Source: Halobacteriales archaeon QS_6_64_34 (lineage in GTDB: Archaea; Halobacteriota; Halobacteria; Halobacteriales; Haloarculaceae). Taken from it: a stretch of 64,000 nucleotides of DNA. The stretch is taken from contig PXRT01000007.1 of assembly GCA_003020925.1 (NCBI GenBank), positions 11,248-75,247 of the forward strand, in the 5' to 3' direction. The notes under the pieces were generated by a model. It was not told where the DNA came from. It did not search any database and saw only the letters and a program-made list of their open reading frames with translations. This document shows, piece by piece, positions 1 through 64,000 of this stretch (the stretch's first letter is position 1; the number at the start of each line of letters is the position of its first letter). The translations under genes and the position numbers were made by a program.

Positions 1-97
1 ACAGGCCGAAGGCCGAGGAGCGCAGCGAGCCCCCCGACCGAAGCCAGCCGGGGCTTTCTGGCTGGTGACAGTCTGAATCGCCTAACTAAACACCACC
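1..97 (+). repeat. Dispersed repeat family, copy A (partial, cut by window start); ends in module tggctggtgacagtctgaatcgcctaactaaacaccacc
   Basis: Positions 2-58 are the exact reverse complement of 18453-18509 (copy B); positions 59-97 match the right flank of copies B and D in direct orientation. Confidence 0.85.
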
Positions 98-148
98 GCT
101 AGCAAGCCCGCAAGAATCATACGCCGCCGTCCCGTGTGAACGACACAC

Positions 149-898
149 ATGGACGTACACGTACAGGGCGGACCGGCCGAACCGTTTCTGGGCGCACGGA
201 ACCTCTTCTCGACGGAGTACGACCTCGACCGACCGGTGACAGTCCGTGTCCGCGAGGACCCCGACGAGCGCACGCGCGTGAGCCACAGCGGCGCCGGCCA
301 CCGGCTCACTATCTCCCGGCAGGCGGCCACGAGCGCGATGGCTCGCGAACTGGCCCTCCACGAGTTCGCCCACATGCACCACAACGAGCGGGGCCACCCC
401 TCCCACACCCAGTCGACGGAGGAGGCCATCTATCTGGCGCTGGCGGGCCACAGCGTCGAGCAGCGCAAGCTCACCCACTGCTACCAGATAGCCAACCACA
501 TGAAAGACATCTATGCCGACGACGTCTGGATGGCGCTGGTCTCGGGCGAGAAGCTGGTCGCGTTCCTGGAGGCGAGTCTCGCGGCGGCCGTTTCGGACCT
601 GCCGGGTGGCCAGCCGGGCTGGACGCAGCTGACCCCCGCCGCCGACCCCGACATCACGGCGGTCAACGCCGCCTTCGCGCTGGCGCTGGTCGAGCGCCAC
701 GACCTCGTAAGCGGGGACCACCAGCTGTACGACCTCGCCCACGCGGCCGCCCAGGACGCCGAGGGCATCGAGATGGGGGAGTTCAAGCCCTATTTCGCCG
801 ACCTCTCGCCCGACCCCGACGAGTCGGAGTTCCGGAAGGCCCTGGTCGACGTGACGAAGGCCTACGCCACCGCCGGAAGCGGGCAGGCCGCCGACTAG
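149..898 (+). CDS. Haloarchaeal conserved hypothetical protein (DUF5781-like, zincin-like HEFAH motif)
   Basis: 249-aa ORF with ALHEFAHMHH motif and acidic composition; shadow ORFs on other frames are Arg/Ser/Pro-rich. Confidence 0.75.
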   Translation: MDVHVQGGPAEPFLGARNLFSTEYDLDRPVTVRVREDPDERTRVSHSGAGHRLTISRQAATSAMARELALHEFAHMHHNERGHPSHTQSTEEAIYLALAGHSVEQRKLTHCYQIANHMKDIYADDVWMALVSGEKLVAFLEASLAAAVSDLPGGQPGWTQLTPAADPDITAVNAAFALALVERHDLVSGDHQLYDLAHAAAQDAEGIEMGEFKPYFADLSPDPDESEFRKALVDVTKAYATAGSGQAAD

Positions 899-1608
899 AG
901 GATGACGGTAAGGGGCCAACAGGCGAGCACCATCCCGAGTGCCACGACCGGGTAATCGCGTCGCTCGAAGGCCATCTCCGGCGATGTCGGGTTCCACGCG
1001 AAACATCGGGCTTTGAGGGCGACGGCGAGGCGGTCCGAGCGGTCCAGCGCCCGCGCCAACCCGACGACGGCGATGCGTTTCGCACGGTCGACGACCGACC
1101 GGGTCTTGCCGCCCCGGGCGGCGATAGCGTCCCGAACGGAGCGGAGGTCCCGGCACAACACCGGGAGAAACCGGAAGGTCAGCCCCACGCCGACCCCCAA
1201 CGCCTGCCCGGTTCGGCCGGGCACGTAGCGCTGGATGACCGCCCGGGTCTCACGGACCGGCGTCGTCCGGACGTAGACCGCAGCGACGGTCAACACGAGG
1301 CCGACACGAGCGATAGTTAGCAGCGGGCCGACGGCCCGCGAGAGGTCGATGCAGGGTGGGGTCAGCGCCAGGACGGCTGACAGCGGGCTCAACAGGAGTA
1401 TCAAAAGGACAAAGCGGTAGCTCCGAGCGACCCGGAGCGGCGAGAGTCGACCGGCAGCGAGTGCCAGCACCGCCAGCAGAGCCAGCGCCGCCAGCCGTCG
1501 CGGCGTCGGGCCGACGAAGGCGGCGACGGCGAACCCGAACTGACAGACCAGTTTCGACCGTGCGTCGAGGCGGTGGGCAAACGTCTCACCGGGGCGGTGG
1601 GTCAGCAT
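895..1608 (-). CDS. Energy-coupling factor transporter transmembrane protein (EcfT/BioN/CbiQ family)
   Basis: Hydrophobic 237-aa protein with an EcfT-like 'KARCF' motif; adjacent to ATPase and BioY genes. Confidence 0.85.
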   Translation of the reverse strand: MLTHRPGETFAHRLDARSKLVCQFGFAVAAFVGPTPRRLAALALLAVLALAAGRLSPLRVARSYRFVLLILLLSPLSAVLALTPPCIDLSRAVGPLLTIARVGLVLTVAAVYVRTTPVRETRAVIQRYVPGRTGQALGVGVGLTFRFLPVLCRDLRSVRDAIAARGGKTRSVVDRAKRIAVVGLARALDRSDRLAVALKARCFAWNPTSPEMAFERRDYPVVALGMVLACWPLTVIL

Positions 1609-2300
1609 CCGCCGTCGACACCGTACGGTTCGAGGTCGCCGACCTCGGACGGCGAGCCGTCGGCGGCGATTTCGCCGTCGGCCAGCGCGACGATGCGGTC
1701 GGCCCGCTCGTGCAGGTCACGCAGGTCGTGAGTGACGACGACGACGCTCGTCCCCGATTCGTGGAGTGTGTCCAGTCGACCGAGCAGCGACCGACGCGCG
1801 CGCAGGTCCAGCCCGGCGAAGGGTTCGTCCAGCACGAGATGGGTCGGCTCCATCGCCAGCGCGCCGGCGATGGCGACGCGGGCCTGCTCGCCGCCCGAGA
1901 GCGCGTCGACCGGATCGTCCTCCCGGCCCTCGAGGTCGACCGTGTCCAGCGCCGAGGTGACGCGGCGGTCGATTTCGGCCCGTGTGAGGCCCAGATTCTC
2001 GGGTCCGAACGCCACGTCGGCGCCGACGGTGGCCGCGACGAGCTGGTCACGGGGTTGCTGGAACACCATGCCGATGCGCATCCGGGCGGCCAGCGGGTCC
2101 GTCATCACGTCGGTGCCGTCGACCGTGACGGTGCCCGAATCGGGCTCCAGCAGGGCGTTGAAGTGACGCACGAGCGTCGTCTTCCCGCTGCCGTTGGGGC
2201 CGACGAGCAGACAGAACTCCCCGTCCGGAATCGTCAGCGTGAGGTCGTCGAGCGCGACGGCGTCGCCAAAGCGGTGGGTGAGACCGTCGACCGCTATCAT
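1602..2300 (-). CDS. Energy-coupling factor ABC transporter ATP-binding protein (EcfA/BioM)
   Basis: Walker A GPNGSGKTT, signature LSGGEQARVAIA, Walker B HLVLDEPFAGLD. Confidence 0.92.
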   Translation of the reverse strand: MIAVDGLTHRFGDAVALDDLTLTIPDGEFCLLVGPNGSGKTTLVRHFNALLEPDSGTVTVDGTDVMTDPLAARMRIGMVFQQPRDQLVAATVGADVAFGPENLGLTRAEIDRRVTSALDTVDLEGREDDPVDALSGGEQARVAIAGALAMEPTHLVLDEPFAGLDLRARRSLLGRLDTLHESGTSVVVVTHDLRDLHERADRIVALADGEIAADGSPSEVGDLEPYGVDGGC

Positions 2301-2893
2301 GCGGTGGTGGTCGACTGCTGGCGGGCGAGCACGCCGCCTTTCACCAGCGCCAGCGTCGCCGCGATTTTGATGGCGTCACCGGGGAGAAAGACTAGTGCGC
2401 CGACAGTGAGTGCCTCCATCGCCGGGAGCCCCGTCGAGACGGCCAGCCACGGGACGCCGACGGCGTAGATGAGGACGAGGCCGGCGACGAGCGCACCGGC
2501 CTGAGTCGAAAGCGAGACGTCGCTGAGCGGTTTCGGGTCGAGGCCACGGTGGACGATGGCACCGATGAGTATTGCCGCCAGCAGGAAGCCAACGAGGTAC
2601 CCACCCGTCGGCCCCAGCACGTAGCCGAGCCCGGCGCCGCCATTCGAGAACACCGGCGCCCCGGCGATACCGGCAAGCAGGTAGACGCCGAGCGAGAAGC
2701 CGCCCCAGCGCGGCCCCAGCAACAGGCCGGCGAAGTAGACACCGAAGACCTGGAAGGAGACCGGCGCCGGCAGCCCGGGTATCGGTATCGAGACGTAAGC
2801 GAACGCGGCCGTCAGCGCGGCCAGCAGGGCCGCGAGCGCGATGTTCGACACTGCCTCATCGCCGACGAGTTCAACCGACTCAGTTCCTGACAT
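2297..2893 (-). CDS. bioY: Biotin transporter BioY
   Basis: Membrane protein with BioY-type VSFQVFGVYFAGLLLGPRWGGFSLGVYLLAGIAGAPVFSNGGAGLGYVLGPTGGYLVGF. Confidence 0.92.
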   Translation of the reverse strand: MSGTESVELVGDEAVSNIALAALLAALTAAFAYVSIPIPGLPAPVSFQVFGVYFAGLLLGPRWGGFSLGVYLLAGIAGAPVFSNGGAGLGYVLGPTGGYLVGFLLAAILIGAIVHRGLDPKPLSDVSLSTQAGALVAGLVLIYAVGVPWLAVSTGLPAMEALTVGALVFLPGDAIKIAATLALVKGGVLARQQSTTTA

Positions 2894-3020
2894 ACCTGTG
2901 TCTGCCTCGTCAACCCAGAAATAGCTAGCGGTTTACGAGCGGGCACAACGTGTCTCGTGCCGGTCGCTACGGGCCACGACGGTGCTACCGCTGTCCGACG
3001 GCGAAAACGGGAGAACGATA

Positions 3021-3647
3021 TTACCGGGCTGCGGCCGCGACGCGCTCTTTCTCTTCTTTCTGGTTGACCGAGTAGGTGCTGACGTCGTTGTTGGCGGCGC
3101 CGACGAGCAGGGAGGCCAGGGCCTCCTCGGCGTTGGTGGTGGTCTTGAACGAGCCGCCGTAGGTGCCCTCGGCGATGAACTTCAGGGCCTGGTCGACGCG
3201 GCGCTGGGGCGCGACGTCGACGGCCTTGGGGACCGAGATACCGCCGTACTTCAGGCGGACGGTCTCCTCTCGGGGGGCGCTGTTCTCGACGGCCTCGACG
3301 AGCACCTGCACCGGGTTCTCCTCGGTGCGCTCGTGGACGATGTCGAAGGCGTCACTGACGATGGACGTGGCGAGTTGCTTCTTGCCCGTGTTCTCGTCGG
3401 TCTGCATCAGCCGGTTGATGAGGCGCTCGACGACGCTGATTTCGGACTTCTGGAACTGCTTGTTCGAGTGTCGACCCATCGTGTGTGCGATGGGCGTCAC
3501 GGTGATGTAGCGTTCCGTCGACGGGTCCGAATACTCGATGTCGGCCACCGACCACTTGCCGAACAGCTCGGCGCGGGCGACTTCTTCCTCGGCGACCTCC
3601 TCGTCAGGTGCTTTCTCTGTCTCGGGTGTGTCTTCGTCTGCACTCAT
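3021..3647 (-). CDS. rps7: 30S ribosomal protein S7
   Basis: Archaeal uS7 sequence (MGRHSNKQFQKSEISVVERLINRLMQ); adjacent to S12. Confidence 0.96.
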   Translation of the reverse strand: MSADEDTPETEKAPDEEVAEEEVARAELFGKWSVADIEYSDPSTERYITVTPIAHTMGRHSNKQFQKSEISVVERLINRLMQTDENTGKKQLATSIVSDAFDIVHERTEENPVQVLVEAVENSAPREETVRLKYGGISVPKAVDVAPQRRVDQALKFIAEGTYGGSFKTTTNAEEALASLLVGAANNDVSTYSVNQKEEKERVAAAAR

Positions 3648-3649
3648 CG

Positions 3650-4078
3650 TTATCGGACCGGTTTCTCCGCGTTACCGCGAACCAGTTCGAGCATGGAGAC
3701 GCCGTTTACCTTCTCGACCTTGTAGTTGACACCGGAGAGGTCGCCCATCGCGCGACCCTTCGCGCCGCCGATACCGGCGATGGTGACCTCGTCGTGCTCG
3801 TCGATAAAGGAGATAGCGCCGTCGCCGGGACAGAACGCGGTGACCTGCTTGCCGTTCTTGATGAGCTGGACCCGGACGCATTTCCGGATTGCCGAGTTGG
3901 GCTGTTTGGCCTCGATGCCCACCTTCTCCAGTACGATGCCTCGACCCTGGGGTGCGCCCTCCAGCGGGTCGGACTTCTTGCCGAGCCCGCGCTCGCGTCG
4001 CGCATAGTCCGAGTCGGACCACCGGTGTTTCTGGCGGTCCTTCTTCAGCTTGCGCGCGGCGTATTTGCCGTTTGCCAT
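3650..4078 (-). CDS. rps12: 30S ribosomal protein S12
   Basis: uS12 signature [32 protein letters not shown]; start at [10 protein letters not shown]. Confidence 0.97.
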
Positions 4079-4182
4079 AGTACCCATCGGTATCCTGCCG
4101 AGCTACTTAAGACTCCTCTTTCGTCGTCGCCAGCGGGCGCGTGTGGCGGTCTCGCACGTGACTGAATCGCAACTGAAAACGG

Positions 4183-4608
4183 TCAGGTCAGCTCGATACC
4201 GTCGATGTCGAAATGGCGCTGTGCCAGCCGGCGGGCGGCATCGATGTTGCGGCCGTCCCGGCCGATAGCCGCGCCGTGGTCCTCCTGGGGTACCTCGACG
4301 TAGGCGACGGTGTCGCCGTTCGCAGAGACGGTGACGTTGTAGACGGCCGCGGGCGCCAGGGCGTTGGCGACGAAGTCCTCGGCGCGCTCAGCGTCCTCGA
4401 TGAGCTTCACGTCGCGGCCCAGTCGCTCCTCGACGGCCCCGACGGTGGTGCCACCGGGGCCGATGGCATCGGCTATCTGGCCACGTTTGACCAGATACAC
4501 CACCTGGTCGTGGTCCCCGTCGACGACGCAATCCCGGACGGTGACGCCGGCTTCGTCCTCGAAGAGGGCGACCAGTCGGCGGGCCTCGTCCGAGAGTTCG
4601 ACGCCCAT
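4183..4608 (-). CDS. NusA-like transcription elongation factor (KH domains)
   Basis: 141 aa with KH-type GPGGTTVGAVEERLGRDVKLIED and IGRDGRNIDAARRLA; canonical position after rpoA2. Confidence 0.93.
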   Translation of the reverse strand: MGVELSDEARRLVALFEDEAGVTVRDCVVDGDHDQVVYLVKRGQIADAIGPGGTTVGAVEERLGRDVKLIEDAERAEDFVANALAPAAVYNVTVSANGDTVAYVEVPQEDHGAAIGRDGRNIDAARRLAQRHFDIDGIELT

Positions 4609-6383
4609 CAGTCCTGTGTGGTGCCCATACGGAGGTCGACGTCGCCGGTGCCCAGCTTGATGGGCTTGCCGACGATGACGTTCTCCGTGACGCCGTCCAG
4701 TTCGTCGACCTCGCCGTGGATGGCGGCGTCGAGCAGGTGGTTGACGGTCACCTCGAAGGCGGCCCGTGCGAGCACGGAGTCCTTCGAGCCGCTGATGCCG
4801 TGGCGGCCGATAGACTCGATGGTCCCCTCGTTGGTCATGATGTCGGCGACCAACATCAGGTGGCGGACGTTCACGTCGTCCAGCCCCTGCTCTTCGAGGG
4901 TGTTCATCGTCTCGTTGATGAGCGTCTCGCGGGCGGCCTCGACGCCGAGGCTTCTGTATATCTCGTGGATGTTGTTACACGTGGTCCGGGAGGCGTCAAC
5001 GCCCTCGATGCCGAGCACTTCGCCGAAGTCCGACCCCTCGGTGTAGAGGACGAACTCCTCGCCGTCGTCTACCTCTTCCTTGCGGATGACGACGCGGGAT
5101 ATCTCGTCGATACCCTTGAAGACGATGTCCCGAAGCTCCTCGACCAGCTGGAGCAGGTCCCGGTAGCTGGGCTCCTCGGGGCCGAACTCGATGACGGTGC
5201 CGGCCTGGCGTGTCTTGATGCCGAGGTTGGACTCGATGGTCCCGGCGATTTCCTCGGCGACGGCCTCGATGTCGCCCACCGTGGGCCACCGCTCCAGCAG
5301 CGTCTCCTCGTTTAAGTCTATCTGGACCAGCATGTCCGCGACGTTCGTGGAGATGTCACCCAGCGCGAGGATGCGCGTGGCCTCTATCTTCCAGACGACC
5401 TCGTGGGCCTTCTCGCGGTCGTCTGCGTGCTCCTCGTCGAGGTGGACGGTCATCATCGGCGTGTCCGGTGTCTTCCGGGCGTCGACCAGCTCAATGAGCC
5501 GGGGCAGCCCCTGGGTCACGTCGATTTCGGCCACACCCGCGTAGTGGAACGTGTTCATTGTGTTGTGCGTGACCACGCCCTGTGCCGTCGTGAACGTCTC
5601 CAGACCGCTGACGGAGAAGTCGTAGACGTACTCGCCGTCGGGCTCGATAATCTCGATAGATTCGATACGGTCCCACGACGCTGTTCCGACAACAGTTTCG
5701 TCAGCTGTCGGTGCCTGAGCCGTAGTCCCACCATCTGCTGCCATGGATTCGGTCAGCATTGTAAGGTCGGCTTCGGCGCTGGTCCCGTCGTATTTACCGA
5801 CGACGGGAAGCCCGTCACCTACGTCGAGTTCGTCACTGGCGATAGGCACGATTTCGTCGCCGTCCTTGACCACGAACGAGTGGGCCTTCGTCGCCCGAAT
5901 CGGCCGTCCGGATTCGAGTTCAAACCGGAGGAGTTCGTCCGGAGCGTCGTGGCGACTCACTTCTTCGAGCGGTTTCCACTCGACGTGTTCGTCGGCTCGC
6001 AGCGAGAGGACTTCCATTCCGTCGGGCGCTCGTGTGACTTCGTGGCCGTCGATGCTCTGTATGTCCCGGACGGTCATGAGCCCGTCTACCAGCGAGCCGA
6101 TTTCGACCACGTCGGTCTCACCGTTCCGTCGAACCACGACCCGTTCGTCGCCCGGAATCGACATCTGTGTTCCGGGTTCGCCGATAGACTGGGCCGAGAC
6201 AGTCCCGACCGGGTCCAGCGGGTCGACGCGGGTCTGCATGTAGCGCGATTCGACGGCCTGGGCGATGCGGTCGGCGTCCTCGACGCCGACGCCCCGGGCC
6301 TCGACCGTGCTGTACACCTCGTCTTTCAGCCGCCGGGGGAGTTCCGTGTCCTCGACGACGGCTTCGATGTCTTCGGATACCAT
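4608..6383 (-). CDS. rpoA2: DNA-directed RNA polymerase subunit A'' containing an intein
   Basis: [16 protein letters not shown]...[39 protein letters not shown] interrupted by intein; start at MVSEDIEAV (6383). Confidence 0.96.
5562..6161 (-). other. Mini-intein (200 aa) in RpoA'', insertion GTQM^TMNTF
   Basis: Intein residue 1 is Ser ([14 protein letters not shown]), block [16 protein letters not shown]-terminal [23 protein letters not shown], +1 Thr. Too short for a LAGLIDADG endonuclease. Confidence 0.93.
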
Positions 6384-6385
6384 TG

Positions 6386-9283
6386 TCAGTCGTCTCCCTC
6401 CGCCATCCACCAGTCGTCGGCGTGCTCGGAGAGGTTGGTCCGCTCGGTCGTCTGCCCGAGGAAGCTCTCTTTCTGTTTCTCGCTTTCGAACTCCTCGTCG
6501 AGGACGCTGTCGGCGATTTCCTCGACGTCGACGGTCGGCCCCTCGGCGCCCGAGGAGACGTCCACCGGGGAGGTGCCGTCCTCGCCGAACTCGAACTGGA
6601 TGATGGTGTCGCTCGTGTCTCGAACGGTGCCGTCGTACTGCGTTTCGAGTTCCGAGAGGGCGTTGATGAGCCGGCGCTGGAGGTAGCCGGACTTGGAGGT
6701 CCGGACTGCCGTATCGACCAGCCCCTCGCGGCCGCCCATCGCGTGGAAGAAGAACTCCTTCGGCCCGAGTCCGGACCGGTAGGACGACTCCACGAAGCCG
6801 TGGGCGTCCGAGGAGAGGTCACCCTCCTCGAAGTGGCTCAACGTTCGGTTCTCGTAGCCGCGGTTGATACGCTCGCCACGGACTGCCTGCTGGCCGACAC
6901 AGCCGGCCATCTGGGTCAGGTTCAGCATCGAGCCACGGGCGCCGGACTCGGCCATCACGACGGCCGGGTTGTCGTCGTCGAAGTGGTCTTCGGCGATGTC
7001 ACCGGCGGAGTCACGGGCCTTGCCCAGCGTCTGCATGATTTTCATCTCCAGTGTCTCGTCGACGGTGCGGCCGGGCAGCGACTCGAGGTCGCCCGCGTCG
7101 TAGGTGTCGATGAGTTCCTGGACGCGGTCGTAGGCGTTCTCGATGGCCTCGTTTATCTGCTCTTCGGCCTCGCGCTCGATGGACTCGTCGTCGATGCTGA
7201 TGGAGAACCCAAAGTGCATGATAGAGCGCATCGCGAGCACCGAGACCTCGTTGACGAAGATGCGGGCCCGGGTCTTTGAGTAGTCCTTGGCGATGGTGTC
7301 GACGACCTCGCCGCCGAAGGCGCCGACGGCGTCCTCGTCGATGGTCCCCGATATCATCTGGCCGTCCTCGATGACGACGTTGTCGCCGGCCGAGGAGGTG
7401 AAATCGAGGTTCAGGTCGTCGGGCAGCAGTTCCGAGAACAGCGAGCGACCGGTCCAGTAGGCCTCGCCGCTCTCGTCGTCGACGGCTTCGCCGTCTCCGT
7501 CCCGTTGGGTCTCCGACCCAACGCGGGTCTCGTTGAACTCCGGATTGGTGTGGGTCAGCAGGTAGAGCCCGCTGATGTGGTCCTGAATCGCGCCGATGAT
7601 GTTCTCGCCAAAGCGCGGCGAGAGCATCTGTTCTTGCACGCGCATGAGGACCCGTGCCTCCGCGCGAGCCTCCTCGTTTTGCAGGGCGTGCATGTTCATC
7701 TCGTCGCCGTCGAAGTCGGCGTTGTAGGGCGGACAGACCGTCGTGTTCAGCCGGAACGTCTTGTACGGCATCACGACCACTTCGTGGGCCATGATGGACA
7801 TCCGGTGCAGCGACGGCTGTCGGTTGAACACGATGATGTCGCCGTCGACGAGGTGGCGAGACACTTCCCAGCCGGGCTCGACCTTCTCTGCGAGTTCCTC
7901 GCAGTTCTTCTCGGTGACCTTGAGCCGCCGGCCGTCGGGCCGCTGGACGTAGTTGGCACCGGGATGGGCCTCGGGCCCGTTCGCGACGTAGCGGCGGGCC
8001 TCATTTAAGTTGCGCTCGTTGACGTTCATCGTCTGGGTCATCTCCCGAGCGACCCGGTCGGGGACGCCGACCTCGTTCAGCGAGAGGGTCGGGTCCGGCG
8101 AGATGACCGTTCGAGCGGAGAAGTTCACACGCTTGCCCGAGAGGGAGCCACGGAAGCGTCCCTCCTTGCCTTTGAGCCGCTGGGAGAGGGTCTTCAGGGG
8201 CCGGCCCGAACGGTGTCGCGCCGGCGGCGTCCCCGAAATCTCGTTGTCCATGAACGTGGTGACGTGGTACTGCAGCAGCTCCCAGAGGTCCTCGATGATG
8301 AGCTGCGGGGCTCCCGCCTCGCGGTTCTCCATGAACCGCTGGTTGATGCGGATGATGTCCACCAGCTTGTGGGTCAGGTCGTCCTCGGAGCGCTGGCCGT
8401 TGTCCAGCGTAATCGAGGGCCGAGCCGTCACCGGCGGCACGGGCAAGACCGTCAGAATCATCCACTCCGGCCGGGAGCGGGCCGGGTTCATCCCCAGGAC
8501 CTCGATGTCCTCGTCCGGGATGTCCTCGAACCAGTCCCGGATGTCGGAGGGCATCAGCTTGTTCATGTCCTCCTCGGTGAGGTCGACGTTCAGGGCCGTC
8601 TCGATGGCCCGGCGGTCCTCCTGTCGCGGGCGGAAGTCACCGCTGACTATCTCCTGGACCCGACCGGGGTCGATACCGGTCTCCTCGGCGAGGTCGCTGG
8701 GCGTGATTCGCTCGTCGGCCGCCTCCATGGCCTCCGCGATGCGGCCGGGGTAGTCGGCCGAGAGCACCTGCTGGACCTCGTAGTAGGTCGTCGGCTTCTC
8801 GTGTTTGATGTCGTACTGCTTCTCGCCGCAGAACGGACAGGTGTCCTTCTTGCGGGCCTGTCGGATGGCGGCCTTGGTCACGTCGTTCAGGTCGCGGCCG
8901 AGGTCCCGTGTGCGGGTGAGCCGGTCGCGGAACTCGTCGCGTTCGTTCTCGTCGAGACAGAGCCGGGAACACTCCCGGCAGGTCCCCCGAAGCAGGCGGC
9001 GGATGAGCTTCGCGAAACCGACGTGGATGACGGGGGCGGCCAGTTCGATGTGGCCGAAGTGGCCGTTACACGAGCCCGAGTGCTTCCCACACGTCTTACA
9101 CTCGAGTCCGGGGTCGATGACTCCGAGTCGGGGGTCCATCAGTCCCATGTCGATGGGGAAGCCGTCGTCGTCGTAGGTGTCGGCCGTAATCACTTTCGTA
9201 GCCGACATCTCGCGGTACTCCTCCGGGTCCATCAGCCCGAAGCTGAGTTGCCCGATTTCCTGTGGTGTTTGCTGTGAACTCAT
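6386..9283 (-). CDS. rpoA1: DNA-directed RNA polymerase subunit A'
   Basis: Contains catalytic [10 protein letters not shown] and zinc sites [17 protein letters not shown] and CPFCG. Confidence 0.98.
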
Positions 9284-9284
9284 C

Positions 9285-11111
9285 TTAGACTGCGTCCTCC
9301 AGTTCGATTCGCGGGGCGATGCCCAGCGCCTTCATCTCGTCTAACAGGAGCTTGAACGCGTAGGACATCTCGACCTCGTGGATGTCGGTCTCCTCCTCGC
9401 AGTTGGGGCAGTAAATCCGGCGCTGTTCGACATTCTCGACGGCGGTCATCCCGCACTGTCCACAGACGTTTATCCACTCGCGGTCGGACTCATCGAGCAG
9501 GCGCTCCTTGAGCGCCATCGCCGCGCCGTGCCCGATGAGCACGTCCCGCTCCATCTCGCCCACACGGAGGCCGCCCTCGCGGGCCCGGCCCTCGGTGGGC
9601 TGGCGGGTCAGCACCTGCACCGGCCCGCGCGAGCGGGCGTGCAGCTTGTTCGAGACCATGTGATACAGCTTCTGGTAGAAGATGTCGCCGACGAAGATGT
9701 CGGCCTCGATCTTCTCGCCGGTGATTCCGGAGTACATCGTCTCCTTGCCCGACGAATCGAAGCCGTGGGCCTCCAGGGAGCCACGCAGTTCCTCCTCGTC
9801 CTCGCCGGTAAAGGCGGTGCCGTCCACACGGCGTCCTTCCAGCGCACCGACCTTCCCGCCAATCATCTCCAGGATGTGCCCGACCGTCATCCGCGACGGC
9901 AGTGCGTGGGGGTTCAACACCAGGTCCGGGACGACACCTTCCTCGGTAAACGGCATGTCTTCCTGGGGGGCGATGTGGCCGACGACGCCCTTCTGGCCGT
10001 GCCGGCTGGCGAACTTGTCACCCAGTTCGGGGATGCGCTCGTCACGGACTGAGACCTTCGAGAGCTTGGAACCGTCCTCGCCCTCCATCAGGGTGACCGT
10101 GTCCACGACGCCCGACTCGCCCGAGCGCATGGTGACGCTCGTCTCCCGGCGCTTCTGGGGGGAGAGCCCGCCCATGTCGTCGGGCTCTTCGAGGAATCTC
10201 GGTGGGCTGGTCTTCCCGAGCAGGACGGCGTTCTCGCCGACCTTCGTCTCCGGGTTCACGAGCCCGTCGTCGTCCAGATGCGTGTAGGCCTCCTCGCCGC
10301 GAGCGCCGCGAACGTCCTCGTCTGGCATCTCGAAGCGGTCCTCCTGACCGCCCGGATACCGTCGCTCCTCGCCCTCGTAGGTCCGGAAGAAATGCGAGCG
10401 GGCCAGCGCGCGGTCGACAGAGCCCTTGTTCATGACGAGGGCGTCCTCGATGTTGAAGCCCTCGTAGCTCATGACGGCGACGACGAAGTTCTGTGCGGCG
10501 GGGCGGTCGTCGTAGCCGATTTGCTCGGTGGTCTGGGTCTTAACCATCGAGAGCTGCGGGTAGTGTAGCAGGTGCTGGCGCGTGTCGGGCCGGATGCGGT
10601 AGTTCGCACTCGGCAGCCCCAGCGACTGCTTTATCATCCCCGACCCCATCGTAATCCGGGGCGAGGCGTTGTGCTCGGGGTAGGGAATCATCCCCGCGCC
10701 GATACCGAACATCAGCTGCGGGTCGACCTCCAGGTGCGTGTGCTTGTCCGTGAGTTCGTCCTCGTCAACGCCGACGAGGATGTCCTCCTCTTCCTCGGCG
10801 TCGATGAACTCGACGAGCCCGCGCTCGACCAGTTCCTCGAACTCCAGCTCGCCCTCCTTGACGGCCTCGACCTGTTCGTCGGTCATCAGCGGCTCGCCGT
10901 TCTCGACGACGAGCAGCGGCCGGCGGGCTCGGCCCGCGTCGGCGTTGATGATGACCTCGTCGGTCCGTCCCTTCACCGAGACGTTGACCATCTGGGAGAC
11001 GTCCCCCCGGCGTCGGGCCTGTCGGACCTGTTCTGCGAGCTGTTCGGGGTCGGGATGGGTCCCGACCAGACTACCGTTTACGTATACTTTGGCTTCTCGT
11101 CCCTGACTCAT
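9285..11111 (-). CDS. rpoB1: DNA-directed RNA polymerase subunit B'
   Basis: [34 protein letters not shown]-terminal CGQCG...CPNC zinc site. Confidence 0.98.
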
Positions 11112-11112
11112 G

Positions 11113-12678
11113 TTAGTCGTCCGCGGGCTGCTGTTCGATGGATTCGATACCGGGGATGCCCTGGACCCCCATATCCGCGAGTTCCTGTTTCAGTCCCTGT
11201 GCGTCCGCGACGTCCTGGGAGAGTTCCATCGCCTGTGCGAAGTTCTTCACCAGGCCGCAGTTCGGGCCCTCCGGCGTCTCGGAGGGACAGATGCGACCCC
11301 ACTGGGTCGCGTGCAGGTCCCGCGCCTCGAAGTGTGGCTGGGAGCGACTGAGCGGCGAGCGCAGGCGCCGCAGGTGGGAAAGTACCCCCATGAAGTCGGT
11401 CCGGTCGACGAGCTGGCTCACGCCGGAGCGGCCGCCGACCCAGTTCCCCGTCGCGATGGGGTGTTCAAGTCGTTCGGTCAGCACGTCCGAGCGAACCACG
11501 GTGGAGACAGAAAGCTGCCGGTTTCGCATGTTTGCGCGTTCGAGCTGGTATTTCACGTCCCGGGCGAGTTTATTCAACGCGGTCCGGAACAGGTCGGTCA
11601 TCAGGTCGCCGCTGACCTTCAGGCGCTTGTTGGCGTAGTGGTCCTTGTCGTCGGCCTCGCGGCGTTCCAAGGCGAGTTCGAAACACGCCTCGGCCATCCG
11701 GCACAGATAATAGGCCTTGTTGATGCGGACCTCCTCCTCCTCGACGCCCTCCTCGTGGAGGTGGGGCAGGAGATAGCGGTCGATGACGTAGTTGGCCCGT
11801 TTGAGCTGGTAGTTCTTGCCCTGTCCGGAGGCGACGCGCTGACCGAGCGTCTCGATTGCTTCCTCGGTCGTCTGGACCTCTGCTTCCTCCAGATTCTCGA
11901 GCATGAACTTCACGATTTCGGGGTCCTCGCTGACGCGGTGGACGATTTCCTCGTCGGATTCGAGGCCGAGCGCCCGAACCAGCGTCACGAAGTCGATGCT
12001 ACCCGAGACGGAGGGGAAAGAGACTTCGAGCAGTCCGTCGCGAGTCCGTTCACAGAGGACGAGGGCGCGGTAGCCACGGCGCTGGGAGAAGGTCTTTGCG
12101 ACCTGGACCTCGTCGCCGTACTTGGTGTCGTACTCGGCCAGAATCTTGTTCGGCGCGAGGTCCTCGCTGGTCATCAGGACGCGCTCGGAGCCGTTGACAC
12201 AGAAGTAGCCGCCGGGGTCGGCCGGGTCCTCGCCGATGTCGATGAGTTCCTTGCGGGTGAAGCCGGCGATGTTACACTTGTTCGAGCCGACCATGATTGG
12301 CATCCGGCCAATCTTGGTCTCGGTGCGGTCGACGACTTCCTCCGGTTCCTCTTCGCCGCCCCGAACGATGGCCATCTCCATGAACACCGGTGCGGAGTAG
12401 GTGATGTTCCGGAGGCGCGCTTCCTGGGGGTAGAGGTATTCTTCGCTCCCGTCGGCCTCTCGGACGCGGGGCGTGACGACGCGGACGTCGCCCAGTTCGA
12501 CCCAGACGGGCTCCTGTCCTTCCTTGTCGCCGATGTCGGTGTCGATGGTCTCTTTCTCGTCGACTACCTGCTGCATTCCCCTGTCGAGGAAGGCGTTGAA
12601 CGAGCGGAAGTGGTGTTCGGCGAGTCGTTCCTTGGCGAAGTACTCACGCGATATAGCGCGTCGGTCCTGTGTGTCCAT
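11113..12678 (-). CDS. rpoB2: DNA-directed RNA polymerase subunit B''
   Basis: 521 aa with archaeal B'' features ([37 protein letters not shown]). Confidence 0.98.
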
Positions 12679-12905
12679 TATTCGACCACCAGTCGATAGA
12701 CGACTGCCGTGTCGGTGGTTCGCGAGTCGCGTTCGATGCGGATGACGTCGCCGACCTCCGCCTCGTCCGGAAGCCCGGGGTCGGCGCGTTTTATCTTCGG
12801 GAGGTCGGTCTTCTTGATATTGTACTCATCGAGTACTGCTTCGAGGTCGGCCTCGTCGACGATGCTGTGGTCGGGAACGAGGTCGTGCTGACTTACATCT
12901 ACCAT
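12678..12905 (-). CDS. rpoH: DNA-directed RNA polymerase subunit H
   Basis: 75 aa with HDLVPDH...[10 protein letters not shown] and canonical position upstream of rpoB2. Confidence 0.97.
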
Positions 12906-13176
12906 GTGTGTGTGCGTGCGTGGGGCCTGTGGCTGGAGAAGGTGGCTGTCACGAGATACTACAGGTCGCTATAGTCGGGAGCTTAATAACACTTACCAAC
13001 TTGGTCTGCAGTAGCTACTGGACCCCCGCCCCACTGCGGAGGAAGAGCTGCTTACGTTACCACTGATTTGTGCAGATGAGATATAGGCGTTTGGGTCCCG
13101 TCAAGTGGACCCATGACAGGGCGGCCGCCTTTGGAAAGCCTTAATACCAGCACCGGGATACGATTGAGTGCAGCAA

Positions 13177-13249
13177 GCCCGGATGGTGTAGTGGCCCATC
13201 ATACAACCCTGTCACGGTTGTGACGCGGGTTCAAATCCCGCTCCGGGCG
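13177..13249 (+). tRNA. tRNA-Asp (GTC)
   Basis: Acceptor GCCCGGA/TCCGGGC+G, anticodon loop CCTGTCACGG, T-arm GCGGGTTCAAATCCCGC. Confidence 0.95.
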
Positions 13250-13272
13250 CTTCTTCGAACACAAATTGGCAA

Positions 13273-13294
13273 GCAGCGCGTTTCATCGCGCTGC
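13273..13294 (+). other. Hairpin downstream of tRNA-Asp (8-bp stem, 6-nt loop)
   Basis: gcagcgcg-tttcat-cgcgctgc. Confidence 0.5.
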
Positions 13295-13317
13295 GTTCTC
13301 TCGTTCGCTGGACGGTC

Positions 13318-13388
13318 GAGCGGGATTTGAATCACGCAAACGCGAGCGACAGCGAGCGTTTGCCCGGGTTCAAATCCCGCTCCGGGCG
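13318..13388 (+). repeat. Exact 24-bp copy of tRNA-Asp 3' end (13365-13388 = 13226-13249) inside an imperfect palindrome
   Basis: gagcgggatttgaa (13318-13331) is the reverse complement of ttcaaatcccgctc (13369-13382); inner gcaaacgc/gcgtttgc arms. Confidence 0.85.
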
Positions 13389-13589
13389 TTTCTCTCTTAC
13401 ACAACCTTTCCAGTGCGTGCTATCGAGTTGGCTGCGAGCCCGTGGAAATGTCATACGAGAAACTGCCACTCGGAATTTGTCAGGCCCGAGGAAATCGGGG
13501 CAGCGTAATTCTCCTGCTTGCTGAATAATTACAGCGGCCTTGTTGTTCAACGCGTAGTTTTATCTTTAAAAATGGTCGAAACAAATAGC

Positions 13590-14009
13590 ATGACAAACAG
13601 CAAGGCCAGGGGTGATGAAACGGAGGCCGCAATCGTTCATCGGCTTCTCGAAAATGGGTATAGCGTCTCAATTCCATTCGGTGACAACGATAAGTACGAT
13701 ATCGTGGTCGATAGTGGCGAGACGCTGTACAGAGTCCAGTGTAAGACAGCGTGGCAGAACAAGGCCGATACAATCCGATTTAACACACACTCACAAACGA
13801 CCAAAGACGGGGAGTACCACGAGAGTACATACGAGGGTGAGATTGACGCCTTTGTCGTGCGGTATCCAGAAACAGATAGCATCTACTGGATACCGATAGC
13901 GGAGGCGACAGCACAGAAGATGGAGCTACGGTTTACCGCAGAGATTGACCACCCATCAATCAACTGGGCTTCGGAGTACGAATTCGACGGGTCACTACCA
14001 AGTGTTTAG
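13590..14009 (+). CDS. PD-(D/E)XK nuclease-like protein (group I intron-associated endonuclease-like family)
   Basis: MTNSKARGDETEAAIVHRLLENGYSVSIPFGDNDKYDIVVD...YRVQCKTA: D-x(n)-QxK active-site pattern; lower GC than surroundings. Confidence 0.65.
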   Translation: MTNSKARGDETEAAIVHRLLENGYSVSIPFGDNDKYDIVVDSGETLYRVQCKTAWQNKADTIRFNTHSQTTKDGEYHESTYEGEIDAFVVRYPETDSIYWIPIAEATAQKMELRFTAEIDHPSINWASEYEFDGSLPSV

Positions 14010-14208
14010 AACCTACAGGCGCCTCGAAACCACTGGTTAGCCGGTCTGTAACAATGCTCTACGAGGACACAGCGGCACGTAAGGGGGGTGGTCCCCCTAC
14101 CCTGTCATAGGTCCACCTCGGGTGGCGGACAGGGGAACCCAGACACCAGCCCGGCATAGGTTTTGTCCCCGCCGACAGACTGTTTACTCGCGGCTTCCTT
14201 GGGCACGC

Positions 14209-14859
14209 ATGGACGATATCGAGGGCGAGGAGATGCCGGGCGCCATCGTCGAGGCGTACCTCGAACGGGAGGAGGGCGTCCGGGCGCTGCTGGAGGAGCT
14301 AGAGAAGCTCACCATCGAGGGGCGCCACGCCGCCGTCCGGGAGCGCCTGCGGAACCTCGCCGACAGCGACGAATCGGTGTTCTACACGGTGGCCTTTTCG
14401 CTCACTAACTCGCGGCAGTTCTTCGGCGACGTAGAGGCCCAACTGGACGTGACCGCCGCCGACCGGCTACGGGACCTCGCCGGGACGTACCCGTCGCTGG
14501 CGGAGCCGTTCAACATCGTCCGCACGGAGCGCGTGGAGGACCGGCTGAACCCCGTCACGGACACGAGCTACGCGGTCACCTACCACCACAACGTCGAGTC
14601 ACCGATGATATCGTACAGCCCGCTGTCGGGCGACCAGGAGCTGTACGAGTCCCGTGGCACCCCAAGTGAGGTGTTGGGCGTCTCGACGGACCTGGCGGCG
14701 GCGACCACCGACGCCTTAGACGTCGCGCTGGAGAACGATTATTCGGTCAACACCGAGGAGCTATCGACGCTCATCGACCGGCGCGAGGAACTGGAGACTG
14801 AGCTGTCGAAGCTGCGCGACCAGCTCGACGAGTTGCGGCGCAAACCCGTCGAAGAGTAG
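14209..14859 (+). CDS. Conserved haloarchaeal hypothetical protein with C-terminal coiled coil
   Basis: Acidic 216-aa ORF from MDDIEGEEMPGAIVEAY; C-terminal RREELETELSKLRDQLDELRR. Confidence 0.65.
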   Translation: MDDIEGEEMPGAIVEAYLEREEGVRALLEELEKLTIEGRHAAVRERLRNLADSDESVFYTVAFSLTNSRQFFGDVEAQLDVTAADRLRDLAGTYPSLAEPFNIVRTERVEDRLNPVTDTSYAVTYHHNVESPMISYSPLSGDQELYESRGTPSEVLGVSTDLAAATTDALDVALENDYSVNTEELSTLIDRREELETELSKLRDQLDELRRKPVEE

Positions 14860-14997
14860 TGAGATATCGACCAGCGGGAAAGGTCTCCGAACGAGCGAAC
14901 GGCGACCGCAGGGAGCCGTGAGCAGGGCGGGACCTCGCCCGCCTCGCTCCCCAGAGGACCGCGTTTATATACCGTCACCGGGTAGCCATACACACCA

Positions 14998-15309
14998 ATG
15001 GGCATGGAGAGATTACGCGACCAGGTCGAAAAAGAGAGCCGGGACCTGACGATACTGGGAGCCGTCATCGACGACGGACCCATCGGCATCGTTCGGCTGG
15101 CCGAGGAGACCGGGGTTCCAGAACACAAGGTTCGGTACTCGCTGCGGATGCTGGAGGACGACGGGCTGGTCGAGCCGACGCCCCAGGGCGCGGTGCCGGC
15201 CGACGACATTGCCGACCGCGTGGCCGACATCAACGGCGGGCTGGACCGGCTCATCGAGCGCCTCGAGGAGCTGGAAGCGGCCATCCCGGCCGCCACCACG
15301 GCCGAGTGA
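14998..15309 (+). CDS. Winged-helix transcriptional regulator-like protein
   Basis: IGIVRLAEETGVPEHKVRYSLRMLEDDGLVEPT matches the wHTH pattern. Confidence 0.75.
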   Translation: MGMERLRDQVEKESRDLTILGAVIDDGPIGIVRLAEETGVPEHKVRYSLRMLEDDGLVEPTPQGAVPADDIADRVADINGGLDRLIERLEELEAAIPAATTAE

Positions 15310-15373
15310 CCGGCGGCCCGTGGACTGATAGTGATAACGGCGTCCTTTTTCCCACGCAACCCACAGGGGAGGT

Positions 15374-16147
15374 ATGGAGGTCTTCGCGGTCGATGGGTTG
15401 CCGGAGGTCCGTCGGGGCGACAGCGTCGCCGAACTCGTCGCCGAGCGGGCGGACCTGCGGGATGGTGACGTGGTCTGTGTGGCCAGTACCATCGTCTCGA
15501 AGGCGGCGGGCCGCCAGGCCAATCTATCGGCGTTTCCGGCGAGCGAACGCGCCGAGCGCATCGCCGACGGTATCGCCGACATCGCCGGCGAGCAGAAAGA
15601 CCCCCGCTTCGCCCAGGCCGTCATCGAGGAGAGCGAGGAGCTACTGACCGAGGCGCCGTTTATGCTCGCCGTCACGCGGTTCGGACACATCACTGTCAAC
15701 GCGGGCATCGACCGGTCGAACGTGCCCGACGCCGACCTCCTCTTGCTCCCCGAGGACCCGACCGACTGCGCCGAGCGCATCAGGGCCGGCCTATGCGACC
15801 GCCTCGGTGTCGACGTGGCGGTCATCGTCACCGATACCTCGGGGCGGCCCTTCCGCCTGGGCCAGCGCGGCGTCGCGCTCGGCTGGTCTGGCATCCCCGC
15901 CGCTCGCGACTGGCGGGGCGAATCGGACCGCGAAGGCCGCGAACTCGGCGCGACGGTCCAGGCCGTCGTCGACGAACTCGCCGCCGCCGCCAACCTCGTG
16001 ACGGGCGAGGGCGACGGCGGGACACCGGTCGCCGTCGTTCGCGAGTTCGACTTCGGCGACCACACCGGCAGCGACGAACTCTACCGCCCGAACGATACGG
16101 ACGTCGTCCGGAACGCACTCAGGGAGTGGTCTCATGTACGCGATTGA
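15374..16147 (+). CDS. cofE: Coenzyme F420-0:L-glutamate ligase
   Basis: CofE-type VDVAVIVTDTSGRPFRLGQRGVALGWSGIPA; next to mer. Confidence 0.92.
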   Translation: MEVFAVDGLPEVRRGDSVAELVAERADLRDGDVVCVASTIVSKAAGRQANLSAFPASERAERIADGIADIAGEQKDPRFAQAVIEESEELLTEAPFMLAVTRFGHITVNAGIDRSNVPDADLLLLPEDPTDCAERIRAGLCDRLGVDVAVIVTDTSGRPFRLGQRGVALGWSGIPAARDWRGESDREGRELGATVQAVVDELAAAANLVTGEGDGGTPVAVVREFDFGDHTGSDELYRPNDTDVVRNALREWSHVRD

Positions 16148-17108
16148 ACTCACACCGGAACACCCAGTGGCACAGCTCACCGACTTCGCCGTCAGCGCCG
16201 AGAACGAGGGGTTCGACGCGGTCTTTGCGAGCCATCACTACAACAACCGCGACCAGTTCATGGCGCTTACCTCGATGGCGCAGGCGACCGACGACGTCCT
16301 GGTGGGCCCGGGCATCGCCAACCCCTACGAGACCCACCCCGTGACGCTCGCCTCGCGGGTCGCGACGCTCGACGAACTGAGCGACGGCCGCGCTCTCTTC
16401 GGCGTCGGCCCGGGCGATAAGTCGACCATCCGGAATCTGGGCTTCGACCACGACAACGCCCTCCGACGGGTGCTGGAGACGTTCAAAGTCGCCCAGCGGC
16501 TCTGGGACGGCGAGCGCGTCGACCACGATGGCACGTTCCAGGCCGACGACGCGGGGCTGAACTACGAGGTCGGCCAGATACCGGTCTACGTCGGCGCCCA
16601 GGGGCCACACATGACGAAGATGGCTGCCAAACACGCCGACGGCGCGCTGTACAACGGCTCGCATCCGAAGGACCTCGCCTGGGCCCGCGACCAGGTCGAC
16701 TCGATGCTCGAGGACCGCGTCGCCGACACCGAGTTCGACCTCGCGGCCTACGCCAGCGTGAGCGTCGCCGAGGACGCCGACGCCGCCCGCGAGGCAGCTC
16801 GGCCCCCCGTGGCCTTCGTCGCCGCCGGCTCACCGCCACCGGTGCTCGGTCGCCACGGCATCGACCAGGGCGCCGCGAGCGAAATTAGCGACGCTATCTC
16901 GGCCGGGGACTTCGAGGAGGCCTTCGGGCTGGTCACGGAGCCGATGATAGAGGCGTTCTGTATCGCCGGCACGCCCGAGGACGTCGCCGAACGGACCGAG
17001 AAGCTGCGAGAACACGCCGACAGCGTCGTCTTCGCCTCGCCGCTGGGGCCGGATATCGAAGAAGCTATTTCGCTTCTCGGGGCGGCGACCGACCGCTTCC
17101 AGGCCTGA
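16134..17108 (+). CDS. mer: 5,10-methylenetetrahydromethanopterin reductase-like (F420-dependent, luciferase-like fold)
   Basis: MYAIELTPEHPVAQLTDFAVSAENEGFDAVFASHHYNNRDQF; overlaps cofE by 14 bp. Confidence 0.88.
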   Translation: MYAIELTPEHPVAQLTDFAVSAENEGFDAVFASHHYNNRDQFMALTSMAQATDDVLVGPGIANPYETHPVTLASRVATLDELSDGRALFGVGPGDKSTIRNLGFDHDNALRRVLETFKVAQRLWDGERVDHDGTFQADDAGLNYEVGQIPVYVGAQGPHMTKMAAKHADGALYNGSHPKDLAWARDQVDSMLEDRVADTEFDLAAYASVSVAEDADAAREAARPPVAFVAAGSPPPVLGRHGIDQGAASEISDAISAGDFEEAFGLVTEPMIEAFCIAGTPEDVAERTEKLREHADSVVFASPLGPDIEEAISLLGAATDRFQA

Positions 17109-17286
17109 CGACGAGGGAGGCCGCTGCCCCCAGCGTGAGGTAGCCAAAGACGGCCGAGGAGGCACCGACAAGCAGGGCGCCGATGAGGATGAGCACGGCC
17201 GAGAGCGGGTCGAACAGCGCTATTTCGATGAACTTCCCGGGCATGTCGAGGATGCTCCGGAGCAACTGCGTGGGGAGACTTTGCAT
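17065..17286 (-). CDS. Small membrane protein
   Basis: Hydrophobic 73-aa ORF (FIEIALFDPLSAVLILIGALLVGASSAVFGYLTLGAAASLVV) overlapping the mer 3' end. Confidence 0.5.
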   Translation of the reverse strand: MQSLPTQLLRSILDMPGKFIEIALFDPLSAVLILIGALLVGASSAVFGYLTLGAAASLVVRPGSGRSPPREAK

Positions 17287-17509
17287 ACCCGCCGCTTTGG
17301 GATGGGCCCACTTTGTGCTTCCGCTCACAGACCCTAGGAGAGAGTGGGGCAATCGGCTGCGACAACTTTTCGAGACGAGCAACAAGATTCAACAACGTCG
17401 TGAGTTAGCGTGACTGAATCACCATCGGGACATGTCGGAAGGAACAACCGGAGACCGTTCAGTGTAATTTTCCAACAAATATTTAAGCTACCTGGTCCGT
17501 TCTCATTAT

Positions 17510-18295
17510 ATGAGAAGACGCACATTAATTAAATTATTCACTTCTATAGCGGCAATTAATTCCGGGTGCATAACGAATAACGGGGAGATTAAAAATGAAA
17601 CGCAAACTGAGTCGGCTACACAGGAAAATTTAAAGATAGGCGAAACGGCCACCTTACCTGAGGGTGGTTCAATTACAGTATCTAATTTCACTGTCCAAGA
17701 TTCAATAATCGCTGATCAATCTGCGTTCTTAACTGTGGAGCGCGGGAGTAATATCCATTTTGTTGTTATAGATGTTGAAAGTACAGCCGATATTGAATTA
17801 AAATCCTTTAAATTATCACGGGGTGAAGATGTCGTGGCCCCTCCAGAGAATCAATACAGTGTTGAACCCGTATGTAGGAGTTGCGAGGGTCAGTGTATCG
17901 CAATACCTGTGGATTCGGGTCCTGGGGATGTATCTTCAATTGTCTACGAAGAAGAACAAAATATTAAATCAACCTGGGAGTTATCTAAAGAGCAGAAGTC
18001 AGCTCTTGGTAATGTTTCTGATTTAAGACTAAAAAATGCTGAAATCGTTGCTTCAGAAGAATCAGTTACTATTGAATTTACGGTAGAAAACTTTAGTAAA
18101 TACGATGGAAAATTCTTGGCTTTAGTTGGAACGGAATCTATAGTTGATGGTGATCAACCAATAGGATTCTCTGTACCAGGCAATAGTGAAGTCACTAAAG
18201 AAAAGTTTCCAAATAATCTAAATATAAAAAATACCGAAGATTTAGCGCTTGCAGAACCGATAGATGAATCCACCAGAAGGTTTGTAATACAGTAA
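17510..18295 (+). CDS. Tat-type lipoprotein-like secreted protein, low GC
   Basis: MRRRTLIKLFTSIAAINSGC twin-Arg plus lipobox-like Cys; AT-rich codons, unlike neighbours. Confidence 0.65.
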   Translation: MRRRTLIKLFTSIAAINSGCITNNGEIKNETQTESATQENLKIGETATLPEGGSITVSNFTVQDSIIADQSAFLTVERGSNIHFVVIDVESTADIELKSFKLSRGEDVVAPPENQYSVEPVCRSCEGQCIAIPVDSGPGDVSSIVYEEEQNIKSTWELSKEQKSALGNVSDLRLKNAEIVASEESVTIEFTVENFSKYDGKFLALVGTESIVDGDQPIGFSVPGNSEVTKEKFPNNLNIKNTEDLALAEPIDESTRRFVIQ

Positions 18296-18452
18296 ATAGA
18301 CAACCAAAAGTTGGTTGAATCAATCTGATTCTCGAGTTCAGTAGTCTTTGCTGTCGGTCTATCCTTAACATAATTTCTATGACAGGCTCTAGAGATGTAG
18401 ATAGTCGGAACTCTTGGCCCACAGTGTGCAATAGCATCCCTGCCAACGGCCG

Positions 18453-18665
18453 GAAAGCCCCGGCTGGCTTCGGTCGGGGGGCTCGCTGCGCTCCTCGGCC
18501 TTCGGCCTGCGGTGCTTACGTCGCCCGCCTTCCCGAAGCCAGCCACCGGGACGAAGTAAGCACTGCAACGAACGGGGTGAGTGAAGCGCGCAGCGAGTCG
18601 CAGTAGTCGAGCGGTCGGGGGCTTTCTGGCTGGTGACAGTCTACATCGCCTAACTAAACACTACC
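18453..18665 (+). repeat. Dispersed repeat family, copy B (inverted ends gaaagcccc/ggggctttc plus promoter-proximal module)
   Basis: gaaagcccc at 18453-18461 and ggggctttc at 18618-18626; interior shared with 47695-48009; right module shared with copies A and D. Confidence 0.85.
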
Positions 18666-18713
18666 CCGTGTAGAGCAGACAGTTATTTGCGGCGTGCAGT
18701 CACAGCTAGTGAC

Positions 18714-18902
18714 ATGGGCGATAACGCCTCGCTGAACGATTTCCTCGGCGGCGAGTCGAGCGAGCAGTCGGAGGCGGCGACGACCTACGCCTGGGACGGG
18801 GCGGGCGCGGCGTGTGCGGCGTGTGACGAGACCGTCGAGCGCCGCTGGCAGCAGGACGGCGACCTGGTCTGTATCGAGTGCAAGGACTGGGAGCAGCCAT
18901 AG
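18714..18902 (+). CDS. Small zinc-ribbon protein
   Basis: 62 aa with CAACDE...CIECKDWEQP two-CxxC arrangement. Confidence 0.7.
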   Translation: MGDNASLNDFLGGESSEQSEAATTYAWDGAGAACAACDETVERRWQQDGDLVCIECKDWEQP

Positions 18903-19035
18903 GGCGTGGCCCCGTTTCACAGGGTGTGCGACGGTCCGTCTATCGTCCAGCAGAGTTACGTGTTCCCGTTCCAAACAGACGGGTAACTGAGGCTACGGCG
19001 CCCTGGCGGTCAATGCTCTTCAAGCGTTACCACCC

Positions 19036-19989
19036 ATGACAGATACGACAGCCGGTCAGCAGTCGGACAGTGCCCTCCGGGACGCGACCCGCCTCGCGAC
19101 CGGGGTCATCGAGAACGTCGAGGAGGTCATCGTCGGCCACCACGAGGCCATCGAACACATCGTCACGGCGCTGCTCGGCCGTGGCCACGTCCTGCTGGAG
19201 GACGTCCCCGGGGTCGGCAAGACGATGCTGGCCCGGTCGGTCGCCGCGAGCGTCGACGGCGAGTTCAAGCGCGTCCAGTTCACGCCGGACCTCCTGCCGA
19301 CCGACGTGACCGGTGTCAACGTCTACAACCAGAAGACGGGCGAGTTCGAGTTCCGTCCGGGCCCCATCTTCGCCAACGTCGTCCTGGGCGACGAGATAAA
19401 TCGCGCGCCACCGAAGACCCAGTCGGCGCTGCTGGAAGCGATGGAGGAGGGGCAGGTTTCCGCAGATGGGACGACCCGCGAGATTCCCCAGCCCTTCACC
19501 GTCATCGCCACCCAGAACACCGTCGAACAGCACAAGGCCTACGACCTGCCGATGGCCGAACTCGACCGGTTCATGACGAAGCTCCGACTGGGCTATCCCG
19601 ACGCCGACGAGGAGACGGCGATGCTGGGCGCGGTCGTCGGCAGCCACCCCATCGAGCGCCTGGAACCGGTCGCCACGCTGGCGGAACTGCGGGCGGCCCG
19701 CGAGGCCGTGGCGGCGGTCCGAGTCGAGGAGCCCGTCCGTGCGTACGCGACCCGGCTGGCGGCCTACACCCGCGAGCACGCCCGGTTGGGCGTGAGCCCA
19801 CGGGGGAGTATCAACCTGCTGCGGGCCGCTCAGGGTCGGGCGGTGCTCGATGGCCGGGACTACGTGGTCCCGGACGACCTCCAGACCGAGGCCCCGGTCG
19901 TGCTCCCACATCGCATCCGGACCGACAGCAGCGACCAGACCGCCGAGGAACTCGTCGCGGCGGCCCTCGACCGGGTCGCCGTCGAGTGA
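19036..19989 (+). CDS. MoxR family AAA ATPase
   Basis: EDVPGVGKTMLARS, GDEINRAPPKTQSALLEAMEEGQV. Confidence 0.95.
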   Translation: MTDTTAGQQSDSALRDATRLATGVIENVEEVIVGHHEAIEHIVTALLGRGHVLLEDVPGVGKTMLARSVAASVDGEFKRVQFTPDLLPTDVTGVNVYNQKTGEFEFRPGPIFANVVLGDEINRAPPKTQSALLEAMEEGQVSADGTTREIPQPFTVIATQNTVEQHKAYDLPMAELDRFMTKLRLGYPDADEETAMLGAVVGSHPIERLEPVATLAELRAAREAVAAVRVEEPVRAYATRLAAYTREHARLGVSPRGSINLLRAAQGRAVLDGRDYVVPDDLQTEAPVVLPHRIRTDSSDQTAEELVAAALDRVAVE

Positions 19990-20964
19990 ATGCGCCCGAC
20001 CCTGCGGGGCGTCGGCGTGCTGGCGGTCGCCGTCGGGGCCACCGCCGTCGGCGCGCAGTTCGGCCAGCCGGGGCTGGCCGCCATCGCCGCCCCGCTCTGT
20101 ATCGCGCTGGGTGGCGCGACGGTGCAGGTCTCCCTGACCGACGTTCCAGCCGTCGAGCGGTCGTCGCTTCGTCGGGGCTTTCAGGGGGAGTCCCGCACGC
20201 TGGAACTTACAGTCTCGGGCAGCGGCATCGCCCGGCTCACCGACCGCCGGGCCGAGGCACTCGGCGGGACGGCAACGGCGAGGTGTTCGCTGCCCGCGAC
20301 CGTTGCCTTCGAGGTGCCCTACGAGCGACGGGGTGAGCACGAACTGGGGCCGGTCGCGGTGACGGTCACCGACTCGCTGGGGCTGGTGGTCACCAGCGGC
20401 ACCGTCGAAGCGACCGACGAGGTGCTCGTGTTCCCGCCGGTGTACCGGCTCGGCGGGCCCGACGCGTTCGTTCGCACTCTCACCCCCGACCCCGACGAGC
20501 GGGAGTCGTTCGACCGCCTGCGCGAGTACACGCCGGGGGACTCGCTGCGGAACATCCACTGGAAATCGAGCGCCAAGCGCGACGACCTGCTGGTCACCGA
20601 GTTCGACGACGACAGCGAGGCCCGTGAGCTGCTCGTCGCCACGCGGGCAAAGGACGGCCACGGCGACGCGATGGCGGCCGCTGCGGCCACCGTCGCAATC
20701 GGCGCGCTCCAGAGCGGCTTCAGCGTCGAGCTGGCGACGCCGGACGGGGCCGTCCCGGCGGGCTTGGGCGAGCGCCACCAGGTCCGGCTGCTGGAAGCAC
20801 TGGCACGCACCGGCGAGGGCCGGAGCGGTCGCGAGGACGGGGCCGACATCCTCGTGAGCGCCACCGACGGCGGCGTCGTCGTCCACGTCGAGGACCGAAC
20901 CGAAGCGTTCGAGGACCTGACGGTGAGCCGCGAGAACCCGCTGGTCTCGGGGGTGAGCGCGTGA
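19990..20964 (+). CDS. DUF58 domain-containing protein
   Basis: FDRLREYTPGDSLRNIHWKSSAKRDDLLVTEF; downstream of moxR. Confidence 0.93.
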   Translation: MRPTLRGVGVLAVAVGATAVGAQFGQPGLAAIAAPLCIALGGATVQVSLTDVPAVERSSLRRGFQGESRTLELTVSGSGIARLTDRRAEALGGTATARCSLPATVAFEVPYERRGEHELGPVAVTVTDSLGLVVTSGTVEATDEVLVFPPVYRLGGPDAFVRTLTPDPDERESFDRLREYTPGDSLRNIHWKSSAKRDDLLVTEFDDDSEARELLVATRAKDGHGDAMAAAAATVAIGALQSGFSVELATPDGAVPAGLGERHQVRLLEALARTGEGRSGREDGADILVSATDGGVVVHVEDRTEAFEDLTVSRENPLVSGVSA

Positions 20965-23159
20965 GCCGTCTCGCCGGCCGACTGCCGTGGTCCCAGCCCC
21001 GCGCGCTCGCGCTGCTTTCGGTCGCGCTGGCGCTGGGTGCGCCCCTGCGGACGATGTATCACCTCATCGACGTGGTCGGCTCGCCGACGCAGTTCCTGCT
21101 CGTCGCGGGCGTCGCGCTGGTCCTCGCGGCGCTGCTGTCGCGTGTGCTCTCTCCCGTCCTCGCCATCGTCCTCGGCGTCGGCCTGTTCGGTGCCGGGCTG
21201 GTGTGGTACGTCACGAACCTGACGACCAACCCGCCACTCGGCGTGTTACTGGCCGACACTGTCGAGTTGGTCACCGGTCGCCGGCTGCTCCAGATTGCGA
21301 ACGTCCGACTGTGGGTGACCTCCTTTGCCGCCGCGCCGGTGTTCATGACGACGTACTTCGCGCTCCGGCGGTGGTACGTGACGGCCGTCTTCGCCGCTAG
21401 TCTGGCACTCTCCTTTTTCGTCCTGACGACCGACGCCGGCGTCGTGACCACCCTGCTGGGCGTGGTCGGCGGCGTCGCCGCAATCGGGTTCGGGACGCTC
21501 GATTCGGTCACGAACGATGGGGGGACGGCGGGCGCTGGGTCGGCGAGCGGGACTGTAACCGACGCGGCCGACGGCATCGACGCCGGCCGGCGGTCGGTGC
21601 TGACACAGCTCGCGGCGGTCGTCGTCCTGCCGACGGTCGCCTCGCGCGTCCCCGGCGTCCGGGGGACGGCGGTGTCGCTACTGCGCGGGTCGGGCGGGAC
21701 CGTCGAGGGGAGCCTGGTCGACGCCGGCGACTCGCTGTCGGTCCAGGGGTCGCTGTCGCTGAGTCCGACGCTGCGCTTTACCGTCGAGGCCGACGAGGCC
21801 AGATACTGGCGCGTCGGGACCTACGACCGCTACACCGGCGACGGCTGGGTCCGGACGGGGAGCCTCGAACCGTACGACGAGGGGGACCGCCTCAAGGGGC
21901 AGCCGGCCGAGCGAACGCGTGAGGTCGTCCAGCGCTACGAGGTCGAGTCGAACATCGGGACGGTCCCGGCCGCGTGGAAGCCGATGCAGTACGACGGCGA
22001 CCCGGACGTCCAGGTGACCAGACACGACGGGTTCCAGCCCGAGGACGGGCTCGAAAGTGGCGACAGCTACTGGGTCAAAAGCGAGGTCATCAGTGCCGAC
22101 GAGTCGGCGCTGCGGGCCGCCGGCGACGACTACCCCGACGAGGTGGCGGGGACGTACGTCCAGCTCCCCGAGAGCACGCCGGACCGGGTCGCCGAGACGA
22201 CCGCGACGCTGACCGAAAACGCCGAGACGCCCTACCAGACCGCGCTGGTCGTCCAGCGGTGGCTCGAAGAAAATCGGGACTACTCACTGGAGGTCTCCCG
22301 GCCCCGGCGCAACGTCGCCGACCGGTTCCTCCACGCGATGACCGAGGGGTACTGCACCTACTTCGCGACGACGATGGCCGTTATGCTTCGCACGCAGAAT
22401 ATCCCCGCCAGGCTGACCGTCGGCTACACCACAGGGGAGTCGGTCGGGTCGAACCGGTGGGAGGTCCGTGGGCTCCACTCCCACGCGTGGGTCGAGATGT
22501 ACGTCGAGGACTGGGGGTGGGTACAGTTCGACCCGACGCCGGCCGACCCCCGCCGGGCGGCCGAGCAACAGCGACTCGACGAGGACGACAGCGGCGACGA
22601 GGACGAGGCGACGCCAACCGAGCCCGAGTCCACGCCGACGCCGACGCCCACGCCGACCGAGACATCGGAACCGGGTCAAAACCCGACGCCGACGCCCACG
22701 CCGACCCGGACCCGGGCGCCGGGCGAGACACGGACCCCCGAGCGAACGGCGACGGGAACCGCGACGGACGACGACGATGGGAGCCAATTCCCCGAACTCC
22801 CGACCCGCGAGGAGACGACACTGGGCGTTATTGCCTTGCTAGGTACTGCGGCCGGACTGCGCCACGCCGGCGTCCCCGAGCGCGTCTCGCGTGGGCTGTG
22901 GCTTCGCTACCAGTCACCACAGAACCCGGCCGAGGACGTCGAGACGGCGTTCCAGCGGGCGATGTACGTCCTGAGCGAGCGCCACCGCGAGCGCCGCCCC
23001 GGCGAGACGGTCCGGGCGTATCTCGACGCCGTCGACGCCGACGACGATATCCGGCGGCTGGCCGAGCTGCGAGAACGGCTCCGGTACGGTGGGACGGTTT
23101 CGTCGGCCACAGCCGAGGAGGCCATCGCCATCGCCGACGGCGTCGTCGCCGAGCGGTAG
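20961..23159 (+). CDS. TgpA-like transglutaminase domain membrane protein
   Basis: N-terminal TM segments, TEGYCTYFATTMAVMLRTQNIPARLTVGY and HSHAWVEMYVEDWGWVQFDPTP; Thr-Pro-rich linker. Confidence 0.93.
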   Translation: MSRLAGRLPWSQPRALALLSVALALGAPLRTMYHLIDVVGSPTQFLLVAGVALVLAALLSRVLSPVLAIVLGVGLFGAGLVWYVTNLTTNPPLGVLLADTVELVTGRRLLQIANVRLWVTSFAAAPVFMTTYFALRRWYVTAVFAASLALSFFVLTTDAGVVTTLLGVVGGVAAIGFGTLDSVTNDGGTAGAGSASGTVTDAADGIDAGRRSVLTQLAAVVVLPTVASRVPGVRGTAVSLLRGSGGTVEGSLVDAGDSLSVQGSLSLSPTLRFTVEADEARYWRVGTYDRYTGDGWVRTGSLEPYDEGDRLKGQPAERTREVVQRYEVESNIGTVPAAWKPMQYDGDPDVQVTRHDGFQPEDGLESGDSYWVKSEVISADESALRAAGDDYPDEVAGTYVQLPESTPDRVAETTATLTENAETPYQTALVVQRWLEENRDYSLEVSRPRRNVADRFLHAMTEGYCTYFATTMAVMLRTQNIPARLTVGYTTGESVGSNRWEVRGLHSHAWVEMYVEDWGWVQFDPTPADPRRAAEQQRLDEDDSGDEDEATPTEPESTPTPTPTPTETSEPGQNPTPTPTPTRTRAPGETRTPERTATGTATDDDDGSQFPELPTREETTLGVIALLGTAAGLRHAGVPERVSRGLWLRYQSPQNPAEDVETAFQRAMYVLSERHRERRPGETVRAYLDAVDADDDIRRLAELRERLRYGGTVSSATAEEAIAIADGVVAER

Positions 23160-23305
23160 CGACTGCGCGGGAGAAAGATTATTTACCCGTGTACCTGTTA
23201 GGGAGGACTAGGTAATGTCGAATGAAGCCTGCGCCTCACACGCGCCAGTGAATCCGGGCACCCGAAGCGCCAGCGGTGAACCAACTGCGACGACCGTCCG
23301 GGTGA

Positions 23306-23602
<297 letters not shown>

Positions 23603-23665
23603 CCAGCCGTCGTTTCGCCGGGTATCGACACACGGTCAGTGCCGACCGTGCCGATTGTCGCCCGC

Positions 23666-24598
23666 TCACAGATACGGGCCGACGATAGCGACGACCAACA
23701 GTCCGACGACGAAGCCGCTTGTCGCGTAGACGGTGAGCCGCTTGAGCAGCGGCGGGACCGTGTAGTCGACCCGGTCGCTGGCCGCGTCGATACTCTCCGA
23801 GAGAACGCGGCCACCGTCCAGCGGCCCGATTGGCAGCGCGTTCAGGAGCCCGACGTTCGCGTTGAGGAGCACGAGCCAGAAGCAGGTGTTCGTGACCGGA
23901 CCGAGAGCCGCGACGGCTGCGGCCGTCGGCGCCTGCCCGCCCGTCGCCGCCCAGCCGAAGTAAGTGAGAAAGGCCTCGGTGGGCGAGGCCGTCAGCGAAC
24001 TCATCAGGACGGCGCCCGCGAGGACGGTGACGACGAGGTTGTGCTGGACCCCGAGCGCGAACACGCGCATCCGCGTCCGGGCGGGGGCGTCCTCGAGTGC
24101 GTCGTCGGGGAGCACGTAGCCCGCAAGCGGGACGACTCCTAACAGGAGCGCGATGCCCCACTCCTGAACGGGGATGCCCTCGGCCCGGCAGGCCAGCGCG
24201 TGGCCGCCCTCGTGGACGACGGTGGCGACGACGAGCCCGAGGACGATGTAGGGGGTCGACGCCAGCGGCATGAACTCGTTGACGCCCGGAATCGCGATGG
24301 TGTTGACCGGGTCGTTCAGCGCCGTCGGCTCCCGGCCAAGCGCGTTGCCGGCGGCGACGGTGACCAGCACCACCGTCCCTACTTGAAGGACGAACAGAAC
24401 CGCGATGGCGAGGTCACACCAGCGACGGACGCCGTTCCGGTCCGCGAACGCGTCGAACCGTTTCGACGTTCGGGTCGAGAACCAGTACAGCACGCCCAGC
24501 CCAATCTTCAGCGACGGCGGGAGCCGGGCGTTAATGGGGTCCTCGACGGCCTCGGCGCGGTCGCCGACGCGGCGAAACCAACCAGTGAGCCTACCCAT
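23666..24598 (-). CDS. Site-2 protease family (M50) membrane metalloprotease
   Basis: VHEGGHALACR (HExxH-like) and NALPIGPLDGGRVL motifs in a TM protein. Confidence 0.9.
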   Translation of the reverse strand: MGRLTGWFRRVGDRAEAVEDPINARLPPSLKIGLGVLYWFSTRTSKRFDAFADRNGVRRWCDLAIAVLFVLQVGTVVLVTVAAGNALGREPTALNDPVNTIAIPGVNEFMPLASTPYIVLGLVVATVVHEGGHALACRAEGIPVQEWGIALLLGVVPLAGYVLPDDALEDAPARTRMRVFALGVQHNLVVTVLAGAVLMSSLTASPTEAFLTYFGWAATGGQAPTAAAVAALGPVTNTCFWLVLLNANVGLLNALPIGPLDGGRVLSESIDAASDRVDYTVPPLLKRLTVYATSGFVVGLLVVAIVGPYL

Positions 24599-24624
24599 GT
24601 TGTCAGAGCGACAGCGGCCGGCTA

Positions 24625-25251
24625 CTACTGTGTTTCGAAGAACTGGAACAGGTCGTCCCGTTTGGCCTCGTGCAGGTGATGCCGGACGGCCTCGGCCAGT
24701 GCGTCGATGTTGCCCCGTTTAGCGCTGATGGGGGCGATGGTCTCCTGCCACTGTTTCCAGGGGGGATAGAGGCCCAGGCGGTCACAGAGGTCGTTCAGGC
24801 GCGCGTCTCTGTCGTCGACCTTGTCCATCTTGTTGACGGCGACGACTGGTTCGACGCCGACGTCCCGGAGGAAGTGAAACATCTCGACGTCGTGGGGAAT
24901 CTCGTCGGGGCCGGAGTGGCGGTCGATGATGTCGATGACGCTCTTGCCGTCGACGACGAGGATACCGACGAGAATCTCCTCGGCGTTGTCCTCGACGTAG
25001 CGGACCACGCCGGTCTTGATTTGCTCGCGGACCTCGTCGGGGACGCCCTTCATGAAGCCAAAGCCGGGGAGGTCAGTCAGGACGAAGTCGGGGCCGGTCC
25101 AGTCGTAGTGGTTGGGGCTTCGGGTGACGCCGGGTCGCTGGCCGGTGTCGAAGGTGTGGCCGGTCAGCTCCCGCATCAGCGTCGACTTGCCGACGTTAGA
25201 GCGGCCGACGAGGACGACCTCGGCGCTCCGGTCGGGGCGTTCGTCGAACAT
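24625..25251 (-). CDS. engB: GTP-binding protein EngB
   Basis: [34 protein letters not shown]. Confidence 0.93.
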
Positions 25252-25394
25252 AGCACGTCTAGGTGGTATTTCGCCGATGAGGGTTCCGGTTTCGGCACGG
25301 CCACCGTGGGTAGCGACGACCGGGCCAGCGCGGCCGGACAGCGGCGCGTACAGACCACCTGGGATTTTTGTTTCCGGCCGTCACACCGGTAGCC

Positions 25395-26672
25395 GTGCGG
25401 CTCGTACAGATTTCGGTCCCACAGGGCAAACTCGAGTCGGTTCAAGGGGTCCTGGACGACGAGGGCATCGATTACGTGGTCCACGAGGAGTCGAGCGGGC
25501 GAGGTATCGACTCGGTCGCCATGTTCCCGCTGCCCACGAACGCCGTCGAGCCCGTCCTCGCATCGCTTCGCAACGTCGGGTTGAGCGACGATACGTATAC
25601 GGTCATCACCGAGGCCAACACGGTCCTCTCGAGTGACTTCGAGGCGCTGGATGAACGGTACGCCGAGGAGGAAGACGAGGACCGAATCGCCCGGGAGGAA
25701 CTGACCGCTAAAGCCGAAGACCTCTCGCCGTCACTGCGGACGTACGCCATCATGACCGTCATCAGCGCCGTCATCGCGACGGCGGGACTGCTGCTCAACT
25801 CGCCGGCGGTCGTCGTCGGCTCGATGGTCATCGCGCCGCTCATCGGCCCGGCGATGACGGCCAACGTCGGCACCGTCGTCAACGACCGCGAGCTGTTCGT
25901 TCGCGGCGTGAAATTCCAGGCGTTTGGCCTGCTGCTTGCCATCGCGAGCGCGACCGCCGTTGCGTTTCTCGTTCGGACGGCGAACGTCGTCCCGCCGATA
26001 GCCGACGTGACGAGCGTCCAGCAGGTCCGCGAGCGGGTCGCCCCCGACTTCCTCTCGCTCGTGGTCGCGCTGGGGGCCGGCGCCGCCGGCGTCTTGAGCC
26101 TGACGACGGGCGTCTCGACGGCGATCGTGGGAGTGATGATAGCCGTCGCGCTCATCCCGCCGGCGGCGACGGTCGGCATCGGCATCGCGTGGGGCCAGCC
26201 CCTGGTCTCGCTGGGCTCCGGTGTCCTGGTGCTTGTGAACATCCTCTCTATCAACCTGGCCGTACTGGTCGGGCTGTGGTACCAGGGCTACCGCCCGGAA
26301 CACTGGTTCCGGGAGGACGACGCCCGCTCGGCGACGGTCAAACGGATGGGGATACTGGTCGTCTCTATCCTCGTCCTCTCGGCGTTTCTGGGGGGCGTGA
26401 CACTGGATACCTACCAGCGCGCGACCACCGAAGCGGCGATACAGGAACGGGTCGAGGGCGCCGTCGACCCGCCGCGACAGGTCATCACCGTCGAGGTCGA
26501 ACACAGCAACGCCGTCCTCTTCCAGGAGCCCCGCCACGTCGTCATCACCGTCGGTATCCCGCCCTGGACCGACCCCCCGAGACTGGCAAGCGAACTCGAC
26601 AGCGTGGTCGACGAGGCGGCCGACCGGGACGTCGAGACCTCCGTCCGATACATCACCTTTGAGCGCGGGTAG
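25395..26672 (+). CDS. DUF389 / TIGR00341 family membrane protein
   Basis: MRLVQISVPQGKLESVQGVLDDEGIDYV; VVGSMVIAPLIGPAMTANVGTVVND. Confidence 0.9.
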   Translation: MRLVQISVPQGKLESVQGVLDDEGIDYVVHEESSGRGIDSVAMFPLPTNAVEPVLASLRNVGLSDDTYTVITEANTVLSSDFEALDERYAEEEDEDRIAREELTAKAEDLSPSLRTYAIMTVISAVIATAGLLLNSPAVVVGSMVIAPLIGPAMTANVGTVVNDRELFVRGVKFQAFGLLLAIASATAVAFLVRTANVVPPIADVTSVQQVRERVAPDFLSLVVALGAGAAGVLSLTTGVSTAIVGVMIAVALIPPAATVGIGIAWGQPLVSLGSGVLVLVNILSINLAVLVGLWYQGYRPEHWFREDDARSATVKRMGILVVSILVLSAFLGGVTLDTYQRATTEAAIQERVEGAVDPPRQVITVEVEHSNAVLFQEPRHVVITVGIPPWTDPPRLASELDSVVDEAADRDVETSVRYITFERG

Positions 26673-26735
26673 CACGCTCAAAACCGCGTTTGAGTGTCCG
26701 ATTAGCTAAATACGTTCGGCCGCGCACTGAGTCGT

Positions 26736-27479
26736 ATGGACACGCAATCACTCGCAGCAATCGGTGTCACAGCACTCCTGCTGGGCGGCGGGGTCGGCTT
26801 CGTCCTCGCGGACACGGGCGGGGGGCCGCCACCGGCGGCGGACAGTAGCACAACACCGGCAGCCGACAACGCCACCGTCAGCGTCGGCGCCGACGCGACG
26901 GTCGAACGGGCCCCCGACGAGGCGACGGTCACTGTCGCCGCCGTCGGCCGGGGCGAGACGGCAGACGCGGCCCGCAACGACGTAAGCGGTGACGCCGACG
27001 CAATCAGGACCGAACTCGAAAGCGAGGGCGCGACCGTCACCGCCTCGCGATTTACCGTCAGGCCGGAGTACGACTACCGCGACGGCGGCCGCGAACTGCT
27101 CGGCTACGTCGCCGTCCACACCGTCGAAGCTGAGACGAGCGACGTCGACTCGGTAGGGTCACTCGTCGACACCGCCGTCGACAACGGCGCCGACCGCGTG
27201 GAGGGCATCAGCTACAGCCTCAGCGACGAGACGCGGGCCGAGGCCCGCGACAAAGCCCTGACGACGGCGATGGAGCGGGCCCGTGGCGACGCGACCACGC
27301 TCGCGACCGCCGAGGACCGCAGCGTCGGTGACGCAGTGACGATTGGAACGAGCAGCGGCGGCCAGCCGGTCGTCCGGGCGGAGTACGCGACCGCAGCCGA
27401 CAGCGGCGGCGAGACGACCATCGCACCGGGACCGGTCACCGTCGAAGTGAGCGTCCAGGTCACCTACGAACTGGAATAG
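26736..27479 (+). CDS. SIMPL (DUF541) domain exported protein
   Basis: N-terminal hydrophobic signal; VSVGADATVERAPDEATVTVAAVGRGETADAAR; GISYSLSD. Confidence 0.9.
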   Translation: MDTQSLAAIGVTALLLGGGVGFVLADTGGGPPPAADSSTTPAADNATVSVGADATVERAPDEATVTVAAVGRGETADAARNDVSGDADAIRTELESEGATVTASRFTVRPEYDYRDGGRELLGYVAVHTVEAETSDVDSVGSLVDTAVDNGADRVEGISYSLSDETRAEARDKALTTAMERARGDATTLATAEDRSVGDAVTIGTSSGGQPVVRAEYATAADSGGETTIAPGPVTVEVSVQVTYELE

Positions 27480-27493
27480 CACCGTTCGGAGAG

Positions 27494-28492
27494 CTATTTG
27501 TCGTCGAAAGGCAGCTCGATTTCCCAGTCGACGGCCTCGATAGCCGCCTGCAGGACGCCGTCGACGTTGTCGTCTTCGGTGACGCTCATGAAGTGGTCGG
27601 CTTCGACGCCAGTCGAGCGGTCGCTCTTGTTGCCGACGGTCAAGACCGGCGCGTCGAACAGCCACTCGATGTCGTCGCGCAGTTCGAGTTGTTGCTCCAG
27701 TGGGTAGCCACACTCGCCGCTGGGGTCAACGAGTACCAGCACGGCGTCGGCGAGGTGTTCCAACGCGCTGATGGCCTGTGATTCGATTTCGTTGCGCTCC
27801 TCCGGTGGGCGGTCGAGCAGCCCGGGCGTGTCGACCAGCTGGTAGCGGATACGGTCGGCCTCGACGTGGCCGACGCGAATCTGGGTCGTGGTAAAGGGGT
27901 AGGAGGCGATTTCGTTGTCGGCGCGGGTCACCGTGTTGACGAAGGAGGATTTGCCGACGTTGGGGTAGCCCGCGACGACGATGGCGGGCTCGTCGGGCCG
28001 GATGTCGGGCAGCCCCTTCAGCGCGTCACGCGCTTTCGAGACCGCGTCGAGGTCCTCGGCGACCTGTTCGGTGATGTCGGCCATGCGGGCGAAGGCCTGC
28101 TTGCGGAGCTTGCGGGCGGTGTCGACGTCACTGCGGACCAGACGGCCCTCGTACTCCCGGCGAATCCCCTTTGCCTTCCGGCCGGCCCAGGAGATGTTCG
28201 AGAGGTGCTGTTTCAGCGCGTCGACGCCGGGGTCGTCGTCGGCCGGGTCGGTCTCGCTGATGACGGCACCGGCCAGTTCCACGTAGAAGGGGTCAAGCTC
28301 GTCGATAGTCGGCCACTGCGTGGCGACGTTCTCCAAGTTGTCCGAGATGATGTTCGAGGCGGTCATCAGCATCGATTGCTGGGCCTCGACACCCGTCTTG
28401 GACCCCGACGCGCGCGTCGCCCGCGAAAAGGCTTTGTCCAGTATCTCCTCGGCCCGGGGCGTGGTCGGGAGATTCTCGAAGGGATGGCTCAT
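27494..28492 (-). CDS. NOG1 family GTP-binding protein
   Basis: AGYPNVGKSSFVNTVTRADNEIASYPFTTTQIRVGHVEADRIRYQLVDTPGLLDRP. Confidence 0.94.
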   Translation of the reverse strand: MSHPFENLPTTPRAEEILDKAFSRATRASGSKTGVEAQQSMLMTASNIISDNLENVATQWPTIDELDPFYVELAGAVISETDPADDDPGVDALKQHLSNISWAGRKAKGIRREYEGRLVRSDVDTARKLRKQAFARMADITEQVAEDLDAVSKARDALKGLPDIRPDEPAIVVAGYPNVGKSSFVNTVTRADNEIASYPFTTTQIRVGHVEADRIRYQLVDTPGLLDRPPEERNEIESQAISALEHLADAVLVLVDPSGECGYPLEQQLELRDDIEWLFDAPVLTVGNKSDRSTGVEADHFMSVTEDDNVDGVLQAAIEAVDWEIELPFDDK

Positions 28493-28642
28493 TGGGGCGT
28501 TCTTGACGGTCACCGGGTAAAAGGTCGTTCAATCGGAGTTCGCGCGGCTCGCGCCACTGATAGTGATTATTGTAGATTATTTCCGGGTAGCACCGACCCC
28601 GGGGCGAGCCACGTTTTTGCCCGTCCGGTCCCCAGGGCCGAT

Positions 28643-28963
28643 ATGGCACACATCGACGCCGGCGAGTTGCTTCCGAACGAGCACGTCCAGCGGATGGCTG
28701 CGGAAGGCGAAATCACACAGATGCACCGGGGCCACGAGTACGCCGACGAGGGCGACACGTTCGACATCGACGGGCGGACCTTCGAGGTGACCGACGTGAC
28801 CCACCGCACGCTCGGGGACCTGACCGACGAGGACGCACAGCGGGAGGGGTCCGAGGACCTGGAAGCCTACCGCAAGCGGCTCAATCAGGTCCACGACCGC
28901 TTCGAGTGGGACGACGACAGCGAGGTCGTGCGACACAGGTTCGAGCCTGTGGGCGGCGAATGA
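28643..28963 (+). CDS. ASCH-like domain haloarchaeal protein
   Basis: 106 aa acidic ORF MAHIDAGELLPNEHVQRMAAEGEITQMHRGHEYADEGDTF; consistent coding composition. Confidence 0.65.
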   Translation: MAHIDAGELLPNEHVQRMAAEGEITQMHRGHEYADEGDTFDIDGRTFEVTDVTHRTLGDLTDEDAQREGSEDLEAYRKRLNQVHDRFEWDDDSEVVRHRFEPVGGE

Positions 28964-28993
28964 GCGCGCCCGGAGACGGAATCGCGGACCGGC

Positions 28994-29287
28994 CTACCGC
29001 CGCTTGGCTAATTCCTCTCGCAGGTCCGAGAGGTCCATATCCTGCATCGAGAGCAGCACCAGCAGGTGATAGACGATGTCGGCGGACTCGTGGGCCAGTT
29101 CCTCGCGGTCGTCGTCTTTGGCGGCCAGAATCAGCTCCGTCGTCTCCTCGCCCAGTTTCTCCAGGACGGCGTTTTCCCCTTTCTCGTGGGTGAACAGCGA
29201 AGTCGTGTACGAGCCCTCGGGGCGGTTTTCCTTGCGGTCCTCGATGACCGCGAACACGTCGTCGATGACGTCTGCGTCGTCGCTCAT
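28994..29287 (-). CDS. hisE: Phosphoribosyl-ATP diphosphatase
   Basis: KENRPEGSYTTSLF...LGEETTELILAAKDDDREELAHESADIVYHLLVLL. Confidence 0.94.
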   Translation of the reverse strand: MSDDADVIDDVFAVIEDRKENRPEGSYTTSLFTHEKGENAVLEKLGEETTELILAAKDDDREELAHESADIVYHLLVLLSMQDMDLSDLREELAKRR

Positions 29288-29552
29288 ACCTACACGTCGG
29301 CTGGGGCGCCCTTCAGCGCGTCGTTACACGACTGGCAGAGAGGCGTCGAAGCTGTGGATGGGACGAACCAAGGGCGATATCTACGGCCGTAGGCCGCAGT
29401 TCCAACGCGGCGAGCCGACTACCGCACGCCGGAGGCGTACGACAGGAGGCGACGCCGCGATTTTTCCCCAAGTTTTTGCCGCGGAGGCGTATCGAGCGCC
29501 GCGCGCTCGACCGCCGGAGCGTGCAAAAAGTGGGTGCTCAAAAAGTGGGTTT

Positions 29553-30146
29553 CTACGACTCCAGGCTGTCGAAGAAGGCCAGGTCGTGGATTCGGGGGTC
29601 CTCGGTCAGTTCGGGGTGGAAAGCGGTGCCGACGACGTGACCGTCCCGGATTGCGACGGGGCGGTCGTCCCACGAGGCAAGCACCTCGACGTCGGGGCCG
29701 ACGTAGTCGATGACCGGTGCGCGGATGAACACCGCCGGGAACGGCTCATCGAAGCCCGTCACCTCGAGGGGGGCCTCGAAGCTGTCTTTCTGGCGGCCGA
29801 AGGCGTTGCGCTCGACGGTGGCGTCGACGATGTTCAGCGCGTCGACGCGGTCGTCGTGGGCGTCGCTGGCGGCGACGATGAGGCCGGCACACGTCGCGAG
29901 CACCGGCTTGCCCGCCCCGACGTGGGCGGCTATCTCGTCGGCGATACCCGACCGCTGGATGAGTCGGGAGATAGTGGTCGACTCGCCACCGGGCAACAAC
30001 AGGACGTCACAGTCGGGAACGAGGCCGGCCTCGCGAATCTCGATGACCTCGGCCGACTCGTCGTGGGCCGCTGCGGCCCGCTCGATGGCCCTCGCGTGTT
30101 CGGAGACGTCGCCCTGGACGGCGAGGACACCTGCCCGTAAACTCAT
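29553..30146 (-). CDS. pdxT: Pyridoxal 5'-phosphate synthase glutaminase subunit PdxT
   Basis: AGVLAVQGDVSEH, LLPGGESTTIS, VLATCAGLI, TAFHPELTED. Confidence 0.95.
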   Translation of the reverse strand: MSLRAGVLAVQGDVSEHARAIERAAAAHDESAEVIEIREAGLVPDCDVLLLPGGESTTISRLIQRSGIADEIAAHVGAGKPVLATCAGLIVAASDAHDDRVDALNIVDATVERNAFGRQKDSFEAPLEVTGFDEPFPAVFIRAPVIDYVGPDVEVLASWDDRPVAIRDGHVVGTAFHPELTEDPRIHDLAFFDSLES

Positions 30147-30248
30147 ACTCGTCTTACGGCTGTGGCCCTCAAAACTCCCTCGTCTCGGTTGTCACCGCCT
30201 TGGTGTCACGAGCCAAACCGTTAGGTGGGGGGCCTACGACCATCTGCC

Positions 30249-31280
30249 ATGGCTGAACGACCGCGAGACCCGGTAGACCGAAAGTCCGACCGGTCGGTGG
30301 ACCTCTACGAGATAGCCGATTGGGAGGTCCGGTCGGTGTTCGACCGACTGGTGTATTTCCTGTACTACGCCGGCCAGTGGGCGCTGCGCGGCATCATCAT
30401 CCTGCTGGCCCTCGCCATCCTCGTGTTTCTGATTGCCCCGCCGCTGGTCGGCGCGCTCGGGGCCCAGCCCCTCTTTGCCGTGCTCGCGGCGATGTCGGCG
30501 ATTCCGGCACTGGTCCTCACGGCGTACATCTGGTACGCTGACGTGACCACCCAGGAGCCCCTGACCCTGCTCGTCGGGACGTTCATGCTCGGCGTGCTCT
30601 TTGCCGGCTTCGCCGCGATTCTGAACGGGGTGTTTCGAGGGCCGGTCCAGTTCGTCGGCTCGGGCTTCGGACTGATACCGTTTTTCGGGCAGGTCGTCTT
30701 CTTCTTTCTCATCGTCGGGCCCATCGAGGAGAGCGTGAAACTGCTCGCCATCAGATTGTACGCCTTCCGTGACGACCGGTTCGACGCGGTCATCGACGGC
30801 GCCGTCTACGGCGCGATGGCGGGACTCGGCTTTGCCACCATCGAGAACGTGCTGTACATCGTCCAGAACACCGAGATGGTCACCGGCGCGTTCCAGGTCA
30901 TCAACGAGGGCAGCGGCATCGCGGCGGTGCGGGCACTTGCCGGGCCGGGCCACGTCATCTACTCGGCCTTCGCGGGCTACTACCTCGGGCTCGCGAAGTT
31001 CAACCCGGACGACGCCGGCCCCATCATCCTGAAGGGACTGCTCATCGCGGCGGTCATCCACGCGGGCTACAACTCGCTTTCGGGTATCGCAGTCGGCGTG
31101 CTGTCGGCGGTGTACGGGGTCAACCAGTTCATCGCGTTCGTCGTCTTCGTCGTCGTCTACGACGGCATCTTCATCCTACTCCTGTTGCGGAAACTCGACG
31201 CCTACCGGCAGGCCTACAAGCAGGCACAGCGCAGCGACGACCCGGAGAGCGACCCCGGCGTTCCCGACGTCGAGCCCTAA
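30249..31280 (+). CDS. PrsW family intramembrane metalloprotease
   Basis: GPIEESVKLLAIRL, GAMAGLGFATIENVLYI, HVIYSAFAGYYLG. Confidence 0.9.
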   Translation: MAERPRDPVDRKSDRSVDLYEIADWEVRSVFDRLVYFLYYAGQWALRGIIILLALAILVFLIAPPLVGALGAQPLFAVLAAMSAIPALVLTAYIWYADVTTQEPLTLLVGTFMLGVLFAGFAAILNGVFRGPVQFVGSGFGLIPFFGQVVFFFLIVGPIEESVKLLAIRLYAFRDDRFDAVIDGAVYGAMAGLGFATIENVLYIVQNTEMVTGAFQVINEGSGIAAVRALAGPGHVIYSAFAGYYLGLAKFNPDDAGPIILKGLLIAAVIHAGYNSLSGIAVGVLSAVYGVNQFIAFVVFVVVYDGIFILLLLRKLDAYRQAYKQAQRSDDPESDPGVPDVEP

Positions 31281-31855
31281 CAGAGCTGTTCGACGTATTT
31301 CGCGACCACGTCGACCTCCAGGTGGACGGGGTCACCCACGGACTTCTCCGACAGCGTCGTCTCGTCGTACGTTGTCGGGATGATGGCCACGTCGAAGCGG
31401 TCGGCCCGGCGGGCGGCGACCGTGAGCGAGATGCCGTCGACCGTGATAGAGCCCTTCTCGACGAGGTAGGGGCGCTGGCCCGCTGGCAGTGAGAACGAGA
31501 AGGTCCAGTCATCCCCCTCCTGTTCGATACCAACAATCTCGGCCGTCGCGTCGACGTGACCCTGGACGATGTGGCCGTCGAATCGCCCGTCGGCCGGCAT
31601 CGCCCGCTCCAGGTTGACCCGGTCGCCCTCCGCCAGGGTGTCGAAGAAGGTCTTCTCGAGCGTCTCGCGGGCGAGAAAGAACTCCATCCACTCGCCGTCG
31701 GCGTACTCCTCGACGGTCAGACAGGCCCCGCTGACGCTGATTGACTGGCCATGTGAAAGGTCTCCGAACGGCGTCCCGACGTGGACGCGCCGGCCACCCT
31801 CGTCGTCCGTTACGGCCAGTACCTCGCCCGTCGCCTCTACGATGCCGGTGAACAT
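31277..31855 (-). CDS. ribE: Riboflavin synthase
   Basis: MFTGIVEATGEV; SVSGACLTVEEY; GHIVQGHVDATAEI; duplicated lumazine-binding repeat. Confidence 0.93.
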   Translation of the reverse strand: MFTGIVEATGEVLAVTDDEGGRRVHVGTPFGDLSHGQSISVSGACLTVEEYADGEWMEFFLARETLEKTFFDTLAEGDRVNLERAMPADGRFDGHIVQGHVDATAEIVGIEQEGDDWTFSFSLPAGQRPYLVEKGSITVDGISLTVAARRADRFDVAIIPTTYDETTLSEKSVGDPVHLEVDVVAKYVEQLC

Positions 31856-31939
31856 ACCCGCCGGTAGGGAACTGCCGGGCAAATGGGTTTGGCTCTCCGT
31901 CAGCGTGCGTGGCGACTTCGCTATCAGCGGTGTGAACAG

Positions 31940-32020
31940 GCGAAGTAAGCACCGCGCGAACAGCGTGAGTAAGGCGCGCAGCGAGCCACAGTAGCCGAGC
32001 GCCTCGGGGGCTTTCTGGCT
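31940..32020 (+). repeat. Dispersed repeat family, copy C (divergent right half only)
   Basis: gcgaagtaagcaccg...gcgcgcagcgagccacagtagccgagcgcctcgggggctttctggct aligns with the copy B right half; lost after 'tttctggct'. Confidence 0.65.
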
Positions 32021-32056
32021 CTCAGAGGGAGTGGTAAGCGGACAGAAGCAATCCGC

Positions 32057-32965
32057 TCAGGCTTCGACTGCCTCTCGCTTCGCGTCCGGTTCCGCACCCA
32101 GTGCGAGTCGCACGCTCTCCTCGAACCCCGTCAGGTCGACCTCGATGACCTGCTCGATGCTGTCGTCCGTGACGACAACGCGGTTCTGGAGACCGTCGAC
32201 AAGGGGCTTGGCAACGCTTACGTCCACGTCGGTCACCAGACCGAGCCAGCGGGCCGACAGCCCGGGCGAGAGGACGGGAACGGGGATGATGAGCGGGCGT
32301 CGACCGCCCAGAATCCGGGCCGTCGTCGTCAGTATCTCCTGATACGTGAGGACATCTGGGCCGCCGATATCGTATGTTTCGCCGGCGGTCTCGGGCGTTT
32401 CGAGGACGCCCACGAGGTAGGTCGCCACGTCGTCGATGTAGATGGGTTGACACTCCGTGCGGACCCACGAGGGCGTCACCATCACCGGCAGCCGGGCGGC
32501 GAGCTGGCGAATTATCCGGAAGCTCGCCGACCCCTCGCCGATGACGATAGCCGCTCGGAGCGCGGTCAGGTCGGCCGCGCCGTCGCCGAGCAGCCGTTCG
32601 ACCTCGCGGCGCGATTGCAGGTGCTCGGAGAGCCCCTCGTCCTCGTTGCCCAGCCCGCCGAGGTAGACGATGCGCTCGATACCGGCGGCGTCGACGGCAT
32701 CACGGAAGTTCCGGGCGGCGCGGCGGTCCCGCTCCTCGAAGTCCTCGCCGGCCCCCATCGAGTGGACGAGGTAGTAGGCCAGGTCGACGCCCGGAAGCGA
32801 GAGGTCGTGGTCAAGCACGTCGCCCTCAGCCACCTCGACGCCTGCGGGGGCGACGTAGCTCGTCGGGTCCCGCGTCAGCGCGACGACGTCGTGACCCCGG
32901 TCGACCAGTTCGGGCACGAGGTGGCTCCCGACGAAGCCGGAGGCACCGGTGACGAGCACTCGCAT
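32057..32965 (-). CDS. NAD(P)-binding SDR-like protein (NDUFA9-like)
   Basis: MRVLVTGASGFVGSHLVPELVDRGHDVVALTR; VDLAYYLVHSMG. Confidence 0.9.
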   Translation of the reverse strand: MRVLVTGASGFVGSHLVPELVDRGHDVVALTRDPTSYVAPAGVEVAEGDVLDHDLSLPGVDLAYYLVHSMGAGEDFEERDRRAARNFRDAVDAAGIERIVYLGGLGNEDEGLSEHLQSRREVERLLGDGAADLTALRAAIVIGEGSASFRIIRQLAARLPVMVTPSWVRTECQPIYIDDVATYLVGVLETPETAGETYDIGGPDVLTYQEILTTTARILGGRRPLIIPVPVLSPGLSARWLGLVTDVDVSVAKPLVDGLQNRVVVTDDSIEQVIEVDLTGFEESVRLALGAEPDAKREAVEA

Positions 32966-33069
32966 ATCCGTAGCTTGGACTCCAGTGGCTTAACAGCCAG
33001 CCACGGGCGGGGTCAGTACCGGTCCCCTCACTGGGCTAATCGTCGGCGTCGGTCCGCGCCCGGCACCGC

Positions 33070-33633
33070 TTACGCTACGCCAGCGGGTAGCTCGACAGTG
33101 TCACCGACGCCCACGCCGGTCCGATTCGTCCAGCCACGATTCACTTCGAGGACGTACTTGCCCTGACCGGGGTAGCGCTCGCTATAGGACTCACCCTCCG
33201 GCGGCCTGGAGGCGTGGTGGATGGTGGTGATAGTTCTGTTCTCCGCGATGAAGATGATGTCCAGGTCGAAGTCCATCTCCCGCATGACGTAGGTCTGCGT
33301 GCCTTCTTCGGGATGGACAAACAGCATGCCCTCGTCCGGACCGAGCGACTCGGTGTCGCTGAGGCCGGTGTACCGTTGTCGCTCGTTGGCGGCGATGCGC
33401 ACGTCGACGGTCGCCAGTGTCCGCGAGCCATCACACGCTGCGACGGCAGTCCGATTGGGCGGCGTGGTACACGGCGTGATTGTGTTGCTGTCGGTGTCGG
33501 TGACCGTCACCGTCCCCCGGTCGTACTCGCCGACGCCGACGACATCGACCCAGAGCCCGGTCTGGATGGCGAGGACTGCGACGGCGAGCGCGACGACGAG
33601 CCCGACGAAGGCGACGACTGCACGGCGTGCCAT
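33070..33633 (-). CDS. DUF192 family exported protein
   Basis: RYTGLSDTESLGPDEGMLFVHPEEGTQTYVMREMDFDLDIIFI; N-terminal hydrophobic segment. Confidence 0.9.
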   Translation of the reverse strand: MARRAVVAFVGLVVALAVAVLAIQTGLWVDVVGVGEYDRGTVTVTDTDSNTITPCTTPPNRTAVAACDGSRTLATVDVRIAANERQRYTGLSDTESLGPDEGMLFVHPEEGTQTYVMREMDFDLDIIFIAENRTITTIHHASRPPEGESYSERYPGQGKYVLEVNRGWTNRTGVGVGDTVELPAGVA

Positions 33634-33717
33634 ACCCGTAGCGTGGGCCAGGTGTGGCCTAAGCGTTCCGACCCAGAGAGAAAGCGTTATTCCTGCCGGT
33701 GGAAAAATCGGTAGTGC

Positions 33718-33791
33718 GGGTCCGTGGTCTAGTTGGTTATGACGTGGCCTTTACAAGGCCGAGGTCGGTGGTTCGAATCCGCCCGGACCCA
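33718..33791 (+). tRNA. tRNA-Val (TAC)
   Basis: Acceptor GGGTCCG/CGGACCC+A; anticodon loop CTTTACAAG; T-arm GGTTCGAATCC. Confidence 0.94.
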
Positions 33792-33952
33792 CTATTCCTG
33801 TTGCGAGCAATCCGCGAGTGATGGAGTCGTGACGGAGGATGGATTCGAGCCCAGAGAGCAGCGCTCTCGAGTCCTCTCCTCCGGAACGTGACACAACTGT
33901 CACGCTGTCACCTGGCGAAACCCACTTACCTACCGTTGTGGTACCACCACGC

Positions 33953-34072
33953 ATGATAGACGGGTCGACGTGTCCCCGCTGTAGCGGCCACGTCTCGACG
34001 GACGACGGGACGGAGTACACCTGCGACGACTGCGGAGCAGCCTTCGACAACGCAGACCTCTTTCTCCCCTAG
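33953..34072 (+). CDS. Very small zinc-ribbon protein (39 aa)
   Basis: MIDGSTCPRCSGHVSTDDGTEYTCDDCGAAFDNADLFLP: two CxxC pairs. Confidence 0.7.
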   Translation: MIDGSTCPRCSGHVSTDDGTEYTCDDCGAAFDNADLFLP

Positions 34073-34124
34073 GGCGGCGGGGTATCGAAATCCTTTTTTC
34101 TACCCTCGTCGTCACTCGATATGC

Positions 34125-34198
34125 GCCGCCTTAGCTCAGACTGGGAGAGCACTCGACTGAAGATCGAGCTGTCCCCGGTTCAAATCCGGGAGGCGGCA
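34125..34198 (+). tRNA. tRNA-Phe (GAA)
   Basis: Acceptor GCCGCCT/AGGCGGC+A; anticodon loop CTGAAGA; T-arm CCCCGGTTCAAATCCGGG. Confidence 0.95.
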
Positions 34199-34250
34199 TA
34201 TTTCGAACCCGTGAGCAACAGCGAACGGGTGAGAAAACGACGCCGACCGC

Positions 34251-34330
34251 GATTTGAACCCTGGAAGTCACAGCCCGCGCAGCGAAGCGAGCAGGACTGT
34301 CTTCCTCCGGTTCAAATCCGGGAGGCGGCA
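34251..34330 (+). repeat. Exact 24-bp copy of tRNA-Phe 3' end (34307-34330 = 34175-34198) inside an imperfect palindrome
   Basis: gatttgaacc (34251-34260) is the reverse complement of ggttcaaatc (34309-34318); ggaag/cttcc inner arms. Confidence 0.85.
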
Positions 34331-34489
34331 CTCTTCTCCGAATCGTTCGGTAATGACCGTACAGCGCCCGATTTCGGCACTTTTTCCGAGTCACACAGGC
34401 CGCTGATTGGCCGTGTATGGAGATTGTTTGTCGGGACGATGGATATGTTTCGTCGTGGAGCGCGCCTTGACGGAAATGCAAGGAGAAAG

Positions 34490-34509
34490 CCTCGCGCTTT
34501 AGCGCGGGG
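34490..34509 (+). other. Hairpin resembling the TnpB-element terminal hairpin at 36029-36048
   Basis: cctcgcgc-ttta-gcgcgggg; compare cctcgccg-ttca-cggcgggg at 36029-36048. Confidence 0.5.
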
Positions 34510-34598
34510 ATGAATCCGATACGATATATCCAAACCCACACGACTCACTCGCCCCGTAATCCCTACGTTTATTTTACTGTGACACGCATATATCATTT

Positions 34599-35999
34599 GT
34601 GAGCGACCGGCCACAACGAACGAACACGTACACTGCTGATCCGGTCAATGACCGGTATCGGGAGTGCTTGTTCGAGTGGCTGGCCGCCCATGCCCCACTC
34701 TGGAACCAGATCACCTATCGTCGTCGCCAGCAGTACTTCGACGAGGACGGCGACATATGGGACGCCGAATACACCGACCTGTACGATCAATACGCCCCAA
34801 TCCTTGGGAAAGCGACGTGCCAGCAACTTGCTCGGAAAAACGCAGAGGCCTGGCGCAGTCACTTCGAACTCCTCTCACTGTACCGTGATGGATCGAATCA
34901 GTTAGTGACGGAGAAACCGTCACCGCCTGGGTATTGGGGCACTCGTGAGGACGGCTACGAGTTGCACGGTCTCGTCCGCAACGACCTGTACACGTTCGAC
35001 TGGAACGAACAGCGAAGTGTACTTGATTTCGGTGTTGGTGACGTGCTTGAAGACCGGTACGGCTTTGATTACAACGAACGTCTCACACTCGAAGTCCGTG
35101 GTGATCCGCAGTGGCGTGGCGACGACAGTCGATTGGAGCTCATTTACGATGAGCACACTGACCAGCTTCGTGTCCAGCATCCCGTCCGCATTCACCCAGT
35201 CAATCTCAGACAACAGCGGGCGGATGCATTCACTCACACACTCGATTCCGAGAACACGACGCAGTCAGCAGCAATCGATGTCGGTGCAAACAACACGCTG
35301 GCGGTCGTCACGGAAGACGGTGACACTGCCGTGTATCATGCCCGCCCGGAGTTCAAACGGTTCCAGAAGCAATCGGAACGCATTGCAACACTTCACTCTG
35401 AACTCCCGGACGAACAGCACACCAGTAAGCAGATCCAACGGGTGTACGAGACACGGTCACGGCAGCGTACCCATAGTCGTGATGCAGCAGTCAAACACGC
35501 TGCGGAGTGGTTGCTTGAACGCAACGTCGATACCGTGTACGTCGGTGAGTTAACTAATGTCCTTTCGACGCACTGGTGTGCTGACGTGAACGAAAAAACG
35601 CATGCGTTCTGGTCACACCGCCAGCTTGTTGAGCGAATCCACCTGACACTCGGTGATGTTGGCATCACCGTGACGGAAACCGGTGAGTCTGAGTCGAGTA
35701 GTGAGTGTCCTGAGTGCAGGAGTGATTCAGTCACTCGGGATGGTGATTCGTTCCGGTGTGACGCGTGCGATCTAGAAGCGCATGCTGATGTGGTTGGGGC
35801 GTGGAACATGTTGCAGTCTGAAGTCGGGCCGATGGCGCGGCCTGCTGCCCTGTCTGCTGAACGCGGCAGGGACGCATCCACCGGTGGGGCGTACTGGCAG
35901 TGGGATGACCACGGCTGGATACCCGCGGGCGATGGGGAACAGTCGTGCTCGCTTGACCAACCCAGTATCAGCAAACCCGCAAGTTCACAGCCGGGGTAA
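34599..35999 (+). mobile_element. tnpB: IS200/IS605 (IS1341-type) TnpB RNA-guided nuclease-like protein, no adjacent TnpA
   Basis: RuvC-like AAIDVGANNTLAVV, DTVYVGEL, zinc finger CPECRSDS...CDACDLEAHADVVGAWNM. Confidence 0.9.
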
Positions 36000-36059
36000 T
36001 CACCTGGGTGGATTACCCACGGAGGAATCCTCGCCGTTCACGGCGGGGAGGACGTCAAA
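35994..36059 (+). ncRNA. Putative omegaRNA (reRNA) 3' scaffold overlapping tnpB stop
   Basis: Stem-loop gggtaatcacc-tg-ggtggattaccc (one bulged g) overlaps the tnpB stop; second stem-loop 36029-36048; ends ggaggacgtcaa. Confidence 0.6.
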
Positions 36060-36222
36060 CTGGGACCGAGTCGACTGTTGGACTCGAACTACGTCGCGCG
36101 TGACTTCACCAGAAACGATGGGGTTGCTAACAGTTCACAGAGGATTCGGCTTTCACCAATGACGCGGTTTCTTTCGAGTGGTACGCCCTATCGTTTTCAT
36201 CCACCCGCTCCTACCCGACTCC

Positions 36223-37212
36223 ATGACTCTTGGCTCTACGTGGAACAACCTGCTCGAAAATGTTGAAGAGCTTCCGGCGGACGCAACCCTGATAACGCCG
36301 CTGTCGCGCAAAGCCTTCGGTGTCGAGGACGTGCAACAGCACCGAGTGTTGATTCAGTACCGGGACAACGACGAGACGATTCCACTCCAGAAAGAGCAGT
36401 TTGAGACACTTCACCGTCGTATCCAAGACTCGCGTGGCGATTTCGACCTTGACCGTCTTCCCCCCGACGCCGAACCCTACGCCACCGTGCTGTCCCTACA
36501 CCCGCGCTTCGAGGTGGACGACCGAGGGGGGATGCTAACCGAAAGCGACCAGTCGACGGGGTCGCCACTGGTGGAAGCACAAGGGGACACTGACGACGCC
36601 GATGAAGAGCGCAAGGAACCCGACGTAGACGTGTATGCCGACGCTCTACTGCTGATTGATGTACTCGAACGTCATGACGTTACGACCCTCGAAGATACCG
36701 AGACACCGGCGCTGGTCAACCTCTACACCCTGCTGTCGGACGTGCAACGGAACGCCAATGACCTACGGAAAGAAATTCGGAGCGTCCTTCTCGACCACCT
36801 GCACCACGAACAGCCAGTCTCCGGGCAATATGGGTCCGTTCAACGCACCGCCCGTCGAAACCGCTCACTCAAAGACGATGAACTGGTGTTGAACGCCTTC
36901 GAGTCCGCCGGAATCGACCGTGAACGGCTGACCACTGTCGATTCGAGCAAGGTAGACGAAGCGCTTGACGTGACGGAAATTTCCGAGTCAGACGTATACG
37001 AGATTGAAGAGAGCGAGTACGTACGGAAAGCCGACGTTGACGAAGACGAGAAAGAAACGCGACTACAAGGGCTGAAAGACCAGCTTGCGGCTACAGAAGG
37101 CGAGGAAGCCGTCGAACTTCGCGCGGAAATCGAAGAACTCGAGGACCGGATTGCCGAACTGACGGAGTTCCAGTCGGGCCGGTCGTTCCACGAGTCGGCT
37201 ACTGGTGGGTAG
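36223..37212 (+). CDS. Accessory hypothetical protein with C-terminal coiled coil (plasmid/provirus-like)
   Basis: 329-aa ORF from MTLGSTWNNLLENVEELPADATL; C-terminal EEAVELRAEIEELEDRIAELTEF; neighbours tnpB and att-like repeat. Confidence 0.6.
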   Translation: MTLGSTWNNLLENVEELPADATLITPLSRKAFGVEDVQQHRVLIQYRDNDETIPLQKEQFETLHRRIQDSRGDFDLDRLPPDAEPYATVLSLHPRFEVDDRGGMLTESDQSTGSPLVEAQGDTDDADEERKEPDVDVYADALLLIDVLERHDVTTLEDTETPALVNLYTLLSDVQRNANDLRKEIRSVLLDHLHHEQPVSGQYGSVQRTARRNRSLKDDELVLNAFESAGIDRERLTTVDSSKVDEALDVTEISESDVYEIEESEYVRKADVDEDEKETRLQGLKDQLAATEGEEAVELRAEIEELEDRIAELTEFQSGRSFHESATGG

Positions 37213-37365
37213 CTCGGCTACTGGTTTAACAGTCTACTCATTTACGGGGTCTGTGAGGGCGTCATACAACGATTCACATATTTGTTCTTCGCTTCCCTGA
37301 TTTGCTCAATACAGATGACTCACTCACCGCTCGCTTCGCTCGCGGTTCGTTCGTCATACCGCAGA

Positions 37366-37387
37366 GAGACGCGCTCTCGCGCGTCTC
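37366..37387 (+). other. Perfect hairpin, 9-bp stem and 4-nt loop
   Basis: gagacgcgc-tctc-gcgcgtctc, intergenic. Confidence 0.5.
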
Positions 37388-37580
37388 GAACGGCAATCGA
37401 CACTTGAAATAAGAGACGCCGTCGTGCTGACTCCATCCTCTAAGTCTTGTACGCCACCTGTGACAGAAACCGACCATTTTCTGTCGTCCGTTGCATCGCT
37501 CACCTGTCTCGAGCCATTCTGTGACCGATATCAGAGTCTGTGAACTATTCTATGACGCCCGGATAAACTAGTTGTCCGCG

Positions 37581-39419
37581 TCAGCTCTCGTCGGGCGCGT
37601 AGTAGTACTCGCCCGCCGACTTCTGCTTGCGGTCCAGTTGCGAGTCGGGCTTGTTGATGCGGGGCCGCGACGTTCGCTCGTCCCGTCGGAAGGTGATGTC
37701 GAGGTTCGCGAGGAACTCGTTCATCCCCTCGCGCATCCCCTGTGGCGGGGCCGCGTGGCCGTTCTTCGCGGGCTCGCCGTCGAAGACGAGCAGCCGGTCG
37801 GCCAGCAGGTCAATCATGTAGATGTCGTGGTCGATGACCAGCGCCGTCGCGTCGTGGTTCTCGGCGTAGCGCCGAATCGCCGACGTTGCCAGCACCCGCT
37901 GTTCGACGTCCAGATGTGCGGAGGGCTCGTCGAGCAGGTAGAGGTCGGCGTCTTTCGAGAGACAGGCCGCGATGGCGACCCGCTGGCGCTCCCCGCCCGA
38001 GAGGTCGGTGAGTTGCTGTTCCATCACCGCGTCGAGCTGGAGCGGGTCGGCGATTTCGGTCGTCCAGTAGGAGCTGCCGAAGTCGTCGGTAATCGAGGCG
38101 AGGAAAGCGTCGACCCGCATCGGCTGGTCGATTTCGATGTACTGGGGTTTGTAGGCGATGTCGAGCCGGCTGTCGACCTCGCCGCTGGTGGGTTCGAGCC
38201 GCCCGGCGAGCATCTTTGCGAACGTCGACTTCCCGATGCCGTTGGGACCCACCACGCCGAGCACCTCGCTCTCGCGGATGGTGCCGGCCTCGACGTCGAG
38301 CGAGAACTCGCCCTCGCCGTAGGACTTCGTGAGGTCGGGGTATTCGATGACGACGTCGCCCGTCGACCCGGGCCGGGGGGCGTGTTCCTCGAACTCGATT
38401 TCCGTCTGGCGGATGCGCATGTTCTCGTTCTCGAGGAAGCCCCAGAGATACTGGTTGATGCCCTTCTTCGTGGACTTGGGTGGCGTGATGATACCGAACG
38501 CGCCGGGCGAGCCGTAGGCGACGTTGATGTTGTCCGCAAGCAGGTCCAGGATGGCGAGGTCGTGCTCGACGACGAGCATCGAGCGGTCGCCGTCCTCGGC
38601 GAGGTCCCGAATCAGGCGGGCTGCGGTCATCCGCTGGCCGATATCGAGGTAGGGCGTAATCTCGTCGAGGAAGTAGAAGTCGGCGTCCCGGGCGAGCGTG
38701 GCGACCAGCGCGACCCGCTGGAGCTCCCCGCCCGAGAGGTCGTCGATGTGGTTGTCGACGACCGGGCGGATGCCGGTGCGGTCGATGAGCCCCGCTAAGG
38801 CGCCCCGCTCGTCGGTCTGTTCGAGTAGCTCCATCGCCGGCCCGTCGAACTGGTCGGGGATGCGGTCGACGTACTGGGGTTTGCGGGCGACGGTCACGTC
38901 GCCGTCGCGCATCTGTTCGAGGTAGTCCTGTAGCGCGGTGCCCCGGTACTCGTCGAGAATCTCGTCCCAGCTGGGTTCGGCGCCGTACCGGCCCAGATTG
39001 GGCGCCATCTCGTCGGCGAGGATGCGGACGGCCGTGGTCTTCCCGATGCCGTTCGGGCCCAGGATGCCGGTGACCTGGCCCTCGGCCGGCGACGGGAGCC
39101 CGTACAGCGCAAAGGAGTTCTCGCCGTAGCGGTGGACGGGGTCGTCGTCAAGCTCCTGGGGGAGATTGATGATTTCGATGGCGTCGAACGGACACTTGTT
39201 GACACAGATGCCACAGCTCTCACCCAGACATATCTCCTCGGAGATGCGGACCTGGTCGGGCTTGCCCTCGAACTCCTCGTCTTCCTCGTAGGTGTCGCCC
39301 CGTTTGACGATACACTCCTTCCCGCTCCGGTTTGGCGGGCAGTAGTTCATACACTCGTAGTTACAGCGGTCGGGCTGGCACCGCTCCAGGTCGACCACTG
39401 CGATGCTGTCGTCGGCCAT
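37581..39419 (-). CDS. ABCE1/Rli1 ribosome-recycling ATPase
   Basis: Fe-S N-terminus (CQPDRCNYECMNYCP; CLGESCGICVNKCPFDAI), two ABC cassettes (GPNGIGKTT, GPNGIGKSTF). Confidence 0.97.
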   Translation of the reverse strand: MADDSIAVVDLERCQPDRCNYECMNYCPPNRSGKECIVKRGDTYEEDEEFEGKPDQVRISEEICLGESCGICVNKCPFDAIEIINLPQELDDDPVHRYGENSFALYGLPSPAEGQVTGILGPNGIGKTTAVRILADEMAPNLGRYGAEPSWDEILDEYRGTALQDYLEQMRDGDVTVARKPQYVDRIPDQFDGPAMELLEQTDERGALAGLIDRTGIRPVVDNHIDDLSGGELQRVALVATLARDADFYFLDEITPYLDIGQRMTAARLIRDLAEDGDRSMLVVEHDLAILDLLADNINVAYGSPGAFGIITPPKSTKKGINQYLWGFLENENMRIRQTEIEFEEHAPRPGSTGDVVIEYPDLTKSYGEGEFSLDVEAGTIRESEVLGVVGPNGIGKSTFAKMLAGRLEPTSGEVDSRLDIAYKPQYIEIDQPMRVDAFLASITDDFGSSYWTTEIADPLQLDAVMEQQLTDLSGGERQRVAIAACLSKDADLYLLDEPSAHLDVEQRVLATSAIRRYAENHDATALVIDHDIYMIDLLADRLLVFDGEPAKNGHAAPPQGMREGMNEFLANLDITFRRDERTSRPRINKPDSQLDRKQKSAGEYYYAPDES

Positions 39420-39420
39420 C

Positions 39421-39717
39421 TCAAGTCCCCGCTGTCAGCAAAATTCCCCACGACACGAACCAGAGCGCGAACGTCATAAAGGAGATGTAGAGGTAGTCCT
39501 TGCCCGAGAAGTCGTCGTCCAAGATACCGATGCCCCGCAACAGCGGGAGCTGCACGAAGATGGCGGCGAGGACGACGAGCAGCCCGACAGTGTCGGTCGC
39601 ACCGCTCGCCACGGCGTTCGAGACGAACGCCGCGCCGATACCGGCTATCGCCGTTATCGTCGTGACAGTAAGCCCCCGCATGTGGGAGCTCATTCCGTCC
39701 GCCGATTCCGTAGCCAT
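39421..39717 (-). CDS. EMC6-like small membrane protein
   Basis: Hydrophobic 98-aa protein ending KDYLYISFMTFALWFVSWGILLTAGT; adjacent to ABCE1. Confidence 0.7.
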   Translation of the reverse strand: MATESADGMSSHMRGLTVTTITAIAGIGAAFVSNAVASGATDTVGLLVVLAAIFVQLPLLRGIGILDDDFSGKDYLYISFMTFALWFVSWGILLTAGT

Positions 39718-39848
39718 ACCCACATCTGGACGACCCGCAACCAAAAGGGGCGCGGTTCCGGGACAGAGCCGGGCCAGACCTGCGCGAGCGACGGTCTATC
39801 GGAGCTACTCCTCAATCTTTATGCATCCGGCGACATTCGTAGCAGCTA

Positions 39849-40115
39849 ATGACGGAAACCGATGGGGAGGGCATCACGGACCTACCACCCAGCGCGAAGC
39901 TCGTCTACAAGGTACTGGAGTACGACGGGCCGCTGACCCAGAAGGGCATCGTCGAGGAGTCGATGCTCTCGGCCCGGACGGTCCGCTACGCGCTCGAACG
40001 ACTCGACGAGGTGGGAGTTATCGAGGAGGACGTCTACTTCGCCGACGCCAGACAGAATCTCTACGAACTGACAGAACTCTCCGCCGACCAGGCCGACCCC
40101 GCCATCTCGGATTGA
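39849..40115 (+). CDS. Winged-helix (MarR/TrmB-like) DNA-binding protein
   Basis: LPPSAKLVYKVLEYDGPLTQKGIVEESMLSARTVRYALERLDEVGVIEED. Confidence 0.85.
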   Translation: MTETDGEGITDLPPSAKLVYKVLEYDGPLTQKGIVEESMLSARTVRYALERLDEVGVIEEDVYFADARQNLYELTELSADQADPAISD

Positions 40116-40242
40116 CGCTTCTACCGCCGTTCGTCTGTACAGGCCGGACAGCGCCGGTGTCCGTCACCGACTCGCGTTCTGCAGAACCCACAGCCTCGCC
40201 TCGACCGGTTCCGTAGCGACGCACGGATACCCCTGCGGACGC

Positions 40243-40410
40243 TCATGCCAGCTCTCCACAGGACCGACACCGTGCGCGGTTCGCCGACGGGTCATACACC
40301 AGTGCGATTTCGCGACAGTAGCGACAGTAGCGGTCACTCGACATCTCCGCAGTCTCGGTAGCCGCCGACAGCGTCGTCGATTCGACGGCGTGTGATTCGT
40401 TCACTGCCAT
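40243..40410 (-). CDS. Small zinc-finger protein
   Basis: C-terminal YCRYCREIALVYDPSANRARCRSCGELA. Confidence 0.6.
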   Translation of the reverse strand: MAVNESHAVESTTLSAATETAEMSSDRYCRYCREIALVYDPSANRARCRSCGELA

Positions 40411-40562
40411 GTCAACACCAACCACAGATACACGGAAAAGTGCTGTGGACATACATATAGGAAAGTCCTTATATTCTATTTCCATCTATGGATATCTCCG
40501 AACTGATGGTAAAAACACAGTGATAACTGGCGCAGATATGAATAAATGTGTCTATAGAGTGC

Positions 40563-42440
40563 TTACGACGGCACGACGGTAATCGTACTGCCACGGTCGA
40601 TAGCCCGCTCCAGTTCCTCGGCGATGCCGGAGCCACGGGAAACCTGAATCTCGCCGCCCCGGGAGACCGTCGCGGTAAAGAGGTACTCGCCGTCGGCCTG
40701 GACTTCGACAGTGTCGCCCGAATGCCCGTTGAGCGGAATCATCACGTGGCGGGAGGTGACTTCGGGCTGGACGATTTCGCCCTGCTCGCCGCCGCTGTCT
40801 TTCTGCGGGCCGCCCGAGGGCCCCGTGGGTTTCTCGTCTAACGTGCGCACGTCGATGTCGATACCGAGGCGGTTCTCCACGTCGGTGATGCGACCGCCGC
40901 CCTTCCCGATGACCTGCGGGATGTCGTCCTCCTCGACCCAGACGACGGCGGTGTCGGGGCCGCGAAGCTCCACGTCGACGTGGCCGCGCGCGATGGAGCG
41001 AATCTCGCGCTCGACCTCCTGTTTGGCCAGCCGGTCGACGCCCGAGTCCTCGCTCTCGTCGTCCTCGTTGAGCGGCACCGTGACGACCTGGCGGTTGAAC
41101 GTGTAAATCTCGTACTCGGGCTGGCCGGTCTCGAAGTCCCGGACCACGATGACGGGTCGGGCGAGGTCCTCCTCCATCAGCCCGTGGGGGACCTTGACCT
41201 CGGTCTTGACATCGTAGACGGTGTGGACCTGGCCGGCCTCGATGTAGACGACGGTGTCGACAATCTGGGGGATGAGACCCAACTCCACGCGGCCGATGAG
41301 CCGCTGGAGGGCGTCGACGGCCCGGGTGGCGTGGACGACCCCGACCATCCCGACGCCCGCCAGTCGCATGTCCGCAAAGACCTCGAAGTCGTCGGTCTTC
41401 CTGACCTCGTCGTAGATGGTGTAGTCGGGGCGGACCATCAGCAGGGAGTCGGCGGTCTTCTCCATCGAGCCGCCGAGCGCGGTGTACTGCGTGATTTCCG
41501 GACCGACCTGGAGGTCCCTCGGTTTCTCCATCGTCTTGACCGAGTAGTCCGAATCGACGAGGAACTCCCCGACGGCCTGGGCGAAGGTGGACTTGCCGGC
41601 GCCGGGCGAGCCGGAGATGAGGACACCACGCTGCTGTTCGGTAAAGCGCGCGCGGAGCTCGTCGGCGTGGTCGTAGTCGTCGAGGACGGTCTTGACGACC
41701 GGTCGGACGGCCGTTATCTCGCGGGCGTCCGAGAACGGTGGCCGGGCGATGGCGATACGCATGTCACGGAACTGGACGATGCTCATGCCGGGCTCGTCGA
41801 GTTCCAGAAAGCCGTCGGGCGAGTCACGGGCGGCGTCGATGATGTCCTCGGCGTAGCCACGCAGCTCTTCTTCGGTGGCGACATCGTCGCGGATGGGCTG
41901 GTAGTGCATGTCGCCAATAGAGCCCTTCTTCGCGTAGGGTTTGACCCCCACCTTCAGGTGGACGCTCATCGTCGCCTCGTCGAAGAAGGTCTCGATTTCG
42001 AGGTGGTCGACGCTGCGGCCACGTGGTTCGATGAACTCCACGTCCAGCCCCTTCGCGCGGGCGACTTCGGCCTGCACGTCGTCGCTCGTGACGAGGGTCG
42101 CCCCCCGGTCGCCGGCGATGTCGCGGATGAGCGCGTCGATTTCGCCCTCGCCGGCGTCGCGCTTCTCGATGGCGTCGGGGCGGCGGCCGACGTACTCCAC
42201 GTCGATGGTACCGCTCTCGGCCAGTTCCACCAGCGCCTGAAGCTCTTCGAGCCCCTCCCAGCCGGTCTCGCGGCCGTCGTTGGCCTGTGCTTCGAGTTCG
42301 CCGACGACCGCCTCGGGGACGACGACCGTCGCGCCCGCAAAGCCCATACCGTTGCCCTCGCTATCGGCATCGGCGTCGGCGGCAACCTGTGTGGACACGC
42401 GGCCGTCGATGACCACGCTCGTGTCCGGGACGATTTCCAT
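40563..42440 (-). CDS. PINc-domain/KH-domain ATPase
   Basis: N-terminal PIN (VPDTSVVIDGRV), Walker A SGSPGAGKSTFAQ, KH IGKGGGRITDVENRLGIDIDVR. Confidence 0.94.
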   Translation of the reverse strand: MEIVPDTSVVIDGRVSTQVAADADADSEGNGMGFAGATVVVPEAVVGELEAQANDGRETGWEGLEELQALVELAESGTIDVEYVGRRPDAIEKRDAGEGEIDALIRDIAGDRGATLVTSDDVQAEVARAKGLDVEFIEPRGRSVDHLEIETFFDEATMSVHLKVGVKPYAKKGSIGDMHYQPIRDDVATEEELRGYAEDIIDAARDSPDGFLELDEPGMSIVQFRDMRIAIARPPFSDAREITAVRPVVKTVLDDYDHADELRARFTEQQRGVLISGSPGAGKSTFAQAVGEFLVDSDYSVKTMEKPRDLQVGPEITQYTALGGSMEKTADSLLMVRPDYTIYDEVRKTDDFEVFADMRLAGVGMVGVVHATRAVDALQRLIGRVELGLIPQIVDTVVYIEAGQVHTVYDVKTEVKVPHGLMEEDLARPVIVVRDFETGQPEYEIYTFNRQVVTVPLNEDDESEDSGVDRLAKQEVEREIRSIARGHVDVELRGPDTAVVWVEEDDIPQVIGKGGGRITDVENRLGIDIDVRTLDEKPTGPSGGPQKDSGGEQGEIVQPEVTSRHVMIPLNGHSGDTVEVQADGEYLFTATVSRGGEIQVSRGSGIAEELERAIDRGSTITVVPS

Positions 42441-42674
42441 ACCCCCCGGTATGGCGCAGGCGGTGAAAAGGGTGTGGAGTCGGTGTCGCCGCTTCGGCGG
42501 GCGTTCCGGGGGTTATCGTCGCCACCCGCTCGCCGGCCTCGACCTCGCCGTCGAGCCGGTCGATGTGACCCTGGACGACCATCAGCCCGTTGAGCAGGTC
42601 GTGGCGTAGGGCGCTGTTGAAAAACCGGAATCGCGGACACCGGGACTCTTGGCCCGCCGGGTCTATCGACCGGT

Positions 42675-43772
42675 ATGGACGTCGTTTCACTCACCGAGGA
42701 CCTCGTCGCGATTCCGAGCCACGACGACGAAACGGCCGCCGGCGCGTTCGTCGCCGACTGGCTCCGCGAACACACCGACGCCGCCGTCTCCCACGACGAC
42801 CACGGCAACGTCATCGCCCGCAAGGGGCCGGCCGAGCGGTCGCTTGCCCTCGTCGGCCACCACGACGTGGTGCCGCCCGACGAGTCCCAGGTCGACGGCG
42901 AGGGGGCGTATGTCGTCCAACAGCGAAACGGCAGTCTCTACGGCCGGGGGACCGCCGATATGAAGGGGTCGCTCGCGGCGGCGATGCTGGCCTTCGCCGA
43001 CGCCGAGGTGCCGGACACAGCGGCCCCCGCAACCGGCGAACTCGTCTTCGCCGCTTTCGCCGGCGAGGAACGGGGCGGCGTCGGCTGTCGGGCCGCCATC
43101 GCGGACGGGTTCGAACCCGACACTGCGGTCGTCTTGGAGGGGTCGACTGGCTACTCCGCGCCAGGGGTGACAGATGTGGCTGTCGCCCACAAGGGTCGGC
43201 GGGGCTCGACAATCGTCGCCGAGGGCGAGGCGGCCCACGCCAGCGAGGTCGAGGCCGGCGAGAACGCCATCTACCGGGCGACCGACGCGGTCGACGTGGT
43301 CAGGGGCCTCGACTTCCCGACGACTGCGGTGCTGGGCCACGAGCTACGGGGGAGCGTCGCCATCACGGAAATCGACGGCGGTTCGGCCTGGAACGTCGTC
43401 CCCGAACACTGCGAGGCGACCGTCGACGAGCGGACGGTCCCCGGTGAGCGAGCGCCCCTCGAGCGCGTCGAGAGTATCGAGGGTGTCAGCGTGCGAGTCG
43501 ACCAGGACCTCCCCCCGATGGCCTGTGGCGACGCCGACTTCGCCGAGGCAGTGCTCGACGCCGCCGCTGCGGTCCAGGACGGCGAGCCCGAACACGTGGT
43601 AAAGCCCCACGCGACCGACGCCGGCTGGCTCGCCGCTGCGGGCACCGACTGTGTGGTCGTCGGCGCCGCCGAACCCGGCGAGGCCCACACCGCCGACGAA
43701 CGCGTCGCTATCGACGTGCTGGAACGCTGTCGCCGAATCTACGACGGGGTCGTCGCGTCGTGGCTGGGCTGA
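42675..43772 (+). CDS. M20 family metallopeptidase (ArgE/DapE-like)
   Basis: ALVGHHDVVPPDE, YGRGTADMKGSLAAAMLA, FAGEERGGVG, AHASEVEAGENAI. Confidence 0.93.
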   Translation: MDVVSLTEDLVAIPSHDDETAAGAFVADWLREHTDAAVSHDDHGNVIARKGPAERSLALVGHHDVVPPDESQVDGEGAYVVQQRNGSLYGRGTADMKGSLAAAMLAFADAEVPDTAAPATGELVFAAFAGEERGGVGCRAAIADGFEPDTAVVLEGSTGYSAPGVTDVAVAHKGRRGSTIVAEGEAAHASEVEAGENAIYRATDAVDVVRGLDFPTTAVLGHELRGSVAITEIDGGSAWNVVPEHCEATVDERTVPGERAPLERVESIEGVSVRVDQDLPPMACGDADFAEAVLDAAAAVQDGEPEHVVKPHATDAGWLAAAGTDCVVVGAAEPGEAHTADERVAIDVLERCRRIYDGVVASWLG

Positions 43773-43845
43773 CTCGGCCCTGATATCCCGCGAAAACGTG
43801 TCTAATCCGACAGTATTTCGGTCGGTCCGACCCAGTTTCCCGTGT

Positions 43846-45126
43846 ATGTATCCGCCGGACACCACGCGCTCGCCAGTCACCCGTCGGGCCCTGCTCGGCA
43901 GTACGGTCGCTGTCGCCGCCGGTCTCGTCGGCGCGAGCGGTACAGCGGCCGCGAGCCAGTCGCCGGCCGCTACGGTCGTGTCACAGAACGCGTATCTCGG
44001 CTTCGACATCGTCGAGCTGTTGGGAGCTGAGTCACTGGCCGAGGTCAGGACGATTACCGGCGGCTTTCTCGGGGATATCGAGCCCGAACTGTACGCGGCC
44101 CGCGCCGACGCCATCGCCGAGTCGGCCGCGACCGCCGACGCGGACGTGGTGGCGTTACAGGAGGCGGTGTTGCTCCGGCGCGGGCAATCGGGGGCGGATG
44201 GCTCCGAGTCGGGCGACGTGGTGGTCGACCTGCTTGACGGGATTCGGACGGCACTCGCCGAGCGGGGGCTCGACTACACGGTTGCCGCCGAGTCGGTGGC
44301 AAACGATATCGAACTCCCCGCCGAGACCGACGACGGCCCGGCCACCCTCCGAATCACCGACCGGGACGTAGTTCTCGTCCGGAGCGACCTCGACACCGCC
44401 GACCCGGTGGCGGGGACCTACGACGCGGCACTGGAACTCCCGATACCCGAGAGCGACCGGACGCTGCCCATCACTCGCGGCTACAGCGCGGTCACCGTGA
44501 CCGTCGGCGGCATCGACGTCGGGGTCGTCTCGACTCATCTGGAGTCCGCGTCGCCGCGATACCGGCACCGGCAGGCAGGGGACCTGCTCGACGCCCTCCC
44601 CGAGACGGGGCCAGTGGTCGTCTGTGGGGACTTCAACAGCGCCCCCGGCGAGGCGGCTTACGACCGCTTGACCCGGTCGCTGACCGACCCTCACGCAGAA
44701 CTTCGGCCCGACGCGACCGGCGCCACCTGCTGTCAGGCCAAGAACCTCCAAAACGACGAGTCGCTGCTCGACCGCCGCATCGACGCCATGCTGTACCGGG
44801 GCGGCGTCCGCCCGATGGCCATCCGTCGCGTCGGTCACCGGCCGGACGACCGCATCAGTGTCGAGGTCGACGGGGAGACAGTCAGGGTGTGGCCCTCGGA
44901 CCACGCGGGCGTCGTCGGGAGCTTCGAACTCTCCGCGACGGCGTCGTCCACGGTGACCCCGTCCCGGGCGCAATCGTCCCCCGCTACGGTCCCGGACAAC
45001 GTCACGACGACACTGCCGCCGGATTCGAACGCCACGGGCGCGTCCGGTCCCGGGTTCGGCGCCCGGTCAGCGCTCGTCGGCCTCGGGATGGGTCTCGGCG
45101 CGTGGCTGCGACGGCGGACCCGGTGA
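43846..45126 (+). CDS. Tat-exported endonuclease/exonuclease/phosphatase-fold protein with PGF-CTERM-like anchor
   Basis: N-terminal SPVTRRALLGSTVAVAAGLVGASG; VVCGDFNSAPGEAAYDRL; GHRPDDRISVEV...SDHAGVVGSF; C-terminal PGFGARSALVGLGMGLGAWLRRRTR. Confidence 0.85.
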   Translation: MYPPDTTRSPVTRRALLGSTVAVAAGLVGASGTAAASQSPAATVVSQNAYLGFDIVELLGAESLAEVRTITGGFLGDIEPELYAARADAIAESAATADADVVALQEAVLLRRGQSGADGSESGDVVVDLLDGIRTALAERGLDYTVAAESVANDIELPAETDDGPATLRITDRDVVLVRSDLDTADPVAGTYDAALELPIPESDRTLPITRGYSAVTVTVGGIDVGVVSTHLESASPRYRHRQAGDLLDALPETGPVVVCGDFNSAPGEAAYDRLTRSLTDPHAELRPDATGATCCQAKNLQNDESLLDRRIDAMLYRGGVRPMAIRRVGHRPDDRISVEVDGETVRVWPSDHAGVVGSFELSATASSTVTPSRAQSSPATVPDNVTTTLPPDSNATGASGPGFGARSALVGLGMGLGAWLRRRTR

Positions 45127-45166
45127 GGGGGCGCTTTCGGAACTAACAGCGGCATGCCAGGGAGCG

Positions 45167-45349
45167 GTGTCGGACGACAGCGGCCTCCCTCCGATTCGAA
45201 AGATAGACGATGCGACGTATGGGACGCTACCGCAGAACCCATATTTGCGGCGACTGCTCCGGGTGAAGCGGTGGTTCCTATTCGTCGGGCCGTTTGATGC
45301 CAGCCGGACGATGAAGGATTTTCAAGAAACCGCTGATTACGAGCGCTGA
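45167..45349 (+). CDS. Small hypothetical protein
   Basis: 60 aa GTG-start ORF MSDDSGLPPIRKIDDATYGTLPQNPYLRRLLRVKRW; plausible composition only. Confidence 0.4.
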   Translation: MSDDSGLPPIRKIDDATYGTLPQNPYLRRLLRVKRWFLFVGPFDASRTMKDFQETADYER

Positions 45350-45474
45350 CCCCGCTCAAGTTTCCCGTGAGAAGCATCGCCCGGGTACGTCGCCGGCAGT
45401 GAAAGGCGTTCCATAGCCGGCGGAGTCTTTCCGCCGGCAACGCGTCTATAGGCGCGCCGGTCTAAGTCCCTGCC

Positions 45475-46965
45475 ATGGCAACGACGAGCGAGACCTACGA
45501 GCAGTTCCTGGAGCACGTCCGGCAGCTCCACTACGTTTCCGACGCAGGCAGCGTCCTCCAGTGGGACCAGCAGGTGATGATGCCCGAGGGCGGCACTCCC
45601 GCCCGCGCCAAGCAGTCTTCGGCCCTCTCGACGCTGCACCACGACCTGCTGACCGACGACCGGCTGGGCGAGTGGCTGGACGAACTCGATGGCGCGGAGC
45701 TAGACGGCGAACAGCGAGCCGTCGTCCGTGAGGTCCGCCGGGACCACGAGCGAGCGGTGCGGGTCCCCGCAGACCTCGTCGAGCGCATCTCGGAGGCCTC
45801 CTCGAACGCCCTCCCGGTCTGGGAGGAGGCAAAAGCCGAGGACGACTTCGAGACGTTCGCCGACACGCTCGAAGAGATGGTCGAACTCCGCCGGGAGTAC
45901 GCCGCCGCCATCGACCCCGACCGCGACCCATACGAGGTGTTGTTCGAGGAGTACGAGCCGTACCTGGGCATCGACACCGCCGAGCAGGTCCTCACGCGCC
46001 TCCGCGAGGAACTCGTTTCCCTCATCGACGACGTCGCCGACAGCGAGGTGACCCTCGCGGACCCCTTCTCTGGCACCTACGACGACGACACCCAGCACGG
46101 CCTCGTCGAAGACACGCTCGACACGCTTGGCTACGACTGGGACCACGGCCGACTGGACACCGCGCCCCACCCGTTCTCGACGGGGACGCAGTTCGACGCC
46201 CGCGTGACGACCCGGTTCAAACCGTCGGACCCGATGGACGCCGTCGGCTCGACCATCCACGAGTTCGGCCACGCCACGTACACGCTCGGGTTACCCCGAG
46301 AGGACTACGGCACGCCGCTGGGCGACAATCGGGACCTCTCGGTTCACGAGTCACAGTCCCGCTTCTGGGAGAACCACATCGGCCGCTCGCAGCCGTTCTG
46401 GGAGCTGTTCGGCGAGACGGCCAACGACCGCCTGGGCACTGACGCCTCGCCCCGCGAGTTCTACGAGGCCGCAAACACCGTCCATCCTGACAACCGCGTT
46501 CGGGTCGAAGCGGACGAACTCACCTACCACATGCACATCGTGTTGCGCTTTGAAATCGAGCGCGACCTGATTCGGGGCGACCTGGCCGTCGAGGACGTCC
46601 CGCAGGTCTGGAACGAGAAGATGGACGAGTATCTGGGTGTCCGTCCGGACACCGACGCCGAGGGCTGTCTGCAGGACATCCACTGGACCAACGGCGCCAT
46701 CGGCTACTTCCCGACCTACACGCTCGGGTCGGTGCTGGCCGCCCAGCTCGACCACCATCTTCGGGCCGATATCGGCGACGTGGACGCGCTGGTACGTGCG
46801 GGCGATTTCGACCCAGTCCACGGCTGGCTCACCGAGCACGTCCACCGCCACGGCGCTCGCTACGAGACCGCCGACCTCGTCCGGGAAGCGACTGGCGAGT
46901 CGTTCACCGCCGACCACTTCCTCGCGTACGCCGACGAGAAGTACCGAGACCTCTACGACTGCTGA
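45475..46965 (+). CDS. Carboxypeptidase M32
   Basis: STIHEFGHATYTLG (HExxH), NHIGRSQPFWELF, LGVRPDTDAEGCLQDIHWTNGAIGYFPTYTLGSVLAAQ. Confidence 0.96.
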   Translation: MATTSETYEQFLEHVRQLHYVSDAGSVLQWDQQVMMPEGGTPARAKQSSALSTLHHDLLTDDRLGEWLDELDGAELDGEQRAVVREVRRDHERAVRVPADLVERISEASSNALPVWEEAKAEDDFETFADTLEEMVELRREYAAAIDPDRDPYEVLFEEYEPYLGIDTAEQVLTRLREELVSLIDDVADSEVTLADPFSGTYDDDTQHGLVEDTLDTLGYDWDHGRLDTAPHPFSTGTQFDARVTTRFKPSDPMDAVGSTIHEFGHATYTLGLPREDYGTPLGDNRDLSVHESQSRFWENHIGRSQPFWELFGETANDRLGTDASPREFYEAANTVHPDNRVRVEADELTYHMHIVLRFEIERDLIRGDLAVEDVPQVWNEKMDEYLGVRPDTDAEGCLQDIHWTNGAIGYFPTYTLGSVLAAQLDHHLRADIGDVDALVRAGDFDPVHGWLTEHVHRHGARYETADLVREATGESFTADHFLAYADEKYRDLYDC

Positions 46966-47042
46966 TGTGAAACTGGCACCCGATTCTGGCCGACTCACAG
47001 CTCGGGGCAACGGACGTCTCAGCAAGTGCCGCGCAACAACTG

Positions 47043-47058
47043 ATACTGCCGGCAGTAT
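47043..47058 (+). promoter_or_regulatory. Perfect 16-bp palindrome atactgccggcagtat
   Basis: Self-complementary; left 10 bp recur at 59554-59563. Confidence 0.4.
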
Positions 47059-47091
47059 GAGACGGATTGGTGTGGTCTGTGCCGACCGCCG

Positions 47092-47643
47092 TCAGGATAG
47101 GAGGTCGCGGAGACGGGCCTGCTTGCGTGCCTGGTAGATGCCCACGCCGGCGACGAGACTGACGAGGACCCCGACGAGGATGGCGCCAGTCGCCTGCCCG
47201 GACCGGGAGTCTTCGAGGTATGCCTCCCCCGGCGAATCGGGGTCGACGTACGCCGTCACGCGTTCACCCACCGCGTAGGCCGACAGTCGTTCCTCCGCAA
47301 TAGCCCTGTCCTCGTACTGCGGTTCGGCGTCGCCCGGATAGATTCTGTTCGAGGTGTAGCGCTGCTCCCGGAACTGGTACTGGAACGTCACCACCGGGAC
47401 GTACGATGTCCGCCCCCGCGACGCCTCTATCGATTCGATGCTGGTATCGGTAACCTCGGCACTCACCTCCACTCTGTCGTCCAGCGCTGCGGTATCGGTC
47501 ACGTACGTGTAGGCCCCGACCCCGAGCATTCCGACGCCGACAAGGAGGACGAAGACGCTCATTGCTATCCCCGGCTTCGGTGGCCGTACGGGTAACCCCA
47601 TACCGCCCCGCCTGCCCTTCTCGGGCTCTTTCCCACTACTCAT
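47092..47643 (-). CDS. DUF3592 domain membrane protein
   Basis: Two TM segments flanking VVTFQYQFREQRYTSNRIYPGD...YAVGERVTAYVDPDSPGEAYLE. Confidence 0.85.
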   Translation of the reverse strand: MSSGKEPEKGRRGGMGLPVRPPKPGIAMSVFVLLVGVGMLGVGAYTYVTDTAALDDRVEVSAEVTDTSIESIEASRGRTSYVPVVTFQYQFREQRYTSNRIYPGDAEPQYEDRAIAEERLSAYAVGERVTAYVDPDSPGEAYLEDSRSGQATGAILVGVLVSLVAGVGIYQARKQARLRDLLS

Positions 47644-47694
47644 ACACTACCTTGGTGGCCCAGGTGAATAACTCTCAGGCCCACGACAGGAGGC

Positions 47695-48009
47695 GGTCGG
47701 GGGGCTCGCTGCGCTCCTCGGCCTTCGGCCTGCGGTGCTTACGTCGCCCGCCTTCCCGAAGCCAGCCACCGGGAGAGCTCGCTCTCCCGAGCAGTCGGCG
47801 CACAGCGCCGACAACGCCCCTTTCAGTCCCACCCGCACTGATTGACCAACCGGCATGGGCGGGACTGAAAGGGGCCGACCGCTCGACGTATGAGGCGAAG
47901 CAAGCACTGCAACGAACGGAGTGAGTGAAGCGCGCAGCGAGTCGCAGCAGTCGAGCGGTCGGGGGCTTTCTGACTGGTGACAGTCTAAATCGCCTAACTA
48001 AACACCACC
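47695..48009 (+). repeat. Dispersed repeat family, copy D, with an approx. 100-bp internal hairpin-rich insertion
   Basis: cggtcggggggctcgctgcg...agccaccggga as copy B; ends gggggctttctgactggtgacagtctaaatcgcctaactaaacaccacc. Confidence 0.85.
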
Positions 48010-48057
48010 CGGCACCCCATCCCGTCGTTTATATCCGCCGGTGGCCAACACGCCCCT

Positions 48058-48864
48058 ATGCGGCCGGACCTGGACCCGGAACAGCTCGACCGCTACTCCC
48101 GGCACATCATCATGGACGACGTGGGGCCGGCGGGGCAGGCGGCGCTGCTCGATACCGACGTGCTCGTCGTCGGTGCGGGCGGGCTCGGGTCGCCGGTCCT
48201 GCAGTATCTCGCCGCCGCCGGTGTCGGCCGGCTCGGCATCGTCGACGACGACCGCGTCGAGCGCTCTAACCTCCAGCGCCAGATTATCCACGCCGACAGC
48301 GACGTGGGCCGGCCGAAAGTCGAGAGCGCCCGCGAGTTCGTCACCGACCTGAACCCCGACGTAACCGTCGACACCCACGAACTGCGCCTCGCGGCCGGCA
48401 ACGCCGCCGACCTCGTGGGCGACTACGACATCGTCGTCGACGCGTCGGACAACTTCGCCACCAGATTTCTGGTCAACGACGCCTGCACGCTGGCCGGGGT
48501 CCCGTTCTCACACGGCGCCGTCTTCCGGTTCGAGGGGCAGGTGACCACGTTCACCGGCGAGGGCCCTTGCTACCGGTGTCTGTTCCCGAAGGCTCCGCCG
48601 GCCGGTACCGTACCCGACTGCTCGACGGCCGGCGTGCTCGGGGTCCTCCCGGGGACTATCGGCTGTCTGCAGGCTACCGAGGTCTGTAAGCTCGCGATGG
48701 ACTACGGCGAGTCACTCGACGGTCGGCTGCTGGCGTTCGACGCCGGCTCGATGTCAGTCGACGAGGTCCCTATCGCGCCGAACCCGGACTGTCCGGTGTG
48801 TGGCGACGACCCCGCTCTCACCAGCGTGGCCGACGCGAGCTACGACGGGCGCTGTGAGCTGTAG
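48058..48864 (+). CDS. HesA/MoeB/ThiF family (UbaA-like E1) protein
   Basis: RYSRHIIMDDVGPAGQAALLDTDVLVVGAGGLGSPVLQYLAAAGVGRLGIVDDD; CYRCLFP; CPVCGDD. Confidence 0.93.
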   Translation: MRPDLDPEQLDRYSRHIIMDDVGPAGQAALLDTDVLVVGAGGLGSPVLQYLAAAGVGRLGIVDDDRVERSNLQRQIIHADSDVGRPKVESAREFVTDLNPDVTVDTHELRLAAGNAADLVGDYDIVVDASDNFATRFLVNDACTLAGVPFSHGAVFRFEGQVTTFTGEGPCYRCLFPKAPPAGTVPDCSTAGVLGVLPGTIGCLQATEVCKLAMDYGESLDGRLLAFDAGSMSVDEVPIAPNPDCPVCGDDPALTSVADASYDGRCEL

Positions 48865-48938
48865 TCGGATTTTCACTCGCGATAATCGGGGGCGTGTGTT
48901 TAGGTCAGTGTAGCAGAAAGCTTGCGCAACGGCCACCA

Positions 48939-49304
48939 ATGTCTACCTCGTCGCCATCCAGATTACCGGCGCGGCTGCACCGCCCCGGCTACGTCGAACT
49001 CGTCTTCGCCATCGTGTTCGTCTGGGGAACCGGCGACCTGTTTTCCACCTTCGCGGCGCTGCATTTCACCGGTATCTGGGCCGAGACGAACCCGCTGGTT
49101 CGGACGCTGCTGGCCCACCACCCGCTCTTGCTCGTCGCGCTGAAAGGCGCCGTCATGCTCGTCGTCGGACTCGTTCTCTTCCGGTACCAGGCTGCCGTCG
49201 AGCAACTGCCCCGATGGCGGCTGCTGCTTGGCGGCCTCGCCGGGGTCGGTACCGGCGTCGTGGCTGTCAACCTCTACGTGGCCCTCGCGGCCGCGCCGGT
49301 CTGA
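48939..49304 (+). CDS. DUF5658-like small membrane protein
   Basis: TM segments; YVELVFAIVFVWGTGDLFSTFAALHFTGIWAETNPLVR. Confidence 0.7.
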   Translation: MSTSSPSRLPARLHRPGYVELVFAIVFVWGTGDLFSTFAALHFTGIWAETNPLVRTLLAHHPLLLVALKGAVMLVVGLVLFRYQAAVEQLPRWRLLLGGLAGVGTGVVAVNLYVALAAAPV

Positions 49305-49399
49305 GCCAGCCCGCCGGCCTCATACGGTTTATCGTAGATTAGTTCCGGATATCGCATGCGGGGTCGGCAAGTACCGGCAAATCGCTACAATAATCCGTA

Positions 49400-50311
49400 T
49401 CAGGCTCGCAGCGGCGCCAGTTCGACCGCCGTGTCCCGGGGTGGCCTGTCGAACAGTGCCGGATGGCACAGCGCCGCCAGATATTCGAGCGTGTCGACCA
49501 GTCGCGGCCCCGACCGATTGACGTAGTGGTGGCCGTCCACGACGTAGGCCCGCCCCTCCCGGACCGCCCGGAGGTCGTCGAACCCCGGTCGGTCGGTCAG
49601 GTCGGCGAGGTTCTCGCGGGTCTGGTCGATGTCGAAGCCACACGGGGCGGCCACCAGCACGTCGGGGTCGTAGGCCCCCACCTCGGCCCACTCGCGGGGC
49701 CGGGAGTGGGCGCCGTGGTCGGCCATGCCGTACTCGCCCCCCGCCCGCTCGACCATCTCGGGAATCCAGTGGCCCGCGACCATCACCGGGTCCAGCCAGT
49801 CCAGCACGGCGACGGTCGGGGTCGAGTCGGCGCGGGCGACGGTCGTCTCGACGGCCGCGACACGGCCGCGGAGTGTCGCCACGAGTTCGGTCGCCCGCTC
49901 GTCGCGGTCGATGGCCGCGCCGACGCGGTGGATGCTCTCGAAGAGGTCCTCGAGGCTGTGGACGTCGAGGGTGAGCACCTCGGCGTCGAGTCCCAAGTCC
50001 GCGACGGCTGCAGCTACTTGCACGTGGTCGACGGCACAGACGTCACAGACGCCCTGTGTGACGACCACGTCGGGGTCGACGGCTGCGAGCGTCTCGCGGT
50101 CGATAGCGTAGACGCCGTCGCCGTCCTCGGCCTCGGCGACCTGTTCGTTGATTTCGCTGCTCGAGGCCTGGGGGTCCACCCGCGAGCGGTTGACCGAGGG
50201 CTGCTCGCGGGCCGCCGGCGGGTAGTCACACTCGTGTGAGACCCCGACCGGCTCGACCCCGAGCGCGTAGACGATTTCCGTCGCGGAGGGCAGCAGTGTA
50301 ACGACGCGCAT
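49400..50311 (-). CDS. Cobalamin-binding BtuF-like protein
   Basis: MRVVTLLPSATEIVYALGVEPVGVSHECDYP; VVTQGVCDVCAV; LDWLDPVMVAGHWIPEMVERAGG. Confidence 0.88.
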   Translation of the reverse strand: MRVVTLLPSATEIVYALGVEPVGVSHECDYPPAAREQPSVNRSRVDPQASSSEINEQVAEAEDGDGVYAIDRETLAAVDPDVVVTQGVCDVCAVDHVQVAAAVADLGLDAEVLTLDVHSLEDLFESIHRVGAAIDRDERATELVATLRGRVAAVETTVARADSTPTVAVLDWLDPVMVAGHWIPEMVERAGGEYGMADHGAHSRPREWAEVGAYDPDVLVAAPCGFDIDQTRENLADLTDRPGFDDLRAVREGRAYVVDGHHYVNRSGPRLVDTLEYLAALCHPALFDRPPRDTAVELAPLRA

Positions 50312-50543
50312 GTGGTCGCTACGGTCGCCCGGACCTAAAGCCCCCGCGTCGCTGGGACGGCAGGTACCACTGTTCCCGATTAGGCGCTATCAAATGGGTT
50401 GTCGGCAGCGACCGCATCGGTCGTCCCGGCGTCAACGGGTTCGAAGTCGTCGAAAACCCCGTCGCGCTGCTGGAGGACTTGCACCTGCAGTGTCCCTCTA
50501 CGCCTTCGTTACGCTTACCCCCGATGACTGCGGAGTCGCTCGT

Positions 50544-51026
50544 ATGAACGTCAAATCCCGCCACCACCTCCGCTCGGATGCCGTCGCCGACATCGCCGAC
50601 GCGCTCGCGGACAACCTCGGCGTCGACCTGGACGCCGACAGCTTCGAGAAAGTGGAGTTCGAGGACAGCGACTGGGACGTCGTCCTCGTCGACGGGGAGC
50701 CGTTTGTGCTCTATGTTGCGGAAAATGAACCCTTCCTCACCGTCCAGGGCGCCAACGCGCACCCGCCCGAGAAACACGTCGTGACTGTCGACACCGGTGC
50801 CATCTCTTTCGTCTCCGACGGTGCGGACATCATGCGACCGGGTATCACCGAGGCCGACGACGACATCAGCGAGGGCGACCTCGTCGCCATCAACGAGGAA
50901 GCCCACGGGAAGTTCCTCGCCATCGGCCGGGCGATGGCCGACGGGTCGGAGATGGTCGGTGACTCGGGGAAGGTCGTCACATCTATCCACCACGTCGGCG
51001 ACGACCTGTTCGACTTTTCGGTGTAG
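50544..51026 (+). CDS. PUA domain-containing RNA-binding protein
   Basis: VVTVDTGAISFVSDGADIMRPGITEADDDISEGDLVAINEEAHGKFLAIGRAMADG. Confidence 0.9.
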   Translation: MNVKSRHHLRSDAVADIADALADNLGVDLDADSFEKVEFEDSDWDVVLVDGEPFVLYVAENEPFLTVQGANAHPPEKHVVTVDTGAISFVSDGADIMRPGITEADDDISEGDLVAINEEAHGKFLAIGRAMADGSEMVGDSGKVVTSIHHVGDDLFDFSV

Positions 51027-51124
51027 TCGCTGCCGGTCCCGTCGGCGAATAGTTCTACCGTATAGTGGCGGATGAAAGTGCGTCTGACGAAAAGTTGAAA
51101 CGGGTAGCGCCCGGCTGCCACGTT

Positions 51125-51484
51125 ATGGGACTAATGAGCAAGATTCTCGGCGAGTCGGGGTCGTCCCGCCAGACCGACGACTACGTCGAACTGAACGCCG
51201 ACAACTTCGACACGTCGGGTGTAGAGTCCGAGCGCCAGGTCCGAATCGCCCGTATCAGCGGGTCGAAAGACGTCATCGACATCAAGGACGCTGTCTACGA
51301 CGGCGACATCGTGGTCGCGGATATCACCCGCCACTCCACGCAGGACAGCACGATGGAGCGCATCAGCGACGAACTCAAACAGGTCGCCAACGAGGTCGGC
51401 GGCGACATCGTCCAGAAAGACGACGACCAGCTCATCATCACGCCGGCCGGGGTCACCGTCTCGCGCGAGCGACTCGGCCAGTAA
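51125..51484 (+). CDS. sepF: SepF cell-division protein
   Basis: MSKILGESGSSRQTDDYVELN...DIVVADITRHSTQDSTMERISDELKQVANEVGGDIVQKDDDQLIITPAGV. Confidence 0.92.
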   Translation: MGLMSKILGESGSSRQTDDYVELNADNFDTSGVESERQVRIARISGSKDVIDIKDAVYDGDIVVADITRHSTQDSTMERISDELKQVANEVGGDIVQKDDDQLIITPAGVTVSRERLGQ

Positions 51485-51559
51485 CACCCGCGTCACCCGC
51501 TTACACTGCCGTCACCGCCGGAACGGTTCAATGTCTTTTTCGGTCCCCGGCCGATACGG

Positions 51560-52506
<947 letters not shown>

Positions 52507-52510
<4 letters not shown>

Positions 52511-53274
52511 ACAAGAACACCGTTCAGTTCGCGACGCTGGTACGACGGGAAATCCTCCGGTTCGTGCGACGCCCGTACAACACGTTCCTCCCGCCGATTA
52601 TCACGAACACGCTGTATTTCTCCGTCTTCGGCGTGATACTCGGCAGCCGAATCGGGGAGATTGCGGGCGTGAGCTACCTCCAGTTCGTGCTGCCGGGGCT
52701 GGTCGTCCTTGGAGCCATCTCGGACAGCTTCGAGAACGCCTCCTTCACCATCTTCCACGGGCGCTGGAACGACTACATCCAGGCCGTGTTGACCTCGCCG
52801 ATGTCGAACCGGAGCATGGTGACGGCCTACGTTTCCGCGAGCGCGCTCAGAGGGATTGTCACCTCGCTGCTGATTGTCGGTGTCGGACTGGTGTTTACCT
52901 CCGTCCCCCTCGCCAATCCGCTGTATCTGGTCGCGTTCCTGCTGGTCATCACCACCCTGTTTGGCGGTCTCGGCGTCGTCGGCGGGCTCTGGGCGAGTGA
53001 CTTCGACTATCTCACGGTGATGAATCAGTTCATCCTCCGGCCGCTGGTGTTTTTCGGGGCGGTGTTTTACTCGCTCAACGTCCTGCCGCCGCTCTGGCGG
53101 AACGTCTCCCTGCTCAACCCGATGGTCTACATGGTCAACGGCGTGCGCTACGGGATGATTGGCGTCACGGAAATCGACCCCAACACGTCACTGGCTGTCC
53201 TGACCGGCGTGACGGTTATCGTGCTGGCAATCGATTTCCTGCTGTTCAAGCGCGGCTACGGCCTGGCCGAGTAG
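52507..53274 (+). CDS. ABC-2 type transporter permease
   Basis: Six-TM-like protein; NPMVYMVNGVRYGMIG; overlaps upstream ATPase by 4 bp. Confidence 0.93.
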
Positions 53275-53504
53275 CGGTTCGGACCCGGCTGGCACTACTG
53301 GGTTCAGAAAAACGGACGTGCCAAAGTGGCCGGATTGGGGCCGCTTCCGGCGGAGCGGACAAACTATGACAGGGGACGACCCTGCAGGGAGCAGGTTCGT
53401 CGGTGGTCCGGATACTTCTGTTCGCCTCCGGCGGGGCGTGTGCCAAACTATGGCACGGAGCTATTTAGGCATGTCGGCAGAGTATCATCAGAGATAGCGG
53501 GAGT

Positions 53505-53897
53505 TTAGACGTTGTCGGGGGCGTCAGCGTCGTCCTCGACGTCGCGTTTCAGCGAGTCCCGACGGGCCTTGGCGTCGCGACCGGTCGCCTCCTCGAGGAA
53601 GTTGTTCTTCTTGCTGACGGCGTCTTCGGCGGCGTCGACGTGCCCCTCGGCGATGACCTCTTCGGCCGGCCGTTCATCGATGTGCAGCGCTAGCTTGTCC
53701 TTCTTGCTGCCATACGCGACCGTGCCGGCGACGACGCGCTCGAAGACCGGATTGTCGGGTTCGTCGACGACCAGCAGGTCGCTACCGTTGTGTTCCTCGG
53801 TGTCGGTGACCGGGCCGAAATACTCCTCGACGAACGCTTCCATGTCCGGAACTCGGTCTTCGAGGTGCTCGCCGCGTCGCATCTTATACTCTCGCAT
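53505..53897 (-). CDS. DUF5611-like protein
   Basis: MREYKMRRGEHLEDRVPDMEAFVEEYFGPV; acidic. Confidence 0.75.
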   Translation of the reverse strand: MREYKMRRGEHLEDRVPDMEAFVEEYFGPVTDTEEHNGSDLLVVDEPDNPVFERVVAGTVAYGSKKDKLALHIDERPAEEVIAEGHVDAAEDAVSKKNNFLEEATGRDAKARRDSLKRDVEDDADAPDNV

Positions 53898-53935
53898 GGG
53901 CGTCGTTTTGCGAGGCGCCGTCTTACCCTTTGCGT

Positions 53936-54772
53936 TCACCCGTCGGTGTTTTCGAGCGCTCCCATGTGACATTCGGGACAGAAATCGCCCGCTCGGAGCG
54001 AACTCGAGGCCACGTCGGTAGAGAAATCACACTCCGGACAGCGGAACTGCCCATCGGGGACCGTCACGGCGCTCCCACCGAACGGTTCGACTTCCGGCTC
54101 CTCGTCCCCGTCCGCTTCGGCCTCCGCCGACCCACCCGTCTCGGGCGCCCAGTCGTCGCCGTCGTCGTCGGGCTCGTCGGGCCACTCGCCCAGCTCACGG
54201 TCGTCAGTGGGGGCCTCGTCGTCGCCGTCGATTATCATGCCGTCGTCGGATTCCGGGTCCGTCGCGACCGCCTCGTCCTCGGCATCGAGCGGGGGTTCGT
54301 CTGCATCCGGCTCGCCGACCGCCACCTCGGTCGACGGGTCCTCGAGTTCGCTGTCCCCACCCGTCGACTCGTCATCGTCGTCGAGAATCTCCGCGTCGTC
54401 GGCGTCGGGGTCTACGGCGTCGACGGCGCTCTCGCCGAACTCGTCGCTGTTGCCCGTCGCCGCCGGTTCCCCGTCGGCCGGGTCGACAGCCGTTTCCTCG
54501 TCGGGTGCGTCCGGCGATACGTCCGTCCCGGGTGTGTCTGTGTCACCGTCCTCGTCCGCCTCCGCGTCGTCTATCATATCCCCGGCGATGTCAGACGGCG
54601 TCTCGATTGCAGTCACCTCCTTGTTCTCGGAGACGACTCGCGTCTTCCCGCAACGCTCGCAGGTCTCCCGTTCCTGAATCGTGATGACGACCTCGCTGCC
54701 CTGTTCCTCCCGCTCGCGTTCGACTTCCGCCTCGCCGTACTTGTGCCCGATAACGGAGCATTTGAGACCCAT
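53936..54772 (-). CDS. Acidic zinc-ribbon haloarchaeal protein (DUF7093-like)
   Basis: N-terminal MGLKCSVIGHKYGEAEVEREREEQGSEVVITIQERETCERCGKTRVV; long Asp/Glu tract; C-terminal CPECDFSTDV...CPECH. Confidence 0.8.
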   Translation of the reverse strand: MGLKCSVIGHKYGEAEVEREREEQGSEVVITIQERETCERCGKTRVVSENKEVTAIETPSDIAGDMIDDAEADEDGDTDTPGTDVSPDAPDEETAVDPADGEPAATGNSDEFGESAVDAVDPDADDAEILDDDDESTGGDSELEDPSTEVAVGEPDADEPPLDAEDEAVATDPESDDGMIIDGDDEAPTDDRELGEWPDEPDDDGDDWAPETGGSAEAEADGDEEPEVEPFGGSAVTVPDGQFRCPECDFSTDVASSSLRAGDFCPECHMGALENTDG

Positions 54773-54906
54773 TGTCTGTCAATGTTGCCGTAACATACTT
54801 AAACCCTGCCCGTCGGTTGCCGGCGGTGACACCGCGGTTTCCCGCCGTTCGTTTCCGCTGCACCAGACCGTAATTTTATAATGGATACCGACCCCAGTGG
54901 CCACCA

Positions 54907-56025
54907 ATGCGCGCGGAGGCTCTCCTGCTACTCCTGGCTGTCCTCCTGCTAGCCGCGACGGGCACGGCCACTGCGGCGGACAACACGGCCCCGCTGGCCG
55001 ACGCCGGCGTCGACCAGACCGTTCCGGCCAACGCGACGGTGTATCTGGATGCCAACGGCTCGGTCGACCCCGACGGCGAGATAACGAGCGTCGAGTGGAC
55101 CATCCAGACGCCCGACGGCGCGACGATACCGCCCGAGTGTGTGGACTGCCGCCGGACCGAGTTCGACGCGACCGCGCTCGGCCAGTACACGGTGACGCTC
55201 ACCGTCACCGACGACGACGGTGCGACCCGCTCGGACACGCTGTACGTCACCGCCGCCACCGAGGCCGGGCCCGATGTCTCGCTGTCGGGACCGAATTCGA
55301 CGGCGTCCGGCAGCAACACGACGTTCACTGCGAACGTGACCGGGGACGACGCGTCACTCCAGACACTCACGTGGCTCGTCAATGGCAGCGTAGTCGAACG
55401 GGAGTCCCTGGCCGGGGCCTCGTCCACTGCCTCGTTCACGCACACGTTCGACAGTACCGGTGACGCGACCGTTCGGACCGTCGTCTACGACACGCTCGGC
55501 GAGCGCGGGAGCGCGACACGGCGTGTGTCGGTCAGTAACAGCGGCGGTGGCGGCGGTGGCGATAGCAGTGGGTGTTACGCTACGTGGTGTGGTGGTACCG
55601 GCGCGGACATGAGATACACAGTCGATGGAACGACAACCATCACTGATACGAATAACCAAGAGGGGCTCCAGACCTATCGTGATGGAGACATTGTCACTAT
55701 CAAAAACCCAGACGAAAATCCTAACATCGAACGCGGGCTCAATAGTGAATATCGTGTCGACGGTGGCCTGAACTCCCTGAGTGACAGTGCTTTCGAGTCG
55801 AACGAGGATGAAAACGGGAGAACAGGTAGCTCCGGCAGCCCAACCTTTTCTGATAACAACTCCGCTAGTTCCATTGTTCAGGACGCTGTAGATTCTATCA
55901 ACAGTATCATAGGCGGCGGAGGTAGCAACGACGATAGCGGCGACGACGACAGCGGCGGTGGCGGTGGTGAGTGGCTCGGCGGTGGCGGTGGCGGCAGCAG
56001 TAACCCGCTCGGCGGCCTTCTATAA
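54907..56025 (+). CDS. Secreted PKD-domain protein with Gly-rich C-terminus
   Basis: Signal peptide, PLADAGVDQTVPANATVYLDANGSVDPDGEITSVEWTI PKD repeat, C-terminal SGGGGGEWLGGGGGGSSNPLGGLL. Confidence 0.85.
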   Translation: MRAEALLLLLAVLLLAATGTATAADNTAPLADAGVDQTVPANATVYLDANGSVDPDGEITSVEWTIQTPDGATIPPECVDCRRTEFDATALGQYTVTLTVTDDDGATRSDTLYVTAATEAGPDVSLSGPNSTASGSNTTFTANVTGDDASLQTLTWLVNGSVVERESLAGASSTASFTHTFDSTGDATVRTVVYDTLGERGSATRRVSVSNSGGGGGGDSSGCYATWCGGTGADMRYTVDGTTTITDTNNQEGLQTYRDGDIVTIKNPDENPNIERGLNSEYRVDGGLNSLSDSAFESNEDENGRTGSSGSPTFSDNNSASSIVQDAVDSINSIIGGGGSNDDSGDDDSGGGGGEWLGGGGGGSSNPLGGLL

Positions 56026-56103
56026 CACTATCTGCTGACAGCTCATTTCTGCCTCAGCGTATTGAGATTTTCTCGGGGTTTAAATACCAAGCCATAGACA
56101 AAT

Positions 56104-57300
56104 TTGCTTAGACAGAACCAAACGATGAAAATGTCTACCACTGAGACTACGATTCGACAGGCGCTACTCAGCGTTCTACTTGCCAGCCTGATGATGACGG
56201 CTGGATGTGCGGGGATACTCTCTGGAGGGAGCAGTAGCAATGGGGCAGGAACGCCCACATCAACTGCGACTGCTGGGGGCGAGGCAAACGACACCAGCAG
56301 TGCCGACGGAGTTGACCTCCGAAGTATCTCGATTCCCGATAATGGTAGTGTTACTCGCTTTGGCGAGCTGGACCGTGGCGACCCGAAGAACGGAAACCAG
56401 TACTACGAGCCGGTCCAGGTTGCTGCCGCCGAGGGACAAGTAGTGAATATTACGATGAGAGCAGAAAATGGCAATCCGGGCCTTCGGGTTGTAAACCCTG
56501 ACGGGAATGTGACTGCAGTCATCAGTAACGAAAGCGGGACCGCGACCGGAATCCTCGGTGGTCAATTCGCACAGAGCGGCCGCTACACCATAGAAACCAC
56601 CTCCGTTAATGACAACGCTACGTTCAATTACACGCTCACAGTCGAGCGAGTTGACCTAGAGGAGATAAGAGACGATGAGTTGCTTGCTGGGCCGCGTTCA
56701 GAGTACAACGAGACAGAGAGATATCTCACGTTCGCTCGAGATGTTGCCATTGTGACGGCTGATATAACTGATAGCGGCCGGTATAGTCTCAATGCTACCG
56801 AGACTAATTTTCAGTCGAACGTGAGTGGTCCTGACATCCAGGCGAACGTCAGCGCAGATTATGCTATCATCACCTACAAAGTGGGGGACACCAACGAACT
56901 CAGCCGATTAGACGACATGGACACTGGGTTCATGGTGAGTTACTCGACCATGTGGAGCAACTACCAAAATCTCTCAGCTAACCCCTCACGGCCTGAAGAT
57001 GAGTCGTGGGTGCCGGAGGTAATCTTCCTGCGGGGGCTGAACGAGAGTGGTGAGTTGTATCGGACACATTTCATCACACAGGACTGGGCGAGAACCTATG
57101 AGCAAAGCAATAAGAACGCCACCGATAGGGAGAAGTATTACGCCCAGCATGGCTCCACCACAAGGATTGGGCCGGGAGCTCCATACAATCGCTCGAACTA
57201 TCCGCGAGTCACTCCGATCTCGGATGAGGGATTCCCGCAGGTGTATCGGAACTATACTTTCCCCGACGGAACGACGCTCGAAGAGCGGTACGGGCTGTAA
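56104..57300 (+). CDS. Secreted lipoprotein
   Basis: Lipobox SLMMTAGCAG then Ser/Thr/Gly-rich linker and beta-rich PPC-like domain; lower GC. Confidence 0.75.
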   Translation: MLRQNQTMKMSTTETTIRQALLSVLLASLMMTAGCAGILSGGSSSNGAGTPTSTATAGGEANDTSSADGVDLRSISIPDNGSVTRFGELDRGDPKNGNQYYEPVQVAAAEGQVVNITMRAENGNPGLRVVNPDGNVTAVISNESGTATGILGGQFAQSGRYTIETTSVNDNATFNYTLTVERVDLEEIRDDELLAGPRSEYNETERYLTFARDVAIVTADITDSGRYSLNATETNFQSNVSGPDIQANVSADYAIITYKVGDTNELSRLDDMDTGFMVSYSTMWSNYQNLSANPSRPEDESWVPEVIFLRGLNESGELYRTHFITQDWARTYEQSNKNATDREKYYAQHGSTTRIGPGAPYNRSNYPRVTPISDEGFPQVYRNYTFPDGTTLEERYGL

Positions 57301-57409
57301 CACGAGCAGTTTCTACCACATCGGCTCATGGAACACGACCCCTCGTTGGCGACGGACTGCTAGTCGGATGAGGGACAAAGCCAAGAGTCAGCCGGATTTA
57401 GAGGGGTGT

Positions 57410-57703
57410 ATGAGAGCGAAGCCGGAGTACCGCAATCGCGACGAGACGGAGGTTGTGGTACTCGACGCGCTCGCGGACCGCCACCAGGAGGGGATGACGG
57501 TGTTCGAGATTCGCTCGCGGGCCGACGTCACTATCGACCAGATAGAGGACGCGTTGGCGGCCCTGAAAGACGACGACCTCATCGTCGTCGAGAACGACGA
57601 CGAGCGGACGCTCATTTTACCCGACGAGGACGTGGTGGGCCCGGAGACGACCGACGAGGACGTGTCGCTGTTTGCGAAACTCCGCCGCAAGCTCCCGTTT
57701 TAG
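57410..57703 (+). CDS. DUF6432-like winged-helix protein
   Basis: MRAKPEYRNRDETEVVVLDALADRHQEGMTVFEIRSRADVTIDQIEDALAALKDDDLIVV. Confidence 0.75.
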   Translation: MRAKPEYRNRDETEVVVLDALADRHQEGMTVFEIRSRADVTIDQIEDALAALKDDDLIVVENDDERTLILPDEDVVGPETTDEDVSLFAKLRRKLPF

Positions 57704-58869
57704 AGCGGCGTCGCCGCGCAGTTGTTCGGGCCCAGTTCCAGCTCGAAGGCGGTGTCGTCGTCGGCCGCGTCGGTGCCGAGATTGATGGCGACGATGCGCT
57801 CGAAGTTGGCGGGTCGGGGCGGGATGTCGCCACAGATGCGCTCGACGAACGTCTCGCGGTCGAGCGCCAGCGCCGGGAGCCGCGCTCGGAGCTTACCGAG
57901 CCGGGCGGTGTAGGTCCCGTCGTCGGCCGGCTCGGTCGTCTCGGCTCGGTGGCCCGGCGCGACGAGCGTCTCCTCGGGGAGGGCGCCGAGGCGCTCGGTC
58001 AGGGTCTCGTAGAGAGTTCGGGCGAGGTCCGGAGCGCCGTCGTCGCCGGTTTCGAGGTCCGGGCGGGCGACGCTCTCTATGAAGATGCTGTCGCCGGCAA
58101 GCAGGACCTCGCCGACGCGGACGCCGGTCATGTCAGTGGTGTGGCCCGGCAGCGGGAGGGCGTCGAGCGTAGTTGTGCCGACCGACAGCGAGCCATCGTC
58201 GGGGAGGGCGGTGACCTCGTCGGTGGCCCCACGGTCGACGGCGCGAGCCGGCACGACCGGTTCGACGCCGTGGTCGGCGAGGGTGCGGAGCCCGCTGACG
58301 TGGTCGGCGTGGACGTGGGTGTCGACGGCGTAGCGCAGCGTCGCGTCGTAGTCGGCGGCGTCAGCAACGTAGCGGTCGGCAAAGGCCCGCAGCGGGTCGA
58401 CGACGGCGGCCTCGCCGTCGCTGACGACCAGATAGGAGAGACAGCCCGACGCGGGGCGCTCGTACTGCAGGATTGTGGCCGCGTCGGTAGCCAGTCGGTG
58501 GGCCTCGTAGAGTTGCGCCCACCCTTCCATGCCGTCGGCGAGGTTGCGGGCGTCGACGCCGTGGTCCACGAGCAGGCCGGCGGCGAAGGCACTGGCTCCC
58601 CCGCGAGCGCAGACGGCGGTGATTGGGCCCTCGCCGTCGATGTCGTCGAGCAGTCCGTCGACGTCGCCCGTCACCTTCGCCTGCAGGAACTTCGCGAACG
58701 GGAGCTGTGTCGCCGTCACCGTCGGCCCATCGATGTGCCACGCCGCGAACTCGTCGCGGTCGCGGACGTCGAGCAGGCGGACGGGCTCGCCCGCGTCGAG
58801 CCGTTCTTTCAGCGCGGCCGCCGAAAGCGACGGATGGTCTGCCGGCGGGTCGGGTGGGTTCTCGGCCAT
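57700..58869 (-). CDS. Rhodanese-domain/MBL-fold metallo-hydrolase
   Basis: Rhodanese LLDVRDRDEFAAWHIDG...AVCARGGASA, then MBL DTHVHADHVSG. Confidence 0.92.
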   Translation of the reverse strand: MAENPPDPPADHPSLSAAALKERLDAGEPVRLLDVRDRDEFAAWHIDGPTVTATQLPFAKFLQAKVTGDVDGLLDDIDGEGPITAVCARGGASAFAAGLLVDHGVDARNLADGMEGWAQLYEAHRLATDAATILQYERPASGCLSYLVVSDGEAAVVDPLRAFADRYVADAADYDATLRYAVDTHVHADHVSGLRTLADHGVEPVVPARAVDRGATDEVTALPDDGSLSVGTTTLDALPLPGHTTDMTGVRVGEVLLAGDSIFIESVARPDLETGDDGAPDLARTLYETLTERLGALPEETLVAPGHRAETTEPADDGTYTARLGKLRARLPALALDRETFVERICGDIPPRPANFERIVAINLGTDAADDDTAFELELGPNNCAATPL

Positions 58870-58939
58870 ACCGGAGCGAGGTGCCGGGCGCCGATAAATC
58901 GGGCGGAGGATGTATCCCCCGAGCGCCCCTCTCTCCGGT

Positions 58940-59554
58940 ATGGACGCCGCCGATACCATCGCGGCAGTCGAGGAGGCGACGACGACCGAGCGGACCCGCA
59001 TCGGCTCCGATAAGGCACTCATCGCTGCCACGGGTGCGAATCTGGCGGCTGATGCCGTCTGGGCAGCCACAGCGACACGGGAAGCCGGTCTCGCCGAGGC
59101 CCTCGAGGCGTGGGCGGTCGAGGCTGGTGGCGGCGATGGCGAGGCTATCGCCGACGCGTTAGCGCGGGCCGAACGGGCGGCGAGCGACCGGCTCGAGCGA
59201 ATCGACGCGGCGCCGGGCGAGCCTGATGCGCTCTCCGTACATCTCGGTTCCCTCGAAGGCACTGCCGAGCGCGTGGGCGGGGGGCTCCTCGCACCGGCGC
59301 TGGTGCTCGACCGCTTTTACCTGCAGGTGGTGAGTTTCTTCGTCAACGAGGCCGACGAGGGGAGCGCCGACGTGGCCCGGGAACTCAGGAGCGGGGCGAG
59401 CGACCTCGGCCCGGCCCGTGACGCGCTCGCGGCGCTCGAGGAGTCCGGGCGCGAGCGGGCACAGGCGGCGGCTATCGAGGCGGTCGGCGTCGCCTACGAG
59501 GAGCACGCGAGTGCGCTCGAATCTATGGGGCTTGACCCGAAACCAATCTGTTGA
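58940..59554 (+). CDS. Conserved haloarchaeal hypothetical protein
   Basis: Ala/Glu-rich 204 aa acidic ORF; starts MDAADTIAAVEEATTTERTRIGSDKALIAATG. Confidence 0.65.
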   Translation: MDAADTIAAVEEATTTERTRIGSDKALIAATGANLAADAVWAATATREAGLAEALEAWAVEAGGGDGEAIADALARAERAASDRLERIDAAPGEPDALSVHLGSLEGTAERVGGGLLAPALVLDRFYLQVVSFFVNEADEGSADVARELRSGASDLGPARDALAALEESGRERAQAAAIEAVGVAYEEHASALESMGLDPKPIC

Positions 59555-59708
59555 TACTGCCGGTCTGTCGAATTATCCCGGCCGGTCCCAGTCCTCATGA
59601 CCGCACAGTACACCAACTGCTGGCGCATATCTAGCTGCTGGCCGTCTGTGGCATATCAGTCGTTCACCAGCCCGTAGCTATATTATCCACCGCCCGGAAC
59701 GCTGGGAC

Positions 59709-60053
59709 ATGACTGGGCATGGGGACCCATCGGGTGCCGATACAGGGGAGGACCCACTCCGGCGGGCGACCGCAATCCTTGGCAAGAAGTGGCACCCGAC
59801 GCTGATTCACAGGCTGCTGGCCGACGGGCCGCTGGGTTTCAACGACATGAAGAGCCAAATCGACGGTATCTCGGATAAGATGCTGTCGGAGGCCCTGGAC
59901 GACCTGCAAGAGGCCGGGGTCGTCGTCCGTGACGTGGTCGAGGACAAACCCGTCCGGGTCAACTACTCGCTGACCCCCGCCGGTCGGGACCTCGAACCCA
60001 TCATCGAAGAGCTACTGGCGTGGAGCCACGAGCATCTCGGTGACAGCCCTTAA
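59709..60053 (+). CDS. HxlR family winged-helix regulator
   Basis: ATAILGKKWHPTLIHRLLADGPLGFNDMKSQIDGISDKMLSEALDDLQEAGVVVRDV. Confidence 0.92.
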   Translation: MTGHGDPSGADTGEDPLRRATAILGKKWHPTLIHRLLADGPLGFNDMKSQIDGISDKMLSEALDDLQEAGVVVRDVVEDKPVRVNYSLTPAGRDLEPIIEELLAWSHEHLGDSP

Positions 60054-60064
60054 GCGACGGGCCG

Positions 60065-61378
60065 TCACTCCTCGTCGACGATTTCCAGCCCGCGATTGTT
60101 CACTGCCGACGGGTCGAGCCCGACCTCCTCGAGGAACTGCTTGTACTCGCGCTCGCACTGTTCGGCGTCTTTCTGGCGGTCGCTGGCCCGGTCACACAGC
60201 GCGACGAGGTCCTCGGGCACGTCGTTCGAGTAGACAATCCAGTGGTTGATGAGGTCCGACAGACGGCGGATGGGCGAGGTGAAGTGGCCGTAAATCTCGA
60301 AGTTCAGGGCGTAGTGGCCCCCGAAGGGGTCGTTCATGTATTTCGCACGCGGCATCACCTTCATCACGGCCCACTGAATCTTGTCGAGCTGGCGACCTGG
60401 GGCGTCCTCCAGGGTGGCGTTGACGGCCTTTCGGGGGTCGTCCCAGGCCGACCCCGGGATGGAGACGCCGTCGAGTTCCTGAATCTCGACGAGCGCCTCG
60501 TCCCACTCGTCGGGGCTGGGCTGGGGGTGGACGCGGTACATCGCCTCGACCCCGCGATTCCACATCAGCTCGTGGGTCACCGCTTTGTTCGCCTTCAGCA
60601 TGCACTCCTCGATGATGGTGTGGGCGCGGTCCCGGGCCGGGTTCAGGACGAGTGACCCCTCTTCCTTGCGCTGTTCGTGCATCCGGTCGGCGAGATTCCA
60701 GACCAGTTCGGTCTTCTCGGCGAGGTCCACGCTGGTGTCTTCGAGCAGGTCGTCGGCGCTGTCGGGGTCGTCGAGGATGCGCTCGGCCTCCGTATACGTG
60801 AGGCGGGCGTCGCTCTCGATGACGGACTTGTAGATGTCGATGTCCTCGTAGCCCAGGTTCTCCTTGTCCAGATGCATCTCGACGGTGTGGGCGAGTCGCT
60901 CCTCGTTTGGCACGAGCGAGCAGACCGTCTCCGCGAGCACGGGCGGGAGCATGTGAATCGTGTAGGCCGGCAGATAGACGGTGTTGCCCCGCTCGACGGC
61001 TTCCTCCCACATCGCCGTCTCCGGGTTGACGTAGTGGGTCACGTCGGCGATGTGGACCCAGAGGACGTACTCCTCCTCGCGCTCCTCGATAGAGATGGCG
61101 TCGTCGAAGTCCTGGGCGTCGATGGGGTCGGTCGTCCAGGTCGTCATCTCGCGGAGGTCCTCGCGCTCGTCGATGCCCTGCTCGATGTCGGCCTGGACGT
61201 TCCGGGTCCGCTCTTTCGCTTCCTCGAGTACCTCGGGCGGGAACTCGTCGCGGATGCCGAACTTCTCGAACAGTTCCTCGCGCTTGTTCGAGAGGTGGCG
61301 GGCCATCTCCTCGTCTATCTCGACGGGGCCTTGCCCCTCGGCGGTGCCGGCCGCCGACTGGGCGTCCTCGGTAGTCAT
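60065..61378 (-). CDS. RNB domain (RNase R/II family) ribonuclease
   Basis: WTTDPIDAQDFDDAISIEE, YTIHMLPPVLAETVCSLVPNEERLAHTVEM, HFTSPIRRLSDLINHW. Confidence 0.94.
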   Translation of the reverse strand: MTTEDAQSAAGTAEGQGPVEIDEEMARHLSNKREELFEKFGIRDEFPPEVLEEAKERTRNVQADIEQGIDEREDLREMTTWTTDPIDAQDFDDAISIEEREEEYVLWVHIADVTHYVNPETAMWEEAVERGNTVYLPAYTIHMLPPVLAETVCSLVPNEERLAHTVEMHLDKENLGYEDIDIYKSVIESDARLTYTEAERILDDPDSADDLLEDTSVDLAEKTELVWNLADRMHEQRKEEGSLVLNPARDRAHTIIEECMLKANKAVTHELMWNRGVEAMYRVHPQPSPDEWDEALVEIQELDGVSIPGSAWDDPRKAVNATLEDAPGRQLDKIQWAVMKVMPRAKYMNDPFGGHYALNFEIYGHFTSPIRRLSDLINHWIVYSNDVPEDLVALCDRASDRQKDAEQCEREYKQFLEEVGLDPSAVNNRGLEIVDEE

Positions 61379-61485
61379 GCCCCCGGCTACGCCCACGGTG
61401 TAGTTAGGACTGTCGGGGGCCCGACGGCCCCTCGGTGACGACCCCCAGATAGAAATGGTCGCGGCACATCTGTCAGCACGGAACA

Positions 61486-62058
61486 ATGTCTGCACCTCAC
61501 CGGCCGGCGTCCGATCGAGTGGACGAGGCAGCGACACTCCGCGTCCCGTCGCGGGCACGGCTGCTCCGGTCCACTGCGCGGGGCTGTGTCGGGGGGCTCG
61601 CCGCGACGGTCGGCATGACCGTCTACCGAATCCCCGTATTCAGGGCGCTCCCACCAACGGCCGAGTTCTGGGCGCGATACGTCAGCGGTGGCGACGTCGA
61701 ACAGCACTTCGGTCCCGGGCTACTGCTACACGTCCTCTACGGGGTCGTGGGCGGCTTCGTCTACGGGCTGCTGGCGAGCTTCCTCGACGTTCCCGACCCC
61801 GACGCGCGGGAACGGCTGAGCATCCTCGGCGGGCTCGGTTACGGGCTCGCCCTCTCCGTGTTCGGTTCCCGGGTCGTCTTCGTCCGCGTCCTCGGACGCG
61901 AACTCCAGTCGGAGGACGCGCTCGTCTTCCACGTCGGCCACGCCGTCTACGGAGTGACGCTGGGAACGTTCGTCGCCACCAGCGAGGCCGCCGGCGAGGT
62001 CTACCGCGAGAGCGAACGCACCCGACCGGACACCGAGAAACAGCGACGGGGGTCGTAA
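61486..62058 (+). CDS. Membrane-associated hypothetical protein
   Basis: ARYVSGGDVEQHFGPGLLLHVLYGVVGGFVYGLLASFLD; TM segments. Confidence 0.7.
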   Translation: MSAPHRPASDRVDEAATLRVPSRARLLRSTARGCVGGLAATVGMTVYRIPVFRALPPTAEFWARYVSGGDVEQHFGPGLLLHVLYGVVGGFVYGLLASFLDVPDPDARERLSILGGLGYGLALSVFGSRVVFVRVLGRELQSEDALVFHVGHAVYGVTLGTFVATSEAAGEVYRESERTRPDTEKQRRGS

Positions 62059-62076
62059 CGCACGCAGCGGTCGCTC

Positions 62077-62433
62077 TCAGTCGTCGTTCGGGATGCCTTC
62101 GGCGACGGCCATGTCGTCAACGCTGAGGTCGTCTGCCGAACTCCGCATGACGAACCGCTTTCTGGCGAGGTCGGCGGCGTAAATCACCGTCTCGAGGATG
62201 ATGAGGGTGTCCCCGGGGGGGTCGCGCCCGGGACAGCGTCTGGATTATTTCCTGGTTGTAGAACGCGAGGCTGCGGGAGAACGCGTAGCTCCCGCCTCAA
62301 GCTATATGAACCCGACCGGCGGCACCGAGACCAACACCATCAGCGCCAGCCCGACGTTCCAGCACCGGAACGACGTCCGGAGCCAGGAGCCGTCCCAGCA
62401 TTCGGGCTTGATGGCGTCGATGAGGTACTGACG
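62077..62433 (-). pseudogene. Decayed 3' remnant of a NorB-like nitric oxide reductase large subunit
   Basis: Reverse-strand RQYLIDAIKPECWDGSWLRTSFRCWNVGLALMVLVSVPPVGFI* then (shifted frame) YAFSRSLAFYNQEIIQTL and DTLIILETVIYAADLARKRFVMRSSADD...; stop and frameshifts. Confidence 0.6.
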
Positions 62434-62765
62434 GTCAGGCGTCACAACCCTCCCGACAAGAGTGTGGCACCTATATCTCTGGACGCGCCGGCCTCATCTC
62501 GACGGTGTCGAGCGCGCCGACGCTCGTCGAGATTGTGCTAGTCGACTCGGTATTTCGGTGGCTCGCATTTAGGCGAGCCCCCCGGCGGTTCGCCGACGGG
62601 ATTGTGGTCGTATTCCATAGGTAGGGGTACCGGCCCGCGGGAGTGCCGCGGGTCGTCCGCGGATCACGCTATCCATCAAAGACCTCCGGCTAGTCTACAC
62701 CGCGTGTTCACGGCGTGTCCCTCCGAGTAAGATTTAAGCCAACTACCGTGGGCTTCCAGGTGACG

Positions 62766-62993
62766 ATGCAACGACTACAGAATCACGACGGTTCGGATCT
62801 CGCGACGATTCCGAAAGGGGACTTGGAGCGAGATATACTGTTTGATGACGACAGGCAACCCATGGATGATGTTACCCTTGTGGTGGACCGGCTCGACGAG
62901 AAGGTCTACGTGATCCGATCCTGTGACGGCGACGTGCCCGAGCTGGCAGAGTATGAGGTTATCCAGCGGTTGGCTGCCCACCAGATGCTTTAG
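62766..62993 (+). CDS. AbrB-like (DUF8053-like) small haloarchaeal protein
   Basis: MQRLQNHDGSDLATIPKGDLERDILFDDDRQPMDDVTLVVDRLDEKVYVIRSCDGDVPELAEYEVIQRLAAHQML. Confidence 0.55.
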   Translation: MQRLQNHDGSDLATIPKGDLERDILFDDDRQPMDDVTLVVDRLDEKVYVIRSCDGDVPELAEYEVIQRLAAHQML

Positions 62994-63228
62994 CAGAATT
63001 CGCCGACGCCACGGGCAGATTGATGAACAAGGAGATGAACCGGAAGGCATTTCGCCTGAGTCAGGTCGCCGCCTTCGGCATCATCGCGCGCTTGATTGGC
63101 TTTCAGCCCCGTTAGGTAGATACTGGTTCTAATAAGGGCTTGAAATCAAAGATACCTACTTGATCAGTAATGGCAACAGAATATCGGCTGTTGTGTTATT
63201 TTAATTTACAATTCAGCAGTAGTTTTTA

Positions 63229-63942
63229 ATGGTGCGAACCTCCACCATTAGATGCATGGTGACGTTGGAAGTCGGAATTTGGCAAACGGGCGAGTTAACA
63301 AACGATTTGGATAGTGTGGGTAATAAGTGGTCAGGTGCTGCTAGAGTGAAAACCTACCTAGAGGGGGCATTCAGTCACTCAGGGAACCCTCATAGCATAA
63401 ATGCGTCAGTGATGACTGAAAAAATTCCAGCACCCACAGAACATGTAACTGAAAGCTTCACCGCAGATTACCCATGTGACCGCTCATTTGAACTATCTTA
63501 CGACAATCTAAATCAGTGGTGGGAGGATTACATAAAATGTAATATTACTGACAAAGAAGATTGTGTTCTGTTGCTCACCAATAGAGATTCTGGTGCAGGG
63601 CTCTGTACTAGCAGCCACTACGCAACCGCTGAAGGAGGTTTTGATATGGGTATGGCACCTGGAAACTATGAACGATATGGCGATGGAGATGAATTTTCAA
63701 GTCTGTCAACTGCACTCCATGAAGCCGGTCATGCTTTCTTAGGAAAAAGCACTGAATTTGAGCATAATGCGGGTACTGTAGTCCGAACTACTACGGGTGT
63801 ACATCGAACGCCCTTTGGTGATGACGGGATGACAGAAGATGCTTGTGGTAATTCAGTACCTTATGATTGGCATCATTCAGGCCATCAAGCGTTATATTTC
63901 AATCCAGACTGTACAGTAAATCATATAGAACATACAGACTAA
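63229..63942 (+). CDS. Zincin-like (HEAGH) cysteine-containing accessory protein
   Basis: ALHEAGHAFLGKSTEFEHNAGTV zinc-protease-like motif; low GC; alternative start at 63256. Confidence 0.6.
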   Translation: MVRTSTIRCMVTLEVGIWQTGELTNDLDSVGNKWSGAARVKTYLEGAFSHSGNPHSINASVMTEKIPAPTEHVTESFTADYPCDRSFELSYDNLNQWWEDYIKCNITDKEDCVLLLTNRDSGAGLCTSSHYATAEGGFDMGMAPGNYERYGDGDEFSSLSTALHEAGHAFLGKSTEFEHNAGTVVRTTTGVHRTPFGDDGMTEDACGNSVPYDWHHSGHQALYFNPDCTVNHIEHTD

Positions 63943-63952
63943 AGTAATAACG

Positions 63953-64000
63953 ATGTCAAAGAATTCAAGTAGACGAGAAATGCTGAAAAGAGGTGGTATC
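63953..64000 (+). CDS. N-terminus of a Tat-signal protein (truncated by window)
   Basis: MSKNSSRREMLKRGGI...; RREMLK twin-Arg motif. Confidence 0.55.
   Translation, partial: MSKNSSRREMLKRGGI

Follow-up and report, generated by a model that had tools for sequence, protein, structure and literature searches.

Two orientations of a hairpin core between the fixed ends of a predicted IS6-type MITE in a haloarchaeon

A family of short repeat elements in a haloarchaeal genome carries its interior in two orientations between ends that keep theirs. The window analysed here, a stretch of 64,000 nucleotides (C7:11248-75247; source assembly of 2.2 Mb in 17 contigs, 80% complete), opens inside one of these elements, copy A, a 238-bp element at C7:11107-11344 whose right part is window positions 1-97. 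We found 22 two-ended copies in this genome with the core in the orientation of window copy B (standard) and 17 with it in that of copy A (inverted), and we read this orientation dimorphism as belonging to a family of transposable elements rather than to a gene-proximal switch. Because the core occurs in both orientations between fixed ends in dozens of copies, the interior has apparently been turned more than once during the spread of the family. We think it moderately probable that the core flips occasionally by exchange within the short inverted repeats that bound it and that an IS6-family transposase, acting in trans, spreads either state.

Copy A and its element family

The preliminary description of this DNA had noted that window positions 2-58 are the exact reverse complement of 18453-18509 in copy B and that the adjoining module keeps the orientation it has in copies B and D. 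Both observations held: the inverted match is exact (57/57) and was also found independently, and positions 59-97 match copy B 18627-18665 with three mismatches and copy D 47971-48009 with two, each in the same orientation. The change of partner falls inside a 14-bp box. The description had placed a 9-bp inverted sequence, ggggctttc, at the junction; an inverted repeat does bound the core there, but it is 14 bp long (box GGGGCTTTCTGGCT, window 50-63). An 18-bp junction pattern was found four times, against 0.05 expected per shuffled window. The description had further predicted an inverted right half of copy B upstream of position 1. An 8-N scaffold gap in copy A ends immediately before that position, and upstream of the gap the sequence GAAAGCCCCCGACCGCTCGACTACTGCGACTCGC is indeed the reverse complement of the copy B right half; beyond it lie a second end, GGTAGTGTTTAGTTTAGTAGAAAACGCAGAAGAGAGCC, and a target-site duplication. 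The two duplications of copy A, GTTAGCAA and GCTAGCAA, match at 7 of 8 positions. The reading of the copy A interior as inverted relative to the outer module was borne out in this way, and orientation proved dimorphic genome-wide. The features in and around the window are collected in Table 1; the left box, inverted partner of GGGGCTTTCTGGCT, is degenerate in copy B (GGCCGGAAAGCCCC) and intact in most copies elsewhere in the genome, and copy D is truncated at its left within arm 1.

Table 1. Element features in the window and immediately upstream of it (C7 coordinates refer to the contig, all others to the window).
Feature	Position	Strand
Copy A, duplication partner GTTAGCAA	C7:11099-11106	
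Copy A, right arm and L end, central part lost; upstream of window, before the 8-N gap	C7:11107-11239	
Copy A, box AGCCAGAAAGCCCC, inverted partner of GGGGCTTTCTGGCT	C7:11141-11154	
Copy A, core, left-arm part (IL), inverted orientation	1..49	-
Copy A, 14-bp box GGGGCTTTCTGGCT, putative exchange point	50..63	+
Copy A, R end of predicted IS6-type MITE, terminating in terminal inverted repeat AACTAAACACCACC	64..97	+
Copy A, target-site duplication GCTAGCAA	98..105	.
Copy B, standard-orientation core, box and R end; L end missing, left box degenerate	18453..18665	+
Relic of an older copy, only right-arm end and box	31957..32020	+
Copy D, standard orientation, longer core with central hairpin, R end present	47689..48009	+

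All over the genome the copies follow a common plan: L end GGTAGTGTTTAGTTTAGTAGAAAACGCGGAAGAG, box AGCCAGAAAGCCCC, core, box GGGGCTTTCTGGCT and R end GGTGACAGTCTGAATCGCCTAACTAAACACCACC, with the two boxes forming a 14-bp inverted pair around the core (AGCCAGAAAGCCCC...GGGGCTTTCTGGCT), unequal L and R ends and 8-bp target duplications outside. The pattern GGTRGTGTTTAGTTNNG occurs 74 times in the genome and 0 times when read backwards. We identified 42 two-ended elements, mostly of 180-373 bp, with imperfect 14-bp terminal repeats. Target duplications match at 7 or more of 8 positions in 32 of 39 oriented copies (17 of 22 standard and 15 of 17 inverted), against 28 of 1000 (2.8%) control pairs of flanks from different copies.

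The elements (425 bp or less, made of hairpins) contain no transposase gene, and the nearest IS6 genes lie elsewhere. Sister species carry an IS of about 693 bp with the same tips, 8-bp duplications and an IS6-family transposase; the genes of two such IS, L165 and L168, found in sister species only, match NF033587 with E values of 1.7e-55 and 1.4e-48. The tip asymmetry (TTT at L, TTA..GCG at R) is common to the element and this IS. Because its ends, tip asymmetry and 8-bp duplications match those of the sister-species IS, the element is, judged by its sequence, a non-autonomous, non-coding IS6-type MITE. A search of the assembly, which is 80% complete, turned up no intact cognate IS, and the sole near-complete IS6 gene in it is interrupted by a stop and has other ends.

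Other identities were considered and set aside. IS1595 was rejected as the parent IS since, in the loci of the genus that were fetched, no matching tips flank the PF12762 genes. The PATEs of Haloquadratum were rejected because they are defined (PMC3119063) by the absence of terminal inverted repeats and target duplications, whereas our element has both. As a structured RNA the element gave only microRNA-model matches far below gathering scores in an Rfam search. The exact L-end pattern had no match in a database of genome contigs, and a phage sequence search gave none either. Plasmid matches share the arm family only, with arm-type sequences present on plasmids of several haloarchaeal genera.

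The same-orientation module had been described as gene-proximal and promoter-proximal. It is instead the R end of a transposable element with a matching L end; R ends face 25 gene starts and 15 gene ends and L ends 19 and 15, at most a weak tendency.

Core orientation among copies

Scoring each junction between tail and core separately gave 30 L-IL, 28 R-IR, 18 L-IR and 17 R-IL junctions, plus two R-IL junctions that carry a 1-bp arm deletion and were left unclassed by the script. No copy had two arms of one type among the 36 with both arms readable in a manual count (p about 3e-11 under independent arm assignment), which indicates that the core turns as a block. Both orientations are also present in the sister species G013 and G007, and the few classed copies are standard in G010 and inverted in G002, G018, G044 and G006, with arms in these other species classed by eye and by first bases, a crude criterion.

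Short-read scaffolding that joined repeat halves in the wrong orientation could produce the same picture: many copies contain N gaps (8 N in copy A), contigs often end in copies, and a pair of copies on C5 may be a misjoin. However, 13 inverted copies are gap-free and 11 of these have target duplications, both junctions of copy A lie outside its gap between duplications that match at 7 of 8, and other assemblies also hold both orientations. An assembly artefact is therefore largely refuted as an explanation, and we consider it extremely improbable.

The repeat does break the assembly. Contigs C3, C4, C7, C10, C11, C13, C14 and C15 of this genome (G000) end in or beside element copies, and N gaps lie mid-element in many copies. 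The C5 pair came to light through a single copy in G007 (C47:16308-16582, L199), whose two flanks map to two oppositely oriented G000 copies 128 kb apart, C5:4685-4795 and C5:132834-133059. The apparent cause is a large inversion through recombination between copies, or else a scaffolding error or misjoin.

The history of the orientation changes was followed in a copy tree built from tails and arm ends. This tree has 11 changes (bootstrap 10-13), a count that conversion between copies could inflate, the tree being weakly resolved with few informative sites; at least three changes are forced by supported branches, and a single change was found in 0 of 200 bootstrap trees. It supersedes a first tree in which sites near N gaps were masked, leaving fewer sites, and on which copies of like orientation grouped together significantly (9 changes, a count as low in 8 of 500 shuffles). 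The rare arm allele CTGAACTCGG occurs in both orientations. At the R-end base beside the box, a change from G to T is present in 7 of 17 inverted copies versus 0 of 22 standard ones (p = 0.0013), T also being the state of a sister-species copy. The confinement of T to inverted copies means that flips have not been frequent enough to erase history; they look recurrent, not rapid.

One or very few ancient flips could instead have founded two sub-families that then spread separately, with gene conversion between copies in the polyploid cell mixing their remaining differences and so mimicking recurrence. The distribution of the R-end T and the clustering on the first tree fit such a history, as does a site-by-site incompatibility of 24% within the element, a sign of exchange or repeated mutation, and intermolecular gene conversion is efficient in Haloferax volcanii (PMC8223754). 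Yet G013 and G007 show both orientations with arms and tails that differ from those of this genome, and supported branches force several changes; we regard a founding of two sub-families as possible but rather doubtful.

A reversible switch at fixed loci, as which the cassette had first been pictured, is not supported: the T occurs only in inverted copies. The few orthologous sites compared show arm loss or replacement and no clean core flip. This pattern fits flipping that is tied to transposition, or simply a low frequency. Mosaic assembly, which had been offered as the alternative, has its share, in that exchange between copies also occurs.

Several orthologous candidates were rejected as flips. 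For G007:C47 and G000:C5:132834, the right flank of the G007 copy is found at C5:4685 in G000; the pair thus reflects an exchange of flanks between two copies and is not a clean flip. At the G007/G010 locus L211/L052, there are two elements in G007 with different ends at the target. In the pairs L285/L268 and L255/L212 the right arm is lost, and in L258/L053 it is replaced; the left arm is in place in all three and the core has not flipped.

Core hairpins and the proposed exchange

The full-length core, in the element at C2:122463-122835, consists of box, arm 1, two small hairpins, a central hairpin (CGCCCCTTTCAGTCCCACCC...GGGCGGGACTGAAAGGGGC), arm 2 and box. This is the longest copy (373 bp), with R-type ends on both sides and a 7/8 target duplication, and its folding strength reaches z = -17; a sister-species core without the two small hairpins has z = -9. 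Cores measure some 50 to 300 bp, and arm 2 looks like a reversed arm 1. Among relatives, 10 or more of the 12 terminal bases are paired in 113 of 148 distinct arms, with 80 different stems, against a mean of 5.7 of 12 when the ends of different arms are combined. The arm stems undergo compensated changes or are exchanged as modules. At the orthologous site L258 (G013) and L053 (G018), the left arm is conserved and the right arm is an entirely different but still paired stem and loop, which shows hairpin modules being replaced singly.

Further variants of this architecture were seen. In L252, L253, L254 and L231, extra small hairpins within arm loops, such as GAGAGAGC..GCTCTCTC and AAAGACGG..CCGTCTTT, look like nested inserts. 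The same core occurs at L053, L055, L230, L255 and other sister-species loci with outer ends of another kind, which have no IS6-type tips, are often symmetric (AACAGCCAGAAAG) and in some cases bear a CTAGC-like sequence some 33 nt beyond the box; these are possibly other element families sharing one core. Box and outer segment also form tandem arrays with a period of about 48-57 bp (L252:1912-2118, G107:C1:1889824-1890161, G073, G031, G087 and G054), of which the G107 array has seven boxes spaced at exactly 54 bp and the L252 array has near-identical units terminating in GCTAGC.

In the mechanism we favour, the core would occasionally invert through an exchange inside its two 14-bp inverted boxes, where a strongly foldable region has its base. 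The exchange could proceed by template switching at a hairpin or cruciform, or by short-repeat recombination. It might affect a resident copy, or just as likely arise when transposition copies the element. Copies of either orientation would then be spread by the transposase in trans. Since the transposase is expected to act on nothing but the ends, the direction of the core probably makes no difference to the element. The arms also have 12-bp inverted stems, yet their loops were almost never turned (143 to 1 among relatives), so a plain inverted-repeat rule fails to predict the level of flipping. Rare single arm loops turned between their own stems, at G000:C13:21458-21737, G000:C13:333035-333459 and L269, are a smaller version of the core inversion.

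The contrast between common core flips and rare arm flips, despite arm stems of similar length, is what a dedicated site-specific recombinase inverting the core at its boxes, in the manner of a phase-variable switch, could bring about, and the exact box is conserved in sister species and present in 14 of 121 genomes of the order (8 of 49 genera). But we saw no recombinase gene in linkage with the elements, orientation retains historical signal, gene context gives no clear sign of a regulatory placement, and structure or shared descent could also explain the conservation of the box; we think a dedicated recombinase very unlikely. Unlikely too, though a little less so, is that the box-bounded core (the box and three hairpins, with 80 different arm stems that retain pairing) forms a structurally maintained unit passed among different transposon ends in haloarchaea. 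Its inversion, specific to the boxes, would then be due to a dedicated activity or would regularly accompany replicative IS6-type transposition as a by-product, and the unit would amount to an archaeal flip-flop cassette within a transposon.

Comparison with known elements

Inverted-repeat MITEs are usually regarded as rigid passengers. Here the unequal ends provide a built-in reference, which reveals that the interior was turned, apparently several times. The family lends itself as a natural assay of palindrome-driven inversion, and of the copying errors made when IS6-type elements transpose in polyploid archaea. It helps to account for the mosaic look of such repeats and the broken assemblies around them. 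It also counsels caution, in that inverted repeat interiors should not be taken as regulatory switches without read-level evidence. Among the open-licence papers searched, we found none that reports a MITE with fixed, unequal ends and an interior that occurs in both orientations between them.

Among the closest known systems are two IS6-family MITEs, of 227 and 336 bp, mentioned in PMC7986276, which resemble our element in their IS6-type tips (GG, TGTT motif), 8-bp duplications, lack of a gene and size range. They differ in that no internal inversion is described in PMC7986276, whereas our element has a hairpin core, which in sister species also occurs without these ends. The 'SwitchRepeats' of Haloquadratum walsbyi are likewise haloarchaeal repeats in opposite orientations, found at an identical position in two strains (PMC3119063); there the strains differ by exchange of a whole repeat, or of a different one, at a single site, whereas in our case copies within one genome differ in the direction of the interior between fixed ends. 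Like our element, the Correia elements of Neisseria are prokaryotic and MITE-like and capable of inversion, reported in the review PMC10969869 as inversion of the element with possible promoter effects; in our case the ends stay, only the core turns, and there is no clear sign of a promoter role. In chloroplast DNA, small inversions flanked by hairpins recur (PMC2903610; Kelchner and Wendel 1996, cited there), and in that case too short inverted repeats enclose a segment that inverts time and again, with homoplasy as the result. Those inversions belong to single, non-mobile loci, whereas here the segment that turns is a core of about 50 to 300 bp within a mobile, multi-copy element.

Follow-up and report, generated by a model that had tools for sequence, protein, structure and literature searches.

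Upstream of ubaA, a 33-nt module ends at position 48009, 48 nt before the start codon at 48058. The module occurs two more times in the window (i.e. the whole stretch of 64,000 nucleotides that was analysed), against a chance expectation of 0.00 for the three copies. In copy B (18633-18665) it again lies 48 nt ahead of an ATG (18714), and in copy A (65-97) the distance to the ATG at 149 is 51 nt. An earlier note on this DNA had pointed out this near-constant spacing ahead of three unrelated genes and a TATA-like TTTATAT at 48028-48034. The coordinates were reproduced, the measured distances were indeed alike, and the downstream products, UbaA and the DUF5781 and DUF7573 proteins, are unrelated. 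The module is a genuine sequence repeat, but it does not stand free: it makes up the right-hand end of a longer element. The features are collected in Table 1.

Table 1. Features at ubaA and at the two other copies of the element in the window
Feature	Position	Strand	Remarks
MITE copy A, part inside window	1..97	+	whole element at G000:C7:11107-11344 (L022)
Target duplication of copy A, right copy, 8 bp	98..105	+	L022
DUF5781 gene, 3' of copy A	149..898	+	
MITE copy B, without left end	18451..18665	+	L023
DUF7573 gene, 3' of copy B	18714..18902	+	
MITE copy D, without left end	47694..48009	+	repeats common with copy B; end comparison; internal palindromic modules
Right-end module of MITE copy D	47977..48009	+	closes with terminal inverted repeat AACTAAACACCACC
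TATA box of host promoter (TTTATAT)	48028..48034	+	begins 18 nt outside MITE copy D; kept in element-free congeners
-10 WW element (AA)	48047..48048	+	flank profile at +38/39; motif from PMC4983044
ubaA, SAMP-activating enzyme E1 (NF047750), 268 aa	48058..48864	+	

Copy A starts ahead of the window and is bordered by the duplication GTTAGCAA/GCTAGCAA, with one mismatch. Copy D gave a strong palindromic RNA fold (z -5.6), which is due to its palindromic modules. A known RNA family was considered for the module and rejected, as Rfam matches over the window were tRNAs only.

A MITE with the module at its right end

The haloarchaeal assembly analysed (G000) comprises 2.2 Mb in 17 contigs and is 80% complete, with gaps within many copies of the element. 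In the whole assembly, the 33-nt module was found in 56 copies at up to 3 mismatches, whereas the reversed-pattern control gave 0; a left end, GGTAGTGTTTAGTTTAGTAGAAAACGCGGAAGAGAG, was found in 55 copies. When all copies were compared together with their flanks, the module proved to be the right-hand end of a small, non-coding and non-autonomous transposon (MITE). Its ends (left, GGTAGTGTTTAGTTTAG; right, GGTGGTGTTTAGTTAGG) carry imperfect terminal inverted repeats, GGTRGTGTTTAGTT, which are alike for about 14 bp. Among 41 complete elements, 8-bp direct repeats at the borders were exact in 22 and had one mismatch in 9 (together 31 of 41). Complete elements measure 86-302 bp, mostly 180-300 bp, and contain no transposase gene; at about 300 bp or less, they are too short for a gene of about 211 codons.

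Relationship to the archaeal IS6 family

Among relatives, the IS6-type transposase domain PF13610 is common, and several of the insertion sequences in question, which belong to other haloarchaea, measure 697 bp and have the ends GGTAGTGTTTAGTTTGG and GGCGGTGTTTAGTTAAG and 8-bp duplications. The terminal inverted repeats of the MITE agree with this parent type, GGNNGTGTTTAGTT, and the PF13610 proteins bear the archaeal signature E--F---K-R and W---F. Judged by its ends and duplication, the MITE appears to belong with this 697-bp group (IS6-697) of the archaeal IS6 family. The only trace of PF13610 in G000 itself is a broken remnant (L115, G000:C5:30584-30976) with a stop codon and without recognisable ends, so that we deduce the helper transposase from the agreement in ends and duplication; intact IS6-type transposases are present in the relatives, and the 80% completeness of the assembly has to be borne in mind. 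A parent of the IS1595/ISH4 type, guessed from the 8-bp duplication, was discarded: PF12762 was without match in G000, and the ends match PF13610 elements.

The archaeal insertion sequences described for the IS6 family (clade A of IS6 in ISfinder; clades a-d of Harmer and Hall) share with the elements studied here ends that begin with GG..GTGTT(T/C)AG, an 8-bp duplication and a PF13610 transposase that is about 211-219 aa long and bears the same signatures. MITEHarch3 is an IS6-family MITE and would be a close counterpart of the present one. A promoter target preference of the archaeal IS6 family was not found in the available excerpts of two reviews (PMC7986276, PMC6807381), and according to the latter its authors came upon no experimental data on archaeal members. 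The MITEs and SMRs of Haloquadratum walsbyi are likewise haloarchaeal, free of a transposase gene and equipped with inverted repeats, the MITEs being moved in trans, but they are reported to target other mobile elements rather than promoters (PMC3119063). Correia elements and other bacterial MITEs resemble the present element in being short, non-coding, mobile and often located right upstream of genes (PMC10969869). Those bacterial elements, however, contain promoters, whereas here the promoter is the host's own and the offset is constant to within 1-2 nt.

Spacing to TATA box and start codon

Bases were counted outward from the element end in every flank, a procedure for which gene calls are unnecessary; promoters were inferred from motif plus start codon. 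Among 110 MITE flanks, 49 had a TATA-like tetramer at offset 17-21, compared with 2.0 expected (binomial p about 6e-55). The tetramers peaked at 18-19, with 51 against 1.0 expected, i.e. about 50-fold above background. As the tetramer set had been picked after the first flanks were seen, a retest was performed with the published haloarchaeal motif TTWT (PMC4983044), which was present at 17-21 in 13 of 56 right-end and 16 of 54 left-end flanks (background about 0.5 each). Start codons were enriched in the same flanks: ATG occurred at 46-50 in 29 cases versus 4.5 expected, with peak offsets of 47-49, 15 of them at right ends and 14 at left ends (2.2 expected for each). The spacing preference noticed in three copies therefore holds in a search covering all 56.

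TATA boxes were faced by 25 left and 26 right ends, and the two ends differ beyond the first 14 bp or so. In the 41 complete elements, a box was present at the left end only in 17, at the right end only in 10, at both in 4 and at neither in 10, some of the latter having weak boxes by eye. By the simple motif, a TATA-like box was missing at the sequenced end or ends of 22 out of 69 element records, several of which have a weaker box by eye; promoter targeting is therefore a strong preference and not a rule.

The TATA-side flanks have a characteristic profile, consisting of AA at +15/16, TTTWT at +19-23, an A-rich position at +38/39 and A at +49. Haloarchaeal promoters have a BRE (CGAAA), a TATA box (TTWT) and a -10 WW element and are mostly leaderless (PMC4983044), and the flank profile is that of such a promoter. 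Target positions 1-8 contained at most 0.11 bit each, pointing to an insertion site that is set by the promoter and not by the duplicated bases. The idea that the transposition complex favors A/T on both sides alike was rejected, as the non-TATA side was near background (0.41 versus 0.35, a split that is partly by construction).

The ubaA promoter in element-free relatives

In the ubaA orthologues of 26 congeners, the TATA box and the ATG lie at matching places and the element is absent. The MITE right end was not found anywhere in these 26 genomes, and among the sampled relatives it occurred in one only besides G000. The congener boxes read TTTATAT (L214), TTTATAC (L213) or CTTATAT (L215), and TTTATTT or TTTATC in many others. 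By this comparison, the ubaA promoter existed before the insertion. The promoters behind different MITE copies are unrelated sequences, from which it follows that the MITE does not carry promoters.

Replication in other elements and controls

Left ends of IS6-697 were found in 61 of 344 genomes of the order. A sample of 87 yielded 114 usable flanks of independent IS6-697 elements, of which 24 had TTWT at 17-21 (2.7 expected, p 3e-16) and 21 had ATG at 46-50 (6.2 expected). A second group, with the ends GTTCAGATAAG, includes MITEs of 215-592 bp (seven genomes). The MITEs of this group had TTWT in 11 of 40 flanks versus 0.4 expected and ATG in 15 versus 1.8 expected; for its 697-bp insertion sequences, the values were 6 of 36 versus 0.8 and 7 versus 1.8, respectively. 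One contig of a haloarchaeon of the same family (G134:C2, L362-L371) harbors at least 10 MITEs with GTTCAGATAAG ends, 320-536 bp in length, several of them at promoters. In two single elements, L395 (G113) and L119 (G043), TATA and ATG lie close to the expected offsets on both sides; these elements appear to be insertions between divergent promoters.

In a small control of IS4/ISH8, IS5 and ISH3-like elements, TTWT was seen in 0 of 38 flanks, with 0.8 expected. The sister IS6 group of 743 bp, with the ends GGCACTGTCTAGTT, had TTWT in 5 of 73 flanks versus 2.3 expected (p 0.08) and ATG in 7 versus 4.4. Because the controls lack a clear peak, the strong peak is a trait of one transposase group and not of haloarchaeal IS survival in general. 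In the sister elements (L302-L331), the duplicated target is rich in A/T and the rise stands at +10/+11 rather than at +19; this group perhaps has another target preference. Paired ISH8-type ends (CATTCGTCTTTAGCTA) about 224 bp apart were met at G020:C4:317681-317904, G085:C1:589164-589386 and G159:C2:512139-512361, and probably mark a short MITE related to IS4/ISH8.

Probable targeting of core promoters

The observation made on one module extends far past the window, to the whole genome. We consider it probable that the MITE, with its IS6-697 ends, is inserted beside core promoters by the transposase of that group acting in trans. The element, its target duplications, the constant offset in both orientations, the older promoter and the recurrence in further genomes are read directly from sequence. 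In all likelihood the insertion is directed, its position being set by the transposase rather than by later selection. Guidance by promoter-bound TBP/TFB or the initiation complex, and not by a transposase that reads the TATA DNA, appears to be the likeliest mechanism, although we would give it only about an even chance. The sharp offset, its occurrence in either orientation, the degenerate TATA boxes and the full promoter context would suit docking on promoter-bound factors. The transposase of the IS6-697 group, supplied in trans, would move the MITE and dock on promoter-bound TBP/TFB. The TATA box begins 18-19 nt past the element end in either orientation. For a leaderless gene, the 8-bp target duplication spans about -48 to -41 relative to the inferred start, just outside the region that TBP and TFB cover, and insertion immediately ahead of the initiation complex would spare genes.

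It is possible, but in our view doubtful, that host proteins play no part and that the transposase alone recognizes a TATA-like A/T motif lying about 19 bp away from the cut; promoters would be struck since such motifs stand there in a GC-rich genome. Most of the flank information does sit at the TATA position, and about a third of the TATA-side MITE flanks (17 of 51) have no start codon at 46-53. The TATA-side flanks nevertheless also contain start codons as well as BRE and -10 WW signals, the TATA sequences are degenerate, and one side suffices though the complex should be symmetric, none of these points being decisive. Random insertion, with only those copies tolerated that lie just outside core promoters, is improbable. 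The depletion of ATG at 30-45 from the ends (8 versus 14 expected) looks as if core-promoter insertions had been lost. Selection of this kind, however, sets a lower limit and no sharp upper one, yet the ATG count is back at background past 53, and the peak was not seen for IS4, IS5, ISH3-like or sister IS6 elements of the same order. Hardly credible is the shared regulation proposed in the earlier note, with the module as a conserved regulatory site joining unrelated genes in one regulon: the 33 nt are strongly conserved at a near-constant distance from start codons, but they terminate an element that has target duplications, the left end, whose sequence departs after about 14 bp, stands at that position equally often, and the module is missing from the orthologous ubaA promoters of the 26 congeners and from all sampled relatives but one. 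The recurrence of the spacing at both ends and in other groups, together with the empty sites at ubaA, argues for directed core-promoter insertion instead. The note's other suggestion, insertion targeting to about -50, is borne out by the fixed TATA and ATG offsets at either end, the duplications, the empty sites, the other genomes and the negative controls.

Archaeal TFB is a homologue of TFIIB and Brf1. The usual view of insertion sequences is that they insert almost at random or recognize a short DNA motif, and to our knowledge host-guided targeting of such kind is known only from eukaryotic retroelements. Ty3 of yeast and TRE5-A of Dictyostelium are targeted via TFIIIB, which is composed of TBP, Brf1 and Bdp1, and TRE5-A inserts 40-54 bp ahead of the point where the coding sequence of the mature tRNA starts (PMC5911963). 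Like these retroelements, which lie at a fixed short distance from a complex of the TBP/TFIIB family, the present MITE is met at a fixed promoter distance; it differs in being a DNA transposon of the DDE and IS type, unrelated to them and located at promoters of protein-coding genes, and any contact of its transposase with TBP or TFB is putative. Whether the IS6-697 group is a DNA transposase group that targets via the TBP/TFB complex, and so an archaeal counterpart of TBP/Brf1-guided Ty3 and TRE5-A that arose in an IS element, seems to us evenly balanced. No earlier report of such promoter-offset insertion was found in the open-access literature. The accessible portion of a large survey of IS and genes (PMC9208149) places IS often within 100 bp of genes, and a promoter offset was not found in that portion.

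A fixed offset from archaeal core promoters, not clearly shared by the sister group, points to a host-guided targeting mode, a question that is testable in a simple system of TBP, TFB and a transposase of about 215 aa. Insertions of the IS6-697 type offer a natural promoter marker in archaea without TSS maps. Landing at a promoter offset may explain how haloarchaea harbor dozens of copies with little damage. As the insertions replace all sequence upstream of about -48, they may also free genes from upstream regulation.

Rearrangements within and between copies

The inner part of the MITE occurs in either direction between constant ends (e.g. L009 versus L010), and one copy, L019, has shrunk to 86 bp; it seems that the internal palindromic modules can be inverted or lost. 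Two copies, L020 (G000:C5:132834) and L038 (G000:C5:4765), have swapped target duplications, GGTCGAGC and CCGGCGAC/ACGGCGAC. The relative G007 has one intact copy (L064) with GGTCGAGC at both borders and both flanks matching. The comparison suggests an inversion of about 128 kb via recombination between copies and an older insertion shared by the two genomes.
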